A stretch of 64,000 nt of DNA from Cellvibrio mixtus subsp. mixtus J3-8 (GTDB taxonomy: Bacteria; Pseudomonadota; Gammaproteobacteria; Pseudomonadales; Cellvibrionaceae), in the NCBI RefSeq assembly GCF_000766945.1, contig NZ_KN266209.1, forward strand, positions 146,541-210,540, given 5' to 3'. Under the pieces are notes generated by a model. That model had not been told where the DNA came from. It worked only from the letters and a program-made list of their open reading frames with translations, and ran no database searches. The position numbers were made by a program, and so were the translations under genes. This document shows positions 1 through 64,000 of the stretch, piece by piece (the first letter of the stretch is position 1; each line of letters starts with the position of its first letter).

Positions 1-16
1 GAATCATTATTCCAAT

Positions 17-44
17 AAAAAACCCGCTGCAAAGCGGGTTTTTT
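17..44 (-). terminator. Rho-independent terminator of fadE
   Basis: An 8-bp GC-rich stem (AACCCGCT / AGCGGGTT) with a gcaa loop is flanked by A and T runs, so it can work in both directions. It lies 25 bp past the fadE stop codon. Confidence 0.85.
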
Positions 45-68
45 ATTGTTGGACCAAAAAATATTTAA

Positions 69-2486
69 TTACAACTTATCGAAGGCATCTGTTAACAGGC
101 AATCGAAACGGCGCGCGTCATATTCCACTATGCGGGCTACATCGTGCGGCTGGATAATATTTTTTGCCGCTGCATCTTTTGCCAGTTCTTCTGTGGTCGC
201 ACCGGAAATCTTGCCAGTATTTTTGGCTTTCAGGAATGCATGCCACACCGGTCCCAATGACAACAACAATTGATAGGTACTTTCCACACGGCCTGCCGCA
301 TCTTCCGGATCATGGCTGATGTACAAATATTGCGCCAGCATTTGCCGTACCGGATTCTCTTCCATAATCAGATCGCCCAATTCGCGAATTAAATTGTCAT
401 TCGGTTTATTGACAATTTTCCCGCATGGCATGGTGAGGAAGCGAATTAACTTGGCGATCCATTGCTGCGGGAAGTTATCCGCGAAATCGCGCAATGCTTC
501 CTGGGCAATAAACAGCGCGCGCGTTAATGCGTATTCAGCGTGGGCATCTTCAGCACGCGTGCGGGTATGGGCCGAATGGAATTTTAAAATTGAACTGGCA
601 ATAAATAGCTGGCTGTGGACATCGCCCAAACGCGCGGACAAAAGCTCGCGGCGTTTTAAGTTACCGCCCAGAATGCCCAGGGCGATATCAGACATGGATG
701 CCAAAGACGCACTCAGCAAATTAATACGCTGATACCAGCGGGTGCTGAAATCATCCGCATTGGCAGGCACGCTGCTGAAACGCCCACCGAGGAAGCCGAG
801 CAATTTGGTACGCAACATATTGTTGAAGATATGGCCGAGATGGCTGGTGAAAAGTTTGTCGAATTTGCGCAAACCTTCGCTCCCATCTTCCAGCTGCATC
901 GCTTGCATTTCTTCAAACAGGAACGGATGGCAACGCATCGCACCCTGCCCAAAAATCATCAGCGAACGCGTTAAAATATTTGCACCTTCCACGGTGATGG
1001 CAACCGGAACCGAATGGTAAGAAGCCACCAGGAAATTGCGCGGACCTTTTTGGATGGCGCGGCCACCGACTACGTCCATCGAATGTTCTACCGATTTACG
1101 CATCAATTCAGTCGCGTGGTATTTCGCCATGGCGGTCATCACCGAAGGCGCACCGGTTTCCAGGCCTTTGGTGACAAATTGGCGCATGGCTTCCAGCGCA
1201 TAACCGCTGGCCGCAATTTCTGCTGTCGCTTCCTGCACACCTTCAAACTTGCCGACTTCCGTATTGAACTGACGGCGAATGCGCGCATAAGCGCCGACCA
1301 GTCGATAATTCATTTCCCCGCTGGCGGTAGAGAGCGATGGTAATGATACACCGCGACCTGCACCAAGACATTCAATCAGCATGCGCCAGCCTTTGCCGGC
1401 CATGGCAGCGCCACCGATAATCCAATCCAGCGGGATAAATACATCAGTACCAAAAATCGGCCCGTTCATGAAGGGCGAGCCAGGGTTGTGGCGTTGGCCA
1501 ATTTCTATACCGGGATGCTTCGCAGGAATCAATGCACAGGTAATGCCGTATTCTTTTTTGGATGGGTCACCCAATAAACCCTCCGGGTCATAAAGTTTGA
1601 ACGCAAGGCCAACAACTGTCGCTACTGGCGCCAGGGTAATCCAGCGCTTGCTGAAGGTCAGTTTCAGGCCAACAACTTCCTCGCCATCGTAGGTGCCTTT
1701 GCAAACGATGCCGGTATCGGGAATAGAGCCGGCATCTGAGCCAGCCTCCGGACCAGTCAAACCAAAACAGGGGATTTCAGTACCATTTGCCAACCCCGGT
1801 AACCAGCGTTGGCGTTGCTCTTCTGTACCGTACTTCACCAGCAACTCGCCTGGGCCAAGGGAGTTTGGCACCATCGCAGTTACTGCAGCGGTGCCGGAAC
1901 GGCTGGCGATCTTGCTCATAATGCGGCTTTGCGCATGGGGGCTGAAATCCAGGCCACCGTATTCCTTGGGGATGATAAGGCCGAAGAATTTCTTATCTTT
2001 CAGGTACTGCCAGGCTTCGGGCGGCAGGTCTTTCAAATCGTTCTGGATTTTCCATTCGTCGAGTAACGAGCACAGCTCGCTAACTTCGTTATCCAGGAAT
2101 GATTGCTCTTCGGCCGTGAGTTGCGGCAGGCTGATTTGCGCAAATTCATTCCAGTCGGGTTTGCCGCTGAACAATTGCTTTTCCCACCAGGTAGTGCCCG
2201 CCTCCAGCGCGTCGCGCTCGGTAGCACTGATTGGTGGCATGGATTTTTTCAGCGCACCGAAGACCGGTTTGGTCAGTATCGCACGGCGAATGGGAGGGAT
2301 ATTCAGCACCGCCAAAACCACGACCAACGGCACCAGCAACCAAGGCGAATAAAGGGCGGGGGTAACCGCACCCAGCACCAACCAGGCAATCAACACAATG
2401 GCGGAAGCAGCGCCCAGCGCCACTTGCCGATATACCAGCACAGCCACGAGGACCCAAATCGCCAGTAACGAGAGGAGTAACATCAT
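69..2486 (-). CDS. fadE: Acyl-CoA dehydrogenase FadE
   Basis: Flavoprotein catalysing the first step of fatty-acid beta-oxidation, acyl-CoA to trans-2-enoyl-CoA. The 805 residues match the long FadE class (E. coli FadE about 814) rather than the 380-residue short dehydrogenases. Two hydrophobic segments occupy residues 1-65, suggesting membrane association. The dehydrogenase core follows with LTGPEAGSDAGS around residue 245 and a conserved FSKRWITLAP stretch. The C-terminal third is the FadE-specific DUF1974-type helical region. It stands alone with its own terminator. The start has two consecutive Met codons and a GGGG-type ribosome site upstream. No FadR or PsrA operator was recognised. Confidence 0.93.
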   Translation of the reverse strand: MMLLLSLLAIWVLVAVLVYRQVALGAASAIVLIAWLVLGAVTPALYSPWLLVPLVVVLAVLNIPPIRRAILTKPVFGALKKSMPPISATERDALEAGTTWWEKQLFSGKPDWNEFAQISLPQLTAEEQSFLDNEVSELCSLLDEWKIQNDLKDLPPEAWQYLKDKKFFGLIIPKEYGGLDFSPHAQSRIMSKIASRSGTAAVTAMVPNSLGPGELLVKYGTEEQRQRWLPGLANGTEIPCFGLTGPEAGSDAGSIPDTGIVCKGTYDGEEVVGLKLTFSKRWITLAPVATVVGLAFKLYDPEGLLGDPSKKEYGITCALIPAKHPGIEIGQRHNPGSPFMNGPIFGTDVFIPLDWIIGGAAMAGKGWRMLIECLGAGRGVSLPSLSTASGEMNYRLVGAYARIRRQFNTEVGKFEGVQEATAEIAASGYALEAMRQFVTKGLETGAPSVMTAMAKYHATELMRKSVEHSMDVVGGRAIQKGPRNFLVASYHSVPVAITVEGANILTRSLMIFGQGAMRCHPFLFEEMQAMQLEDGSEGLRKFDKLFTSHLGHIFNNMLRTKLLGFLGGRFSSVPANADDFSTRWYQRINLLSASLASMSDIALGILGGNLKRRELLSARLGDVHSQLFIASSILKFHSAHTRTRAEDAHAEYALTRALFIAQEALRDFADNFPQQWIAKLIRFLTMPCGKIVNKPNDNLIRELGDLIMEENPVRQMLAQYLYISHDPEDAAGRVESTYQLLLSLGPVWHAFLKAKNTGKISGATTEELAKDAAAKNIIQPHDVARIVEYDARRFDCLLTDAFDKL

Positions 2487-2632
2487 ATTATTTGACCCCT
2501 GAAAAGGTATTTGTAGTTGTGAGTTTTCCGGTGCGAACTCTACCCTTAACCTTAGACCAATACCGTTAAGTTGGTGATATTTCCTGTATCAGCCTGGTGC
2601 TTTTCAGCAGTTTGAGTACCGGAATCGGGTAT

Positions 2633-3739
2633 TTATCTAACAGATTTTTCTGCCGTATCAATGCGCGTCACCATTAACATTGCTTCCAATTCACCGATAG
2701 CTAATTCGCGATCATCAATTAACTCGATGCGGCTATCAGAGAGATCGAGTTCACTATCTATGGGCAGTTGGTTCACACTCAAGACGCCCTGCTCCGCATT
2801 AAACATAAATACACCCTGATCAGTATTCAGCACCGCCTTGGCGCGCACCAGTTGCAAACCGCTTAACCAGCCAAAGACTTGATTGAAGTCAAAACGGATC
2901 TGCGGCTGGAACATCCAGCCGCAGGAATAAAATCCCTGCCCCGCATTTTCACGGCGCAAAAATTCCTGACCTTCGGGCAGGCTAATTGCAGCATTGTATA
3001 ACTCGCGCTGCGGCTGCAAGCGGTTATTGCGCCCCGCTGCCTGGAGTTGGGCAGCATGATGTTGCGGATGGGCAAGTTGATGCCTTGCACGCGAGTAATC
3101 CAGCCACGCCAGGTGCAATTGCCCCTGGCTCACCGCAAAACTTGCCGCTTTGGGTGGATCAAAGCGCGCGACTAACTCATCAAAATTGTGACGATCCGCA
3201 GGCGATGCCATATCGCTTTTATTCGCGACCAACACGTCAGCTACGGCGATTTGATCGTTAAAATTGGCATTAGTGCGATAGCGTTCATCGCTGAGCTTGC
3301 GTGGATCTACCAGCGTGATAGTTGCGCGCAAATCAAGTACAGAATCGTAATATTCGCCGGTCAATGTATTGATGATTTCTTCAGGATGGCCAAGGCCAGT
3401 GGGTTCAATCAAAATGCGGTCCGGTTTGGTTTTGGCGATGAGCATATTCAGAGCCATTTTCATCGGCAAGCCAGCGACGCAACAAATACAACCGCCCGGC
3501 ACTTCGCGGATGTGGGCATTTACATCTTTTAATAACGCGCCATCAATACCGATTTCCCCAAATTCATTCACAAGTACCGACCAGACTTCATGGGCAGGTT
3601 TAATCGCCAGCAAATGGCGAATTGCTGTGGTTTTACCCACGCCTAAAAAACCGGTGATGATGTTAGTGGGAATTAAGGAGCGCCCGGCAGAAACGCCGGA
3701 CGCGGGGTTAGACGTAATAGGGATAAGCGGGTCACTCAT
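2633..3739 (-). CDS. CobW/COG0523 family GTPase, putative metal chaperone
   Basis: G3E-family P-loop GTPase of the CobW group, thought to insert or deliver metals, often zinc. Visible features are Walker A GFLGVGKT at residues 30-37, the metal-binding CICC at 84-87, an ExxGxGHP-type switch (EPTGLGHPEE) and NKSD for guanine recognition. A His-rich patch (HPQHH) lies near residue 225 and a CobW C-terminal domain at about 275-360. A 28-residue N-terminal extension precedes the GTPase core. It lies 154 bp downstream of a second CobW gene on the same strand, and no promoter is obvious between them. They could be cotranscribed from the Zur-controlled promoter. The metal and client are unknown. Confidence 0.85.
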   Translation of the reverse strand: MSDPLIPITSNPASGVSAGRSLIPTNIITGFLGVGKTTAIRHLLAIKPAHEVWSVLVNEFGEIGIDGALLKDVNAHIREVPGGCICCVAGLPMKMALNMLIAKTKPDRILIEPTGLGHPEEIINTLTGEYYDSVLDLRATITLVDPRKLSDERYRTNANFNDQIAVADVLVANKSDMASPADRHNFDELVARFDPPKAASFAVSQGQLHLAWLDYSRARHQLAHPQHHAAQLQAAGRNNRLQPQRELYNAAISLPEGQEFLRRENAGQGFYSCGWMFQPQIRFDFNQVFGWLSGLQLVRAKAVLNTDQGVFMFNAEQGVLSVNQLPIDSELDLSDSRIELIDDRELAIGELEAMLMVTRIDTAEKSVR

Positions 3740-3893
3740 AACGCTGGCCTAGGTAATCAGAAGCAATGCATTCTACACAGCTGCTACCGCCAGCCAAACC
3801 GGCGCACTCGCGAGTGATACCAATCCTGCACATTTACCTTGCCGTCAGAAGCACCACTGGAAACCGGGGCCGATACAGGTACGCTGAATTGTT

Positions 3894-5132
3894 TTATTCC
3901 TCCAGCCACGCGGGAAACGGGTCCGACAACGTCTTCCAATAATGTTGGCCAAGAACAAGTTCAGCATCATCCAGCAAACAATTATCCAATTGCTGGATGA
4001 TGTTGTTTTTATCCAAATGCTGCCCGATAAATACCAATTCCTGACGCATATCGCCAAAAGGTTCCTGCCACTTGTCAGCAATAAATTGACGTTGCTCGGG
4101 ATCATCCGGCCAATGCTCTTGCGGTATCGCCTTCCAAAACAGTCCTGCAGCCCCGTGCTGGGCAATACCGCCCGCCTGGCTCCATTGACCGACAAATTGC
4201 GGGCGCGATGCTAGCCAGAAAAATCCTTTGGAACGCAGCAGACGGCGTTTTTTTACCAAGGCTTTTTCTGAAAAATTTTCGTCGGAGGAATGATCAAACG
4301 CATTGGCAAAAAAATCATAAATTTTTTGTGGATGAAACGGCCGGCGCGCACGATAGACAAAACTTTCAATTCCATATTCAAGTGTTTCCGGCTGGTGCTC
4401 ACCGCGCAATTCTTGCAACCAGCCTGCCGATTGTTGTGCTTTTTCAAAACTGAATTTGTTCGTGTTCAAAATTTTCTGTAACGGTACTTGTCCTTTTACC
4501 ATTGGGATAATTTCAGCAGCGGGATTCAAACGCTGCAAAATGCCTATCAGTTCGTGTAATTTTTCCGTGTCAATTACATCCGTTTTGCTAATCAATAGCA
4601 GATCGCAAAATTCAATCTGGTCGATTAGCAATTCCGCGAGATTACGTTCATCACCCTCACCCAAACTTTCACCGGTTTCCGCCAGTGATAACGCCGCAGA
4701 GTAGTCATCCAGGAAATTCACCCCATCGACCACCGTAACCAGGGTATCAAGGCGTGCGATTTGCGCGAGGCTTTGGCCGTTTTCATCTTCAAACGTAAAA
4801 GTTTCAGCGATAGGCAGCGGCTCGGAAATACCGGTTGACTCAATCACCAGATAATCAAAACGCCCTTCGTGTGCCAGTTGGCGGATTTCAACCAGTAAAT
4901 CCTCGCGCAAGGTACAACAGATACAACCGTTGCTCATTTCCACCAGTTTTTCCTCGGTGCGATTGAGCTTGACCTGGTTGCTCACCAACGCGGCATCAAT
5001 ATTCACCTCACTCATATCATTCACGATAACTGCCACACGCAGGTTTTCGCGATTATTCAGGATGTGATTCAACAGTGTGGTTTTGCCGGCGCCTAAAAAA
5101 CCGGACAGTACAGTAACTGGGAGCAGGGTCAT
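3894..5132 (-). CDS. CobW family GTPase, probable Zur-regulated zinc chaperone
   Basis: A 412-residue COG0523 GTPase. It has Walker A GFLGAGKT at residues 11-18, CICC near residue 71 within [17 protein letters not shown] switch and SKTD guanine motif. A long C-terminal CobW domain (about 260-400) includes WLASRP, typical of the YciC/ZigA-like subgroup. Members of this subgroup are often induced by zinc starvation. Here the gene starts only about 20 bp from a near-perfect Zur-box palindrome, which supports that role directly. Start ATG at 5132 leaves Walker A ten residues from the N-terminus, as usual. The second CobW gene lies downstream on the same strand. Confidence 0.88.
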
Positions 5133-5146
5133 AAAATAGCCTCAAT

Positions 5147-5171
5147 GAAAACGTTATAATATAACATATTC
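5147..5171. promoter_or_regulatory. Zur-like box upstream of CobW gene
   Basis: The core GTTATAATATAAC at 5153-5165 is a near-perfect inverted repeat, with GAAA and TTC at the outer edges. It closely resembles the gammaproteobacterial Zur operator (GTTATAwTATAAC core). It sits 20-40 bp upstream of the CobW start at 5132, where a repressor would block the promoter. A zur gene is present at 35976. Confidence 0.8.
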
Positions 5172-5508
5172 ATAAAAACACAGAATGGCAACTACATCGT
5201 GAAAAACACGAATAAGGTAAAGACGGTTATATGGCAGAAGCGATGTTAATAACCTTGCCGGGTTAAAAAGTACCGGCAAACTTGTCACCACAGGTAACTT
5301 TTTGTAAACGTTTGCAAATATCTGTGTCATTTTAATTGACGCCAAAACCAACAATAAATTCACTAATGCAATAAACAAAAATTTTTAAAAACATTAAAAA
5401 TCAAACAGATAAATATGTTTTACAAGTGAGTGCCAATGGTTTTTGGGTCAATAATTTATTCGTAAAACTTTATTTTAATTAATATAGACGTCATAAAACG
5501 TTTGAAAA

Positions 5509-5522
5509 TGTAAACGATTACA
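5509..5522. promoter_or_regulatory. LacI-family-type operator upstream of TonB receptor
   Basis: TGTAAACGATTACA has TGTAA/TTACA half-sites around a central CG, the usual layout for LacI-family regulators of sugar genes. It lies 131 bp upstream of the receptor start. A second CG-centred palindrome, AAACGTTT, is at 5496-5503. The regulator itself is not in the window. Confidence 0.55.
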
Positions 5523-5652
5523 TCTAGGATTCCGCCATCTCACAGGATGGCCAAGCATAATTAAATAGCGCTGCCGTTCTGACTGAGAAGCCCTGCACGC
5601 TCAAAATTCCACAGGCATCAACATATAAAAAGTCAAAACAAGAGGACGCACC

Positions 5653-8600
5653 ATGAAAAGTTCTGCACGATTTAATAAGACCCTGCTATCAGGCGTAATT
5701 GCCACCTGTATCGCCACCACTGCTGTTGCCCAAGACTCAGATTCAGTCGAAGAAATTGTCGTTAGCGGTGTTCGCGGCGCCCAGGAAAGAGCGATCGATA
5801 TCAAACGTAACTCGGCGCAGATTGTTGATTCGGTTGCAGCCGAAGACATCGGCAAACTGCCCGACACCACTATTTCCGACTCATTACAACGTATCACCGG
5901 AATCCAGATCGCTCGTAGCGGCGGCCAGGGTAGCCAGGTTAGTGTTCGCGGCATGGGCCAGGTATTAAGCACCATGAACGGCGAATACTTCCTGACACCG
6001 GCGAGCATGACTACCAACGGCGTTAACTTTACCGATGTACCGGCAAGCCTGGTTTCCGGTTTGAATGTTTCCAAATCCCAATCTGCAGCGCAATTAGAAG
6101 GCGGTATTGGCGGTAGCATTGATATTTTGACCCGCCGCTCATTGGACCTGGAGGAGGGCTTTAGCGGTTCGGTACGCTTGCAAGGCAGCACCGGTAGCAT
6201 TACCGAAACCACGGATCCTGAGTTGAGTGGATTGGTAGGTTGGAATTTTGATGATAAAGCCGCTATGTCGCTGGCGTTTTCCTATGGCGATTCAACCCTC
6301 GCTGAAAACCAGGGTCGCCTGCGTGCTGATCGCGTTGCGGAAAGCTGGGACTGCAGCAGCAGTTGTGCTGATCTCGATGGCAATGGCAAAACCAATGGCG
6401 ATTTCATCAACCCGATGAGCTGGAATAGCCCGGAATTTTCTGCGCGTGAAATTGAGCGCGAGCGTTTGGGTTTAGCGTATAACTTCAATTTGGCAGTAAG
6501 CGATGCGCTTACATTAAATGCTGATATTTTCCATACTGAAATGGATGAAAAAGCCGCAGGCCAATTTATTTATTTGGGTAATCAAATTGGCGGCCGTGCC
6601 GGATTCCATGAATACACACTCGTAACTGGCAAGCCTGCGATTATCAATCCCGGTGACGGCACTCTGGGCGGCCAACCGTTCTACGCTACTGATATGAACA
6701 TGATGGTCTCCGGTTTCCGCGCAGGTGTAATGGGCGATTACCGTGAGAGTTCTGCAACCAACTCCAACATTGAGTTGAAATACGATAACGGTGAAGCATT
6801 TACCGGTAGCGTACGTTATGTATCAGGCAGAGCCGACAACGACAACAACACCCTCACCCTCGCGCAAGTCAGTAATGCATTGATGGTGAAACGCTCAGCC
6901 ACTTCAACGCCAATTAACATTAACCCGGGAGCCATTGACGATGGTTTGATTTATCCAATGCATGTGAAAGTGAACAGCGGCAGCGTATTAGCTGAGCTGG
7001 ATCCAACCATGATTTCTAAAATGGCAAATCCTGAAGCCTGGTATTTGCATTCCGGTTGGATCGATAGCACTTATGCCAAAGCGGATTCCGATGTATTGCG
7101 TTTCGATGGTAACTTCAAATTGGCCGACGAAGGTTTGACCTCGGTTGATTTTGGTTATCGCTTTTCTGATCGCAGCACTACGTTTAACAACATGTCTTTC
7201 TTCTCCCCATCCGGCGTAATTAAAGACGGCGTTGAGTTGCTGAATAAATATCATGAAGTGGGTTATGCAATCGGCCAGGCAGGCAGCAATGGCACTGCAG
7301 CCGGTTTGACCTACGATCCGTTGCCGGTTATTGAAATTACCGATTCAAAATTAAACGGCTATATCAATAACGTCAGCAATTTCGGTGCAGCACTGAAAGG
7401 CCTGGACGTTACTATTCCGATGATCGACACGCGCAAAATTGATGATCCAATTGCATTCAACGATATGCTCTACGGTAAAGGCCAACGCCTTATCAATCCA
7501 GATCGTTCTTATTCCATTAGCGATAGCAAACAAAGTTTCCACTTCCAGGCAAACTTTGATAAAGCGCTGAACGATACATTTACTATCAGCGGTAACACCG
7601 GTGTGCGCTACGTAAAAACAGATTTAACCGTAACGCAAAATATTACTGATCCGCAAAAACTCAACCCATTAATTTTGGCGGGTACCGATCCAAACCACAC
7701 TACGTATACTGACCTGGGCGATAAAATCACCAACGTTTCTTACAATCACTTTTTACCCAGTTTGAACCTGAACATTGGCATTGCAGAAGATTTCAAAGTG
7801 CGATTAGCGTTTGATAAACGCATGACATTGCAAGATCTGGATCGTTTGGGCCAAGGTACTATTACATATTTGAGTAGCGAAGAAACTGTTACTGACCCGG
7901 TAACTGGCGAATCCGTAAAAGAACCATTCCAACGTGTCAGCTCACGCCAAAACAATGGCAACCCTTACCTCAAGCCATGGGTTGCGAATGTATTCAACAT
8001 CGCTGGCGAATGGTATCCAACTGAAAGCGCCATTGTGTCGTTAGGTTATTTCAATATTGATGTAGACAGTTTCACCTACACCAAAATTGAAAAGAATCCA
8101 AACCTTCCTGACAGTGATGGTGTAGTACGTCGCGGTGGAGAAGAACAAACGGTTACTAACGGTTCCGGCGGAACTGTTAAAGGTTGGGAATTTTCTTACC
8201 AGCAAAGCTTCGATTTCCTGCCAGGTTTGCTGGCAAATACCGGGGTAACGTTCAACTATACCTATTCACCAACGGAAAGCCCTTCAAGCGAATTATTGCC
8301 TGATGGCAGCGTAGCGCCATTCAACAATACCGCTGAAGATCAAGCGAACCTTGTGTTGTGGTATCAAGATGAGAAATTTGAAGCACGTGTTGCGGCCAAT
8401 TACCTTGGCGATCAATACCAGGGCAAAACCTCTGGCTGGATGTGGAACCCAACCAACAAAGACAAAGGCATGCCACGTTATTTGAAAGAAACGTTATTTG
8501 TTGATGTTACAACGTCTTATAACATCAACGAAGATTTGCAAATTACCCTGGCGGTTAACAACCTGACTGAAGAAGACAATATCACTTATACCCAGTGGGA

Positions 8601-8667
8601 AAATTTCATTGACTCCTACAATATTTTCGAACGCCGTATTACCGCAGGTGTTAACTACAAGTTTTAA
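5653..8667 (+). CDS. TonB-dependent receptor, Xanthomonas/Caulobacter type
   Basis: Outer-membrane active transporter of 1004 residues. A signal peptide (residues 1-26, cleavage after AVAQ or VA-Q) precedes the TonB-box-like EEIVVSGVRG near residue 34. The plug domain (about 55-170) includes EDIGKLPDTTISDSLQRI, typical of the TIGR01782 subgroup that often imports oligosaccharides. A large beta-barrel ends in the C-terminal Phe of outer-membrane proteins. A good ribosome site (AGAGGA) precedes the ATG. The halogenase gene follows 100 bp downstream after a terminator. Linked LacI-type palindromes, a GH9 glucanase and a second receptor suggest a carbohydrate substrate, but the substrate is not shown by sequence. 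Confidence 0.93.
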   Translation: MKSSARFNKTLLSGVIATCIATTAVAQDSDSVEEIVVSGVRGAQERAIDIKRNSAQIVDSVAAEDIGKLPDTTISDSLQRITGIQIARSGGQGSQVSVRGMGQVLSTMNGEYFLTPASMTTNGVNFTDVPASLVSGLNVSKSQSAAQLEGGIGGSIDILTRRSLDLEEGFSGSVRLQGSTGSITETTDPELSGLVGWNFDDKAAMSLAFSYGDSTLAENQGRLRADRVAESWDCSSSCADLDGNGKTNGDFINPMSWNSPEFSAREIERERLGLAYNFNLAVSDALTLNADIFHTEMDEKAAGQFIYLGNQIGGRAGFHEYTLVTGKPAIINPGDGTLGGQPFYATDMNMMVSGFRAGVMGDYRESSATNSNIELKYDNGEAFTGSVRYVSGRADNDNNTLTLAQVSNALMVKRSATSTPININPGAIDDGLIYPMHVKVNSGSVLAELDPTMISKMANPEAWYLHSGWIDSTYAKADSDVLRFDGNFKLADEGLTSVDFGYRFSDRSTTFNNMSFFSPSGVIKDGVELLNKYHEVGYAIGQAGSNGTAAGLTYDPLPVIEITDSKLNGYINNVSNFGAALKGLDVTIPMIDTRKIDDPIAFNDMLYGKGQRLINPDRSYSISDSKQSFHFQANFDKALNDTFTISGNTGVRYVKTDLTVTQNITDPQKLNPLILAGTDPNHTTYTDLGDKITNVSYNHFLPSLNLNIGIAEDFKVRLAFDKRMTLQDLDRLGQGTITYLSSEETVTDPVTGESVKEPFQRVSSRQNNGNPYLKPWVANVFNIAGEWYPTESAIVSLGYFNIDVDSFTYTKIEKNPNLPDSDGVVRRGGEEQTVTNGSGGTVKGWEFSYQQSFDFLPGLLANTGVTFNYTYSPTESPSSELLPDGSVAPFNNTAEDQANLVLWYQDEKFEARVAANYLGDQYQGKTSGWMWNPTNKDKGMPRYLKETLFVDVTTSYNINEDLQITLAVNNLTEEDNITYTQWENFIDSYNIFERRITAGVNYKF

Positions 8668-8695
8668 TTGAAATCATACGCACCACAATGTGAAA

Positions 8696-8723
8696 GGAGC
8701 CGATGAAAATCGGCTCCTTTTTT
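8696..8723 (+). terminator. Terminator after first TonB receptor
   Basis: A 9-bp perfect stem GGAGCCGAT / ATCGGCTCC with a gaaa loop is followed by six T. It separates the receptor from the halogenase at 8768, which may therefore depend on read-through or its own promoter. Confidence 0.9.
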
Positions 8724-8767
8724 CGCTCTATCCCAACTACTTTTAAAAAAAATAACAGGCTTGGCCT

Positions 8768-10306
8768 ATGAATGATGCAACTGCGACTGACTCGCGTATT
8801 CGCTCAATTGTAATTGTTGGTGGCGGTACTGCCGGCTGGATGACAGCAGCGGCATTAGCCAATCGTTTTAAACAAAGCGTTACCAAAATTACGCTCGTCG
8901 AATCTGTCGAAATCGGCATTATCGGTGTAGGTGAGGCGACCGTCCCATACATTAAAGAGTTCTTACAAGACTTGAATGTCAATGAAGTTGACTTTATGCG
9001 CGCAACTAAAGCGACCTATAAACTCGGCATTGATTTTGATGGTTGGTATAAACCCGGTGAAAAATTTATTCACCCATTTGCTGGTTATGGCGCACGTATT
9101 GCCCGCATTCCCTTCCACCATTACTGGGCCAAAATGCGCATGCAAAAAAAAGCACAGGCACTGGATGCTTATTGCCTCGCAGTACAAATGGCACGCCATA
9201 ATAAATTTGCATTACCAAAAGCCAATAACGATCTTGAATTATCCAGCTTCAATTATGCATTTCATTTTGATGCTGGTTTATTTGCCCATTACTTAAGCGG
9301 TATTGCGCAAACGTTGGGAGTCAAACGAATCCAGGCCAATGTCAAACAGGTTAACCAATGCCCAGACAGCGGTTTTATCCGATCCCTGGGTTTGGATACA
9401 GGAGAAATAATCGAAGGAGAATTTTTTATCGATTGCTCCGGCTTTAATGGCTTGCTGATTGAACAAACATTAAAAACCGGTTATGAAAACTGGAACCAAT
9501 GGCTGCGTTGTGATCGCGCTGTCGCCATGCCTTGTACCAGTGAACTTACACCAGCGTCAGCGACACGATCACTGGCTATGGAAGCCGGTTGGCAGTGGCG
9601 TATTCCATTACAACACCGGGTTGGTAATGGTTATGTTTATTGCAGCGATTTTATTTCCGATGATATTGCTGCTGAAAAATTACGAGAGAACCTTGAAGGC
9701 GGGGCATTGGCGGACCCCAAATTTATCCGTTTCACCACCGGCATGCGCAAAAAGGCCTGGAACAAAAACGTATTTTGTGTGGGGTTAGCGAGCGGTTTTA
9801 TGGAACCCCTTGAATCCACCAGTATTTATTTAATCCAGTCGAGTCTGGCGTTATTGCTGAACCACTTTCCCAATAAACAATACAACCAGACATTGATTGA
9901 TACTGTTAATAGCAATTTACGCACCCGCCAGGAAAAATTACGCGACTTCCTCATCTTGCATTACCACGCCAACCAACGCCATGGGCAAAAATTTTGGGAT
10001 GAATGTCGCCATATGAGTATTCCTGAAACTCTCGCTGTACGCATCGACCATTTCAAAAAAACTTGCCAGCCACAAGTCGATGAACTTGATTTTTTTGGTA
10101 CCAATAGCTGGCTAGCGATGTTTTCCGGCTTCAATATCCAACCTGATTATTATCATCCTGTAGTGGACGACTTTGACGAGCAAGATGTGGAACGGGAACT
10201 TGCGAATATCAATCAAAAAATATTAAACACTGTTGCACAATTACCAACACATAAAGAATTCATTCAAAAGAATATCACCAATATGGAGGTAACGCCGAAA
10301 ATATAA
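8768..10306 (+). CDS. Flavin-dependent (tryptophan-type) halogenase 1
   Basis: FAD-dependent halogenase family, 512 residues. It has the dinucleotide-binding GGGTAGW at residues 18-24, a lysine in YKLGIDF that probably corresponds to the catalytic Lys of PrnA/RebH, and the halogenase signature WQWRIPLQ. PLESTSIYLI carries the conserved active-site Glu region. A partner flavin reductase is expected but none is in the window. The ribosome site is weak. Homologues next to TonB receptors are widespread in polysaccharide-degrading Proteobacteria, and their natural substrates are mostly unknown. Free tryptophan should therefore not be assumed. The C-terminus shares an HxEFI motif with the two other halogenases here. 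Confidence 0.9.
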   Translation: MNDATATDSRIRSIVIVGGGTAGWMTAAALANRFKQSVTKITLVESVEIGIIGVGEATVPYIKEFLQDLNVNEVDFMRATKATYKLGIDFDGWYKPGEKFIHPFAGYGARIARIPFHHYWAKMRMQKKAQALDAYCLAVQMARHNKFALPKANNDLELSSFNYAFHFDAGLFAHYLSGIAQTLGVKRIQANVKQVNQCPDSGFIRSLGLDTGEIIEGEFFIDCSGFNGLLIEQTLKTGYENWNQWLRCDRAVAMPCTSELTPASATRSLAMEAGWQWRIPLQHRVGNGYVYCSDFISDDIAAEKLRENLEGGALADPKFIRFTTGMRKKAWNKNVFCVGLASGFMEPLESTSIYLIQSSLALLLNHFPNKQYNQTLIDTVNSNLRTRQEKLRDFLILHYHANQRHGQKFWDECRHMSIPETLAVRIDHFKKTCQPQVDELDFFGTNSWLAMFSGFNIQPDYYHPVVDDFDEQDVERELANINQKILNTVAQLPTHKEFIQKNITNMEVTPKI

Positions 10307-10356
10307 ACTTCTCAATTAATACGATTCGACAATTAAATTATTAAGGAATATTTATT

Positions 10357-11301
10357 ATGAAAAAAATTTCACTTTTTCTCACCACTATTTCATTTTTCTC
10401 TTTATCGCAAGCCACACATGCAGCGCCAGATCCACAACTATACGCATCATCTGTTCCTTATTGGTGTGTATATGGATCCTGGAAAGAAGGATCAATAGGT
10501 GTAGGGTCATCCAGTGGGTTTGATAGTGATTATCTTAAGATAGAAGTGCGGGACTACATTCTGATTAATGAACCAATACAAGTAAAAGGTGATGGCAAAT
10601 ATCTTCTCAATAAAGGAGATACCATTTATTTTTATGATTCCCTTGCCGGTTATCGTGGTCAAAAGGACGCGAATACCGAAGGAAATGCTTATCTAACCTA
10701 CACCGCAACAGTGCAGCGCCCCCTGCTTTCCTATGGCCAAATGTGGGTGATGAAAAATTTACCTAGTGTGCATACCGGTGGCCCCGTTACCAACCCTGAT
10801 CCCGTTGCCTTAAGGCCGCCATGTTCAAAAAAAGATGTCTACTTCCAATATAAACCTTCCGTCGGCGTTGCAACTTTTAATGCAAACGCAAGATCTGCTG
10901 CGCTCGTTTATGAAATAGATCAGGCATCAAAAGCATACCGGGAAAATATTCCGGCAAAAATTACTATTTCCTGGAGTAATGCGGGTAAGACAGGAACCGC
11001 TGCAACTACTACTGTGACTGCCCGACAAGGAACCGTAAATATTCCAAACTTGCAACTCAGTATGGACAAAGGAATATTTACACTAACCGCTGTGATTTCA
11101 GATGGTACCTATGAGAGCAGTCCGGTTACGATTGGTTCTATTGCAACACCTTGCAATACAGGAGCAAGCACCGTTTTTCAGGTCCAACCTAATCAGCCAA
11201 CATTAAATCCATCCGAACTGTGTGGTGGATATCATTGCCCCTATAACGTGACCACGATATACAACGGTCCTTATCCAAAATTACAATACACATGTAAGTA
11301 A
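10357..11301 (+). CDS. Secreted protein of unknown function
   Basis: A 314-residue protein I do not recognise. Residues 1-23 form a clear signal peptide (cleavage after THA). The mature part is beta-rich. It has two cysteines near the N-terminal and middle regions (YWCVYG, PPCSKK) and more at the C-terminus (TPCNTG, ELCGGYHCPY, YTCK), suggesting disulfides. Residues 185-260 resemble an Ig-like fold in composition only. A strong ribosome site (AAGGAA) precedes the ATG, and the gene lies 50 bp after halogenase 1, with which it could be cotranscribed. Base composition is visibly more AT-rich than the neighbours, hinting at separate acquisition. Its position between two halogenases makes it a candidate partner or substrate, which is speculation. 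Confidence 0.75.
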   Translation: MKKISLFLTTISFFSLSQATHAAPDPQLYASSVPYWCVYGSWKEGSIGVGSSSGFDSDYLKIEVRDYILINEPIQVKGDGKYLLNKGDTIYFYDSLAGYRGQKDANTEGNAYLTYTATVQRPLLSYGQMWVMKNLPSVHTGGPVTNPDPVALRPPCSKKDVYFQYKPSVGVATFNANARSAALVYEIDQASKAYRENIPAKITISWSNAGKTGTAATTTVTARQGTVNIPNLQLSMDKGIFTLTAVISDGTYESSPVTIGSIATPCNTGASTVFQVQPNQPTLNPSELCGGYHCPYNVTTIYNGPYPKLQYTCK

Positions 11302-11310
11302 TTTATACCG

Positions 11311-11358
11311 CTGGCGTTAGCAGATTTTAAATTATCGGCTAACGCCAGTATTTTTTCA
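11311..11358 (+). terminator. Terminator after secreted protein gene
   Basis: An 11-bp stem CTGGCGTTAGC / GCTAACGCCAG with a 16-nt AT-rich loop is followed by TATTTTTTC. It closes the halogenase 1-secreted protein unit. Confidence 0.8.
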
Positions 11359-11496
11359 TTCCGAAATTATTATATAGATAATATTTTCTTCTTCGTTTAT
11401 TTTATTTTCGTTTTCTATGCATTACATACTTGATGTATCAAAGTAGCCGGCATAATCTCTACAACAAATTAATAAAATCAACCAGAAGATTTCAAC

Positions 11497-13014
11497 ATGC
11501 CATTCCCTCCTATTAACAATATCGTCATTGTCGGCGGTGGCACTGCAGGCTGGATGGCTGCGGCCAGCCTCTCCCGGTTTCTCGCCAATAAAGCCATTAA
11601 CATCACATTGATTGAATCCACCAGCATCGGCACTGTTGGGGTGGGTGAAGCAACGATTCCCAGCATTGTGCAATTCAATCATTCAGTGGGTCTGGATGAA
11701 CTGGAATTTATTCGTGCAACGCGCGCCAGTTTCAAATTGGGCATTCAATTTACCGATTGGCGCAAACAAGGCGATCAATTCTTTCATCCCTTTGCCGATT
11801 ACGGCATTGATTTTAGCGGTGTTGAATTCCAGCATTATTTTTATCGTTTGAAAAAAAACAACCCCACCGCAGACTTGCACGATTATTCTATCGGTAGTCA
11901 ATTGGCCAAACACAATCATTTTGCCCAACCAAAGGAAACACCCAATAATCCATTGGCTGATTTTTCTTATGCCTACCATTTTGATGCCGCACTTTATGCA
12001 AAGGTATTGCGTGAGCTGTCCATATCACGCGGCGTTGTACATATCGATCAAAAAATTGAAAAAGTAAACTTGCGCGAAGGTGACGGCTTTATTGAATCTT
12101 TGTTATTGGATAATGGAAACATTATTGCGGGTGATTTATTTATTGATTGCACTGGCTTTAAAGGATTACTTATTGAAGAAAGCCTGCACACAGGTTATGA
12201 AGATTGGCAGCAGTGGTTATTGTGCGATGCCGCGGTCGCAGTGCAATCCACCAACACTGAAGAGCCAACGCCCTACACCCGTGTAACCGCATTGGATGCA
12301 GGCTGGATGTGGAAAATCCCATTGCAACATCGCACCGGCAACGGCTATGTTTTTTGCAGTCAATTTTTAGATAAAAACAAAGCAGAAGAAACTTTACTGC
12401 AACGCATCAGTGGCAACCCGATCACTGCACCAAAACCATTTGCATTTAAAGCGGGCCGCCGCAAAAAAGTCTGGAATAAAAATTGTTATGCGCTCGGGCT
12501 TGCTTCCGGGTTTATTGAACCTTTGGAGAGCACCAGCATTTCACTAATACAAACCGGCATCACTCATCTATTAACATTTTTCCCTGACACGTCATTTAAT
12601 CCGGCGATGATTGCCGAAGTGAATCGACGCCATCAACACGAGATGGAACGCATCCGCGATTTTATTGTACTGCATTATAAATTGACTGAGCGCACAGATA
12701 CGGAATTCTGGCGCTATTGCCAGGCAATGGAAACCCCTCCCAGCCTGGAACATAAAATCGAATTATTCAAAAGTTGCGGCCATATTTTGCAACACGAACC
12801 TGAAGCCTTTGAAAAATCCAGCTGGTTAAGCATTTACCATGGCTTCGGAATTATCCCGGAGCGCACTGATAATCGTATTGATCACTTTAATGACGACGAT
12901 ATCGCAATACAGTTAGCAAAAATAAAACAAACGCTGGACCATGCAGGAAAAAATGCAATCAGCCATAGCGAATTTATTCGAATACACTGTGCTGCGCCCG
13001 ATTTTGAACAATAA
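11497..13014 (+). CDS. Flavin-dependent (tryptophan-type) halogenase 2
   Basis: A 505-residue paralogue of halogenase 1. GGGTAGW is at residues 14-20, the FKLGIQF lysine is conserved, and the signature reads WMWKIPLQ. PLESTSISLI is also intact, so the enzyme looks catalytically complete. The ATG is preceded by a modest AGAAGA site. The region between the upstream terminator and this start (11359-11496) is AT-rich and must hold its promoter. The 3' end overlaps the convergent halogenase 3 gene by 41 bp. Confidence 0.9.
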   Translation: MPFPPINNIVIVGGGTAGWMAAASLSRFLANKAINITLIESTSIGTVGVGEATIPSIVQFNHSVGLDELEFIRATRASFKLGIQFTDWRKQGDQFFHPFADYGIDFSGVEFQHYFYRLKKNNPTADLHDYSIGSQLAKHNHFAQPKETPNNPLADFSYAYHFDAALYAKVLRELSISRGVVHIDQKIEKVNLREGDGFIESLLLDNGNIIAGDLFIDCTGFKGLLIEESLHTGYEDWQQWLLCDAAVAVQSTNTEEPTPYTRVTALDAGWMWKIPLQHRTGNGYVFCSQFLDKNKAEETLLQRISGNPITAPKPFAFKAGRRKKVWNKNCYALGLASGFIEPLESTSISLIQTGITHLLTFFPDTSFNPAMIAEVNRRHQHEMERIRDFIVLHYKLTERTDTEFWRYCQAMETPPSLEHKIELFKSCGHILQHEPEAFEKSSWLSIYHGFGIIPERTDNRIDHFNDDDIAIQLAKIKQTLDHAGKNAISHSEFIRIHCAAPDFEQ

Positions 13015-14494
13015 ATTCTTTATGGGTAGGAAAGTTTGCTACTGTTTCAGCAATGGATTGACGCATGGCTGTCAAGCTTTCCTGCAAATAGTGACTATTA
13101 ATACGGTCTACATTTTTATTGTACTGTTTTGGATAATTATTAAAACCACTATAAATTGCCAGCCAGGAATCAGGATGGAAAATTTCCCAGGGATAATGCA
13201 ATAAATCACCCCGTTCATGATAAGCGCTTATCTTTTGCTGCAAACTATCCGGAATTGACATACCACGGCAATAACGCCAAAACTCACTGTCGTCCCGTTG
13301 GTTCAATTTATAATGAGCGATAATAAAATCGCGAATGCGCTCCCATTCAGTTGCAGTCACTTGATTAAAGTAATCAATTTTTTCCTGATTATAAAATGGC
13401 TTTGCAAACGAACCGCAAATTTTTTCAATGCCTGTTTCGATCAATGCAATACTGGTACTTTCCAAGGGTTCCAGAAAACCGGCAGCAAGCCCTAGCGCAA
13501 TACAATTCTTATTCCAGGCCTGTGCTCGACGACCAGGTATAAACCGAAATTGACGCGGGGAATGTAATACTTCCCCGTCAATGTGTTGTAGTAATATCTG
13601 TTCAGCATATTCGTCACTGATAAAGTTACTGCTATAAACATGGCCATTGCCCTGGCGATGCTGCAATGGAATTTTCCATTGCCAACCCGCAATATGCGCT
13701 TTGGATATTGTGCGCGCTTGCGCATCACCCACCAGCATTGATTGCACGGCAATAGCACGATCACACAACAACCATTGACTCCAGTTCACATAGCCGGTTT
13801 TCAACGCATCACTGATGAGCAACCCGCGAAAACCGGTACAGTCGATAAATAAATCTGCTGACAGCTCACGGCCATCATCCAGCGTCAGGCTGTGAACAAA
13901 ACCATTATCGCTATTTACATTAACCGCGTTAATTTTTGCATCTACATGACTCACACCGTTTTCCAATGCATAGTCGCGCATTAATTTTCCAAATAAACTT
14001 GCATCAAAATGCAAGGCCCAATCAAAAATTGCTAATGGTGATGCCGGGTTTTCCTGCGGCAAGGAAAATTTATTGGCACGTGCCATAGCGATCGCCAGCG
14101 AATATTCTTCCAATGCTGACGGGTCACCTGCTTCGCGCAACTTCATCCAATAATGATGAAAACGAATACCATTGGCGTCATGGCCGAATAAACCGAAAGG
14201 ATGGATGAATGAGCTATCGGGCTGATACCAATCTTTAAACTCGATGCCTAGTTTTATCGTTGCACTGGTTTTGCGTATTACTTCTATGTCAGTCATTCCC
14301 AATGACTGGTAAAAGCGACGTAACGTTGGAATTGTCGCTTCGCCTACACCGACAGTGCCAATTTCACTAGACTCAATGACAACTATTTTTATTGCCATGT
14401 TTTTAAAATGCTGGCTAAGCTTTGCGGCAGCCATCCAGCCCGCAGTACCACCGCCGGCGATAATGATTGATTGAATAATCTGTTGCTGATTCAC
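12974..14494 (-). CDS. Flavin-dependent (tryptophan-type) halogenase 3
   Basis: A 506-residue paralogue encoded opposite halogenase 2, with a tail-to-tail overlap of 41 bp. It has GGGTAGW (residues 14-20), IKLGIEF lysine, WQWKIPLQ signature and PLESTSIALI. The start is GTG at 14494, because the next in-frame Met lies inside the FAD-binding fold. It lies directly downstream of the second TonB receptor with a terminator hairpin between, mirroring the receptor-terminator-halogenase order on the other side. The substrate is unknown. Confidence 0.9.
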   Translation of the reverse strand: MNQQQIIQSIIIAGGGTAGWMAAAKLSQHFKNMAIKIVVIESSEIGTVGVGEATIPTLRRFYQSLGMTDIEVIRKTSATIKLGIEFKDWYQPDSSFIHPFGLFGHDANGIRFHHYWMKLREAGDPSALEEYSLAIAMARANKFSLPQENPASPLAIFDWALHFDASLFGKLMRDYALENGVSHVDAKINAVNVNSDNGFVHSLTLDDGRELSADLFIDCTGFRGLLISDALKTGYVNWSQWLLCDRAIAVQSMLVGDAQARTISKAHIAGWQWKIPLQHRQGNGHVYSSNFISDEYAEQILLQHIDGEVLHSPRQFRFIPGRRAQAWNKNCIALGLAAGFLEPLESTSIALIETGIEKICGSFAKPFYNQEKIDYFNQVTATEWERIRDFIIAHYKLNQRDDSEFWRYCRGMSIPDSLQQKISAYHERGDLLHYPWEIFHPDSWLAIYSGFNNYPKQYNKNVDRINSHYLQESLTAMRQSIAETVANFPTHKEFIVQNRAQHSVFE

Positions 14495-14521
14495 AAGGTG
14501 TGCCCTGAATTATTATTTAAT

Positions 14522-14556
14522 AAAAAACCACGGCCATTTTCTGCCGTGGTTTTTTT
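14522..14556. terminator. Terminator after second TonB receptor
   Basis: The stem AACCACGGC / GCCGTGGTT has an 8-nt loop and A6/T7 flanks, so it can act on both strands. It lies between receptor 2 and halogenase 3, repeating the arrangement at 8696. Confidence 0.9.
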
Positions 14557-14581
14557 ATTGCAGGTTCAAATTATCAGGTGA

Positions 14582-17500
14582 TTAGAATTTGAAACGAGCT
14601 CCCAATGCCCAGCGCGCTTCGTAAATATTCTGGAAGGCTTCCTGATCTGAAAACTCAAGATAAGTTTGTTGATACTCTTCCAATACGTTGGAACCGTTGA
14701 CGTAAACAGACCATTGGTCATTCAGGTTGTAAGTAACATTCACATCCATTTGCCCGTAATCGTCCTGATAGAGGGATTGCATTGCATGTGTTGATGTACC
14801 TTGCAAAATCAAACGTGGTGAGCGCAAGTTGTAGGCAACACGTGCAGAGAATGCACCATCGTCATACCAAACCACCGCGTTATAGGTGTGCTTGGAATTG
14901 TTGGGAAATGGCAAATCCTCGCCCTGGAAACCTTTCACCGGTTGCGAGCTATCTGACAATGTGTAGTTCAAATCAAAACCCATACTGCTGACAACTGGCA
15001 TATCTGTGACATCACCAAAAGCCAATTTAGCGGCAAGCTCAACACCCTCGAATTCACCACCCTTACCCTGGATTCTGGCGTTAAATGGATGTGGACCACG
15101 GCGTACACCGTCTGCATCCGGTTCATCCACCATGACGATGCCGCGCGCAAGGAAGCTTTCTACTTCAATCTTGAAAACTCCCGCACTTAACATTGATGCC
15201 TCTCCCAAATACCATTCTGCGGAGAAATCAAAGTTCTCCGAACGGGTTGGATCAAGCATTGGGTTACCATCCAATGATCCACCGGACACGCGCATACAAT
15301 TACAGGAATCGTTAAACACGCGACCTACGGACTTACCACCACCCCAATCGAGCATATTGAGCGGCATCATGGTTTTGCCATACGACAAGCGCAATTTCAC
15401 ATCTTCAGTAACATCAAATGCGAAGTTGGCGGAAGGTAGGTAATCGGTATATTCGCGATTGGTAACAACATCGCCGGTGTCTACGTTGGTGCCGGAATGT
15501 GGCAGCTGATCACCGACAGAATTGCCAATCACAGTAAGGTCTGTTTGGATAACTTTTATACCGATGTTACCGCTTACAATTCCGTGCTGCAGATTTGCCT
15601 GCAAGAAATAACTAAACTCATCCAGGTTTACCCCGAATGTGCGGCCAGGGTTGGTAACTGCTGTTTGTGGACCGGAAATTCGTTCCTGGAAGGCTAACGC
15701 ATTATCCAGTTCGTGCGGATCTATTGCCCATACTGCCGGCAATCCTTTCACTCCACCGAAATCCGTTATTTTCACGACTTTATTGTGTTGATCCAGGCGA
15801 GTCGGTTGCAATAAGGTGTAATTGACCCATTTATTATTGAACGCCGTTCCGGCCTGATCTACACCGGTAACAAATTCGCCTTGCGCAAGTGCGGGATTAC
15901 AGGCAACTGCCGAACCGGCAAATTGGTCAACTGCTTTCCACTGTGCAGCACAACCACCATTTAATTTTCCAAAATAGGAAAACTCGGCAGAATCCACTTT
16001 GCGTGTACTATTGCGTAAACCGAAATCAACACTGGTAATAAACGGCTTTTCTTCAAACTTATAATTCCAGTGCGTACTAAAGGTATCCATAGTCGCATCT
16101 CTGTCAGTATTACCTTCTGATGAGAATGCACCAATGTGATAAGAGTCGATATCTTCCATATATGCCGCAACGGTGCGTGAACCTTTACCACCGTTAACAA
16201 CCTGATCAAAACCAGAGAAACTGGGATGCTCGCCGGTAGTGTCGAAACCTATGCGGAAGCGCCCTTCAATTCCGCCGGGAGAATAAGCTGCAAAACAACC
16301 ACCTTTGTCTCCCACAACAATATCGCCACGAGCGGTATTACATTGGCTTGCCGGAATCAATCCACCGGGGTTTCTAATAATCGAACCCTTATCAATACTT
16401 AAAACGTCACCTTCACCGTACGCATGACGCATTGAAGCACTGGCACTGGCCCGTGTTGCACGCACCTGGCCAGTCAAGGCGCCGTCATTATCGTAATTCA
16501 ATTCAAAGTTATAATTTTGTGATGTTTCATGGTTGTAGTTGGTTTGGGCGAATGATTGCAAACGATAAGGCTCTGCACTAAACGCCGTCACACTGCGCCA
16601 CTCATTACCGTTATACATGAAACTTTCTTTACCAAATTTGGTAGGAACTGCATAGCCTTCATAGGTGGCCCAGCGGTTGTTCTGCGAAATACCTGCCCGG
16701 CGATTCCAGCGCTCCTGATCGCTATAAAAATAATCAGCAACAATCTCAAACCCTTCACCTACACGAGCCTGGAATGATGCATTCAAGCCATCGCGCTGGC
16801 GCTCTTCCGCTTTATTAAATGCAGCGAAACCTTGCGGGACTATATGCCAGTATTTACTTTTATCAGCCAGCGAAGCAGCTCCCCAAAGGGCGGTGTTATT
16901 GTTCATTACATTACTAAGGTTGCCGCCGTTTTCAGAGGTATCAAAATAGCCGTTAAAATTTGAAGCAAGATTCTTTTCCGTCGTTGCGCCAGCAAGCAAG
17001 AAACCAACGTCATCGTTTCTCCAGTTAGCCAACGCAGTCAATGTCGGGTCGTCCTCTTTACTAATTGAGCCCCTGTCAAGTTCGCCGGTGCCTGCAAAAG
17101 TCCAACCATTTTCCATATCAAAAGGACGACGGGTTTTTAAATTGATCGTGCCTGAAATACCGGCAGTGTTGTTAGTCGCCAATGGCGATTTATAAACTTC
17201 TGCGCCGGAAAAAAGTGTCGATGGCAAATCGCCAAAATCTGCAGCCGCCGAGTCAATAGTTGTTGCACTCAGGAAAGTTTCACCGTTTAAACTCGCTCCC
17301 ACGTTAGCCATGCCGCGAATTTGTACCGGACCACCTTCACCTGCTGTACGGGTCACCTGCACACCTGGAATACGTTGTAACGAATCAGAGATTGTTACGT
17401 CAGGTAATTTACCGATATCTTCAGCCGAAATGCCGTCTACAACCGAGACTGCGTCACGCTTGGTATTTACTGCACTCGCTTGTGCCGCGCGAACCCCCTG

Positions 17501-17647
17501 TACCACCACTTCTTCGATAGATTCGTCCTGTGCGTACACATTGGCCGTCAGCATCGCCATTGATGCGATAGATCCGCATACAATAATTTTGCGATTGATT
17601 ATTCGAATTGCCATACTTAATTGGCTTCTTATCTCTTTATTTTCCAT
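14582..17647 (-). CDS. TonB-dependent receptor, Xanthomonas/Caulobacter type (second)
   Basis: A 1021-residue outer-membrane receptor. A long N-terminal segment and signal peptide run to about residue 40 (VYAQ), followed by TonB-box-like EEVVVQGVRA. The plug has EDIGKLPDVTISDSLQRI and the barrel ends in the terminal Phe. Four Cys pairs or singles in the extracellular-loop region (for example NDSCNCMR) are unusual compared with the first receptor. The start at 17647 has a strong GAGAGGGATAGAG site. A 12-bp palindrome of LacI type lies about 95 bp upstream. The glucanase gene precedes it on the same strand, so its product may be a beta-glucan oligosaccharide carrier; this is inference. Confidence 0.92.
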   Translation of the reverse strand: MENKEIRSQLSMAIRIINRKIIVCGSIASMAMLTANVYAQDESIEEVVVQGVRAAQASAVNTKRDAVSVVDGISAEDIGKLPDVTISDSLQRIPGVQVTRTAGEGGPVQIRGMANVGASLNGETFLSATTIDSAAADFGDLPSTLFSGAEVYKSPLATNNTAGISGTINLKTRRPFDMENGWTFAGTGELDRGSISKEDDPTLTALANWRNDDVGFLLAGATTEKNLASNFNGYFDTSENGGNLSNVMNNNTALWGAASLADKSKYWHIVPQGFAAFNKAEERQRDGLNASFQARVGEGFEIVADYFYSDQERWNRRAGISQNNRWATYEGYAVPTKFGKESFMYNGNEWRSVTAFSAEPYRLQSFAQTNYNHETSQNYNFELNYDNDGALTGQVRATRASASASMRHAYGEGDVLSIDKGSIIRNPGGLIPASQCNTARGDIVVGDKGGCFAAYSPGGIEGRFRIGFDTTGEHPSFSGFDQVVNGGKGSRTVAAYMEDIDSYHIGAFSSEGNTDRDATMDTFSTHWNYKFEEKPFITSVDFGLRNSTRKVDSAEFSYFGKLNGGCAAQWKAVDQFAGSAVACNPALAQGEFVTGVDQAGTAFNNKWVNYTLLQPTRLDQHNKVVKITDFGGVKGLPAVWAIDPHELDNALAFQERISGPQTAVTNPGRTFGVNLDEFSYFLQANLQHGIVSGNIGIKVIQTDLTVIGNSVGDQLPHSGTNVDTGDVVTNREYTDYLPSANFAFDVTEDVKLRLSYGKTMMPLNMLDWGGGKSVGRVFNDSCNCMRVSGGSLDGNPMLDPTRSENFDFSAEWYLGEASMLSAGVFKIEVESFLARGIVMVDEPDADGVRRGPHPFNARIQGKGGEFEGVELAAKLAFGDVTDMPVVSSMGFDLNYTLSDSSQPVKGFQGEDLPFPNNSKHTYNAVVWYDDGAFSARVAYNLRSPRLILQGTSTHAMQSLYQDDYGQMDVNVTYNLNDQWSVYVNGSNVLEEYQQTYLEFSDQEAFQNIYEARWALGARFKF

Positions 17648-17742
17648 CTCTATCCCTCTCTATTATTAATCTTGTTTAATTTATGGGCGAAGCACAGAAC
17701 CAAAATGGCGCCATACTGTCGACAAAGAAAATAGGTCCCATG

Positions 17743-17754
17743 GACAACGTTGTC
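17743..17754. promoter_or_regulatory. LacI-family-type operator upstream of second TonB receptor
   Basis: GACAACGTTGTC is a perfect 12-bp palindrome with central CG, about 95 bp upstream of the receptor start. Its half-site differs from the palindrome at 5509, so the two receptors probably answer to different LacI-family proteins. Confidence 0.6.
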
Positions 17755-17946
17755 AACCTTGTTGGAAAGAATAATGAGGCGAAGGATGTTTTTATTTATC
17801 AATGAGATGGATTATTCGAGCAGGCAAAATGGATGTTTCGTTTTACAAAAAAAAACAAAAATCTTATAGAGCACAACGGTTGTCACAGCAGGATGTCACT
17901 TAAATTCACGAAATTTTTATTTATCTGTATTAGCAGATTTATTGTT

Positions 17947-17975
17947 GTAACGAGCGACAACATATCGCTCGTTAC
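17947..17975. repeat. Perfect 11-bp inverted repeat
   Basis: GTAACGAGCGA and TCGCTCGTTAC are separated by seven bases, 33 bp past the glucanase stop. It lacks the T-run of a canonical terminator on the minus strand. It may be a 3' stabilising hairpin or weak terminator. Confidence 0.6.
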
Positions 17976-18008
17976 ACTTTTCTGGCATGCCTTTCCAAAG
18001 TAAAGATT

Positions 18009-20507
18009 TTACCGGGAGTTTTGATTGAGCTTATCCACAGCCAATGCCAAAAACATGTAATTAGCTTCACCGCCGCCCATTACATATTCAGTTTGTTGCC
18101 AGAAGAAGGGCCAGATTTTTAACTCCGGTAAATCCGGACGAATCAATGCAGTACCGGAAATTACACCGCCAGGAATATACGACCAATCAGCACGATTCAC
18201 GCCGTAAGCCACAGTCGCGGAATTTGCGCCAACACCGGATGCAAAACTTTGGGTATTTTCACCCGGATGCACGCCGAGTACAAAATTGAGCGCATTCACA
18301 TAAGAATCAGTACCGGTAAATTGCGGCCAGGATTTATGGAAAAAATATTGTTTAACGCCGAATTCCTGAATAGTCCATCCCGCGCCCCAAATATTCGGTT
18401 TATAAGGTACACCGTAAGGCGATTCAGTTTTTGCACGCTCACGTACAATTTTTTGATAAGACTCAACAGCAGCATTCACTGCGCCGATAAATTTCTCATC
18501 CGTTATTGAAGGCATTACACGGCCAATAGCCCAACCGGTTTTTTCGATATCCGCAGTGATTGATTGCTGCAAACCAATTAATTCCTGGCGATAAGTTTCG
18601 TTACCCGTTGCCAGAATCAATTCCGCCAATGCGAAAACCCGCACGTCCGGCTTTTTGGTTTTGGGTGCTGCGATTTTGTAAAGGTTCTGTGCTGCATCCA
18701 ATGCATCTTTTGCCATTTGTGGATTGTAAGTTTTTAACACCCGCGCCGCTGCCGCTAAACCTGCGGCAACATCCAGTTCACGCTCGGGATTATCTTCGGT
18801 GAATACCCAACGATCATCCGGTGTGCCGGATTTTCCATTTTTAATTTCACCGTCTTTTAATGAAGGATCATAGGGAAAATTATCCGTTTGTACCATCGCA
18901 TCGCCTAGCAGTACATACTGGCGAATAGTGGGTTCGATAATGCCGCGATATAAACGGCCCATGGATTTGTAGCCACCCAGCACACTTAATAAACCGTGCT
19001 CAATTTGTTGCAGCGCATCATTCTTACCATCAGCAACATGAATTTCAACCAGCTTTTTCTCCTGGTCAATCAACGTGGCATCGTGATTCAAACCAAATTC
19101 TTCCACCATGGTTGCCAACAACCACACAGTGCCAATTTGCGATTCCACACGTAAATCATAATCGCCCGCATCGTGCCAACCACCGGCATCCAAACCGGGA
19201 ACACGGTCGCCAGGTTTGAATTTGGTACGTGTAGTACCATCAGAAATATAACCATCGATATGATTAAAATTGAGCGGCATCATCAGTGCATCATCTTGAT
19301 GGTCCAGTCCATGCCACACGCGGTATTTTTCATTCACACGCATATGGCACATTTGTACCGGTAAAAAATATTCCAACGTGGGTTGCCATGCATTGCGCGA
19401 TAACACATCGTCACCAATTTTAAAGGCGTGGGACGTTTTATCGCGGTAGCTGATTTGATACATGCCCGGCTCTTTAATGTCCGAGAAATCGTAAGTCATA
19501 TATTGATAACGCAGGAAATTACCCCAGGGTTTTACCTTCGCTTTTTTGACTTCGGTTTTTCCAGCCTCTGATAGTTTATAAATTTTTATCTCGGACGCTT
19601 TGGTATCGCGCTTGTCTTGTTCAATAACAACTTGCTTGGATTGCGCTGTGCCATACCCCACTTGCGATACCTGGATTACCGGTTCATAAATCCAGTTTTT
19701 TATCACATGCGGTGTAACAACCCATTCCAGTGCCCCTTTAGTTTTATTCGCTGGAATAACACCGCGTACGATGTACCAACCATTATTGTGGTTAGCGCGG
19801 CCATCCCATAATTCCAACTCACCGGTTTTGCTTTCAATAGCCATACGGTGTTTATCGGAATCCGGTGCGACAATTAATTTCTTACCGGTAGCCAGCGCTG
19901 CCGTCAAGAATTCCCCGTGCGGATTTACCAACGGACCATTGGGTTGTTGTGGAAAAATGCCACTCTGCGCATCCAGCAGCCAGGATTTTCCAAAAAATTC
20001 ACCAGGAAAAATTTCAAAGTTAAAACCAATTTTCCCTACCCAATCTTCCGGCAAGGGTTTTTCCAAATCCACACTGATTTTAAATTGATTATCTTTCAAT
20101 GCCGTCACATTAACCTGATAGGTAAATTTCAGGTCGGGATAAATAATCGGGTTAAACCCTTTGCGATCTTTACTTGGATCAGGATAAGAAAGTGTTTGGC
20201 TAACCGTTTGCGTTTTTTTATCGACCGTTTGTTTTCCGCCTACCGGCATTGGCGACCATTGTCCAGGGGAAATTTCCAGGCGCAAATCGCCATTCGCCGC
20301 CACACGGCTACCGTGTTGGATAACAGTGACACCGGTTTGGTGTCCATCGGGATAAATATCGCTAAACACAGTGACGTTGAGCCCCTGCATTTCAAAATAA
20401 TCCTGATTATTTAATTTGAGTGAATCGGCAAAGGCTAGAGAGGTGGCAATAGGTGTGAAGGAAATAGCAGCAGCCAATAACCCCAGGGAAAACCTGTTTC
20501 TTTTCAT
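18009..20507 (-). CDS. Glycoside hydrolase family 9 glucanase
   Basis: Secreted enzyme of 832 residues, expected to cut beta-1,4-glucans by inversion. A signal peptide (1-27) is followed by an N-terminal beta domain of about 240 residues that I do not recognise. An Ig-like CelD_N domain (about 280-370, starting QVSQVGYG) and the GH9 catalytic barrel (about 380-825) complete it. The catalytic base motif GWHDAGDYD is intact near residue 450 and the C-terminal acid is probably the Glu in GGGEANYMF. No carbohydrate-binding module or poly-Ser linker is present. The protein may therefore act on soluble oligosaccharides in the periplasm or at the cell surface. The ATG at 20507 follows GAGAA. Endo- versus exo-action cannot be told. 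Confidence 0.88.
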   Translation of the reverse strand: MKRNRFSLGLLAAAISFTPIATSLAFADSLKLNNQDYFEMQGLNVTVFSDIYPDGHQTGVTVIQHGSRVAANGDLRLEISPGQWSPMPVGGKQTVDKKTQTVSQTLSYPDPSKDRKGFNPIIYPDLKFTYQVNVTALKDNQFKISVDLEKPLPEDWVGKIGFNFEIFPGEFFGKSWLLDAQSGIFPQQPNGPLVNPHGEFLTAALATGKKLIVAPDSDKHRMAIESKTGELELWDGRANHNNGWYIVRGVIPANKTKGALEWVVTPHVIKNWIYEPVIQVSQVGYGTAQSKQVVIEQDKRDTKASEIKIYKLSEAGKTEVKKAKVKPWGNFLRYQYMTYDFSDIKEPGMYQISYRDKTSHAFKIGDDVLSRNAWQPTLEYFLPVQMCHMRVNEKYRVWHGLDHQDDALMMPLNFNHIDGYISDGTTRTKFKPGDRVPGLDAGGWHDAGDYDLRVESQIGTVWLLATMVEEFGLNHDATLIDQEKKLVEIHVADGKNDALQQIEHGLLSVLGGYKSMGRLYRGIIEPTIRQYVLLGDAMVQTDNFPYDPSLKDGEIKNGKSGTPDDRWVFTEDNPERELDVAAGLAAAARVLKTYNPQMAKDALDAAQNLYKIAAPKTKKPDVRVFALAELILATGNETYRQELIGLQQSITADIEKTGWAIGRVMPSITDEKFIGAVNAAVESYQKIVRERAKTESPYGVPYKPNIWGAGWTIQEFGVKQYFFHKSWPQFTGTDSYVNALNFVLGVHPGENTQSFASGVGANSATVAYGVNRADWSYIPGGVISGTALIRPDLPELKIWPFFWQQTEYVMGGGEANYMFLALAVDKLNQNSR

Positions 20508-20683
20508 ACATGAATTCTCGTGCTGTTTTTTGTTATGGTTTATACCAGGTCAAAATAACAACTGGCATACAAGGCAAGTGCAACAGAGAATAAACCCACC
20601 AACGCGGGCGAGCACACTTAATTTTGTGGATATATGTTAAATATTGTTAAACGCTGGCGTTAGTAAAATACAAAAGTGGGCAG

Positions 20684-21115
20684 CTATTGATAAACAACAT
20701 CTTTATAGGCGGGAGCCAGTAACGCCAATAAACGGTTTTGAGTTCCAACCGGGATCTTGCGCTTTTCCATTGCCAGAATTAAATCGTCAACAATCGCATT
20801 GAATTCAGTATTGGTGTAATTGTGGCCGGCGTGAACCTGTTTCATATTTTCATTTTCATATTTACACGGGCCGCCAGCAAGCTGGCAAATATAATCACTT
20901 AACCCTTTTTTGAAATGTTGCATATTGACGCCTTTATAACGCGGGTTTACGCGCTCATCTTTAGCGATAATGAAAATCAGGTCGCGCACGATGTTATCAA
21001 TCCCTGCGTATTGCCCTAGCTCATCATACAACGATTGTTGTGATGAACTGGCACACGATGGCAGTAACAAAACCGTTATCATTACACCAATCATTTTTAG
21101 TAATTGAATACGCAT
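20684..21115 (-). CDS. Group 1 truncated hemoglobin, predicted lipoprotein
   Basis: Small heme protein of 143 residues. Residues 1-20 form a signal with lipobox LPSC, so the globin is probably lipidated and outside the cytoplasm, unlike most bacterial trHbs. The body aligns by eye with the trHbN (glbN) family: YDELGQYAGI at the start of the fold and MKQVHAG containing the proximal His. At the helix B10 position, where Tyr normally stabilises bound O2, I read Ile (DLIFII). Ligand chemistry may therefore differ. It is the last gene of a minus-strand run, starting 2 bp after the DUF3034 gene. Links to NO, O2 or redox sensing are inference. Confidence 0.82.
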   Translation of the reverse strand: MRIQLLKMIGVMITVLLLPSCASSSQQSLYDELGQYAGIDNIVRDLIFIIAKDERVNPRYKGVNMQHFKKGLSDYICQLAGGPCKYENENMKQVHAGHNYTNTEFNAIVDDLILAMEKRKIPVGTQNRLLALLAPAYKDVVYQ

Positions 21116-21117
21116 AG

Positions 21118-22011
21118 TTAGAAACTCCCTTGCAATGATAAGTACCAGCCAGTTTGGTTTTTAAAGGTTGCTACCTCCCCCAAATCTACCCAGGCAGCTA
21201 CGAGCGCAATTCGTTTATTGGGAAACCAGGCCACAAACGCTGTTTGCCAATCATCTTCTTTTATAAATGAAAGGTTATCGGGTTTTTGGCGATACTCGGC
21301 TCCCAGGAGCCAGTATTTATTTAATAGCACACCGGCAGAAATTTCCGGTATCACTTCCTTATCATCATTTTTATCCCCGCCGAAACCAACCAGCCCGGTT
21401 TGATTGGCATTGGTATAACGCAGGTTGGCATTGAGCAATAAATTGCGATTAAGAAATCCACCCGGAATTAATTTCGTTGCAGTTACATTGATATCCGTGC
21501 CTGAATCTTTTTTTGCACCAACTGCACCCGGCACAAAAAAGTCCAGATTTTTTTTGTGTTGGGCACTAATACTGATTTGCGGTATTGCGGTGTAAATTAA
21601 ATCGCCCGCAACACGCACTTTGGCACTAACAATGCGCTGTCTAATAGAATCCGTGGGCAAACCCAGGGCTACCGTCAGCGAATTGTGGGTGAGTTTTTGT
21701 TGCGCAACCGATAATTCAATGCGATTACGCCAACTCCAGCTACCGCCAATAACTTCAAGTTGATAATCACTGGTATCCACATAACTGCCAAATGCCGTTG
21801 CACCCCATTCTTCCTGTGCACCGTAACCGGAAATGACTGCCATAGGTACAATGCCACCACCGGCAATCCCTTCAATGGTTGTTGCACCACCTGTTGCTAA
21901 TAAACGGCTACGTCCAATGATGTCACTACTCGCCAACTCGGAATCAGTAACTGCTATACAAATGGATGAAGGCAATAAACAAAACGCGACGATTAATTTG
22001 ATAATTTTCAT
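21118..22011 (-). CDS. DUF3034 family exported protein
   Basis: A 297-residue protein with signal peptide (MKIIKLIVAF..., cleavage near SICIA). The repeated beta-strand pattern and aromatic C-terminus (YLSLQGSF) suggest an outer-membrane beta-barrel. The sequence matches my memory of DUF3034, including ATGGATTIEG and a GGGIVP stretch near the N-terminus. The function is unknown. I chose ATG 22011 because it gives a clean signal peptide; an in-frame TTG 33 bp upstream would add an unlikely polar leader. It is tightly linked to the truncated globin gene. Confidence 0.75.
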   Translation of the reverse strand: MKIIKLIVAFCLLPSSICIAVTDSELASSDIIGRSRLLATGGATTIEGIAGGGIVPMAVISGYGAQEEWGATAFGSYVDTSDYQLEVIGGSWSWRNRIELSVAQQKLTHNSLTVALGLPTDSIRQRIVSAKVRVAGDLIYTAIPQISISAQHKKNLDFFVPGAVGAKKDSGTDINVTATKLIPGGFLNRNLLLNANLRYTNANQTGLVGFGGDKNDDKEVIPEISAGVLLNKYWLLGAEYRQKPDNLSFIKEDDWQTAFVAWFPNKRIALVAAWVDLGEVATFKNQTGWYLSLQGSF

Positions 22012-22074
22012 AGCATCATTTTCCGTTAGACACCTGCCCTGCAATAAATTCGAGCCGACATATTGCCGATATAT

Positions 22075-24405
22075 TTATTGCAGCGCTTTTAAATAGTCGT
22101 GTACCCAGCGGGTAAAATCTGCCGCAGGTAATGGTTTGCTATACAAATAACCTTGTGCTGTATCGCAACCATATTGTTTTAACACCGTTTTAATGGCTTC
22201 GGACTCCACCCCTTCCGCGGTAATACTCAAACCCATCGTATGGCCCAGCTCAATGGTGGAGCGCACAATCAGTTGATCGTCCGCACTGGCGTCCAGATTT
22301 AAAATAAAGGATTTATCAATTTTTAATTCAGAAACCGGTAATTTTTTTAATTGCGATAAAGACGAATAGCCAGTACCAAAATCATCGATTGATAAGGTCA
22401 CTCCAAGGCTGCGCAGACGCTGTAAATTATGCAGGCATTTATCAGCTTCACGCATAATGGCACTTTCGGTAATTTCCAGGTAAAGATTTTCTGCCGGAAC
22501 ACGATTGGCTTGTAGTAATTCCGCTACGTATGCGGGCAAGTCATCTACCAATAAATCCAATGCAGATAAATTTACTGAACAGGTAATTTTTATTTTTTCA
22601 TCAAGCAGTTGGCGTAGCTGGGCAATCGCCGTTTTTAATACCCAGCGCGTTAACAAGGTTATTTGCCCGGAGCTCTCAATTACGCCAATAAACTCATCCG
22701 GCGCGACAAAACCCAATTCCGGATGACGCCAGCGCACCAGTGCTTCTGCACCCAGGGTATCCGGCTGTTCCAGATTTATTTTCGGTTGGTAATAAAGGCT
22801 GATATAGCCTGCGTGCAAAGAAGATTCAAATTCGCGGAATAAATGCAGGCGCCGCAAATGTTGTTCATCCCAGCCGGCTTGATACCAACAACTGTGTCGC
22901 TCACTAATGCGGCCTTCATTTAACGCCAAACTGGCGCGGCGCAATAAGGTTTCAGCTGAGTCAGCATCGGATGGATAAGCGGCAATGCCAATATTGACAT
23001 CAACCGATACCTGGATACCGCTTATGACCAGCGGTGTTTTAAACGCGCTGTGAATTAATTCAATGGTTTCACTGATAGCATCCGCATCGGCCGCCATCAT
23101 AATCGCAAGGAATTCATCACTACCCAAACGCAATACTTCACCGTGGGTAATGATGCGCGCTATTTTCTGCCCGACATCGCGCAATACGGCATCGCCAATT
23201 TCCTGGCTGAGCTCATCGTTCACCTGGGTGAAATTTTTAATATCCATGACGAGTAAATACACATTTTGTTTCACTGCCAATGAACGAGAAATTGCATTCT
23301 GCAATTCAGGAAAAATCCTGAGACGATTTGGTAAACCCGTCAGTGGATCGTGCTCTGATTGATAGAGCACTTGCTGTTCGCGCTCACCAATGGCTTTTTG
23401 CATACTGATAAATGCCTTGGCCAAATCCCCGAGTTCATCGTTGGATTGCACAGCGATGGGGGTTGCATAAAAACCGCCAGCGATGCGCCGGGCAATATCG
23501 GCAAGCAAAGTCACCGGTTTGGTAACACTGCGCGCAAGCATCCACGCAGCCAATGCAGCTACTAATGAAAACGTGAGTGCGAGGAAAAATAATTGCACAT
23601 TCAAACGTGAATAGGGTGCTAATACTTCACTCAGCGGAACTTGTAACACCGCGCGTACATTTTCATTTTGTCGCGCAGCAGGTACCGCTAGCGACATAAG
23701 GTCATCGTAAATAAATACTTCACCCAGGGCCGGGTGTTGTGGCAACTGCTTTAACAGGTCGCGCAAGTATTCAGCCTTCAATGTACCATTCAAATAACGC
23801 ATCTCTGTGCCATCGCGATGGATGAACGATACTTCCAAACCCGTTAATTTTTTTAGATCCAGGCTAAATTCTTTTTTGATTTCAAAACCCATTCCCGCAA
23901 GCCCGATAACTACTGGTGCTTTTACGGCATACATCACAAACTGGTAGGCGCGCCCATTCACACGGATAATATCGTAGGCTTGCCCTTTAGCCTTGGCTCG
24001 CGCCGTTAGCGCCAAAAATTCGTCATCTACTTGCAACGCAAAGTTCTGGTCGCTGGCAATGAGTTTTCCATGTTCGGTAATAAGCACACCAATATCAGCG
24101 GAGATACGCGCCGAGTGATTATTCAACGCTGAAATAATAGTTTTTTCATCCTGCGTTGTTACTGCTTCTTTAAAACCAAAATCTTCGGTGAGGATTTTTA
24201 CCGAGAGCGCCAGTTGCTCCACGTTTTTTTGCATGATGCGACTGAATAATTCACCGCCAGCCAACAATTCTGTCCGCGCGTTTTGGGTAACTGCCTTTTT
24301 AATAACTACACGTGTTGCCACATAAGAAATGGCTTCCAGTGTCACCACTAACCCCAGCAAAAACGCCAGCAGTTTTATGAGATAACTGATCCGTGGCATA
24401 GTCAT
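22075..24405 (-). CDS. Membrane GGDEF-EAL protein (c-di-GMP phosphodiesterase/cyclase)
   Basis: A 776-residue membrane signalling protein. TM1 (about 8-30) and TM2 (about 268-292) bracket a periplasmic sensor of about 235 residues, probably a double-Cache fold. HAMP (about 293-345), GGDEF (about 350-500) and EAL (about 520-770) domains follow. The EAL motifs look complete: EALVRW, VNLSA, LEITES, IDDFGTGYSS, KIDKSF and TAEGVES, so phosphodiesterase activity is likely. The cyclase motif reads GSDEF rather than GGDEF, so cyclase activity is doubtful. The gene is 22 bp downstream of the cupredoxin gene. Sensor location suits a periplasmic redox or copper signal, but the ligand is unknown. Confidence 0.9.
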   Translation of the reverse strand: MTMPRISYLIKLLAFLLGLVVTLEAISYVATRVVIKKAVTQNARTELLAGGELFSRIMQKNVEQLALSVKILTEDFGFKEAVTTQDEKTIISALNNHSARISADIGVLITEHGKLIASDQNFALQVDDEFLALTARAKAKGQAYDIIRVNGRAYQFVMYAVKAPVVIGLAGMGFEIKKEFSLDLKKLTGLEVSFIHRDGTEMRYLNGTLKAEYLRDLLKQLPQHPALGEVFIYDDLMSLAVPAARQNENVRAVLQVPLSEVLAPYSRLNVQLFFLALTFSLVAALAAWMLARSVTKPVTLLADIARRIAGGFYATPIAVQSNDELGDLAKAFISMQKAIGEREQQVLYQSEHDPLTGLPNRLRIFPELQNAISRSLAVKQNVYLLVMDIKNFTQVNDELSQEIGDAVLRDVGQKIARIITHGEVLRLGSDEFLAIMMAADADAISETIELIHSAFKTPLVISGIQVSVDVNIGIAAYPSDADSAETLLRRASLALNEGRISERHSCWYQAGWDEQHLRRLHLFREFESSLHAGYISLYYQPKINLEQPDTLGAEALVRWRHPELGFVAPDEFIGVIESSGQITLLTRWVLKTAIAQLRQLLDEKIKITCSVNLSALDLLVDDLPAYVAELLQANRVPAENLYLEITESAIMREADKCLHNLQRLRSLGVTLSIDDFGTGYSSLSQLKKLPVSELKIDKSFILNLDASADDQLIVRSTIELGHTMGLSITAEGVESEAIKTVLKQYGCDTAQGYLYSKPLPAADFTRWVHDYLKALQ

Positions 24406-24427
24406 AAAATTATGAATTCAGCGTCGG

Positions 24428-25105
24428 TTATTGAAAGAGACCGGAAAATTCGTCGCTGGATTTTTCACCGGCTTCGCTCATCAGATTGTCCAGTTTGATT
24501 TGTTGCTGAAGCGGGGCGTTTTCGCTGAGGATAACCGGCAGTTCAGGCCCGGTTGCGGTCAGGCGCGGATGAAAAATATGTAACTGATAGTTACCGGCGG
24601 GAGCCTGGATATGTACATTACCTTGCACATCACCCACAGCATGGAATTCAGTATCCACCACATAAATATAAGCAATCATGGAATCATGGATATTACAACC
24701 CAATACAACTGTACCGGGTTTATCAAATAATACTGGCTCGGCTGTCATGCCGTGATAAAGGCGCAATTCAAATTTTTTGGCGGGAGAAAATGAATAAACA
24801 TGATGGCGAATATCATCGCTATTGGGAAAACGCACGAATGTATTGGTGCGTATCGCCATAACGCCTGGCACAAACATTTTATTGTGTTGATCGATTACCG
24901 CTGTCAGCGGTTGGATGAATACCGGTTTTGGTTCCGGCACCAATGCAGCAACTGCATCTTTTAATGGTCGCCCCTGTGTATCACTTACCCTGAGTTGTAA
25001 TTCCGCAGCCTGTATCACTCCACAATAACAGGCCAATACTATTAACGCGATGATTTTTTTGCAAAGCTTGAGCGGTGCGGTTGCAATGCATAATTTCATA
25101 ATCAC
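24428..25105 (-). CDS. Cupredoxin-like periplasmic protein
   Basis: A 225-residue exported protein often labelled methylamine utilization protein. A signal peptide ends near residue 33 (IQAAE). The cupredoxin-like core has SDDIRHHVYSF, with a probable first His ligand, and GCNIHDSM, carrying Cys, His and Met in a type 1 copper arrangement. An additional carboxypeptidase-regulatory-like beta fold is plausible at residues 35-75. The gene is 9 bp after the diguanylate cyclase gene and 22 bp before the GGDEF-EAL gene. It is thus probably cotranscribed and could supply the periplasmic signal. The role in methylamine metabolism is not supported by the context. Confidence 0.8.
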   Translation of the reverse strand: MIMKLCIATAPLKLCKKIIALIVLACYCGVIQAAELQLRVSDTQGRPLKDAVAALVPEPKPVFIQPLTAVIDQHNKMFVPGVMAIRTNTFVRFPNSDDIRHHVYSFSPAKKFELRLYHGMTAEPVLFDKPGTVVLGCNIHDSMIAYIYVVDTEFHAVGDVQGNVHIQAPAGNYQLHIFHPRLTATGPELPVILSENAPLQQQIKLDNLMSEAGEKSSDEFSGLFQ

Positions 25106-25114
25106 ATCCTTAAT

Positions 25115-26794
25115 TTACAAGCGTTGGCAGCGATTGCGCCCTCCGGATTTTGCGGTATACAAAGCCTGGTCTGCACGCTCGAATGCAGTTTCCAGTGAAT
25201 CGCTGGTTTTAAATTCGGTGACGCCGATTGAAACGGTAATCGTTAAGGGCTGATCTTTGTAATTGAATGCGGCGTTGGCGATAGCATCACGTACTTTTTC
25301 CAATACACCGAGTGCAGCCTGGCTATCGGTTTCCGGCATCAGCGCCACAAATTCTTCGCCGCCATAACGGCAAAAGAAATCAACTTCACGCAAGCGCTTG
25401 GCGATGGAGCGGCCAATCACTTTTATTACGCGATCACCCGCTTGATGCCCGAAAGTATCGTTGATGCGTTTGAAGTGATCGATATCAAAAATCGCCACAC
25501 TTAATGGCCGGCCATAACGCTGCCAGCGTTGGACTTCCACGTGGGCGCGTTCGTTATAAGCTTCGCGGTTGGGTAATTCGGTGAGCGCATCTTGCAATGC
25601 TTTTTTGCGTTGCACTTCAAGGCTGGTGCGATTTTTTTCTGCTTCGACTTCCATCGTTTTAATTTTTGCACCGAGCGTTTCCAACTGTAGTGCCAGGTGT
25701 TGCTGCGCATGATCCATGTTTTGATGCTGGTCGAGCGCCTGGCGAATATTTCCCAATTGCGATTTCACTTTGTCTTTGAGTTGATTCAGATCGGTTGCTT
25801 TTTCTGCGGAAGATTCCAGCTCGCCCATTTCACGTATCATGTCATCTTGCAATTTACGTGACGCTGCACGTTCATTTTGTGAATGTTTTACTGCACCGCC
25901 GAGTAATGAATAAATATCGGCGAGTTCTTCATTGACGTTTTTGAGGTAGCTGGCAAATGCCTGACTAGCGGCGAGGTAAGCTTCCATTACTAACGCGCGC
26001 ACTGATTCCAGTGCGGGGATTACTGCATCCGGCGCGATGCCTGCCGCCAATTTATTGCGCAACATCACAGCCCGGCTTTGCATAAGCACATCGTTTTCCA
26101 GGCTTTGTAAAATTTCATTGAGAATTCTGACTATTGCATCCAGATACGCCGGTTTTTGTTCCGTTGTTGAAATGGTCGCCGCTTTGGGGGCCGGGTCCGT
26201 GTTAACACCTGCGGGCAATGGCAAGGTATCGATATAATCGTCCGTATCAGATTCTGCTGCGCCCTGCTCATCCGCTTTGGCGGGTTTGGTTCCGAGGATT
26301 TTCCCGAGCAATCCAACCTTGGGCTGTTCGACTTCTTTTAATGCCTGCTGCTGGATATTTGCCAACTGTTGTAACAATGCCGGATACAACCGGATTTTTT
26401 TACTGCGCTGGGGCAGGTTTGCGAGGAAGTCACTTATCTCTTTGGTAACACCTTTGGACAGCTTGAACACACCCAATGCTTTGATGGTCTCGCTTAATGC
26501 GACAGTGATCTCTTTAGCGCCCTGCTCCCGGTGGGATTCGAAAGCCAGTGCGGCTTTTTCCAACTGCTCCAGGATTTTGTTCATTTCCATTGCGCTGGTT
26601 TCGCTGCGCAATTTTTCACGTAGCTGGCTCATGATGTTATCCAGGGTTTCATCCTGGCCATCAGCAGCGATGCTGACACGCACTAGCGCACTGCGCAGCA
26701 ATTCTTGCTGGCGGGTAAATTTTTGTTCCAATTGCTCCTGCTCATCCAGGGCATTGAGATACTTATCCCGCCAATTATTTTTATCGCCACTCAT
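25115..26794 (-). CDS. dgcP: Diguanylate cyclase, DgcP-like
   Basis: Synthesises c-di-GMP from two GTP. About 559 residues: a long helical N-terminal region (1-390), coiled-coil in parts, and a C-terminal GGDEF domain. The active site GGEEF is intact in RYGGEEF, and an inhibitory RxxD site (REVD) sits five residues upstream, so feedback control is likely. The N-terminus has no TM segment. Sequence style and position beside dsbA and cc4 match Pseudomonas dgcP, a cyclase I recall as polar and FimV-dependent. ATG 26794 gives the expected MSGDKNNWRDKY start; an upstream GTG at 26803 adds three residues. Confidence 0.87.
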   Translation of the reverse strand: MSGDKNNWRDKYLNALDEQEQLEQKFTRQQELLRSALVRVSIAADGQDETLDNIMSQLREKLRSETSAMEMNKILEQLEKAALAFESHREQGAKEITVALSETIKALGVFKLSKGVTKEISDFLANLPQRSKKIRLYPALLQQLANIQQQALKEVEQPKVGLLGKILGTKPAKADEQGAAESDTDDYIDTLPLPAGVNTDPAPKAATISTTEQKPAYLDAIVRILNEILQSLENDVLMQSRAVMLRNKLAAGIAPDAVIPALESVRALVMEAYLAASQAFASYLKNVNEELADIYSLLGGAVKHSQNERAASRKLQDDMIREMGELESSAEKATDLNQLKDKVKSQLGNIRQALDQHQNMDHAQQHLALQLETLGAKIKTMEVEAEKNRTSLEVQRKKALQDALTELPNREAYNERAHVEVQRWQRYGRPLSVAIFDIDHFKRINDTFGHQAGDRVIKVIGRSIAKRLREVDFFCRYGGEEFVALMPETDSQAALGVLEKVRDAIANAAFNYKDQPLTITVSIGVTEFKTSDSLETAFERADQALYTAKSGGRNRCQRL

Positions 26795-26911
26795 AAGTTG
26801 CACATTGCCCTGTCAGCTATTGGTGTAAAGGTAAAACCAGTATAGCTAGGGAACGTGCGGGCACAGGCCAGCGGCGCTAAAAACCCGCGAAAAGTTAATC
26901 GCCAGAAAAAC

Positions 26912-26941
26912 AAAGCCCGCACCTTGGCAGGTGCGGGCTTT
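26912..26941 (-). terminator. Terminator of dsbA
   Basis: A 12-bp stem AAAGCCCGCACC / GGTGCGGGCTTT with a ttggca loop lies 23 bp past the dsbA stop; the minus strand reads into a short T-rich run. Confidence 0.85.
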
Positions 26942-26964
26942 GATGAAAATCAAACAGCTACAGC

Positions 26965-27597
26965 TTATTTCTTGGCAGCGCGTTCTTTGGCGATCAGGAA
27001 ATCGACCACTTTCAACATTTCTTCGTGGCCACCGGTCGCGCGTGAGCTGATACGGTATTTGCCGTTAACAACCAATTCCGGAGTACCGGTGATTTTGTAG
27101 CTGCGAGTGCGGGCTTCCGCTTGTTTGATTTGGCTGGTTACACCAAAGGAATTGTAAGTACTGATGGCAGTTGCCTTATCGACACCATACGTCGCAAAGA
27201 AGTCAGCCCATTGCTCGGCAGAGTTAAAGCTTTTGTGCTCCAGATGCAGGGCATTGAAAATCGCCATGTGCGCTTTATCTTTAATTTTCAGGGTAACAGC
27301 TGTGTAAAAACCGCGAATCAATGGCTCCATGCTCGGGTTCCACATCGCGTGGGTTTGCACTACATACACATCACTCGCTTGTTTCTTTTCCCAGGCTTGC
27401 AGCAACGGCTCAAAATGGAAGCAGTGCGGACAGGAATAGGCAAATACTTCTGCCACTTCGATCTTGCTTGGGTCCGCCGTGCGCACCGGTTGCTCCAGCA
27501 CTACATAATGCTGGCCTTCCAGATATTCGCTCGACTTGTCCTGGGCACAAGCGCTCAGGGAGAAAACCAGACCCAACAGGGCAACCAAAATACGCAT
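26965..27597 (-). CDS. dsbA: Thiol:disulfide interchange protein DsbA
   Basis: Periplasmic oxidant that introduces disulfides into exported proteins. It has 210 residues, the thioredoxin-fold active site CPHC (in YSCPHCFHF) near residue 55 and the cis-Pro region TGTPELVVNG. The signal segment ends in SLSACAQD. LSAC resembles a lipobox, so the protein may be a lipoprotein as in some Neisseria DsbA proteins. Cleavage by signal peptidase I at ACA-Q is the alternative. It lies between cc4 and dgcP, as I recall for Pseudomonas, and has its own terminators on both sides. Confidence 0.92.
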   Translation of the reverse strand: MRILVALLGLVFSLSACAQDKSSEYLEGQHYVVLEQPVRTADPSKIEVAEVFAYSCPHCFHFEPLLQAWEKKQASDVYVVQTHAMWNPSMEPLIRGFYTAVTLKIKDKAHMAIFNALHLEHKSFNSAEQWADFFATYGVDKATAISTYNSFGVTSQIKQAEARTRSYKITGTPELVVNGKYRISSRATGGHEEMLKVVDFLIAKERAAKK

Positions 27598-27744
27598 AAA
27601 ACGCTCCTCAATCTTTTATTGTGTTCGCCGGGATAATAAAGGGGGGAAATTTGCCTGACCTGATTAGTCCTGTAAGTCCTCATCAAGTTCCCCGATAGGG
27701 GCCGGATTCTCCAGCGCCTGATGCAATCTGTAAAGAGCAGACAT

Positions 27745-27772
27745 AAAAAAGGCGACTAATGTCGCCTTTTTT
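27745..27772 (-). terminator. Terminator of cytochrome c4 gene
   Basis: AAAGGCGAC / GTCGCCTTT with a taat loop and A6/T6 flanks, 23 bp past the cytochrome stop. Confidence 0.9.
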
Positions 27773-27794
27773 ATCGCCCTGCAAGCATTTTTGT

Positions 27795-28478
27795 TTAATG
27801 TAAACCAGCAATATAGTTAGCTAATGCTGCAATTTCAGCATCATTTAGTTTATCGGCTACTGAACGCATGATCGATTGGTCGCCATCGTTCTTACGATCA
27901 CCGGCGCGGAAAGCACGCAGTTGCTTCTCAATATATTCAGGATGTTGGCCACTCAAGCGCGGGAAACCGGCAGGAATATTGCCTTTACCATCCGGCGCGT
28001 GGCAGCCAGTACAGGCAGGCACACCGGAAGCAGGATTGCCAGCACGGTAAATGCGCTCGCCCAACTCAAGGCCATCAACCTTGATACCGGAGTTCACTTG
28101 CACTTCAATTTTCTTGGAGCCGGACAACTGGGTAGTCTGGGCCGAAAAATGCGCCGCCAGGTCTTCCAGATCCTGCTTCGTCATTTTGGCCAACAAGCCA
28201 GTCATTTCCATAACCGCACGGCCGGTGTTCGCTTTTTTCTCAGCATCGGTTTCCAGATCCCACGCCTGGATATCCGTCATTTGCTTTAACAGGTAACGCT
28301 CGCCCAAGCCGGCCAATTTTGGGAAGGTACCAACCAGGCTATTGCCGTCAGCACCATGGCATGCACCGCAAACTGCCGCTTTGGTAGCACCTGCCGCCGC
28401 ATCTCCCGCTGCCAGAGCGCCCTGGGTTATAGCGACCAAACCCAGCGATAAAAGTGCATTTCGTACGATATGTTTCAT
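27795..28478 (-). CDS. cc4: Diheme cytochrome c4
   Basis: Periplasmic diheme electron carrier to terminal oxidases. It has 227 residues with a signal peptide (1-23, ending ALA-AGD). Two CxxCH heme sites, CGACH (about residue 37) and CTGCH (about 137), lie in two homologous halves, the standard c4 layout. A distal Met ligand is available in each half. Length and position upstream of dsbA match Pseudomonas cc4. It is transcribed away from engB, with about 214 bp of shared upstream DNA. Confidence 0.92.
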   Translation of the reverse strand: MKHIVRNALLSLGLVAITQGALAAGDAAAGATKAAVCGACHGADGNSLVGTFPKLAGLGERYLLKQMTDIQAWDLETDAEKKANTGRAVMEMTGLLAKMTKQDLEDLAAHFSAQTTQLSGSKKIEVQVNSGIKVDGLELGERIYRAGNPASGVPACTGCHAPDGKGNIPAGFPRLSGQHPEYIEKQLRAFRAGDRKNDGDQSIMRSVADKLNDAEIAALANYIAGLH

Positions 28479-28692
28479 TGGCTAACCCGAATTGATCGAT
28501 GAATCTGATTGTTATGGGTGTGGCTTCAAGAGCTACACCGGGTGACAAGTTCGCTTAATGATGGACCAACAAGCTACAATTGCACCCCTATTTCGCATGA
28601 ATTCTGCCTTTTGGCGCGCACCGCGACCTACAAAAGCGGCGGCATTATATTACCAACGCGCTAATAACACACTATTTTGAAGGGTTATTATC

Positions 28693-29346
28693 TTGACCGA
28701 GATCGTATTTACCAAGGCTTATTTTTCCAAAAGCGCACCCAGCATTCGTGAATGTCCGCCCGAAGTTGGTTGCGAGGTGGCCTTTGCTGGTCGCTCAAAT
28801 GCGGGTAAATCAAGCGCCATCAATGCATTAACTAACCAAAAGCTGGCGCGCACCAGTAAAACCCCGGGCCGCACCCAGTTAATCAACTTTTTCAACCTGG
28901 GTGAAAACCAGCGTCTGGTTGACCTGCCCGGTTACGGTTACGCCAAGGTATCACGCGAGCAAAAAGAAAAGTGGCAACGCGACCTGTCCGAGTACCTGCA
29001 AAAACGCCAAACCCTGAAAGGCCTGGTGTTATTGATGGATATTCGCCATCCGCTGCAAGAATTCGACACCACCATGCTCAACTGGGCCAAACGCGGCCAT
29101 ATGCCCGTGCATATCCTTCTCACCAAGGCCGACAAGCTCAGCCGTAGCCAGGCGATGAAAAGCCTGTTTGACGTCCAGAAAGACTTGAAAAAATTGGGGC
29201 TGGAAGATGCCAGCGTGCAATGCTTCTCAGCATTAAAGTATGCGGGGCTTGACGACCTTAAAGCCAAACTGCAGTCATGGCTGGCGCCGGAGAGAGAACC
29301 TGAAACGGATAATGAAAGTATTGATTCAGCTACCGATGAAAAATGA
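28693..29346 (+). CDS. engB: Ribosome biogenesis GTPase EngB/YihA
   Basis: Essential GTPase of the TrmE-Era-EngA-YihA class acting in large ribosomal subunit assembly. It has 217 residues: G1 GRSNAGKSS (about 32-40), G3 DLPGYGYA, G4 TKAD and G5 SALK. The C-terminus has an acidic tail. The start is a TTG at 28693 after AGGG, because no in-frame ATG or GTG is available before the conserved core. It converges on polA, with the sRNA region between, the same arrangement as in E. coli (yihA/spf/polA). Confidence 0.93.
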
Positions 29347-29376
29347 TCGGTCGCTACAAAAGAGAACGCCAAAAAT

Positions 29377-29513
29377 AAAAAAACCGATGATTTGGATAAA
29401 TCATCGGAAAAGACTGGCACCCTTGGGGTGATGCCAGATGGGCTAGGTCTTTCGACCAAGGACAAAAAACAGGAGTTAAGCTCAATTAAAGCAGACAAGT
29501 CAGCATCAATTAC
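29377..29513 (-). ncRNA. Candidate ErsA/Spot 42-position small RNA
   Basis: Predicted transcript of about 137 nt on the minus strand, between engB and polA. This is the place of Spot 42 (spf) in E. coli and ErsA in Pseudomonas, which is about 132 nt. Its 5' half is unstructured and holds an anti-Shine-Dalgarno-like AACTCCTG followed by a T-run, suited to Hfq and mRNA pairing. Three hairpins follow: GGTC-GAAA-GACC with a GNRA loop, a bulged CTGG/CACCC-caa-GGGTG/CCAG stem, and the terminator CCGATGATTT/AAATCATCGG with TTTTTTT. Start and end are estimated from promoter and terminator. The primary sequence is not recognisably Spot 42. Confidence 0.65.
29384..29407 (-). terminator. Terminator of the candidate sRNA
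   Basis: A perfect 10-bp stem with a 4-nt loop, followed on the minus strand by seven T, an A and five more T. No minus-strand protein gene ends near it, so it must serve another transcript. Confidence 0.85.
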
Positions 29514-29519
29514 GTACTC

Positions 29520-29547
29520 TCTGACTCAACACGCTTAATATAAGTTC
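29520..29547 (-). promoter_or_regulatory. Sigma-E/AlgU-type promoter of the sRNA
   Basis: On the minus strand GAACTT (29547-29542) and TCAGA (29524-29520) are separated by 17 nt. This fits the extracytoplasmic sigma-E/AlgU consensus GAACTT-N16/17-TCnnA. Transcription should start near 29513. ErsA of P. aeruginosa is known to depend on AlgU. Confidence 0.65.
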
Positions 29548-29627
29548 ATGCAAAAACGTAAATCTTTGTAATTGCAACAATTTTTGCACAATTGCCTGAT
29601 GATCTGGGGCGCGAGGAAATGCGGGCG

Positions 29628-29655
29628 AAAAAAAACCCCGATATTATCGGGGTTT
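29628..29655 (-). terminator. Terminator downstream of periplasmic binding-like gene
   Basis: AAACCCCGAT / ATCGGGGTTT with a 3-nt loop; the minus strand reads into eight T. It isolates the sRNA promoter from upstream transcription. Confidence 0.9.
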
Positions 29656-29876
29656 GCTTAGCAATTTCGCTCAGCTGGCTTAAGTGCCAATAGGGGAGGA
29701 GTTAGCTCATGATCGTAAAACACACATTACTGAGACCTGGCCATCTCCAAATAAGTTCAAATAAAATTTAAAAAATTTGCACAGTTTTTTGTTAATTTAA
29801 CAAACCTCATATAATTCAAAGGCTTAAAATTCAATTTTATATCCAAATCTGCAAAAACTTTTTTATCCAGGCATTT

Positions 29877-30797
29877 TTAAGGCTGGACGGTTTGTGATGC
29901 AGATTGACTTTCCGGTGGTTTATTATCCAACAAATGGATGAAATCCGGGGTAAATCGGGTATTCAAATTGCCCAGCAACGGATTTTCCAACGCAATGATC
30001 TTCCTGCCTTTCAGCCGGACGTAATCCAGGCTGGTGTGATAATGCGCTTTCCAGAGCGTTTGTAAGGAACCATCCATATACGCCCTCTTCAATCCTTCCT
30101 CTATACGTTCTTTGGCCAAAACATTCTTGCTGTTCAGGTAAAAGAAACGCGGCAAGGGATAGACGAGCATAAAATGGTCATCGATAACCAGATTATTAAG
30201 CTGGCTGAATTGTTCGACTTCACCCAGGATCTCATTCACCCCGCGACAAAAAAAATCGACCCTTCCGCCAATCACCATTAAAAAAATGGAATCGTAGTTA
30301 TCGATCTCCCGCACCTTCAAACCGTTATGACGAAAAATCAGGGTATCCGCCCAACCTACGCCATGAGCGAAACTATACTGGCTCAATTGCTGGAGGGAAT
30401 CAATTTTTAGCCCGTTCTTCTTGAGTTTCGGATTCATAAAACAAACCCGATAACCCAAGACGCCCAGATCCATCGGAAAATTAATAAAATTAAGGTTGGA
30501 GTTTTGCGTAAGGTTTTGTTCGTAACTGGTTTCGATAACCAGATTGGGATAAGCGTTATCAACCAACGCTTTTAAAGCACGAGTGTAGTTACGCGGGGGA
30601 ATGGGATTGAGGCGAAAATCACCGTAATCATTGCGTGTTTTTTCCAATGCTAATTGCAAGAGGGCCGTGCTGTAGAGATGATGCGTATCGCCCGGCGCAT
30701 ATGGAGAACGATGACTGACCACCAATTCAGCATGCGCCATGAGCGGCTGCAAAAGAAGTAGTAACCACCAACAACGCATTATTATTTTCATCACCAA
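29877..30797 (-). CDS. Periplasmic solute-binding-like protein
   Basis: A 306-residue exported protein. The signal peptide ends at AHAE near residue 24. The remainder resembles a family 3 solute-binding fold (SBP_bac_3) without strong diagnostic motifs: a GVGWADT stretch in the hinge region, followed by YDSIFLMVIGGRVDFFCRG. Such orphan proteins usually have no ABC transporter partner, and none is next to it here. A sensory or accessory role is possible. An in-frame Met at 30791 is an alternative start. It sits 87 bp downstream of polA on the same strand, interrupting the polA-sRNA order known from relatives. Confidence 0.7.
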   Translation of the reverse strand: MVMKIIMRCWWLLLLLQPLMAHAELVVSHRSPYAPGDTHHLYSTALLQLALEKTRNDYGDFRLNPIPPRNYTRALKALVDNAYPNLVIETSYEQNLTQNSNLNFINFPMDLGVLGYRVCFMNPKLKKNGLKIDSLQQLSQYSFAHGVGWADTLIFRHNGLKVREIDNYDSIFLMVIGGRVDFFCRGVNEILGEVEQFSQLNNLVIDDHFMLVYPLPRFFYLNSKNVLAKERIEEGLKRAYMDGSLQTLWKAHYHTSLDYVRLKGRKIIALENPLLGNLNTRFTPDFIHLLDNKPPESQSASQTVQP

Positions 30798-30884
30798 CCA
30801 CTCCCTCTCCCACTGCGTTTAATCACACCGGAAATTACTCCCTGTAAATCCGGTGCGATTATTTAATTGATGTTTTATTAATTA

Positions 30885-33662
30885 TTAATGTGCTTCATCC
30901 CAATTATTCCCAACACCGGCTTCCACCAATAACGGCACTTTGAGACTGGCTGCGGACGACATACGCGCGATCAACCCTTCACGGACTTTATCCACTTGCG
31001 CTTCGGCAACTTCCAGCACTAATTCATCGTGCACTTGCATAATTATTTTGGCATCCAGGCGCGATTCGTCCAGCCAGGCTTGCACTTTAATCATCGCAGT
31101 TTTAATGATGTCTGCCGCTGTACCTTGCATAGGTGCGTTAATCGCAGTGCGCTCTGCACCCATTTGCAAATTTTTATTTTTGGCGTTGATATCCGGCAAA
31201 TACAAACGTCGACCGAAAATAGTCTCGACATAACCCTGCTCATGTGCCAACGCGCGAATATTATTCATGTAGCGCTGCACACCCGGATAGCGTTCAAAAT
31301 AACGATCAATATATTGCTGCGCTTCGTTGCGCCCCACGTGTAATTGTTTCGCGAGACCAAACGCCGACATACCATAAATCAATCCGAAGTTAATCGCTTT
31401 GGCACTGCGGCGCATTTCATGGGAAACAGCATCCAAACCCACACCAAAAACTTCGGCAGCTGTTGCGCGATGCACATCCAATCCTTTTTCAAATGCACTT
31501 AACAAACCAGCGTCATCGGACAAATGCGCCATAATACGCAATTCAATTTGCGAATAGTCAGCGGCTACCAGTTTATAACCGGCCGGTGCAATAAATGCCT
31601 GGCGAATGCGACGCCCCTCTTCAGTTTTGATCGGAATGTTTTGCAAATTGGGATCTTGTGATGAGAGCCGCCCGGTTGCGGCGACCGCTTGATGGTAACT
31701 GGTGTGTATGCGGCCAGTGCGTTTGTTAATCTCCAGCGGCAATTTATCAGTGTAGGTAGATTTTAATTTTGCCAGGCCACGATATTCCATCAACACTTTT
31801 GGCAACGGATAATCCAACGCTAATTCCTGCAATACTTCTTCTGCAGTGGACGGTGTACCTGTCGGTGTTTTTTTAATGATCGGCAACTTTTGTTGCTCAA
31901 ATAAAATAACGCCTAATTGCTTCGGTGAACTTAAATTAAATTCCTGCCCGGCTATTTCATACGCCTTGCGTTCTAATTGTGTTAATCGTTCACCCAGCTC
32001 GACACTGTGTTGGCCGAGCAATTTTGCATCAACTAGCGCACCGTTGCGTTCAATACGGGACAACACCGGCAACAAGGGCATTTCGATAGTTTGAAATACC
32101 GCTTTCAAAGTAGGAATTTGTTCCAGTTGCGGCCAGAAAAATTGATGCAAGCGCAAAGTAATATCCGCATCTTCCGCGGCATAATGACCGGCATCTTCAA
32201 TTTTTAATTGATTGAAACTGAGCTGCTTTACGCCTTTACCTGCAAGCTCCTCAAATGTGACAGTTTTGTAGTCCAGATAATTTTGCGCAAGGTCATCCAT
32301 ATTGTGGCGGCTACCGATGGAATTCCACACGTAGGATTCAAGCATGGTGTCGAACGCAATACCGCGCAGTTCAATGCCGTAATTCAACAGCACACTGCGA
32401 TCATATTTTAAATTCTGGCCAATTTTTATTTTATTGGCATCTTCCAATATCGGCTTTAATTGCTCGAGTACCCAGTCCAAAGGCAATTGATCCGGCGCAC
32501 CCATGTAATCATGCCCGCAGGGTACATAGGCTGCGATACCTGCTTCAATTGCAACGCTGAGGCCGACAATTTTTGCATCCATAATCTCTAATGCTGTGGT
32601 TTCAGTATCAAATGAAAACGCTGCGGATTTTTGTAATCGCGCCAACCAGTCAGCAAATAAATTTTTATCAGTGATGATGTCGTAATGTTTTTCAACGGCA
32701 GATATTGTCGGCACATTATTTTCAATTGCCTGATCGCTGGCGACAATTTCAAGTGCAGGCGCTGCAGTAACAGAAGCAGCATTATTGATTTCTGTTACCC
32801 AGCTTTTAAATTCCAGTTCTTCAAATAATTCAAGCAGGCGTTGATTATCGGCCGGTGTACAAATAATTTCAGCGGGACCAAAAGGTAATTCAACATCGGT
32901 TTTAATCGTGGCAAGGCGATAGGATAAATACGCCATATCGCGATGCTCGATTAATTTTTCCGGCATGGTTTTCGCGCCGCGAAATGACAACGTGCGCACT
33001 TTTTCCAGGTCCGCATAAATTGCATCCAAACCGCCCGCGCCTTGAATTAAACCTTGCGCGGTTTTTTCACCCACACCGGGAACGCCGGGAATGTTATCTA
33101 CCTTGTCACCCATCAATGCAAGGTAATCAACCATTAATTCCGGACCAAAACCGTACTTGGCATTTACACCGGAAATATCCAACACCGTTTCAGTCATGGT
33201 GTTTACCAGCGTGACATGTTCGTTTACAAGCTGAGCCATGTCTTTATCGCCGGTGGAAATAATTACCGGCATTTTCTTTTCTGTTGCTTGCAGCGCGAGA
33301 GTGCCAATGACATCGTCCGCCTCAACACCCTCTATAACAAACAACGGTAAACCCATCGCCAGGACTATGTCGTGAATGGGTTGTACTTGTGGACGCAGAT
33401 CATCGGGCATGGGCGGACGATTGGCTTTGTAATCGGCATAGATGTCATCGCGGAAGGTTTTGCCTTTTGCATCAAAAATTACTGCAATCTGGCTCGCAGG
33501 ATAATCCTTGCGCAAACGACGCATCATATTCACTACGCCTTTTACTGCGCCGGTCGGCTGGCCTTTGGAATTGGTCAGTGGTGGTAATGCGTGATAGGCG
33601 CGATATAGATAGGAGGAGCCATCAACAAGCACCAGCGGTGCCGGGATTTGGGTTTCGGTCAT
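30885..33662 (-). CDS. polA: DNA polymerase I
   Basis: Replication and repair polymerase of 925 residues, the usual length (E. coli 928). The 5'-3' exonuclease is at 1-290 (LVDGSSYLYRA, DKDMAQLV, GDKVDNIPGVPGVG). The 3'-5' exonuclease is at about 325-515, with intact FDTETTAL metal site. The polymerase is at about 520-925, with ADYSQIELR motif A, RRSAKAINFGLIYG O-helix and MQVHDELVLE motif C. All three activities look intact. Confidence 0.97.
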   Translation of the reverse strand: MTETQIPAPLVLVDGSSYLYRAYHALPPLTNSKGQPTGAVKGVVNMMRRLRKDYPASQIAVIFDAKGKTFRDDIYADYKANRPPMPDDLRPQVQPIHDIVLAMGLPLFVIEGVEADDVIGTLALQATEKKMPVIISTGDKDMAQLVNEHVTLVNTMTETVLDISGVNAKYGFGPELMVDYLALMGDKVDNIPGVPGVGEKTAQGLIQGAGGLDAIYADLEKVRTLSFRGAKTMPEKLIEHRDMAYLSYRLATIKTDVELPFGPAEIICTPADNQRLLELFEELEFKSWVTEINNAASVTAAPALEIVASDQAIENNVPTISAVEKHYDIITDKNLFADWLARLQKSAAFSFDTETTALEIMDAKIVGLSVAIEAGIAAYVPCGHDYMGAPDQLPLDWVLEQLKPILEDANKIKIGQNLKYDRSVLLNYGIELRGIAFDTMLESYVWNSIGSRHNMDDLAQNYLDYKTVTFEELAGKGVKQLSFNQLKIEDAGHYAAEDADITLRLHQFFWPQLEQIPTLKAVFQTIEMPLLPVLSRIERNGALVDAKLLGQHSVELGERLTQLERKAYEIAGQEFNLSSPKQLGVILFEQQKLPIIKKTPTGTPSTAEEVLQELALDYPLPKVLMEYRGLAKLKSTYTDKLPLEINKRTGRIHTSYHQAVAATGRLSSQDPNLQNIPIKTEEGRRIRQAFIAPAGYKLVAADYSQIELRIMAHLSDDAGLLSAFEKGLDVHRATAAEVFGVGLDAVSHEMRRSAKAINFGLIYGMSAFGLAKQLHVGRNEAQQYIDRYFERYPGVQRYMNNIRALAHEQGYVETIFGRRLYLPDINAKNKNLQMGAERTAINAPMQGTAADIIKTAMIKVQAWLDESRLDAKIIMQVHDELVLEVAEAQVDKVREGLIARMSSAASLKVPLLVEAGVGNNWDEAH

Positions 33663-34084
33663 AGCAATTCAGTCTTAGCAGTTTTTTGTGGGCAGAAGCA
33701 TACACCAAAGCCCTTGTTTACGAGCCTTAACCCTACCCATTACGAGGCGCAATTTTGGCGCCTCCCAATCAAGTAACACTCTTGAAGCCGGTAACCATCC
33801 AAAAGTGTTACCCATACAAATATGTGTTACCACGCGCCAAACTTGGCAGAAAATTTAACTTTAATAGCTAAGTTTCGGTATTTATTCACAAAATAAGGAT
33901 GCGTATAACTAAAAAGTTTAACGAGGGGCTAGGCAGAAAATAAAAATGTGTTACCATGTGTAACATACAGTAACAAAACAAATCCAACGTGGTGTTACTG
34001 TAAAACCTAACCCAAGGCAACTTACCAACAGAAGGGTTGCTCACAAGGCAACTGGAATTGAAACATCGTTAGGAGGAACCCACG
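33663..34084. other. polA upstream / small-protein promoter region
   Basis: About 420 bp. The left part must hold the polA promoter (minus strand). A GAGGCGC/GCGCCTC hairpin is at 33744-33764. The rest carries the TGTTAC motif cluster and a strong AGGAGG-like ribosome site just before 34085. No gene was recognised. Confidence 0.65.
33773..33998. promoter_or_regulatory. Cluster of GTGTTAC/GTAACA motifs upstream of small secreted protein
   Basis: At least seven copies of TGTTAC or its complement occur in 226 bp: near 33773, 33805, 33824, 33948, 33960, 33970 and 33992. Two form inverted repeats: TGTTAC-5 nt-GTAACA at 33949-33965 (perfect) and CAGTAACA at 33968 with TGTTACTG at 33993. Such density suggests cooperative binding of a regulator I cannot name. 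The next gene starts at 34085. Confidence 0.55.
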
Positions 34085-34357
34085 ATGAAAAAATTTGCAC
34101 AATTAGCCGTTAACCTGGCACTGACCGTAGTACTGACTTCTTCTACTTTGTTCCTGGCAACTGCCGGTGCTTACGCTAGCGAAGCAGAAGAGCAAAATCT
34201 GACTATCGCTGCTGCTGAAATCAGCACAGAAGCGACCAAAACCGAATTGCGTGTGACTGAAGATCTGGCTGAAAAAACCGAAGCGCTTAACAAGAATGTC
34301 AATGCCAAACTCGAAAAGCAATTGGATGCAAAATTAGCTAGTACCTTTAATCTGTAA
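34085..34357 (+). CDS. Small exported helical protein, unknown function
   Basis: A 90-residue protein not recognised. The signal peptide ends AYA-SEAEE near residue 32. The mature 58 residues are rich in Ala, Glu, Lys and Thr and predicted to be a single charged helix or coiled coil. A strong ribosome site (TTAGGAGG) and a hairpin terminator downstream support real expression. The upstream region holds the TGTTAC cluster. It may be an abundant stress- or phase-controlled periplasmic protein; this is inference. Confidence 0.7.
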   Translation: MKKFAQLAVNLALTVVLTSSTLFLATAGAYASEAEEQNLTIAAAEISTEATKTELRVTEDLAEKTEALNKNVNAKLEKQLDAKLASTFNL

Positions 34358-34364
34358 GATTCCG

Positions 34365-34402
34365 GCTGTGCCGGTTGTAGTCCGGTACAGCATTATTTTT
34401 TT
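34365..34402 (+). terminator. Terminator of small exported protein gene
   Basis: GCTGTGCCGG / CCGGTACAGC (one G-U pair) with a 7-nt loop, followed by a T-rich run, 8 bp after the stop. Confidence 0.8.
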
Positions 34403-34454
34403 CTTAAGCTGTTGATTTGTTTTTACTTTCTCCTTTATTTTCTCCTCGTGTATT

Positions 34455-34509
34455 AACCCCGTTTTTAATTATATAACCATCGGTTATATCAAAACGGGGT
34501 TCTTTTTTT
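34455..34509 (+). terminator. Second strong terminator-type hairpin
   Basis: Outer stem AACCCCGTTTT / AAAACGGGGTT and inner stem ATATAACC / GGTTATAT form one long hairpin, followed by TCTTTTTTT. No gene ends near it apart from the one already served by the terminator at 34365. Confidence 0.75.
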
Positions 34510-34703
34510 GTAGAAATCACAAATTTGTAATTTGCTTTGGCTTTGGCGTGCAAGCCCCTCGCACTGTTTATTTTCTAACCTAAAATCAGGCTGTAAACGG
34601 GATTTTTTGTCAGAGATAGCGCAATTGAACTCCGTTTTGAAGTAAGCGCCGTGTTGCCGCCCGCAGAGTAGCGGGTGTTATTTTCAATGAACCGGAGGAT
34701 GTC

Positions 34704-34988
34704 ATGGACACCTTAATCTTTTCCCAGACTGCGATTTTTCGCATGCAACAGTTGGCGAGTTGTGTATATCACAAAACGGGGGTGCGCCATCGTATGGCTA
34801 CCCAGGATGGAATGCTGGCACTGTTGAGTGAAGCAGCGGCGTCTAGCGATAGAGACATACGCCAGTATTACGATGCCTTTGTACTGGAATTGAATAGCCG
34901 CCAATTGGATTTGCTGGAGGCGCGCAATGTGAAAATGCGGCCACCCCTGGTAGGATCAGTTATTAGTCACATCCGTGAGGCAAGTTAA
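34704..34988 (+). CDS. Small conserved-looking hypothetical protein
   Basis: A 94-residue soluble protein without signal peptide or TM segment; I do not recognise it. It is mostly helical, with a basic middle (KTGVRHRM) and acidic patches. A very good ribosome site (CCGGAGGATGTC) precedes the ATG. The 3' end overlaps the convergent znuA gene by 33 bp, so the two mRNAs would be complementary there. Confidence 0.6.
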   Translation: MDTLIFSQTAIFRMQQLASCVYHKTGVRHRMATQDGMLALLSEAAASSDRDIRQYYDAFVLELNSRQLDLLEARNVKMRPPLVGSVISHIREAS

Positions 34989-35861
34989 AAAACTTTGTCC
35001 GAGTTTTTCGAGTAAACGCTGATAACTGGATACCTGTTGATCGCCAATAGGGTCCAGTATTCCAATTTTTAACCCGATGGATTTAGCCATAGTTTCAATT
35101 GATTCAACCTGGTAATAAGGTTCCACAAACAGGCACTTTCCTTCCTGTTTCAACACCCCCTGCAATTCTTTCAAATGTCTCGCACCCGGACGGCGCTCCG
35201 GCGCATAGGTTACATAACCCACCTGATGTAACCCATAGCGGCCAACAAAATGGCTATAACCTTCATGATAAACCGCGAACCCCTGTGCTCTAACCGGGGC
35301 CAACTGGCGACTTAACTGTTGATCCAATTGCATTGCCCTGGAGATAAAACGTGCAGCATTGGCTTGGTAATCTTTCGCTGATGGTGGATCTATCGCCGCC
35401 AATTTTGTTGCCAACAGGCGGGCAATTACCTGTGCATTACGCGGGTCCAGCCATAAATGGGGATCGCCACCGGTGTGCTGATGATTGGCGTGCTGGTGCC
35501 CATCGTTTTCAATCGATGGCGGCCAAAAAAGCTCCGGCAGATCATAAGTCGTAATGACCTTTGCCGGGGGGATATTTGCTAATGAGCGACCCAGGAAACT
35601 TTCCAATTGCGGCCCAACCCACAACACCAGATCGGCATCGTGCAGGCGGCGATGGTCAGACATTTTCAAGGGATAATCATGGGGTGATGCGGTGATTGGC
35701 AACAAGGTATCCACCTGTGCCTTATCGCCAGCAACTTCCTGTGCAATGAGTGCTAGCGGTTTGATGCTGGCAAGGATTTTTGGTTTGGCCTCCGCCACCA
35801 GCGGCAGCCATTGCCCTAGCACCATAATCACCCCAGTCCAAATAATACCTGCACGACTCAT
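34956..35861 (-). CDS. znuA: Zinc ABC transporter substrate-binding protein ZnuA
   Basis: Periplasmic zinc receptor of the ZnuABC importer, about 301 residues. A signal peptide ends near EAK. Metal ligands are visible as ASPHDYP, DPHLWLDP, YHEGYSHF and an Asp in ILDPIG. The His-rich loop (HQHANHQH) is short compared with E. coli ZnuA. The ATG at 35861 has a GGAT site 7 nt upstream; an in-frame GTG at 35873 adds four residues. It is divergent from zur-znuC-znuB with a Zur-like box between. Confidence 0.93.
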   Translation of the reverse strand: MSRAGIIWTGVIMVLGQWLPLVAEAKPKILASIKPLALIAQEVAGDKAQVDTLLPITASPHDYPLKMSDHRRLHDADLVLWVGPQLESFLGRSLANIPPAKVITTYDLPELFWPPSIENDGHQHANHQHTGGDPHLWLDPRNAQVIARLLATKLAAIDPPSAKDYQANAARFISRAMQLDQQLSRQLAPVRAQGFAVYHEGYSHFVGRYGLHQVGYVTYAPERRPGARHLKELQGVLKQEGKCLFVEPYYQVESIETMAKSIGLKIGILDPIGDQQVSSYQRLLEKLGQSFLTCLTDVTNN

Positions 35862-35916
35862 ATTCACATCCACAACCGGAAACTACTGCATCACTGAAAA
35901 ACATGTCAGCCAATGG

Positions 35917-35929
35917 GTTATAGAGTAAC
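35917..35929. promoter_or_regulatory. Zur-like box in the znuA/zur divergent promoter
   Basis: GTTATAGAGTAAC is an inverted repeat with the same GTTAT...TAAC half-sites as the box at 5153. It lies about 55 bp from the znuA start and 46 bp from zur, so one site could control both transcripts. Confidence 0.7.
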
Positions 35930-35975
35930 ATATCTGATGTTTATACACCTTTGCGATTGACCAGCCGGATCTCCT

Positions 35976-36464
35976 ATGGAACACACCCCCATCGCCTGTA
36001 GCCATCACGACCACGACCATTGTATCCACGATGCCCTGGCAGCCGCGCGCGACCTGTGCCTGAGCCGTGGTGTGCGCCTGACGGATTTACGTTTGCAGGT
36101 GCTGGAATTGATTTGGCAGAACCATAAACCGCTGGGTGCCTACACACTGATGGAAATGCTCGCCAAGGCCAACACCCGTCGTGTAGCGCCACCAACGGTG
36201 TATCGCGCGCTGGATTTTTTACTGGAACAGGGGCTGATTCACCGCATCAATGTGTTGAACGCATTTATCGGCTGCCCGTCGCCTGGAACCAAACACCAAA
36301 GCCATTTTTTGATTTGCCGCGCTTGCGGTGTCGCTATCGAGCTGGATGAGCCCGCGCTCAGCCAACAGATCCTGCAAGTCGCAAAAGATACCGGGTTTAC
36401 TGTAGAAACCCAGGCGCTGGAAGTATCCGGACTGTGCGGTAATTGTGCCGGAGCTGACGCATGA
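35976..36464 (+). CDS. zur: Zinc uptake regulator Zur (Fur family)
   Basis: Zinc-dependent repressor of 162 residues. A winged helix (about 20-100) contains a recognition region [13 protein letters not shown], and structural zinc cysteines appear as CRAC and CGNC. A His/Asp-rich N-terminus (CSHHDHDHC) adds metal ligands. It overlaps znuC by 4 bp (ATGA), giving a zur-znuC-znuB operon, as in Pseudomonas. It is the likely reader of the boxes at 5153 and 35917. Confidence 0.94.
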
Positions 36465-37276
36465 GTAACATTTTAATTCAGGCGCGCGGCCTCGGCGTTA
36501 CACGCAATGGCCGCCAGATACTCCAACACGCCGACCTGACCTTGGAAACAGGCAAGATTGTGACCCTGATCGGACCCAATGGCGCGGGTAAAACCACGCT
36601 GGTACGCGCGGTGCTGGGATTGATTAAGGTCGATCAGGGCAACATTGAAAAAGCCCCCGGGTTGCGCATCGGCTACATGCCGCAAAAGCTCCACATCGAT
36701 GCCAGCTTACCCCTGAGCGTTGCGCGCTTTCTGGCGTTGGGCGGCGCACCACGGGTAGATCTGGACGAAATTGTGCAGCTCACCGGCATCAGTGAACTGA
36801 TTAATCAACCCATGCAGTTGCTCTCCGGCGGTGAAACCCAGCGGGTTTTGCTAGCCCGCGCGTTGCTGCGCGACCCGCAATTACTGGTGCTGGATGAACC
36901 AGTGCAAGGCGTGGATGTTACCGGCCAATCGGCGCTTTATGCATTGATCAATGAAATCCGTAACCGCCGCCATTGTGGCGTATTGCTGGTCTCCCATGAT
37001 TTGCATTTGGTGATGGCGACGACCGATACCGTCATCTGCCTTAACCAGCACGTCTGCTGCCAGGGCCACCCGGAACAGGTCACTAATGATCCCGCCTACC
37101 TCGCCCTGTTTGGCGAGATCACCGGCAACACCAGCGCCCCGCAAGTCGCGATTTACACGCACCATCACGACCACCAACACGACGATCATGGCAATGTGAT
37201 CCAGGGTGGAAAGAACAAATTCATCCATCGTCACGGCCCGGGTTGTGGCGATAGTTGCGAGCATCATCATGGTTGA
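36461..37276 (+). CDS. znuC: Zinc ABC transporter ATP-binding protein ZnuC
   Basis: ATPase of the zinc importer, 271 residues. Walker [10 protein letters not shown] (about 38-46), Q-loop YMPQKL, signature LSGGETQRV, Walker [13 protein letters not shown] and H-loop SHDLHLVM are all intact. The C-terminal tail is rich in His ([11 protein letters not shown] and CEHHHG), probably a metal-binding or sensing tail. It overlaps zur by 4 bp and znuB by 8 bp. Confidence 0.95.
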
Positions 37277-38054
37277 TTTCCTTCTCCTCGCACTGCTTGC
37301 CGGTATTGCGGTAGCGTTGGTCGCTGGCCCATTGGGGGCTTTCGCTGTATGGCGGCGCATGGCGTATTTTGGCGATACCCTCGCGCACTCGGCATTATTG
37401 GGGGTCACCTTTGGATTGTTACTCGATATCAACCTCAATCTGGCCATTGCCCTTGGCTGCCTGCTGCTGGCCCTGATACTCGTCGGATTACAACACAACC
37501 GCTTCCTCGCCACTGATACCTTGCTGGGCATTCTCTCCCACTCCACCCTCGCACTCGGTTTGGTGTGTGTCAGCGTATTTAGCGAAAACCGTATTGACCT
37601 GCTGGCGTATTTATTTGGCGATATTTTGGCTGTAAGCCAGGGCGATGTTATCGGCATTTGGGTGATTAGCCTCGGGGTACTGGCAGCCCTGATCTGGTTA
37701 TGGCGGCCATTACTGGCCATCACCGTCCACGAAGAGCTGGCTCAGGTTGAGGGCGTGCCGGTGGTGCGCGTGCGCACGGCATTGATGTTATTGATGGCGC
37801 TGGTAATCGCCATCGCGATGAAAGTGGTGGGAGTATTGCTCATTACCGCGCTGTTAATTATCCCCGCCGCCGCCAGCCGCAGGCTGACCCGCACACCGGA
37901 GCAAATGGCAGTGATTGCCAGTTTGCTAGGCACAATAGCCGTGATCGCAGGCCTGGGTGCCTCTTTCTGGTGGGACAGTCCTGCCGGACCAGCAATCGTC
38001 CTGTCCGCAACATTGATGTTCTGCTTAACCCTTTTCAGGAAACAACAAGGTTAA
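37269..38054 (+). CDS. znuB: Zinc ABC transporter permease ZnuB
   Basis: Inner-membrane permease of 261 residues with about eight TM helices, ABC-3 family. The start at 37269 overlaps the znuC stop by 8 bp and gives [12 protein letters not shown], the normal ZnuB N-terminus; the longer in-frame ORF from 37206 reads through the znuC His tail and is rejected. It contains the [12 protein letters not shown] loop typical of metal ABC permeases. Confidence 0.94.
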
Positions 38055-38197
38055 ACGCGAGTCTTGTAAGCTAAATCGCACAAGACTTTGCGCAAAATGC
38101 GACTGTTCTCACATTTCGCTTTGGGTGATACTGCGCAACATGCCGCACCGACACCATCAACCTGATTGGCGGCGAAATCAGCAAGGATAGGTCACCC

Positions 38198-38434
38198 ATG
38201 ACAATACTCAATATAGGTACCGAAGCATTTAACAGCACTGAAGTGGCTGAAAAGGTTCAGGCCGACATCAGCTTTTTGCTGTCGCGCATCGCGTTATTGC
38301 AAGAACAGCAAAATCCCAATCCCATAGTTCTCCAAACTTACCAGGACATGCTCGAAAGTCGCCAGGCGGTACTCGATTGGCTATTGCAAGATCCAGCTTC
38401 ATACGAACAGCAAGCGGTGCGGACCAGCCACTAG
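38198..38434 (+). CDS. Small hypothetical protein
   Basis: A 78-residue soluble protein, largely helical and coiled-coil-like (SFLLSRIALLQEQQ). No signal peptide and no family recognised. AAGGATAGG upstream serves as ribosome site. It lies 143 bp after znuB and 84 bp before the phosphoesterase gene on the same strand. Confidence 0.55.
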   Translation: MTILNIGTEAFNSTEVAEKVQADISFLLSRIALLQEQQNPNPIVLQTYQDMLESRQAVLDWLLQDPASYEQQAVRTSH

Positions 38435-38518
38435 CCTGTCATTCAAGATTCATAAAAATGTTGCGTTTTCGTCACACTTTCCCCGCAAAATCGGGTGAAA
38501 CAGCCACGGAAACGCATC

Positions 38519-39373
38519 ATGAATTCTTCAGTTCACCCCCTGGCCGCTCCGCTGCTTGACGCCGTTTTAACTGCAGAGTCGCCTACCCCGCGTCCTACTA
38601 GCTATCTGATTAATGCCCGCACAGTGTGGATCTCGGACATCCATTTGGGCTTTCGCGATTGCAAGGCGGAATACCTGCTCGATTTCCTCGACAAAATCCA
38701 TTGCGATACTTTGTATCTCGTGGGCGATATTGTGGATTTGTGGTCGCTACAACGCCGTTTCTGCTGGCCCAAAAAGCACTACCAGGTAATGCTGAAATTC
38801 TACGAGTTGGCCGCCAGAGGCGTACGGGTAGTCTATGTTCCCGGCAACCATGATGATCCGATTCGCCATTTCTGTGGCCAATTATTCGGCCCGATTGAGA
38901 TCGCCCATGAACATGAATATGTCACCGCCGATGGCAAGCGCCTGCTAATCATGCATGGCGATGCTATGGATGCTTATATCAACCACAGTTGGTTAACGCG
39001 GGTAATCGGCGATCACGGCTATGAATTGCTGCTGTTTATCAATCGCTGGTCTGACCGCTTGCGCAAACTGGTTGGCCGCCCTTATTTTTCCCTGGCCGGA
39101 TTGATCAAAAGTAATATTAAAGGCGCTAAAGCGGCGATTGAAACCTACGAGCGGGAAGCCATTGGCGAGGCCAAACGCCGCGGTTATGACGGCGTGGTGT
39201 GCGGGCATATCCATTACCCGGCACTGCGCGAAGCAGGCGGTTTGCGTTATGCCAATTGCGGTGACTGGATCGAGAACTGCACCGCCCTGGTAGAAGATCA
39301 CCAGGGCGTGATGCGCCTGTTGCACCACAGCGACCAGGTCGCCTGGCAGGAACTGCAACTCGCCGCTAACTAG
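38519..39373 (+). CDS. UDP-2,3-diacylglucosamine diphosphatase-like metallophosphoesterase
   Basis: Calcineurin-like phosphoesterase of 284 residues. Metal motifs are SDIHLG, VGDIVD, GNHDD, MHGDAMD and CGHIHYP in order, as in the LpxH family. The length is longer than E. coli LpxH (240), closer to the LpxH2/YbbF-like group, so a role in lipid A synthesis is probable but not certain. ATG at 38519 (GGAAAC upstream) was chosen over a GTG at 38495. It overlaps the convergent PhoX-like gene by 4 bp. Confidence 0.78.
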   Translation: MNSSVHPLAAPLLDAVLTAESPTPRPTSYLINARTVWISDIHLGFRDCKAEYLLDFLDKIHCDTLYLVGDIVDLWSLQRRFCWPKKHYQVMLKFYELAARGVRVVYVPGNHDDPIRHFCGQLFGPIEIAHEHEYVTADGKRLLIMHGDAMDAYINHSWLTRVIGDHGYELLLFINRWSDRLRKLVGRPYFSLAGLIKSNIKGAKAAIETYEREAIGEAKRRGYDGVVCGHIHYPALREAGGLRYANCGDWIENCTALVEDHQGVMRLLHHSDQVAWQELQLAAN

Positions 39374-40836
39374 AGAATGGCAACCCCTTTTGCCTGGTTG
39401 CGCAAGCGTCCCCAGGGACCGGTGATCGCAATGGTCATTCCCGGCCGCTGGATGTTTACGAACAGGGTTGTGCCATCGGGCGAGAAACAGGCACCGCAGA
39501 ATTCACCCTTATCAGGATGCGCATTCATCGCGAGCGTATAAATCTTGCCATCAGGGGTGAGGCCGCGCAGGTAATTCACGGTATCAGGCGACTCCGAATA
39601 ACTGTCTTCACAAATGATCAGATCGCCCCAGGGCGCTACTGCGAGATTGTCACACGCCTGCAAAATCGCCCGGTTATGGGTTTCGTAGAGCAATTCAAGT
39701 ACACCCGGTTGCTCGGCTTCGCGGGCAGTCCCTTCATAGGGTCCGGGTTGATAGCGCCAGACCTGACCGATTTTCAAGGGGCCGCCACTGGTCGCAGCCA
39801 ACAATACCTCCCGGCTTTTATCCGCCCGCAACGCAAATGCAAGACCTTCGCCACGCGCGAAGATCGCCGCGCCTTTGGCGTGGCCGCGATCACTCAAGTC
39901 GCCGTCGGGAGAAGTGACATGGTCCAGATCAACCCATTCACATTCAAAACGCTGGCGCATGGCGACTTGCTGCGTGCCGGCACTCCCCGCATCTTCAGGC
40001 CAATTGCGCGTATTAGCCTGTGCCCAACCGCGGATCGCCAGCGCCTGCAAACGGCCACCTTCGGCCAGCTTGCCCGGTGTTTTGGGGATAAACCGGTAGA
40101 ACAGGCCGCGCTCGTAATCTTCGGAAAGGTAAATGATCCCGTTAGTGCTATCGACTGCCGCTGCTTCATGGACAAAACGCCCCATATCCTTGAGCGGCAC
40201 AGCATCCACCAAACCTTTGCTAGCGGATGGCACTTCGAAGATATACCCATGCTCAACGCCATAACCCTGTTGCGGGCCAACGAGGGTTTCCTCGCAGGTT
40301 AGCCAACTCCCCCAGGGCGTAGCACCGCCGCAACAATTGCGCGCCGTTCCCACCAAGCTGAGGTGACTGCGTTCAACACGCTGGCTGCGATGGCTGTATA
40401 CCATCGTGGTAGTACCGCCATTCACTGGCAACCCGTTAAAAAAATCGTAGGCGATGCCTTTTTGTTGTTTGGCAAGTTTGGCCTTGCCTTCGAACGGATT
40501 TATTTCGCTCCCGACAGATGCCAGTTCATGGTTGCGGACCAGAATGCATTTACTCGCATCGCCGGGCATGGGGAAACTGGCCATGCCGTCCGGAGCACCC
40601 GGCACCAGCAGGCCATCGCTCATCAGGTCTCCGCTACGGCTGATTACCTTATAGGTAAAATCGCGCGGTAAATTCAGCAGCCCGGCAGGATCGGCGAGCA
40701 GCTGCCCGGCTTTATCGATACCGTAAACCGGATCTTGCGCGTATACCTGCGCTTGCAGCTGCAAACTACGCAAACCACCCACGGCGACAGCAGCCGCGCT
40801 GGCATTTTTTAAAAAGTGACGACGGGTTAAACGCAT
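39370..40836 (-). CDS. Tat-exported PhoX/DUF839 family protein
   Basis: A 488-residue predicted periplasmic phosphatase-like protein. The N-terminus has a twin-arginine signal (TRRHFLK, hydrophobic stretch, LQAQVYA). DUF839 motifs are visible: LVRNHELAS, TARNCCGGATPWGSW, LTCEE, FVHEAAAVD and ICEDSYS. PhoX enzymes use Fe/Ca and hydrolyse phosphomonoesters; DUF839 also has members without proven activity. ATG 40836 sits 6 nt after AAGGA, better than 40842. No Pho box was seen upstream. Confidence 0.82.
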   Translation of the reverse strand: MRLTRRHFLKNASAAAVAVGGLRSLQLQAQVYAQDPVYGIDKAGQLLADPAGLLNLPRDFTYKVISRSGDLMSDGLLVPGAPDGMASFPMPGDASKCILVRNHELASVGSEINPFEGKAKLAKQQKGIAYDFFNGLPVNGGTTTMVYSHRSQRVERSHLSLVGTARNCCGGATPWGSWLTCEETLVGPQQGYGVEHGYIFEVPSASKGLVDAVPLKDMGRFVHEAAAVDSTNGIIYLSEDYERGLFYRFIPKTPGKLAEGGRLQALAIRGWAQANTRNWPEDAGSAGTQQVAMRQRFECEWVDLDHVTSPDGDLSDRGHAKGAAIFARGEGLAFALRADKSREVLLAATSGGPLKIGQVWRYQPGPYEGTAREAEQPGVLELLYETHNRAILQACDNLAVAPWGDLIICEDSYSESPDTVNYLRGLTPDGKIYTLAMNAHPDKGEFCGACFSPDGTTLFVNIQRPGMTIAITGPWGRLRNQAKGVAIL

Positions 40837-40942
40837 GAACATTCCTTACCATTGAGGAGCAAAACGGGAAGCGATCTTTGTCCGCGAAAGGGATTACCGT
40901 TTGATGACAAACCGCCCGAACCAGTGAGCTGCTTTGACTGGC

Positions 40943-41707
40943 TCAGCGCTCCAGAGCCTGTAGCGCCAATGCGGCGACAAACCCCAACGCTGCCATCAGT
41001 CCGGACATTTCATGGGTTTCGGCAAAGGCTTCGGGGATCATGGTTTCTACCACCATCGCAAAAATACCACCAGCCGCAACACAGGTAATCAACGCCTTAA
41101 TGTGCGGTGGTGCAGCGCCAAAGAAGAGCGCCCCGAGTACCGCAAAAACACCGGAAAGCAAGGTAATTGCACCCCACAACTGCACCATAAACCAGCCATT
41201 GCGCCCTGCGCGGCGCATCCCGGCAGTACTGGACAAGGCTTCCGGGATATTGGAGATAAAAATCGCGGCAATGGTGGCGATACTGAGTTTGCCTCCACCG
41301 GCGACCAGCAGGCCAATGGCCATGGATTCGGGGATACCATCCAGCAAGGTGCCGGCGGCAATCGCCAAACCAGTGTTGTTAGCGGCAGGTTGTTGGGTAT
41401 GGGACCGTTTGCGATGGCGGACGCCAGGGCTATTCAGGCGATGATTGATCAATGAAAACACCAGCGCACCCACCATAAAACCGCCAGCGACCCACAGGAT
41501 ACCAGCCTGTTCCAATGCTTCATCAACCAACTCGAACGCGAGGGCCGCCACCAAAATACCGCTGCCAAAAGCCATGACATGGGCAATGGATTTGGATGAA
41601 AAACCAATAAACCAGCCCAGCAATGCTCCAATCACCAGCGCACTGGACGCCAGGAGTCCCCAGCCTCCGGCGGCCAGCCATACCGGAATCACGCCGCTGG
41701 AAACCAC
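40943..41707 (-). CDS. ZIP family metal transporter
   Basis: Inner-membrane carrier, about 254 residues and eight TM helices. Zinc-transporter signatures are TLLDGIPESMAIGL in TM4 and FISNIPEALSS in TM5, the metal-binding helices of ZIP proteins. The loop between TM3 and TM4 (about residues 95-105) is short and basic rather than His-rich. The GTG start at 41707 overlaps the thioesterase stop by 19 bp, which suggests translational coupling. Substrate zinc is expected but iron or manganese cannot be excluded. Confidence 0.82.
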   Translation of the reverse strand: MVSSGVIPVWLAAGGWGLLASSALVIGALLGWFIGFSSKSIAHVMAFGSGILVAALAFELVDEALEQAGILWVAGGFMVGALVFSLINHRLNSPGVRHRKRSHTQQPAANNTGLAIAAGTLLDGIPESMAIGLLVAGGGKLSIATIAAIFISNIPEALSSTAGMRRAGRNGWFMVQLWGAITLLSGVFAVLGALFFGAAPPHIKALITCVAAGGIFAMVVETMIPEAFAETHEMSGLMAALGFVAALALQALER

Positions 41708-42096
41708 GCGCGAACCACATCCGGCAAAGGCACGGATTTACCATCCGTCGCACTGACCCACACCACTTTGGAATAACCTTCGGCAGCAGGGGTTTCCGGT
41801 TGCGACAGGGTAAAAACCTTGTACTTGACCATAAAACTGGAACGGCCCGGCTCGCTGAGGTAGACATCAATGCGCAGGGTTTCAGGATGAAAAATCGGCC
41901 GCAGGAAAGTACAACCAATCGTCACCACCACCGGATGGGTGTCACTTTTCAGCGGCAAACCTTTATCCAGCATCCACTGGAAACGTGCCTCCTCAAAGTA
42001 ACGGAAATAGAGCGTGTTATTCACATGACCGTAGGCATCCATATCGCCCCAACGCACAGGAATTTCGCAGGAATAAAACAGGGATTCTTCGCTCAT
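41689..42096 (-). CDS. Acyl-CoA thioesterase, 4HBT hotdog family
   Basis: A 135-residue hotdog-fold thioesterase. The 4HBT signature WGDMDAYGHVNN includes the catalytic Asp, followed by TLYFRYFEEAR. It hydrolyses acyl-CoA of unknown chain type; the position between the ZIP and hydratase genes gives no hint. ATG 42096 follows GGAG by six bases. The hydratase gene ends only 13 bp upstream, so these genes are probably one operon. Confidence 0.82.
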   Translation of the reverse strand: MSEESLFYSCEIPVRWGDMDAYGHVNNTLYFRYFEEARFQWMLDKGLPLKSDTHPVVVTIGCTFLRPIFHPETLRIDVYLSEPGRSSFMVKYKVFTLSQPETPAAEGYSKVVWVSATDGKSVPLPDVVRAWFPAA

Positions 42097-42109
42097 AGAC
42101 AACTCCGGG

Positions 42110-42910
42110 CTAAACGGCTTTTTTAGCGGTAAAACTCACTTGCATACTACCCAAACCGGCGTAATTGATGGTGATTTCAGTGTTCAAAGGCACTTCCAGC
42201 ACACCTGCGTAAGAGCCGGTGATGACTGCCTGCCCCGCCACTATGCCCTGGCCGCGACTGCGCAGGAATTCCGCCAGCCAGTAAAGCGGCGCGCGCGGAT
42301 GGGTGTTGGGATGCTGGCCCTGGCGCTCGATCACCTCGCCATTGGCACAGGTGAGTTTGATGGTAAAGCTGCTGGCCGATGCGGCGCTTGCCGAATCAAC
42401 TTCCGGCCCAATAAACAAGCCTTGGTTGACTAGTCCATCCGCCAGCATCTCGGGAAACCCGCAACTGACGGGATCGGCATAACGGCTGTTAATCAACTCC
42501 AGGGCCATATGGGTACGGATGATTGCTGCGTCCACTTCCTCCGGGGTATAAGGTTCGGGGCGCGGCGGTAAATCGCAGCCGAAGAAAAATGCCAGCTCCG
42601 GTTCGATGCGCGCGCATTCACCCCCGGGGCCGGTTTTAGTCCATAGGCTGACGGGTGGGATGGAGTCGATAGTGCGGGTATAGATCGGACCAATGACCAG
42701 CTTATCCTCCGGTGGCAACAGGCATTTCCAGCCGCCAATACTGTCATCCATCCGGTCGCACCACTGGTCGGTCACGGCGGCTTGTATCGCCAACGCCTGT
42801 TCCAGATCCTGCGGGCGGCACACCACCGGTAAACGCTCGCCTTGCACGCCATCAATACGGCGCTCTACCAATATCGCCGCAGCATCGGCGGCATTAAACA
42901 ACTGACTCAT
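42110..42910 (-). CDS. 2-keto-4-pentenoate hydratase/fumarylacetoacetase-like hydrolase
   Basis: A 266-residue member of the FAH superfamily, closest in pattern to MhpD-type hydratases that add water to 2-hydroxypenta-2,4-dienoate. It has IEPELAFFF (metal ligands), ALELINSRY and a VITGSYAGV stretch. The N-terminal YxxA-type helix LAIQAAVTDQW is present. No other aromatic meta-cleavage gene is nearby, so the substrate is open. It starts the hydratase-thioesterase-ZIP run. Confidence 0.75.
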   Translation of the reverse strand: MSQLFNAADAAAILVERRIDGVQGERLPVVCRPQDLEQALAIQAAVTDQWCDRMDDSIGGWKCLLPPEDKLVIGPIYTRTIDSIPPVSLWTKTGPGGECARIEPELAFFFGCDLPPRPEPYTPEEVDAAIIRTHMALELINSRYADPVSCGFPEMLADGLVNQGLFIGPEVDSASAASASSFTIKLTCANGEVIERQGQHPNTHPRAPLYWLAEFLRSRGQGIVAGQAVITGSYAGVLEVPLNTEITINYAGLGSMQVSFTAKKAV

Positions 42911-42951
42911 AAGCAGTAATTAATCCTTGGAAATGACTTCGCCAGAAACAC

Positions 42952-42976
42952 AAAACCCCTTGAAAAAGGGGTTTTG
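42952..42976 (-). terminator. Terminator of YbaK-HDOD gene
   Basis: AAAACCCCT / AGGGGTTTT hairpin with a short A-rich loop, 17 bp past the stop of the gene ending at 42994. Confidence 0.75.
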
Positions 42977-42993
42977 ATGACAGCAAAAAACTA

Positions 42994-44397
42994 TTAATGG
43001 TGGGGCGATAACTCATGCGCAATATGCTTCAAGTCATCGCTGGACTCAATGATATTGGCCACGGTGGTATAGGCTTTTTCCGGGTCCAGATGTAAATCTT
43101 CAAATACGTTGATAGGAATCGCCAGCTTGGGGCCACGGCCAATATTATGTTGTTGCAGTAAACGCTGCGCTACAAAAATCAGCTTGGCGTAGGTGGCGTA
43201 TTCGCCCTGGTAATCAGGGTTGTTTTGGTAGCGTAAGCCCACCACAACCTCCTCCGGCATTGACCAAAGTGACATCAGGGTTGCCGCCATTTGCTCGCGC
43301 GTAACACCCAGCAAATGACGCTCTATTGCCTGATGATTCACGTGCGGATTGGCATCTGCCAGCTCGCAGTAATTGTGAAAATAGGGAGGGAAAACCTCGG
43401 CCATAATCAGGTAACCGAAGTTGTGCAATAACCCGCACAAGTAAGCCATACCAAAACTGGGGCGATGGTCGCGCGGAATTGCCGTCACCAAGCCTTCAAT
43501 CGTCGCCGCCATATAGACCGCTTGCTGCCAATACGGCAGGGAACCATGGGGACCTTCTTTGGGAATGGTCATGGCTTTGCCCAACGACAAACCCAGCGCC
43601 AGGTTAAGCACCATATCAAAGCCCAATACGCGCACTATGGCGTCATGGATGGATTTGATTTTTCCTGGCGCAGAGTAGTAAGGCGATGCAGCCCAGCTCA
43701 CTACTTGCGCCGCAAGGCTTGGATCAGTCTCCACGATTTGGGCGAGATCACTGATATCTGCATTCGGATTTACACGCAGCTTGATAATGCGCTGGGCTGT
43801 ATCTGATAAGGGCGGCAATTCGAGGGTTTCTTCCAAACGCTGCTTGACCCGCAACTGGGTAAAATTGCGTACGGCGCCTAGGATCTGGTCGGTATCTCCG
43901 GTAGAAGTGTCATCTGCTTCCAGGGGTTCAAGGGGGATGGCGATATCGCAAATAGTGGCGTCATCCATTATTTGCTGGAACTCTTCGCGACTGAAACGCA
44001 GTAATTGTTTTTCATCCCCGGAGTCCGCCAGCAGCTCGCTGCGCTCAACCAGGCTGCGATCAATCAGGGTTAATAATCCGGCGAGTTTGGGGAGGGCGGG
44101 AATCGATTGGAGGTTGTGGGAACTGCAAAACTTCTGGATATCTGCCGGGCTGGCTGCATGCAGTTCGCGCCCTAATTGGCGATTCACCGCTTTCAGGTCG
44201 AGCAGGCGGTCCGCAGCGTAAATTACCTGCACCCGCCCTTTACTGTCCTGCAAAATCACTGACTTAGCCGCACTCATCGTCCGTAGATGCTGGTCATGCC
44301 AAAGCGCTCGCTCATTCTCGGATACAGGCACTTCAGCCACCTGATACTGTACGTTTTGTTTGTTGAGCAAGGATTGAACACTGGTAGGAACTGACAC
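42994..44397 (-). CDS. YbaK-like / HDOD domain fusion protein
   Basis: A 467-residue cytoplasmic protein. Residues about 1-150 resemble the YbaK/ProX tRNA-deacylase-associated fold (MSAAKSVILQD, VIYAADRLLDL, GRELHAAS). Residues about 185-400 form an HDOD domain (LPPLSDTAQRI, ETDPSLAAQVV, LLHNFGYLI). HDOD domains lack the full HD metal site and usually serve in signalling or stress adaptation. The fusion suggests a link to amino-acid or tRNA status, but YbaK folds in such fusions may only bind ligands. It has its own terminator. Confidence 0.78.
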   Translation of the reverse strand: MSVPTSVQSLLNKQNVQYQVAEVPVSENERALWHDQHLRTMSAAKSVILQDSKGRVQVIYAADRLLDLKAVNRQLGRELHAASPADIQKFCSSHNLQSIPALPKLAGLLTLIDRSLVERSELLADSGDEKQLLRFSREEFQQIMDDATICDIAIPLEPLEADDTSTGDTDQILGAVRNFTQLRVKQRLEETLELPPLSDTAQRIIKLRVNPNADISDLAQIVETDPSLAAQVVSWAASPYYSAPGKIKSIHDAIVRVLGFDMVLNLALGLSLGKAMTIPKEGPHGSLPYWQQAVYMAATIEGLVTAIPRDHRPSFGMAYLCGLLHNFGYLIMAEVFPPYFHNYCELADANPHVNHQAIERHLLGVTREQMAATLMSLWSMPEEVVVGLRYQNNPDYQGEYATYAKLIFVAQRLLQQHNIGRGPKLAIPINVFEDLHLDPEKAYTTVANIIESSDDLKHIAHELSPHH

Positions 44398-44665
44398 AGC
44401 CTACTCCTCTCGTTATATATAACTGGTTGATACTCATAGGATTATAAGACTCTCTCCGGCATTTGCCGCGAGTGTAATGCAGCGAGAGCAATTCTCATAT
44501 AGCCGAATTACACAAAAACCCGGGGCCGGTTTATCTACTAACCAACCTTTCCAAGCATAGTCGAGATTTGTACACACACTTGGCATTTGCAACCACAAAG
44601 CAACTATATATGCCAAAAAATGGATCAGTTCTCATACACCCAATGAAATAAGTGCCAGTGCGTTA

Positions 44666-46786
44666 TTAAACTTGCAAATAACGATGGTTCTGACCTAACC
44701 AGCGTGCAACCAGCTGATCACATAACGCGGTGTAATCACTCATCAATAGCAGGGCGGCATCTTTCACATCAGGCAGCAAGTGGCTATCACGCTGGAGGTC
44801 AGCGATGCGAAATTGCATCTCGCCTGTCTGGCGCGTGCCCAATACTTCACCGGGTCCGCGCAACAATAAATCCTGCTCGGCAATATAAAAACCGTCGCTG
44901 CTTTCGCGCATAACCCGCAGCCGTTCACGGCTGTTTTGCGATAACGGCGAACCATAGAGCAATACACAGTGACTCGCAGCGGAGCCGCGCCCTACCCGTC
45001 CACGTAACTGATGCAACTGTGCCAACCCAAGGCGCTCGGGGTTTTCGATAATCATCAGGCTGGCATTGGGGACATCCACCCCCACTTCGATCACCGTAGT
45101 AGCTACCAGTAAATCCAGCTCATTGGCTTTAAACGCCGCCATCACCTGTTCTTTTTCCACTGGTTTTAACCGCCCGTGAATCAGCCCGATGCGCAATTGC
45201 GGCAAGGATTCCGCCAGGCTGGTTGCGGTTGCTTCGGCAGCCTGGGCTTCCAATGCTTCGGATTCCTCGATCAAGGTACACACCCAATAGGCCTGCCGCC
45301 CCTGCTCGCAGGCCAGACGCACCCGTTCAACCACCTCCTCGCGGCGCTGGTCGCTGATTACCACCGTAGTTACCGGGGTGCGGCCGGGTGGTAACTCATC
45401 AATCACTGAACAATCCAGATCGGCATAAGCACTCATTGCGAGAGTGCGGGGAATAGGGGTGGCAGTCATGATTAGCTGATGTGGCCGCAAGCTTGCGAAC
45501 TGCTGGTTTTCGCGGCTAATAGTACCTTTTTCAGATAAAGATAGGCGCTGATGCACGCCAAATCGATGTTGCTCGTCAATAACGATCAACCCCAAATTGG
45601 CAAATGCTACGGCCTCCTGGAAAAGCGCATGGGTGCCTACCACTACCTGGGCTTCGCCGTTGGCAATGGCAGCTAGCTGGGCGCGCCGTTCAGCGACTTT
45701 AAGCTTGCCGGTAAGCCAACCCACCTTGATACCCAAGGGCTCCAGCCATTTGCCGAAATTAATCCGGTGTTGTTCGGCGAGGATTTCGGTCGGCGCCATA
45801 ATCGCCGCTTGCTTGCCGCTCGATACCGCCGCCATTGCCGCCAATGCCGCCACTACCGTTTTGCCCGATCCTACATCCCCCTGGACGAGGCGCAACATCG
45901 GCACCGGCTTGGCGATATCAGCCACAATCTCCTCGACTACACGCTGTTGCGCACGGGTTAACGCAAATCCTAACCGGCTTTGGAAATCGTGCTGCAAAGC
46001 CGGATTCATATGCAAACCGGTTGCCCCGTCTGCCTGGGTTTCCCGCCGCAGCAACAATAAACTCAGGTGATGGGCCAGCAATTCCTCAAACGCCAGGCGC
46101 TGCTGATAGGGGTGTTCGCCGTCTATCAACAGCTGCACATTCGCATTGGCCGGTGGCTGGTGGAGATATTTCAGGGCATCGGACAAGGGTATCTGGTTGA
46201 GTTTACGACGCACCGGTTCAGGCAGTAATTCGCCCAAGGCATGCTTGTCCAGCCAGGTTAGCGCCTGCCGGGCAAGGCTGCGCAGGCGCGGTTGGGTCAA
46301 GCCTTCAGTCGCAGGATAAATGGGGGTAAGGGATTGATCCAGCGGCAAGGTCGCCGCTTCATCCAGATATTCATATTCCGGGTGGTACATCTCCAAACCA
46401 GAGGCACCGCGGCGAGTCTCGCCGAAAATCCGTAAGCGTGTACCGGCAACCAAGCGCTGCTTTTGAGCGTTATTGAAATGGTAGAAGCGCAAGGTGATAG
46501 TACCGGTACCATCCTGTACTTTGCACACCAGGCTGCGGCGCTTGCCAAAAACCACATCACATGCACGCACTTCCGCTTCAATTACCGCATTGAGGTTCGG
46601 CTGAAGCGCGCCGATCGGCGTGATGCGGGTACGATCCAGATAGCGCAACGGCAAATGCAATAACACATCTTGCAAGCTGAACAAGCCGATCTTCGCCAGT
46701 TTTTCAGCCAAACTGGCACCAACCCCTTTCATGGCAGTAACAGGGATTTGCTCCAGGGTTTTACCACTGGCGATACCGGCGTTCAT
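44666..46786 (-). CDS. recG: ATP-dependent DNA helicase RecG
   Basis: Branch-migration helicase that regresses stalled forks and processes Holliday junctions. It has 706 residues from ATG 46786; the longer ORF from 46855 reads into oxyR and is rejected. The wedge/OB domain spans about 1-250. Helicase motifs include GDVGSGKTVVA, DEQHRFG, MTATPIPRT and the RecG TRG region QLRGRVGRG. It starts 31 bp after oxyR ends, the oxyR-recG order I recall for Pseudomonas. Confidence 0.96.
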   Translation of the reverse strand: MNAGIASGKTLEQIPVTAMKGVGASLAEKLAKIGLFSLQDVLLHLPLRYLDRTRITPIGALQPNLNAVIEAEVRACDVVFGKRRSLVCKVQDGTGTITLRFYHFNNAQKQRLVAGTRLRIFGETRRGASGLEMYHPEYEYLDEAATLPLDQSLTPIYPATEGLTQPRLRSLARQALTWLDKHALGELLPEPVRRKLNQIPLSDALKYLHQPPANANVQLLIDGEHPYQQRLAFEELLAHHLSLLLLRRETQADGATGLHMNPALQHDFQSRLGFALTRAQQRVVEEIVADIAKPVPMLRLVQGDVGSGKTVVAALAAMAAVSSGKQAAIMAPTEILAEQHRINFGKWLEPLGIKVGWLTGKLKVAERRAQLAAIANGEAQVVVGTHALFQEAVAFANLGLIVIDEQHRFGVHQRLSLSEKGTISRENQQFASLRPHQLIMTATPIPRTLAMSAYADLDCSVIDELPPGRTPVTTVVISDQRREEVVERVRLACEQGRQAYWVCTLIEESEALEAQAAEATATSLAESLPQLRIGLIHGRLKPVEKEQVMAAFKANELDLLVATTVIEVGVDVPNASLMIIENPERLGLAQLHQLRGRVGRGSAASHCVLLYGSPLSQNSRERLRVMRESSDGFYIAEQDLLLRGPGEVLGTRQTGEMQFRIADLQRDSHLLPDVKDAALLLMSDYTALCDQLVARWLGQNHRYLQV

Positions 46787-46817
46787 GGAATTTCCAAATA
46801 CTATCGTGTAGAAACGT

Positions 46818-47726
46818 TTAGTGACGTGTGGCTTTAATCGCCTCACGCAACGCATCTATCGCCTTATGGCGAGGGAAACTTGCGCGCCATGCCAGCGCCA
46901 CAGTACGGCTGGGCGATGGCTCGGTAAACGGGCGTGTGACCAATACGTCAGAACTGTAAAGTGAACTGTCCGCCGCGGAAACCGGCAGGATAGTAAGCCC
47001 CAAACCCGATGCCACCATGTGGCGTAAAGTTTCCAGCGAACTGCCTTCGGCGGCAGTACGTACATTGTTCGCCGACTGCTCACCATGATGTTGCAGGTTA
47101 GGACAGGTAGTTAAAACCTGATCACGGAAGCAATGCCCCTCGCCCAACAACAGTAATTGCTCGCTATTTAAATCCGTAGGATTCAGCGCCTCTTTCGCAG
47201 CCAGCGGATGGTCTTTGGGCATCAACACCACGAAACGCTCTTCGTACAACACCTGGGTGACTACATCCGGCTCTTCAAATGGCAGGGCAATAATGATCAC
47301 ATCAAGTTCACCATTACGTAATTTCTTGCGCAGGTTGTGGGTATAACCTTCTTCCACATAAAGCGGCATTTTGCTGGCCTTTTGCTGTAAATGGGGAATA
47401 AACTTCGGTAACAAGTAAGGGCCAATGGTAAAAATCGCGCCAACCGACAAGGGGCTGCTGAGCTGGTCTTTACCGGCATCTGCCAGATCTTTGATCGCCG
47501 CCGTTTGTTCCAGCACCAAATTGGCTTGCGCCACGATTTGCTCACCTAAGGGTGTTGGCTGCACACGCGATTTGGTGCGCTCAAACAGCGCTACGCCCAG
47601 CTCATCCTCCAGCTTTTTCACTGCAATACTCAGGGTTGGCTGGCTGACATAACACCGGTCAGCCGCACGGCCAAAGTGTTGTTCCTGGGCGAGGGTAACT
47701 ATGTAGCGCAGTTCAGTGAGGGTCAT
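46818..47726 (-). CDS. oxyR: Hydrogen peroxide regulator OxyR
   Basis: LysR-type peroxide sensor, 302 residues. The helix-turn-helix is at 1-60 (YIVTLAQEQHFGRAADRC). The effector domain carries GHCFRDQVLTTC, two Cys separated by eight residues, matching the redox pair C199/C208 of E. coli OxyR. ATG 47726 follows GGAG and gives the standard MTLTELRY start; the 25-residue extension in the longer ORF is not supported. It leads the oxyR-recG operon and is divergent from the epimerase gene. Confidence 0.95.
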   Translation of the reverse strand: MTLTELRYIVTLAQEQHFGRAADRCYVSQPTLSIAVKKLEDELGVALFERTKSRVQPTPLGEQIVAQANLVLEQTAAIKDLADAGKDQLSSPLSVGAIFTIGPYLLPKFIPHLQQKASKMPLYVEEGYTHNLRKKLRNGELDVIIIALPFEEPDVVTQVLYEERFVVLMPKDHPLAAKEALNPTDLNSEQLLLLGEGHCFRDQVLTTCPNLQHHGEQSANNVRTAAEGSSLETLRHMVASGLGLTILPVSAADSSLYSSDVLVTRPFTEPSPSRTVALAWRASFPRHKAIDALREAIKATRH

Positions 47727-47801
47727 GGTGCGGCTCCAATAGGCAATGGGCATTAGCTTGCAAGAATAGCCTAAAACTATCAGATAAAAGGCATTTATCA
47801 A

Positions 47802-48674
47802 ATGACTAATAACCTATCTGTTCCACAAAATTTGCAATCCATGAAAAAAGTATTAATTGTCGGTTGCGGTGACATCGGCCAGCGACTGGCTCGATATCTT
47901 GAGCATGATGATTACAAAATTACCGGTATTCGTCGCAATTGCCCGCCAGATACTCTCCATATTCGTTATCGCAGTTGTGACACAAGCGATTATTCGGCAT
48001 TTAAATCTGTACTTGAAGAAGGTTTTAACATCATTGTAATAACCATGACGCCTGCTGAACGTAGCGATGCAGGATACAGGCAGGCCTACGTACAAACCTG
48101 CTGCTATCTGGTTGAAGCATTAAACGCCCTCGATCTGCAACCGGAATTGATTATTTTTGTCTCCAGCACCGCCGTTTATGCACAAGATGATGGCTCCTGG
48201 GTAGATGAAAACTCGCCAACCGCGCCAACGGGGTTTTCCGGTAAACGGCTATTGGAAGCAGAAGCTATTATCCACAATAGCGGCTTTACCAATACAGTCG
48301 TACGTTTCAGCGGGATTTATGGCCCGGGCCGCAATCGCCTTATCGAACAAGTAAAACAAGGCCGGGCATCAGCCAGTGAGCATTTCACCAATCGTATTCA
48401 TGCTGAAGATTGCGCGTGCTTCCTGGCGCATTTAATTAAACATACCGGGTCGCTGGCACCGGTTTATATCGCCACCGATTCCCATCCAACACCGATGGTG
48501 GACGTTGTTAGCTGGATAGCCGGCAAACTCGGCATCAAGGACTTTTTATCCGGGGAAGCCGTTAATGAACGGGGCAATAAGCAACTAAACAACGAGCTGA
48601 TGCGTTCAACCGGTTACAAACTTCGCTACGAAAATTTTCGCCAGGGTTATCTTGAGATGATTAATAAAAATTAA
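47802..48674 (+). CDS. NAD(P)-dependent epimerase/dehydratase-like protein (YeeZ type)
   Basis: Short-chain dehydrogenase-like Rossmann protein, up to 290 residues. GCGDIGQRLA forms the nucleotide-binding turn; SSTAVY and GFSGKRLLEAE stand where extended SDRs have the Ser and YxxxK catalytic residues, but the canonical YxxxK is not clear. The substrate is unknown. ATG 47802 has an AAAAGG site upstream; ATG 47841 would begin directly at MKKVLIVGCG and is an equally good choice. It is divergent from oxyR, so peroxide control is possible but no OxyR site was recognised. Confidence 0.72.
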   Translation: MTNNLSVPQNLQSMKKVLIVGCGDIGQRLARYLEHDDYKITGIRRNCPPDTLHIRYRSCDTSDYSAFKSVLEEGFNIIVITMTPAERSDAGYRQAYVQTCCYLVEALNALDLQPELIIFVSSTAVYAQDDGSWVDENSPTAPTGFSGKRLLEAEAIIHNSGFTNTVVRFSGIYGPGRNRLIEQVKQGRASASEHFTNRIHAEDCACFLAHLIKHTGSLAPVYIATDSHPTPMVDVVSWIAGKLGIKDFLSGEAVNERGNKQLNNELMRSTGYKLRYENFRQGYLEMINKN

Positions 48675-48681
48675 AGGCAAT

Positions 48682-48711
48682 AAAAAGCCCGGCACTATGG
48701 CCGGGCTTTTT
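48682..48711. terminator. Bidirectional terminator between epimerase and OmpA genes
   Basis: AAAAAGCCCGGC / GCCGGGCTTTTT with a 6-nt loop, placed between the two convergent stops. Confidence 0.9.
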
Positions 48712-48732
48712 AAGACTTATTGATCCCAAAAA

Positions 48733-49767
48733 TTACTTGGTTTCAGTCTTGGTCACTGCGGTAGATACTTGACCTACTACACGACGGTTTTGCTCACGAC
48801 CAGATGCGCTCGCATTATCCGCTACAGGCTTGGCTTCACCGTAACCAATTGCTTTGACGCGGTCAGCACTAATACCATACTTGGTAATCAATGCGGCTTT
48901 AACCGAGTCGGCACGGCTTTGTGACAGCTTTTGGTTATATGCATCTGAACCCTGGCTATCGGTGTGACCCTCAACAGTCACCACGGTGTCAGCGTATTGG
49001 TTCATGAAAGTAGCCAGTTTGGATACTTCGCCTTCAAATTCAGGCTTGATGATCGCTTTCGCAGTATCGAAAGTGATTTTCAGGTCGATAGATACAGTCT
49101 CTGTCAGCTTCAACGAGCAACCAACTGCATCTACTTTGTGAGTTTTTGGAGTACCAGGGCATTGGTCTTTGGAGTCCAGCACACCGTCACCGTCAGAATC
49201 TTTCTCCGGTTCAGGAGCTGGTGCCGGTGCCGCCTTGACTGGTGCCGGTGAGCCGCCAAACAGGTAGCTAATACCAGCGTTCAACGCCAGGTCGGTGTAT
49301 TCGTTGTCAAGACTGTTGAAAGCACGAACATCAGTACGGAATTCCCAATTACCGCCCAGATTGCGCTTAACACCAGCACCCAGGTTCAAAAGGGTATCGC
49401 GATGGGATTCATCGTTATCCCACTCAATTTCCTGATCACCCACACCGAACGCAACATAAGGACGCCACAAACTTTCAGTGTTGATGTGATACAACGCATC
49501 CAAACGGTATTGGGTGCCATCAGCATCTATACCACCGGTTTGGGTTTCAGTACTGTATCGGCTGGCAACTGCATCCAAGGTCCAGTTTTCATTCAGTACA
49601 AAACCAAATCCCAAACCCCAGGTATTGGCATCTTCCAGTGGTTCTTCAAAGAAAGTACGGCCAAAATCGGCGTGAACTTCGAATTTATGGTTATCAGCGC
49701 TGGCACCTGCAGAAAGTGCAGCAATAACAGCGGACAAAACTAACTTGTGTGTGTTTTTCATGGCCAT
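48733..49767 (-). CDS. OmpA/OprF-like outer-membrane protein
   Basis: A 344-residue structural porin. Signal peptide (1-24, GASA-DN), an eight-stranded beta-barrel (about 28-170), an Ala/Pro/Glu-rich hinge (APAPAPEPEKD), a TSP3-like calcium motif (DSDGDGVLDSKDQCP) with two Cys, and a C-terminal OmpA domain (about 225-335). The latter has VEGHTDSQGS and the Arg of LSQSRADSV that bind peptidoglycan. This architecture is that of OprF. The ATG has GGAG six bases upstream. Confidence 0.9.
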   Translation of the reverse strand: MAMKNTHKLVLSAVIAALSAGASADNHKFEVHADFGRTFFEEPLEDANTWGLGFGFVLNENWTLDAVASRYSTETQTGGIDADGTQYRLDALYHINTESLWRPYVAFGVGDQEIEWDNDESHRDTLLNLGAGVKRNLGGNWEFRTDVRAFNSLDNEYTDLALNAGISYLFGGSPAPVKAAPAPAPEPEKDSDGDGVLDSKDQCPGTPKTHKVDAVGCSLKLTETVSIDLKITFDTAKAIIKPEFEGEVSKLATFMNQYADTVVTVEGHTDSQGSDAYNQKLSQSRADSVKAALITKYGISADRVKAIGYGEAKPVADNASASGREQNRRVVGQVSTAVTKTETK

Positions 49768-49948
49768 TTCGGTCTCCGTTGAAAATAGCGAGGTTCCAAG
49801 AAAGCAATCTGGTTGTCTTTTAATTCAGCAGAATCACAGACTGCGAAAAATACGATCATTGATGATCAGTTAAGTTCCACCTGCTGAAATCCATTTCATG
49901 ATTATTTTCAGGTGCTTAGCTTAGCAAATTAAAGCGATATATGCCAAT

Positions 49949-50695
49949 TTACGCTGTTTTTTTGAACAACAAATCCCAAACCCCATGACCGAGTCGTTCA
50001 CCGCGTTTTTCAAATTTAGTAACCGGACGGTAATCTGGCCTAGGAGCGAAACCGGTTTCCGCGAAATCCGTCACAAAACCTGTCGCATTATTCATTACTT
50101 CCAGCATATATTCGGCATAGGGTTGCCAATCTGTCGCCATATGCAAAATGCCACCCTGTTTTAGCTTCGGGCGCAGCTTTTGGATAAAGGCAGGCTGGAC
50201 AATCCGGCGCTTATGATGCTTCTTCTTATGCCATGGATCTGGAAAGTACAACTGCAACCGATCAATACAGCCATCGGGAATACAATCTTCCAGTACATCC
50301 ATTGCATCAGCCATATATACACGCAGATTGCTTAACCCATGCTGACTGGCAGTGCTGATAAGGCGGCCAACACCAGGCGGGTGTACTTCGATGCCAATAA
50401 AATTTTTATCAGGCTCATTGATTGCCATTTCCAGCAACGAATCACCCATACCAAATCCAATTTCCAATACCAGCGGCGCCTGGCGACCAAAGACAGTTTC
50501 GGGATTAATCGCTCCCGCAAACAAACTTAAGCCCGTTGAGGGCCAATACTTATCAAAAGCATTTTTTTGTCCCAGGGTGATGCGCCCGGCACGGATTACG
50601 AAACTACGGATGGACTTGGGTTTAAATTGAGGCTTGATAAGAAAGCCTTCCTCACCGTCCTCAAGGTCGGGAGTTAATTCGGGAAGCTCAGACAT
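49949..50695 (-). CDS. trmB: tRNA (guanine-N7-)-methyltransferase TrmB
   Basis: Makes m7G46 in tRNA using S-adenosylmethionine. It has 248 residues from ATG 50695; the 40-residue leader in the longer ORF overlaps the DUF423 gene region and is rejected. SAM-binding EIGFGMGDS and the family motif FPDPWHKKKHHKRR are present. It lies 23 bp after the DUF423 gene. Confidence 0.94.
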   Translation of the reverse strand: MSELPELTPDLEDGEEGFLIKPQFKPKSIRSFVIRAGRITLGQKNAFDKYWPSTGLSLFAGAINPETVFGRQAPLVLEIGFGMGDSLLEMAINEPDKNFIGIEVHPPGVGRLISTASQHGLSNLRVYMADAMDVLEDCIPDGCIDRLQLYFPDPWHKKKHHKRRIVQPAFIQKLRPKLKQGGILHMATDWQPYAEYMLEVMNNATGFVTDFAETGFAPRPDYRPVTKFEKRGERLGHGVWDLLFKKTA

Positions 50696-50718
50696 AGAAA
50701 CCAATAATGAAGGAAATA

Positions 50719-51105
50719 TCAGGATTCGGGTTTGGTGCGCCAGCCCACAATTGCCAGCAAAGCCCAACCCACTAGAAAACACAGCCCGCCGAGCGGAGTT
50801 ATCGGCCCTAACCAACGCGGACCACCCAACGCCAACGCATACAGACTGCCACTGAACATCAGACTGCCCAGTATAAAGGCCCAGCCGCTAGCTTTTAACC
50901 CCGATGTAGAAGGTTTATACCGCAATAAGCAAGCAACGATTAGTAAAGCCAATGCATGGTACATCTGGTATTGCACACCCGTTTTCACTACATCAATCAT
51001 CCCCGGTGTTAGCATTTTTTTGAGCCCATGCGCGGCAAAAGCACCGATAACGACGGAGAAAAAGCCGCTAATTGCAGCGATTGCAATAAAAATACGCGCC
51101 ATCAC
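50719..51105 (-). CDS. DUF423 family small membrane protein
   Basis: A 128-residue inner-membrane protein with four TM helices, YgdD-like. Diagnostic features are an N-terminal GAFAAHGLKK loop and a C-terminal PLGGLCFLVGWALL helix. The function is unknown in all relatives. It is probably cotranscribed with trmB, and is separated from rpoH by a terminator. Confidence 0.85.
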   Translation of the reverse strand: MMARIFIAIAAISGFFSVVIGAFAAHGLKKMLTPGMIDVVKTGVQYQMYHALALLIVACLLRYKPSTSGLKASGWAFILGSLMFSGSLYALALGGPRWLGPITPLGGLCFLVGWALLAIVGWRTKPES

Positions 51106-51128
51106 GAATCCTCGGAAAACTCAGCAAT

Positions 51129-51156
51129 AAAAAAGCCGCGCTAGGCGCGGCTTTTT
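51129..51156 (-). terminator. Terminator of rpoH
   Basis: AAGCCGCGC / GCGCGGCTT with a 3-nt loop and A/T flanks, 21 bp past the rpoH stop. Confidence 0.9.
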
Positions 51157-51176
51157 ACGTAAACCATATACAGCTA

Positions 51177-52037
51177 TCAGGCTTCAAGCATCATGGTTTT
51201 TACTTTATTCATGGCATTTTTTTCCAACTGGCGAATACGTTCAGCAGAAACACCATATTCAGCCGCCAAATCATGCAGGGTTGCCTTATCATCATTCAAC
51301 CAACGACGCTGCAAAATCACGCGACTGCGATCATCAAGCTTTTCAAGGGCTTTTTCCAAACCATTAACGTTGGATTCTTCCCAGTTAGACTCTTCCAGAC
51401 GCAATGCCGGATCGTAACGGTTGTCTTCCAGATAATGGGCTGGCGCTACGTAACTATCATCTTCGTCATCTTCGCCTGCATCAAAGCCGGCGTCGTAAGA
51501 AGCCAGACGGCCTTCCATCTCGCGCACTTGTTTAACATCAACACCCAAATCATGCGCTACCGCCTGTGCCTCGTCATTGCTCAACCATGCGAGACGCTTT
51601 TTGGCACCGCGCAGATTAAAGAACAACTTGCGTTGTGCTTTAGTGGTAGCGATTTTTACAATACGCCAGTTACGCAGAATAAACTCGTGGATTTCGGCTT
51701 TGATCCAGTGAACGGCAAATGATACCAGGCGAACACCTTTATCAGGGTCAAAGCGTTTCACCGCTTTCATAAGACCGACATTGCCTTCCTGAACCAAATC
51801 ACCCAAGGGCAAACCATAACCATTGTAAGAACGGGCGATATGAACCACAAAACGCAAGTGTGCCATCACCAGCTTGCGCGCAGCATCAAGGTTGCCATTG
51901 TGGTGCAGGTCACGCGCCAGTTCTTGTTCCTCTTCTACAGTGAGGATGGAAAAGTTGCTAACCGCTTGAACATAGGCATTCAGGTTTGCACCAGGGGCGA
52001 GTATGCCGATAGGTTGCAGACTTGTGCTTGTGCTCAT
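51177..52037 (-). CDS. rpoH: Heat-shock sigma factor RpoH (sigma-32)
   Basis: RNA polymerase sigma factor for heat-shock promoters, 286 residues. Region 2 carries [21 protein letters not shown] and the RpoH box QRKLFFNLR at about residues 130-140; region 4 has [17 protein letters not shown] 52037 has an excellent GGAGGT site; the longer ORF is not supported. It ends the ftsY-ftsE-ftsX-rpoH cluster, as in E. coli. Confidence 0.96.
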
Positions 52038-52155
52038 GATTACCTCCAGTAACAGTGTGGCCCGAGTGTAACACCTGATTATTTGTTCCGCCAGCACCGA
52101 AAAAGTTCACTTGACGGGGATTTTGCACCACCTCACAACCCATCCACTATGGGGA

Positions 52156-53229
52156 TTAACGTGGCTGAATCAAGTAAAGATGACGCGCAACTGCAATCCA
52201 GGCTCCCAAAAGGCCCGTAATTCCCGCAATCAGGATTAACTGCAAGCTTTCGATAAAATTCAATCCTTGCAAACGAAACGTACTTTGATACAAATCAGCT
52301 AATTGTGTTACTGGCGCGGACAGCCACCAGAAACCGATCGCCAACAAAATTGCCGCTACAATTCCGCCGCCCACACCGTACCAAAGACCCGTATAAAGAA
52401 ACGGGCGGCGAACATAGGCGTCAGTCGCACCGACCAGTTTGACCACCAAAATTTCATCGCGACGGTTTTCAATCGCCATACGGATGGTATTACCGATTAC
52501 CAGCAGGACCCCCAAGGCAAGCAAGCCCGCCAGGGCCATCACAAAGCGCTCGGCAACGGTGATGAATTGATGGAGGCGTTTAACCCATAGCATGTCCAGA
52601 CGAACATCGGCCACCAAAGGGTCTGCGATGAGTGCTTGCTGGAGCGAATTGAGGACGTCGGGGGCATTACCACCAATCTTTGGTTTGATCAGAATCACCG
52701 CAGGCAAGGGATTTTCATCAAGATGATTGGCCAATTCCCCCAGACCAGAACCACGTTTGAACTCCTCCAGTGCCTGCTCTGAAGAGACGTAGGTTGCCTG
52801 GGCAACATCGGGCCGCTGTGCCCATCGGCCACGCAGATCCTGCCCCTGATTGAGTGTTACGTCTTTTTTAAGGAAGACCGAAATCTGACTGGAGTCCTGC
52901 CAGGTTTGGCCAACTTGCTGCACATTGTTAAACATCACAAATAGCGCAGCGGGAAGAGCAACGGCAATAGCAATCACCAACCAGGTCATCAGGCTTTGCA
53001 GCGGGGTTTCCAGCAGGCGCAATAAACTTTCAATGGCTGAATTGCTGTGATGGGCACTCCAGGCATCCAGCTTATCGCGCCATGAGGTTTTGCTTTGGAC
53101 GGCCCCCTGGCTTCTGGCAACTGGACGAGGGTCCGGACGCACAGGTTCGCGCACAGCACGCTCACTACGATTAACTGTCGCACCCATGCGATTCGGGCGG
53201 CGCTCGGGTTTCGGTCGTTGTGGTTTCAC
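52156..53229 (-). CDS. ftsX: Cell division protein FtsX
   Basis: Inner-membrane partner of FtsE, controlling peptidoglycan hydrolases at the septum. It has 357 residues: a basic, Arg/Pro-rich cytoplasmic N-terminus (about 1-70), TM1 near 85-105, a periplasmic loop and three C-terminal TM helices. The start is GTG at 53229, overlapping the ftsE stop by 4 bp. Confidence 0.93.
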   Translation of the reverse strand: MKPQRPKPERRPNRMGATVNRSERAVREPVRPDPRPVARSQGAVQSKTSWRDKLDAWSAHHSNSAIESLLRLLETPLQSLMTWLVIAIAVALPAALFVMFNNVQQVGQTWQDSSQISVFLKKDVTLNQGQDLRGRWAQRPDVAQATYVSSEQALEEFKRGSGLGELANHLDENPLPAVILIKPKIGGNAPDVLNSLQQALIADPLVADVRLDMLWVKRLHQFITVAERFVMALAGLLALGVLLVIGNTIRMAIENRRDEILVVKLVGATDAYVRRPFLYTGLWYGVGGGIVAAILLAIGFWWLSAPVTQLADLYQSTFRLQGLNFIESLQLILIAGITGLLGAWIAVARHLYLIQPR

Positions 53230-53900
53230 CAGAGTACCCCGTCATGTACCAGCTTGCCCTGTACCAGGCCGAGCACGCGTTTGTTCATTCGTTTGAGCAA
53301 CTCCACATCATGTGTGGCAACCATAACAGTTGTGCCAACTTCGTTGAACTGGCGGAATAACGTCATGATCTCATTGGATAATTCCGGATCGAGGTTACCG
53401 GTCGGCTCATCCGCCAGCAATAAGGTAGGCTTGTTGACAACAGCGCGGGCGATACCAACCCGCTGCTGTTCGCCACCGGAAAGCATAATGGGATTGCTGC
53501 GTTCTTTATCGAGTAGGTCGACCTTATCCAGCGCCGCACGCACACGCTTGCCGATTTCCTGGTGCGGGTAACCGGCAACCTGCAACGGCAATGCAACGTT
53601 ATCGTAAACTGTGCGATCAAATAGCAGCTGGTGATTCTGGAATACCACACCGATATTGCGACGAAAATAGGGTAATTGGCCCTTAGGCATATGAGCCAGG
53701 TGATGGCCATCCACAAAAACATTGCCGTGGGACGGCTGCTCCATCAACAAGATCATTTTCATCAGGGTGCTTTTTCCAGCACCCGAGTGGCCCGTCAGGA
53801 ACAGCATCTCCCCCGCTTCCACTTCAAAATCCACGCGCGCCAGGGCTTCATAGCCCGTATCGTAGCGCTTGCTTACATTTTCGAATCGAATCACAACCAA
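53226..53900 (-). CDS. ftsE: Cell division ATP-binding protein FtsE
   Basis: ABC-type ATPase of 224 residues. Walker A GHSGAGKST (about 38-46), signature LSGGEQQRV, Walker B LLLADEPTGNLD and H-loop THDVELL are intact. It works with FtsX. It lies 9 bp after ftsY. Confidence 0.96.
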   Translation of the reverse strand: MVVIRFENVSKRYDTGYEALARVDFEVEAGEMLFLTGHSGAGKSTLMKMILLMEQPSHGNVFVDGHHLAHMPKGQLPYFRRNIGVVFQNHQLLFDRTVYDNVALPLQVAGYPHQEIGKRVRAALDKVDLLDKERSNPIMLSGGEQQRVGIARAVVNKPTLLLADEPTGNLDPELSNEIMTLFRQFNEVGTTVMVATHDVELLKRMNKRVLGLVQGKLVHDGVLW

Positions 53901-53909
53901 TCCTGTGTG

Positions 53910-55043
53910 TTAATTAGCATCACCCTGATTAAACAAGGCTTTGATAAAGGGCTCAGCAGCAAATGGTTGAAGGTCTTCTATGGATTCACCCACACCGATA
54001 AAGCGCACCGGTAACCCGAATTTTTTGCTGAGCGCGAAAATTACCCCACCTTTAGCCGTGCCATCCAGCTTGGTCAACACGAGACCGGTAACACCGGCAG
54101 AGTCACGGAATTGCTCGGCCTGATTCACAGCGTTCTGGCCGGTACCCGCGTCCAACACCAGCAGGACTTCATGCGGTGCAGAATCATCTACCTTGGCCAT
54201 TACACGCTTAACTTTGGCGAGCTCTTCCATCAAATGGCTTTTGTTGTGCAGGCGGCCGGCGGTGTCGGCAATTACTACATCAATACCGCGCGCTTTGGCA
54301 GCATTTAACGCATCGTAGATAACCGATGCCGAATCAGCACCTGTATGCTGTGCGATGACAGGAACATTATTGCGCTCCCCCCATACTTGCAGTTGTTCGA
54401 CTGCGGCAGCACGGAAAGTATCCCCCGCCGCCAACATGACTTTTTTGCCTTCATTTTGCAGGCGCTTGGCAAGCTTGCCGATGGTTGTGGTTTTTCCCAC
54501 GCCATTTACACCAACAACCAGGATCACGTAAGGAGCCCTGGTAGCATCCACCACCAATGGTTGCTCAACCGGACGAAGCAAATCTGCGAGCAATTCGCGC
54601 AGGGCTTTGTAGAGTGCATCAGCATCATTGAGCTGCTTACGAGCCACGCGTGCGGTGAGGTTATCGATAATCTCACTGGTTGCATCCATACCCACATCGG
54701 CAAGCAACAGCTGTGTTTCCAATTCTTCGAATAATTCTTCGTCGATGTTTTTACGACCGAGGAAAAGATTACCCAACCCTTCCGCAAAATGGCTGGATGT
54801 GCGGCTCAAACCCTGTTTGATGCGCGCGAAAAAGCCAAGCCTGGCAGGTGCCGTTTCTACCGGAGCGGGCTCTTCCGTTACTGCCAATTGCTCTGGATTA
54901 GCAGCGTGCGGCGGGATTTGCGGTTGCGATTCCGGCTGTACTTCCGATGCTTCAGGTTGTGCAACCGCGGTTGCTTCAGGAGTAGCTTCTACCGTTTTTG
55001 CGGCATCCGGTTTTTCAGATTTTTTGAACAGATTAAAAAACAT
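53910..55043 (-). CDS. ftsY: Signal recognition particle receptor FtsY
   Basis: SRP receptor GTPase for co-translational membrane targeting, 377 residues. An acidic A domain (about 1-75, rich in Glu, Ala and Pro) is followed by the NG domain: GVNGVGKTTTIGK, DTFRAAAVEQL, DTAGRL and TKLDGTAKGG. ATG 55043 gives MFFNLFKK, the usual start; 19 extra residues in the longer ORF are not supported. It is divergent from rsmD. Confidence 0.96.
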   Translation of the reverse strand: MFFNLFKKSEKPDAAKTVEATPEATAVAQPEASEVQPESQPQIPPHAANPEQLAVTEEPAPVETAPARLGFFARIKQGLSRTSSHFAEGLGNLFLGRKNIDEELFEELETQLLLADVGMDATSEIIDNLTARVARKQLNDADALYKALRELLADLLRPVEQPLVVDATRAPYVILVVGVNGVGKTTTIGKLAKRLQNEGKKVMLAAGDTFRAAAVEQLQVWGERNNVPVIAQHTGADSASVIYDALNAAKARGIDVVIADTAGRLHNKSHLMEELAKVKRVMAKVDDSAPHEVLLVLDAGTGQNAVNQAEQFRDSAGVTGLVLTKLDGTAKGGVIFALSKKFGLPVRFIGVGESIEDLQPFAAEPFIKALFNQGDAN

Positions 55044-55152
55044 AGTCGTGATCTGGGGAGTGTCGGGGAATAATCCAGTTGGCCGAGTCATTCCAGCCAA
55101 GGCGATAAAGGCGCTATCCTACCACTTATATTCACCTCTGCGAGCGAACACC

Positions 55153-55755
55153 TTGTCCAGACACGGCGCCAAACCTGCAAAATCCCCCGCAAATCCACCC
55201 AAAGGCAGCAATCAGCTGCGCATTATTGGCGGCACTTGGCGCGGGCGAAAATTAAACTTTCCCGATGTGGATGGCTTGCGCCCTACCGGAGACCGCCTGC
55301 GCGAAACCCTGTTTAACTGGCTCGCACCAGATATTCAGGATGCACGTTGCCTGGATTTGTTTGCCGGTTCGGGAGCCTTGGGGTTGGAAGCATTGTCGCG
55401 TGGCGCAGCAGGATGTGTTTTTCTGGAGCGCGACCCGCTGGCGGCTAAAGAATTGGAAAAAAACCTGAGGCTGTTAAATGCAACCACCGGCAAGCTTTTA
55501 TTACAGGACGCCTTATCCTGGTTGAAAGGAATACAAGGGCAGCAATTTGATCTGGTTTTTATTGACCCCCCTTTTCAACTGGCCTTGTGGCAACACAGTT
55601 TTGATTTGCTGGAGGACGGTAATTTTCTGGCGGAGGGTGCGCTGGTATATGTCGAGTGCCCCAAAAATACTATCTATCAAGTACCAGAAAGCTGGAGCAT
55701 CCATAAAGAAAAAATAACCGGTAGCAATATCTACCGGCTATTTGTCAAAGGCTGA
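55153..55755 (+). CDS. rsmD: 16S rRNA (guanine(966)-N(2))-methyltransferase RsmD
   Basis: Methylates G966 of 16S rRNA. The core shows RIIGGTWRGRKL, RPTGDRLRETLFNWL, DLFAGSGALGLEALSRGA and the catalytic DPPF. No ATG or GTG lies close to the core. TTG at 55153 yields 200 residues, the family length, and is my choice; the open frame upstream overlaps ftsY antisense. It is divergent from ftsY, as in E. coli. Confidence 0.9.
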   Translation: MSRHGAKPAKSPANPPKGSNQLRIIGGTWRGRKLNFPDVDGLRPTGDRLRETLFNWLAPDIQDARCLDLFAGSGALGLEALSRGAAGCVFLERDPLAAKELEKNLRLLNATTGKLLLQDALSWLKGIQGQQFDLVFIDPPFQLALWQHSFDLLEDGNFLAEGALVYVECPKNTIYQVPESWSIHKEKITGSNIYRLFVKG

Positions 55756-55767
55756 CCGACGCGGGGG

Positions 55768-57327
55768 TTAGCCGCCGGGGCGCAAATCCATGAACTTGCT
55801 ATAAAGCCCGTTTTTATCGAAAGCGGCAATTTGGAAAACGTAATTACCTTCAAGCCAGGGAATATCGTAATAAATAGTATTCGGATCCTCGATACTCACG
55901 TAGGTGTAATTGGTATCGCCAGACTTGCGATAGCGAATCTCATAACCCCCGATTTCTTCAGTGTCCAGGCTCGACATATCTTCCCTCGCCGTAGGGACAT
56001 TCCAGCGCAGGTGCACCGGGCCAACCACATCGACAGCCGCACTGGAAGACTCTGCTGCACTACTGGGCTGGCTACTGGTAGAAGATGAAGACGAACTGGA
56101 TACCTTGGGCGCACTGCTGGAAACACTGGATACTGAAGATTTACTGGATGAACTTGAGCTGCTACTGGAACTGGAAACACTGGTTACATCCGTGCTGGGG
56201 GTTGCACCGGCAGCAGCGGGTTCAATTTTAAACCAGTTGATGTTGTAACCCTTCACAAGTGCCGTCATCCCAAAAATATGTGGCCCCGCTGGCAGGGTTA
56301 TGATGCGTTCCACATCAACAAACTTTTGGAAGTTAGCTGTTTTAGGCACGATAACTGTATCGTATTTTGCGCTGCCATCAGCTTCATGGAACGAGAAACT
56401 CCCCCCCCCATACAAGCTCGATACCCGATAGGTCACCTTATAATTTCCTGTCGTGGGAATATCGATCACAGTGTTTTCGTAGGATAACCAATCCCCCTTG
56501 TCGATAGCACCGATATTGAAGCCGCCGCCGGTATCAGTCGTGGCTTCCGTAATAGTGCCACTTTGTGCAGCAAAATCTTCTGCCTGAATAGTGACAGGGA
56601 GGGCAGCACCTTTTAACTCAAGCTTGAACCAATTGATATTGGAGCCACTTTTAGTTGCCTTGATACCCAATTTATGCGTTCCCGGCGGTAAGGTAATCGT
56701 GCTTTCTATATCGATCCATTTCTGGAAATTGCCGGTTTTGGGCACAGTAACCACATCGTATTTCACGTCGGAATCCAATTCATGCAAATAGAAACTGGCG
56801 CCGCCATATAAGCTGGATACGCGATAAGTCACCTTATAAGTCGCGGGATATGCAAGCTCGATAACATTATTGCCATAAGCCATCCAGTCACCCGCTTCAA
56901 GCGAGCCAATATTAGAGCCGCCACCGACATCCGTAGTCGGCTCCACTTTTATCCCTTGCATCGTAGAGTAATCTTCCGCCTGAATAGTTAGCGATGCAGG
57001 AGCATTACGAGTACCGGAAGGTACTGTTTGGGCTGCCGCCCCCCCGGCCACGCTCATCAAAGGTGCGCACAAGCTCATCACCAGCGTCATTTTGCGCAAA
57101 TACATTTGCCAATTCAGGCCGCGCTTCAATTGTTGGCGGGAGATGAAACCCAGATCGATCAGAATTTCACCGATACATGTAGCATCCATGGCATCCTTAT
57201 CGGTGTGACTCAGCCCTACCCGCCTCTGTTTTTGTTCGGCAATTGCGAGTTGCAACTGGTCCGCGCTGATGAGTCCCTTCTCAAGCAATATATCCCCTAA
57301 GCGGGTTGCTTTGGCCTTACCTATCAT
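55768..57327 (-). CDS. MshEN-like / double CBM6 / poly-Ser / FnIII fusion protein
   Basis: A 519-residue protein of unusual architecture. Residues 9-32 match the 24-residue MshEN c-di-GMP motif completely (RLG, LL, G, LI, L, I, Q at the consensus positions). Residues 51-74 are a second copy with Cys and Ile in place of the initial Arg-Leu. Residues 75-100 form a signal- or anchor-like hydrophobic stretch (ending GGAAAQT). Two CBM6-type domains follow (about 112-235 and 243-366; both with IQAED, GDW and NWFK), then a poly-Ser linker (about 378-425) and an FnIII-like domain (about 430-519). No catalytic domain is present. If the internal segment spans the membrane, the MshEN part would be cytoplasmic and the CBM6 part external. 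It lies between rsmD and coaD without partners. Confidence 0.82.
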   Translation of the reverse strand: MIGKAKATRLGDILLEKGLISADQLQLAIAEQKQRRVGLSHTDKDAMDATCIGEILIDLGFISRQQLKRGLNWQMYLRKMTLVMSLCAPLMSVAGGAAAQTVPSGTRNAPASLTIQAEDYSTMQGIKVEPTTDVGGGSNIGSLEAGDWMAYGNNVIELAYPATYKVTYRVSSLYGGASFYLHELDSDVKYDVVTVPKTGNFQKWIDIESTITLPPGTHKLGIKATKSGSNINWFKLELKGAALPVTIQAEDFAAQSGTITEATTDTGGGFNIGAIDKGDWLSYENTVIDIPTTGNYKVTYRVSSLYGGGSFSFHEADGSAKYDTVIVPKTANFQKFVDVERIITLPAGPHIFGMTALVKGYNINWFKIEPAAAGATPSTDVTSVSSSSSSSSSSSKSSVSSVSSSAPKVSSSSSSSTSSQPSSAAESSSAAVDVVGPVHLRWNVPTAREDMSSLDTEEIGGYEIRYRKSGDTNYTYVSIEDPNTIYYDIPWLEGNYVFQIAAFDKNGLYSKFMDLRPGG

Positions 57328-57507
57328 TTTCTACCTCCAACGGAGAAACCACGCAGTCGTTTAAGACAACAACACTTACTTTCTGAGTTTAGTAAGATAA
57401 TCATCAGCGTGTGCGTTGTTTAATAGACAAAATAGTGCTTTACAGTCGGCTGGTAAGTGCGGACTTATTTTTGTACCATGCCCGCCCCGTCTGGCGTCGA
57501 TGAATAA

Positions 57508-57999
<492 letters not shown>

Positions 58000-58812
58000 C
58001 TACTTCTGGCAGTCCACACAATAAACCGTGGTGCGATCATTCATACGCACCTCTTTGAGTGGCTTTTTACAACGATTACAAGGTTCACCACCGCGGCCAT
58101 AAACCAACAATTGCTGCTTGAAATAACCGGGTTTGCCATCCCCACCTACAAAATCGCGCAATGTTGTCCCACCCTGATCGATGGAACGCTGCAATACAAA
58201 ACGGATATCACGCACCAAATCCTCACAATTTTTGCGCGTCAGCGACCCTGCTTTACGAATAGGTTTGATACTCGCCATAAACAAGGATTCGTTGGCATAG
58301 ATGTTCCCCACCCCCACGACAATTTTGCTATCCATTAGAAATTGCTTAACCGCCTGGCTGCGCTTGCGGCTGCGCTCAAACAAATATTCGGCAGTAAACG
58401 CCTCTGTCAGCGGTTCAGGCCCAAGCCCTGCCAATAGCGAATGGGTATCCGGGTCACCCTCTACCCACAACAGGCAACCAAAACGACGCGGGTCGCAGTA
58501 TCGCAATACACGCTTGCCAAAAACCAAATCAAAATGATCGTGGAATAACGCAGGCTCCTCCGGACTGACAATGCGCAAACTGCCTGACATACCCAAGTGG
58601 ATTAATGCATGCCCATGACCAAAATCGAGCAACAGGTACTTACCACGCCGGCGTGCGCCAACAAGCTTTTTACCTTGCAACAACGCGGCAAGATCGGCTG
58701 GAATTGGCCAGCGCAAGCGCGGCTGGCGGATGACAATCTCTGTCACTTTGTGACCGATAATATGCGGACTAATACCGCGCAAAGTCGTCTCAACTTCGGG
58801 TAACTCAGGCAT
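58000..58812 (-). CDS. mutM: Formamidopyrimidine-DNA glycosylase MutM
   Basis: Removes 8-oxoguanine from DNA. It has 270 residues, with N-terminal PELPEVETT (catalytic Pro and Glu), the lesion-binding region and a C-terminal zinc finger CNRC...CVDC. A helix-two-turn-helix motif VGVGNIYANE is present. It ends directly at the coaD stop. Confidence 0.96.
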   Translation of the reverse strand: MPELPEVETTLRGISPHIIGHKVTEIVIRQPRLRWPIPADLAALLQGKKLVGARRRGKYLLLDFGHGHALIHLGMSGSLRIVSPEEPALFHDHFDLVFGKRVLRYCDPRRFGCLLWVEGDPDTHSLLAGLGPEPLTEAFTAEYLFERSRKRSQAVKQFLMDSKIVVGVGNIYANESLFMASIKPIRKAGSLTRKNCEDLVRDIRFVLQRSIDQGGTTLRDFVGGDGKPGYFKQQLLVYGRGGEPCNRCKKPLKEVRMNDRTTVYCVDCQK

Positions 58813-58957
58813 AGGGTTCTCTACACTTAATTAAAACGGGAAAATAATCGCTTATTTGCCAGTTATGGCGTTGAAATTAACAAAAATCTCACTAGACTCA
58901 GAAATGAGAACTTAATCACAAATAAATAAGTACTCAATTCACAAAATTTGGCAAATT

Positions 58958-58972
58958 GGCCTGTTCTTTGCG
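58958..58972 (+). promoter_or_regulatory. Sigma-54-type promoter of PEP-CTERM gene
   Basis: TGGC at 58958-58961 and TTGC at 58969-58972 are separated by seven bases, giving the GG/GC spacing of -24/-12 promoters. The start would be near 58984, leaving a leader of about 95 nt. Sigma-54 control of PEP-CTERM genes is known from exosortase systems. Confidence 0.6.
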
Positions 58973-59077
58973 AAGCCACTATGCCGGTTCAGGCGCCAGC
59001 CCAGAGATAGCGGGTTAACGCCACAGGATTATTCCCTGAACCCTGCGTTTCAACCTTATCTATAACTGGAGTAATTA

Positions 59078-59722
59078 ATGAAAAACCTGTTGCAGACGCT
59101 GTTATTGCCGTTAATGTTCCTGGCAACCAGCGCCTCGGCGTTACCTATAGTTTCTTTATCTGCCGCCGGTCAAACGACTACATCGGTAGCAGATGCTATC
59201 ACCATCGATTTTAACAGCGGCTGCGGTTATGCCAGTTGCAGTGGCGATTTCGCATTGGTAAACGGCAGTCAAAGTGGTTTGTATGCACAACCATTTGGTG
59301 TTGATTCCCAATACCTGAGCGTACCAAATCCCTCCGCCACCGATTTAAGTGCAGTGTTTTCCCTCGGTACTGCAGCTAACTATTTCGGCTTATTTTGGGG
59401 CTCGATTGATAGCTACAACTTCATCAGTTTCTACCTTGATAACGCGCTGGTAGCCAGCTATTCAGGCAGCGCAATTGTGGGCCAGTTTGCCGATGGCAAT
59501 CAACTAAGCTATGCCTCCAACCGCTACATCAATTTCGACTTTGGCGGCGACAGTTTCAATAGCGTCAAATTAACCAGCAATGGCTACGCATTTGAAAGTG
59601 ATAACCATGCCTTCCGCAAATTGACTACCGTCACAGAGCCGGCCACAGCAGCGTTATTATTGTTGGGTTTAGTTGGTTTGGCACTGGCCCGCCGCCAGGT
59701 AAAAACCATTTCGATTAAATAA
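59078..59722 (+). CDS. PEP-CTERM sorting domain protein
   Basis: A 214-residue exported protein. A signal peptide (1-21, ASA-LP) is followed by a beta-rich body of unknown function (NFISFYLDN, YINFDFGG) and a C-terminal sorting tail TEPATAALLLLGLVGLALARR: an EP motif, TM helix and basic end recognised by exosortase. Pro-Glu-Pro is varied to Thr-Glu-Pro. An exosortase is required but is not in the window. It has a sigma-54-type promoter and a strong terminator. Confidence 0.85.
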   Translation: MKNLLQTLLLPLMFLATSASALPIVSLSAAGQTTTSVADAITIDFNSGCGYASCSGDFALVNGSQSGLYAQPFGVDSQYLSVPNPSATDLSAVFSLGTAANYFGLFWGSIDSYNFISFYLDNALVASYSGSAIVGQFADGNQLSYASNRYINFDFGGDSFNSVKLTSNGYAFESDNHAFRKLTTVTEPATAALLLLGLVGLALARRQVKTISIK

Positions 59723-59740
59723 ACCTTATCGAATGTGAGC

Positions 59741-59772
59741 AAAAAAATGCCGGGGCAATCCCCGGCATTTTT
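59741..59772. terminator. Bidirectional terminator after PEP-CTERM gene
   Basis: ATGCCGGGG / CCCCGGCAT with a 4-nt loop and A7/T5 flanks, between convergent genes. Confidence 0.9.
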
Positions 59773-59799
59773 ATTGAATGTGTTTTTTTAGCAAATACA

Positions 59800-61200
59800 T
59801 TAATGCGCAGCGCTTAAACGCATCATCAAATTTAATTGATTGGCAATTAACTGAAATTCTTCAAACTGGCGCGCTGACAACTTTCCACTTTCAGCATCTG
59901 CATAAGCAATCGCCATCAAGCGCTTGTTTAATTGCAATGGTGCCAGAAATATATCCCCGTTCGCAGCCATTGCCTGCAATGCCCCGACATCATTACGCGC
60001 ACTATCAACCCGGAAATGAAATGGTTGCTGGGTACGCAATAATTCATGCAACAATTCACCCTTGCGCAATGTTTCCAAACTAATTTTTATTTGCTGGCGC
60101 CACAAATGCGTGCCTTTACCAGCCACATAACGCACATCCAGCATTTTGCTTTTGTGATCGACAATTAAAATGGCCAGGCGTGGAATATCGGCGCCTTCGT
60201 GCAAGGCCGCCAGAGATAATTGGGTGACTTTTGGCAAATCATCACCCGCAAGCATGGCTTTATGGATTTGATTTAATTGCTGTTGAAATAAATAATCCGG
60301 TTTTTCCGCGCGCGTTTCTTTTTCTTCAATTTGATGCGGGTCAGGTAATGCACTGATCAACACATCCACACCGTAAATTTTTGCGATGACAGATGCTTCA
60401 TCAGCCATTCGTAGCACTTGTTTTTTAGCTTCTTCAAAAGGAATTTTGCACAAGGTTGCCGTCTGCTGACACAACCGTTGCATTTCAGGGCTTTTAATTC
60501 CGCGCTGGATATAGGTGCTTATTTCGTTGCCCAGATTAACCGCGCGGGCCGCTGCACTGGAGTGGACATGGTTTTCACAGGCCTCACTGAGTAAATCACC
60601 GAGCGCCCAATCTTTTATCAAATAACGCGAGAGCAAACTGGTGTTAACTCCCAAATATTCCACCGCTAAACTGTGCTCGGTTTGCGGTTGCTTATCGCGC
60701 GCCTCAATGAAATCCTCCACTACTTTGCGTCCGGTAGAAATTAATGCGAGTTCGCTAATATTGCGCAATAACGCTGCAATAAAAATTTGCTCTTTTTTAT
60801 CGCCGTCCAGAAATGGCACCATCGCCTTGGCTTGCACGGCTGCATGGAACGAGCGCGCAAGACTTTGGATCAATAATGCCTTGGGTTTTCCTTTAAGGAA
60901 ATTATCAATCAGTGTGGTCGCGAGGGTGATATTGCGTAAATTATCAAAGCCTAGATGCACAATCGCGCGCGATACGGTTTTAATCGGGGCGAAAGAAGGA
61001 TTGTAATGAACAGAATTGGCAATCCGCAAAACCTTGGAGGTCAAATCAGCATCGCGCAAAATGATTTTCGTTAAATCTTCCGCGCGACATTTTTCATTTT
61101 CGCTTAACTCGCAAATTTCCCGCACAACAGCATCCAGGGTTGGTAGCTCTTGTTCGGCAAGAGCATCCATCCACGCCTCAAGCCCGCGAATTTCTGTCAT
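59800..61200 (-). CDS. HDOD-GAF signalling protein
   Basis: A 466-residue cytoplasmic protein. An HDOD domain (about 15-215: LPTLDAVVREI, LRDADLTSKVLRIANS, AIVHLGFDNLRNIT) is followed by a helical linker and a C-terminal GAF-like domain (about 310-460). The HD metal pair is not clear. The ligand is unknown; GAF domains bind small molecules. This is the second HDOD protein in the window. Confidence 0.8.
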   Translation of the reverse strand: MTEIRGLEAWMDALAEQELPTLDAVVREICELSENEKCRAEDLTKIILRDADLTSKVLRIANSVHYNPSFAPIKTVSRAIVHLGFDNLRNITLATTLIDNFLKGKPKALLIQSLARSFHAAVQAKAMVPFLDGDKKEQIFIAALLRNISELALISTGRKVVEDFIEARDKQPQTEHSLAVEYLGVNTSLLSRYLIKDWALGDLLSEACENHVHSSAAARAVNLGNEISTYIQRGIKSPEMQRLCQQTATLCKIPFEEAKKQVLRMADEASVIAKIYGVDVLISALPDPHQIEEKETRAEKPDYLFQQQLNQIHKAMLAGDDLPKVTQLSLAALHEGADIPRLAILIVDHKSKMLDVRYVAGKGTHLWRQQIKISLETLRKGELLHELLRTQQPFHFRVDSARNDVGALQAMAANGDIFLAPLQLNKRLMAIAYADAESGKLSARQFEEFQLIANQLNLMMRLSAAH

Positions 61201-61370
61201 AGGGGAAAACCTGTGTTAGCCGGTTATGAGCGGACAATGCCGTTCAAAGTGCATTCGCATTTTCTTATTATTTTGCTTGAGTGTAGTTCAGGTCGCCGAA
61301 CTCTGCTTTTTGGCGCAAGCTTCCCTGCAATTATTTTTTATGGAAACCGGTTAACCAAATTCCAGGCAAT

Positions 61371-61399
61371 AAAAAACCCGGTACGAAGACCGGGTTTTT
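61371..61399 (-). terminator. Terminator of rpmB-rpmG
   Basis: AACCCGGT / ACCGGGTT with a 6-nt loop and A/T runs, 25 bp past the rpmG stop. Confidence 0.9.
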
Positions 61400-61423
61400 G
61401 TAAAGCGTGCATCAAATAAACAA

Positions 61424-61579
61424 TTACTTGATTTTGCCTTCTTTGTAGACCACGTGCTTGCGCACAACTGGATCGTACTTTTTGATTTCCATCTTTTCTG
61501 GCATGGTGCGCTTGTTCTTGTCAGTGGTGTAGAAGTGACCAGTACCAGCAGAAGAGTTCAGACGAATTTTTTCGCGCAT
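61424..61579 (-). CDS. rpmG: Ribosomal protein L33
   Basis: A 51-residue large-subunit protein, [17 protein letters not shown] at the start. No cysteines occur, so it is the zinc-independent (C-) form, as in E. coli. It lies 15 bp after rpmB, the usual operon. Confidence 0.96.
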
Positions 61580-61594
61580 GACAATAGCTCCTAA

Positions 61595-61831
61595 TTACAC
61601 TTTGTGGCCGTTGGCACGGACATCAGCCAACACAGCTTCAATGCCGCGCTTGTCGATGATACGCATACCTTTTGGAGTCAGACGCAGAGTTACGAAACGC
61701 TTCTCAGCTTCTACCCAAAAACGGTGGGATTGCAGGTTTGGCAAAAAACGACGCTTGGTGTGGTTTTTTGCGTGGGATACATTGTGACCGGTAACAGGAC
61801 GCTTACCAGTAACTTGACATACTCTGGACAT
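61595..61831 (-). CDS. rpmB: Ribosomal protein L28
   Basis: A 78-residue large-subunit protein, with [17 protein letters not shown] and [10 protein letters not shown], the same length as E. coli L28. It leads rpmB-rpmG. Confidence 0.97.
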
Positions 61832-62046
61832 TTTATTGCCTCATTCAAAAATCAATGCGCTCTGCTGGAAGCGCGGTGCTAGAACCGTCAAACAGACTTA
61901 ACAACCAGCAAATGCGCCTTGTGATCAGCCTATTCTTTCCTAAACGCGGCGGGATAAATTCGACACTGCCGCAAAGAGCCGCGCTTTATATCAAAAGTCA
62001 GGCCCAATAGCAACGAAAAGGTTATTTTTTGATCCTGCTCCCCTAC

Positions 62047-62721
62047 TTACATAAGGCCGCGTTCGGCAAAGGAGATCACCTCAGTATCACCTACAACCAT
62101 ATGGTCGAGTACACGCACATCAATCAGCTCCAATGCCGCCTGCAATCGCTGGGTAATGCGCTGGTCAGCCTGGCTGGGCTCAGCCACACCACTGGGATGG
62201 TTGTGGGCCAGAATAACCGCCGCCGCATTATGGGCCATCGCCCGCCGCACCACTTCGCGCGGGTAAACCGAGGCACCGTCAATGGTGCCAAAAAACAGTT
62301 CTTCGTAGGTAATCAACCGGTTTTGGTTATCGAGGAAAAGCACTGCAAACACTTCACGCGGCTGGTGGCGCAACTGGGCGCTCAGGTATTGGCGCACAAG
62401 GTCAGGGCTGGTTAGCAAGTCGCCCGATTTCATCGTGGCCGAGAGATGGCGCCGCCCCATTTCCAGCACGGCTTGTAATTGGGCGTACTTGGCATTGCCC
62501 AAACCCAAGCCGCGGCAGAATTCCGGTTGTGAAGCTTCCAGCAACGGGCGTAACCCGCCATATTCCTGCAATAAATCGCGCGCCAGGTCCACTGCGGATT
62601 TACCAGCAACACCAATACGGAGGAAAATTGCCAAAAGTTCGGCATCAGAAAGGGCCCGGGGGCCAAGGACAAGCAACTTCTCGCGCGGACGTTCGGCAAT
62701 GGGCCAATCGGCAATAGACAT
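62047..62721 (-). CDS. radC: RadC family JAB/MPN protein
   Basis: A 224-residue protein with an N-terminal helix-hairpin-helix region (about 45-75) and a JAMM metalloprotease-like core: [14 protein letters not shown] supplies His, His and Asp. Its role in DNA repair is not proven in relatives. ATG 62721 gives [15 protein letters not shown], the normal start. Confidence 0.92.
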
Positions 62722-62957
62722 AAAAACTCCTTTTATCAAAACCCTGGAACAGGTTATTTCCTATAGATATGTTATGCCGGGTAATGCCGGCAGATACGAA
62801 AACGCTGGCAAGAATGGTATCTTAGCGACCTTTCGTCAAGCCCTTATCCAGGGCTGGTGCCACGCCCTGCGGGGCCGGTGCCGTTAGTGGCCAATTACGC
62901 ACTTTAAGGCTAGGGTTGTTCACTAGCTGTCCAACTTCCCCGGGGCTGCCTTCATCC

Positions 62958-64000
62958 ATGAGTTCACTTGCCAATAAACAGATTTTGCTCGGCGTCACTG
63001 GCGGTATTGCCGCTTATAAGAGCGCCGACCTTGTGCGCCGCCTGCAAGATGCGGGTGCCAGTGTACAAGTAGTGATGACGCCAGCGGCCCAGGAATTCAT
63101 TACTCCATTAACAATGCAAGCGCTATCCGGCTATCCGGTTCATACCCAATTGCTAGACCCGGAAGCCGAAGCCGGCATGGGCCATATCCAACTGGCGCGC
63201 TGGGCCGACCTGGTATTGATCGCACCCGCCACTGCCGATTTTATGGCCCGCCTCAGTCAAGGCATGGGTAACGATTTGTTGACCAGCATCTGCCTTGCCA
63301 CAGCCGCGCCCATCGCCCTTGTACCCGCGATGAACCAGGGCATGTGGCGCAATGCCGCCACCCAAACCAATCTTGATATTCTCATTAATCGCAAAATCCA
63401 TATTTTTGGTCCGGCTGACGGCGGCCAAGCCTGCGGCGATATAGGACCCGGGCGCATGCTTGAACCCTTGCAGATTATTGATCTGACATCACAACTATTT
63501 ACCACCGGCAGCCTCGCCGGGAAAAAAGTAGTCATTACAGCAGGTCCGACTCGCGAAGCGATTGACCCGGTGCGCTACATCAGCAATTACAGCTCAGGGA
63601 AAATGGGCTATGCGCTGGTGCAAGCTGCGATTGAAGCTGGCGCACACACAGTATTGATTAGTGGCCCCACCCAACTGGCAAAACCGGCGCGCGCCAAATG
63701 TATTGAAGTCACTACTGCCGAAGAAATGTACGCGGCCAGCTTGCTGGAAGCGCAAGGCTGCGATTTGTTTATCGCCGCCGCCGCTGTTGCCGATTATCGC
63801 CCCATCGAACTGGCGCCGCAAAAATTAAAAAAAGGGGATAGCGAAAGCATCACCCTTACACTGATAAAAAACCCCGACATAGTTGCCAGTATTGCAGCAC
63901 TTGAACGCAAACCGTTCACCGTTGGATTTGCAGCGGAATCCGAACGGCTAGTCGATTACGCACGTGCGAAACTGGAGCGCAAAAACCTGGACCTGGTAAT
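62958..64000 (+). CDS. coaBC: Bifunctional CoaBC (phosphopantothenoylcysteine decarboxylase/synthetase), partial
   Basis: Steps two and three of coenzyme A synthesis. The first 347 residues are present and the frame runs off the window end, lacking about 50 residues. The CoaC flavodoxin part has [18 protein letters not shown] and the Cys in ACGDIGPGR; CoaB begins at [11 protein letters not shown] with [14 protein letters not shown] 62958 follows a modest upstream site. radC is divergent, with 236 bp between. Confidence 0.95.

Follow-up and report, generated by a model that had tools for sequence, protein, structure and literature searches.

In the 64,000-nucleotide stretch of Cellvibrio mixtus DNA analysed here (the window), one gene encodes a 519-aa protein (the window protein) whose N-terminus may be an exchangeable c-di-GMP-binding signal-peptide module gating the export of a surface protein. 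We regard this assignment as evenly balanced; its anatomy was read from the sequence, and we infer the gating. Sequence comparison demonstrated the homology to MshEN, the immediate junction of this domain with an h-region, SPase I-type or lipobox sites after it, selection, conservation, and exchange with other signals. On this evidence the window protein is one member of a class in which MshEN leads straight into a signal peptide and on to unrelated exported proteins.

The gene starts with ATG and is flanked by rsmD and coaD; its features are collected in Table 1. Pfam recognised two stretches of the window protein as CBM6 (PF03422, E 4.5e-48), and its matches up to E 1 contained no catalytic family, as the first-pass annotation had stated. 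Neither a type II secretion or type IV pilus ATPase domain nor HAMP, GGDEF, EAL, or anti-sigma domains were among the Pfam matches. The proposed make-up of CBM6, CBM6, polySer, and FnIII was likewise borne out; the Pfam search gave no match for the FnIII part, which was assigned by fold search. A basic n-region, an h-region, and a small-x-Ala site were all present as sequence patterns, and the AxA site (AAA, residues 97-99) placed a candidate cleavage, by pattern, at A99/Q100. An Rfam search of window positions 54500-58500 detected no c-di-GMP riboswitch or other RNA up to E 0.5.

Table 1 Features of the window protein gene, in window positions
Feature	Residues	Coordinates	Strand	Basis or remark
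Whole gene, 519 aa		55768..57327	minus (57327 -> 55768)	ORF; order: MshEN, signal peptide, CBM6, CBM6, polySer, FnIII
Shine-Dalgarno GGAGGT		57333..57338	minus	5 bases upstream of ATG; read from sequence
MshEN motif I (RLGDILLEKGLISADQLQLAIAEQ)	9-32	57232..57303	minus	NF053729 and published consensus
Inter-motif spacer, 18 residues	33-50	57178..57231	minus	Sequence; MshE has 5
MshEN motif II	51-74	57106..57177	minus	Cys for Arg; Gly and Gln retained
Signal-peptide-like segment	75-99	57031..57105	minus	Basic n-region, h-region; hydropathy and site test
CBM6 number 1	116-237	56617..56982	minus	Pfam PF03422
CBM6 number 2	245-369	56221..56595	minus	Pfam; near PDB 1uxz (Cellulase B), phmmer 2.1e-36
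Ser-rich linker	~380-431	56035..56190	minus	Sequence
FnIII domain	432-519	55771..56034	minus	AF2 model mean pLDDT 82.7; Foldseek FnIII best E 7.5e-4

NF053729, the NCBIfam model of the c-di-GMP motif, scored 51.1 bits against the window protein (E 8.4e-14; cut-off 38). When an alignment profile was compared with solved structures, MshE was matched at 1.5e-11 and PilF at 1e-18. AlphaFold2 modelled residues 1-110 as a helical bundle (mean pLDDT 71.2), and the first seven Foldseek hits of this model were GSPII-B structures of MshE or PilF with c-di-GMP, the top hit giving 2.6 A over 68 columns at an E of only 0.03. Because of the NF053729 score, the profile hits on MshE and PilF, and the c-di-GMP complexes retrieved by Foldseek, the likeness to MshEN was judged not to be due to chance. 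The last helix of the model (64-94) continued from MshEN into the h-region, with pLDDT dropping to 63 and 45 in residues 81-100.

The published MshEN consensus, as given in the available part of its source, is RLGxx(L/V/I)(L/V/I)xxG(L/V/I)(L/V/I)xxxxLxxxLxxQ. Motif I had been described as matching at every consensus position; this held for all but one, the last Leu being replaced conservatively by Ile29. The second copy at 51-74 was confirmed, with Cys for Arg, Ile for the next Leu, and Phe at the L/V/I position after Gly. The spacer did not conform: 18 residues were found, against 5 in MshE and in many other class members; the MshEN literature, in its available parts, does not state this length as a requirement. 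Since motif II is without its Arg, c-di-GMP binding by the window protein is uncertain, and the affinity may therefore be lower. From the portions of the literature at hand, Ser at this place abolished binding in a PilF construct, which apparently also keeps Ala for the motif II Gly, whereas in MshE the replacement of charged residues, Arg9 among them, reduced binding about fivefold at most. The statements on MshEN and c-di-GMP draw on parts of PMC5013675, PMC12002112, PMC12943098, PMC8789108, PMC8335546, PMC3174259, and PMC7122816. The window genome contains 44 GGDEF matches; two GGDEF matches lie within the window (22909-23355 and 25130-25600). MshEN-type motifs were also seen in this genome on a 305-aa tyrosine-kinase-like protein (G000:C4:107483-107641, L034) and a 741-aa CheA-like protein (G000:C8:156035-156229, L035), the kind of protein being judged by eye.

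Read from Met75 onward, the protein would begin with a normal signal peptide, and the MshEN part might accordingly be an untranslated stretch or a relic; translation from such an internal Met in most homologues was a possibility raised in the first-pass annotation. Met occurs at this position in only 9 of 84 tails, and the upstream start lies behind GGAGG or GGAG in all 12 relatives from named records. Furthermore, the dN/dS of the MshEN part among rsmD-coaD orthologues was 0.04-0.13 in the six of ten pairs with computable dS (dS was about 2 in two of the six and saturated in four of the ten). These three results ruled out the internal start, and we give the relic reading next to no credence. 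In the four closest pairs the signal segment was as conserved as MshEN (pN 0.00-0.07), but this did not hold for all pairs, as window versus L102 showed (dN 0.29, dN/dS 0.31).

Of 21 genus genomes, including that of the window, 20 had the N-terminal 105 residues; G015 was the exception. Of the 13 rsmD-coaD slots inspected, in the window and at 12 other loci, 12 encode a protein that opens with MshEN and the signal and closes with FnIII; by eye, the middle is variable, ranging from nothing to an extra FnIII-like part or several CBM6. The slot of G012 holds an FnIII protein of 142 aa that has a plain lipoprotein-type signal but no MshEN, and whose FnIII is the same as that of the window protein (55% identity). 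Because the MshEN part evolves under purifying selection, is preceded by a Shine-Dalgarno site of its own, and persists across the genus, the fusion of MshEN, signal, and CBM6 is real and conserved. The earlier proposal that MshEN, an export-type signal, and glycan-binding domains are joined in one protein was thereby upheld, and homologues keep the fusion. A smaller paralogue consisting of MshEN, lipobox, polySer, and FnIII was found in the window genome (C1:697150) and in other genomes, and in all ten small genus paralogues read the signal ends in ACGGG, a lipoprotein-type site. None of the genus rows compiled had the motif II Arg. The small lipoprotein-type MshEN-FnIII paralogue (L113, L114, L122-L125, and L131) often had rimO, a type IV pilin-like gene, or both nearby.

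A search of the order with a profile of MshEN plus signal gave a short ORF whose match reaches the signal part in at least 49 of 390 genomes, the window's own included; this is a count of listed rows, in which G065 is provisional and G057, G203, G339, and G409 form an odd half-repeat group. Among 369 genomes of the taxonomic class, the matches listed reached the signal part in at least four besides the window's own, three of them outside the order. Among 398 genomes of the phylum, none of the matches listed from outside the order did so. The proteins compiled numbered 108; two motifs were recognised in 83, of which 67 remained after duplicate removal. A looser rule added 20 of the other 25, leaving out L136 and L258 (ATPase-type), L267 (non-signal), L162, and L163; L164 and L262, relatives of the last two, stayed in the tail set. 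Dropping L158 and L166 (truncated) and L268 (non-signal) left 84 tails with 40 non-redundant representatives. The L257 locus had no ORF and was not in the set, and 13 of 17 loci of MshEN ATPases fitted the pattern and served as controls.

The elements of these tails came in a uniform order, in which three residues separate the motif II Gln from a basic residue, followed by the h-region, usually Pro, and then a small-x-Ala site or lipobox. An h-region was present in 40 of 40 representative tails (mean hydropathy at least 1.62, against at most 1.3 in the 13 ATPase controls), the basic residue four after motif II Gln in 39, and Pro after the h-region in 36. A small-x-Ala site or lipobox was likewise found in 39, where 22.6 of 40 would be expected from shuffled tails by this lenient pattern. 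The profiles used to gather the class include the signal region, so the h-region finding and the uniformity are in part a result of selection. NF053729 exceeded its cut-off in all ten diverse class members chosen from profile hits. In a 21-row class alignment, both motif Gly residues, the last motif II Leu, and motif II Gln were invariant, and motif I Arg and Gln were present at 90% or more. The motif II Arg was kept in only 10 of 38 class rows; the canonical five-residue spacer occurs in many members, and several have both Arg residues.

A tree was built from 48 columns with 38 of the 40 class representatives and 34 other rows; in it the class clustered with 2 label changes against a shuffled mean of 24.3. 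Two long-branch comparison rows that had fallen beside class rows (L032 and L192) were left out, so the clustering looks cleaner; with both included, and with the window row mis-cut, there were 5 label changes over three groups (shuffled mean 31.4). Since the tree rows were cut by a pattern demanding the motif Gly and restricting the motif end letters, the invariance of these positions in the trees is uninformative. The tree clusters the class, yet it resolves no single origin of the module. Relatives with extra or partial MshEN half-repeats ahead of a hydrophobic segment were also observed (L216, L217, L259, and L260).

The cargo within the genus is CBM6/FnIII. L208 carries FnIII after a Pro/Glu-rich linker (Pfam fn3 E 6e-4, below cut-off), and another kind of cargo is a domain with weak FilA/DUF6160 likeness, also below cut-off. 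In G557, L212 is a putative fimbrial subunit adjoining genes for a PapD-like chaperone and a TcfC/CooC-type usher. It has a paralogue in the same gene cluster, likewise a putative fimbrial subunit (35% identity, E 1e-19), with a plain signal peptide in place of the MshEN-signal module; neither matched the Pfam fimbrial families. Since a plain signal replaces the module in this paralogue and in the positional orthologue of G012, the sequences establish that it is exchangeable with ordinary signal peptides. A short class member in G044 (L116) stands at the head of another chaperone-usher gene pair, and one in G046 (L117) has curlin, csgE, and csgF genes at a distance of about 4-5 kb. Of the 24 loci inspected outside the genus, only these 3 had surface-fibre genes nearby, the rest being without this link (most judged by eye).

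PA3740 of Pseudomonas aeruginosa, called a swarming motility protein, is counted among the MshEN proteins in the available part of the MshEN paper, and its c-di-GMP binding has been reported in partly available text with the putative motif LKKALKKQTNLR. L290 and L291 carry LAKALKKQTNLR and LSKALKKQTNLR directly ahead of the h-region, and each matched 11 of the 12 residues of the PA3740 c-di-GMP-binding peptide. The exact 12-mer was absent from 30 translated loci, out of 38 matching genomes. PA3740 thus very probably belongs to the MshEN-signal class, to judge from these peptides. It differs from the window protein in its exported part, and the accessible portions of its literature do not mention a signal peptide. 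Its gene order, which we take to be rplS ... xerD, dsbC, resembles the L199/L200 locus.

We propose that the N-terminal ~100 residues act as a c-di-GMP-receptor signal peptide. The four-helix bundle of MshEN would fold in the cytoplasm, and its last helix would continue as the signal peptide of the exported glycan-binding surface protein. Whether the adjoining signal helix is free for Sec engagement and cleavage could then depend on the ligand state of MshEN. Cytoplasmic c-di-GMP would thereby gate export of the CBM6/FnIII portion, and signal peptidase would then free this portion from MshEN. The broader version, in which c-di-GMP switches Sec export or cleavage of its carrier and the module has moved among glycan-binding proteins, putative fimbrial subunits, lipoproteins, and others across one gammaproteobacterial order and a few relatives, is put forward tentatively, as falling a little short of an even chance. 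The gating is counted against by the absence of motif II Arg from the genus rows, the unusual 18-residue spacer, the low confidence of the predicted signal helix, and the scarcity of surface-fibre neighbours. Deletion of PA3740 also counts against it: according to the part of the report available, biofilm was not lowered in fleS/fleR mutants with raised c-di-GMP.

The main rival to an export-gating module is an uncleaved transmembrane receptor, which we consider unlikely: a signal anchor would make the protein a bitopic inner-membrane c-di-GMP receptor with CBM6/FnIII in the periplasm, signalling across the membrane either inside-out, as LapD does, or by RsgI-like outside-in glycan sensing. 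The single continuous helix of the AlphaFold2 model, though of falling confidence, would suit such an anchor, as would the strong conservation of the hydrophobic segment in the four close pairs, uncommon in signal peptides that are to be discarded. The cleavage-type sites in nearly all tails, the lipoprotein-type site in every small paralogue read, and the presumed need of a fimbrial subunit for release argue against it. The signal segments terminate in small-x-Ala sites or, in the paralogous group, lipoboxes, and we therefore favour release by cleavage over permanent anchoring. The one-protein c-di-GMP device envisaged in the first-pass annotation thus keeps its conserved fusion of MshEN, signal, and glycan-binding domains, while the anchoring it had allowed for looks less likely than cleavage. 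Cleavage might also yield two products, the MshEN-signal fragment persisting as a small inner-membrane c-di-GMP receptor and the exported part acting alone. The sites after the module and the conservation of the fragment are consistent with this, but it leaves the joining of one module to so many kinds of cargo without a reason, and we rate it as improbable. Slightly less improbable, and still below the anchored receptor, is that MshEN serves as an address tag by which the precursor docks, as the GspE/PilB ATPases do, on the platform of a type II secretion system or type IV pilus, with c-di-GMP secondary. The known presence of MshEN on the ATPases of these systems, the general experience that polySer-CBM proteins are typical type II cargo, and the small paralogues near rimO and pilin-like genes in several genomes point that way; the conserved ligand-contacting Gln and Gly residues do not, nor do the lipoprotein-type members and those beside chaperone-usher genes, for which type II secretion would not be expected.

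The export-gating reading can be set beside known systems. MshEN occurs on type II secretion and type IV pilus ATPases, according to the available literature. The window protein shares with the MshEN (GSPII/T2SSE_N) of MshE, PilB, PilF, and NfrB the two-motif helical c-di-GMP-binding domain, its fold, and most ligand contacts; there, however, the domain lies inside cytoplasmic ATPases or enzymes, whereas in the window protein it abuts the signal peptide of an exported protein, with the longer spacer and without the motif II Arg. In the LapD/LapG/LapA system, the fate of a surface adhesin depends on cytoplasmic c-di-GMP, which resembles the proposed gating. Unlike in the window protein, receptor, protease, and adhesin are separate there, and the LapD receptor is not known to be of the MshEN type. 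The RsgI anti-sigma sensors of Clostridium thermocellum, as described in partly available text, similarly combine a cytoplasmic regulatory N-terminus, a membrane helix, and a substrate-sensing exterior. They differ in having an anti-sigma domain and proteolytic transmembrane signalling, and are not known to have a c-di-GMP domain. We know of no ligand-binding domain in the extended signal peptides of autotransporters, in which the MshEN-signal module differs from them. Those peptides are, like that of the window protein, exceptionally long N-terminal Sec signals, according to the part of the source available (PMC2805444). The titles and abstract openings listed for MshEN, c-di-GMP, and PA3740 gave no description of MshEN joined to a signal peptide, which does not prove its absence from print.

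c-di-GMP acts on transcription, motors, polysaccharide synthases, and a periplasmic protease. If the proposed gating is true, direct control of one protein's export via its own signal peptide would be a new c-di-GMP route, and a role would be suggested for PA3740 and other MshEN proteins that carry uncharacterised domains. The module can be tested by fusion to any reporter.

Two further kinds of protein were noted by eye. Past coaD and mutM from the MshEN gene, window positions 59078-59722 encode a secreted 214-aa protein with a PEP-CTERM-like C-terminus. In addition, a set of MshEN-signal proteins of 148-195 aa (L117, L151, L154, L155, L170, L171, L235, L238, L239, L241, L242, L247, and L264) has a C-terminal amphipathic strand with a terminal aromatic residue (for example ELTMRF, VEVKVFF, VNVSIKF), like an outer-membrane beta-signal.
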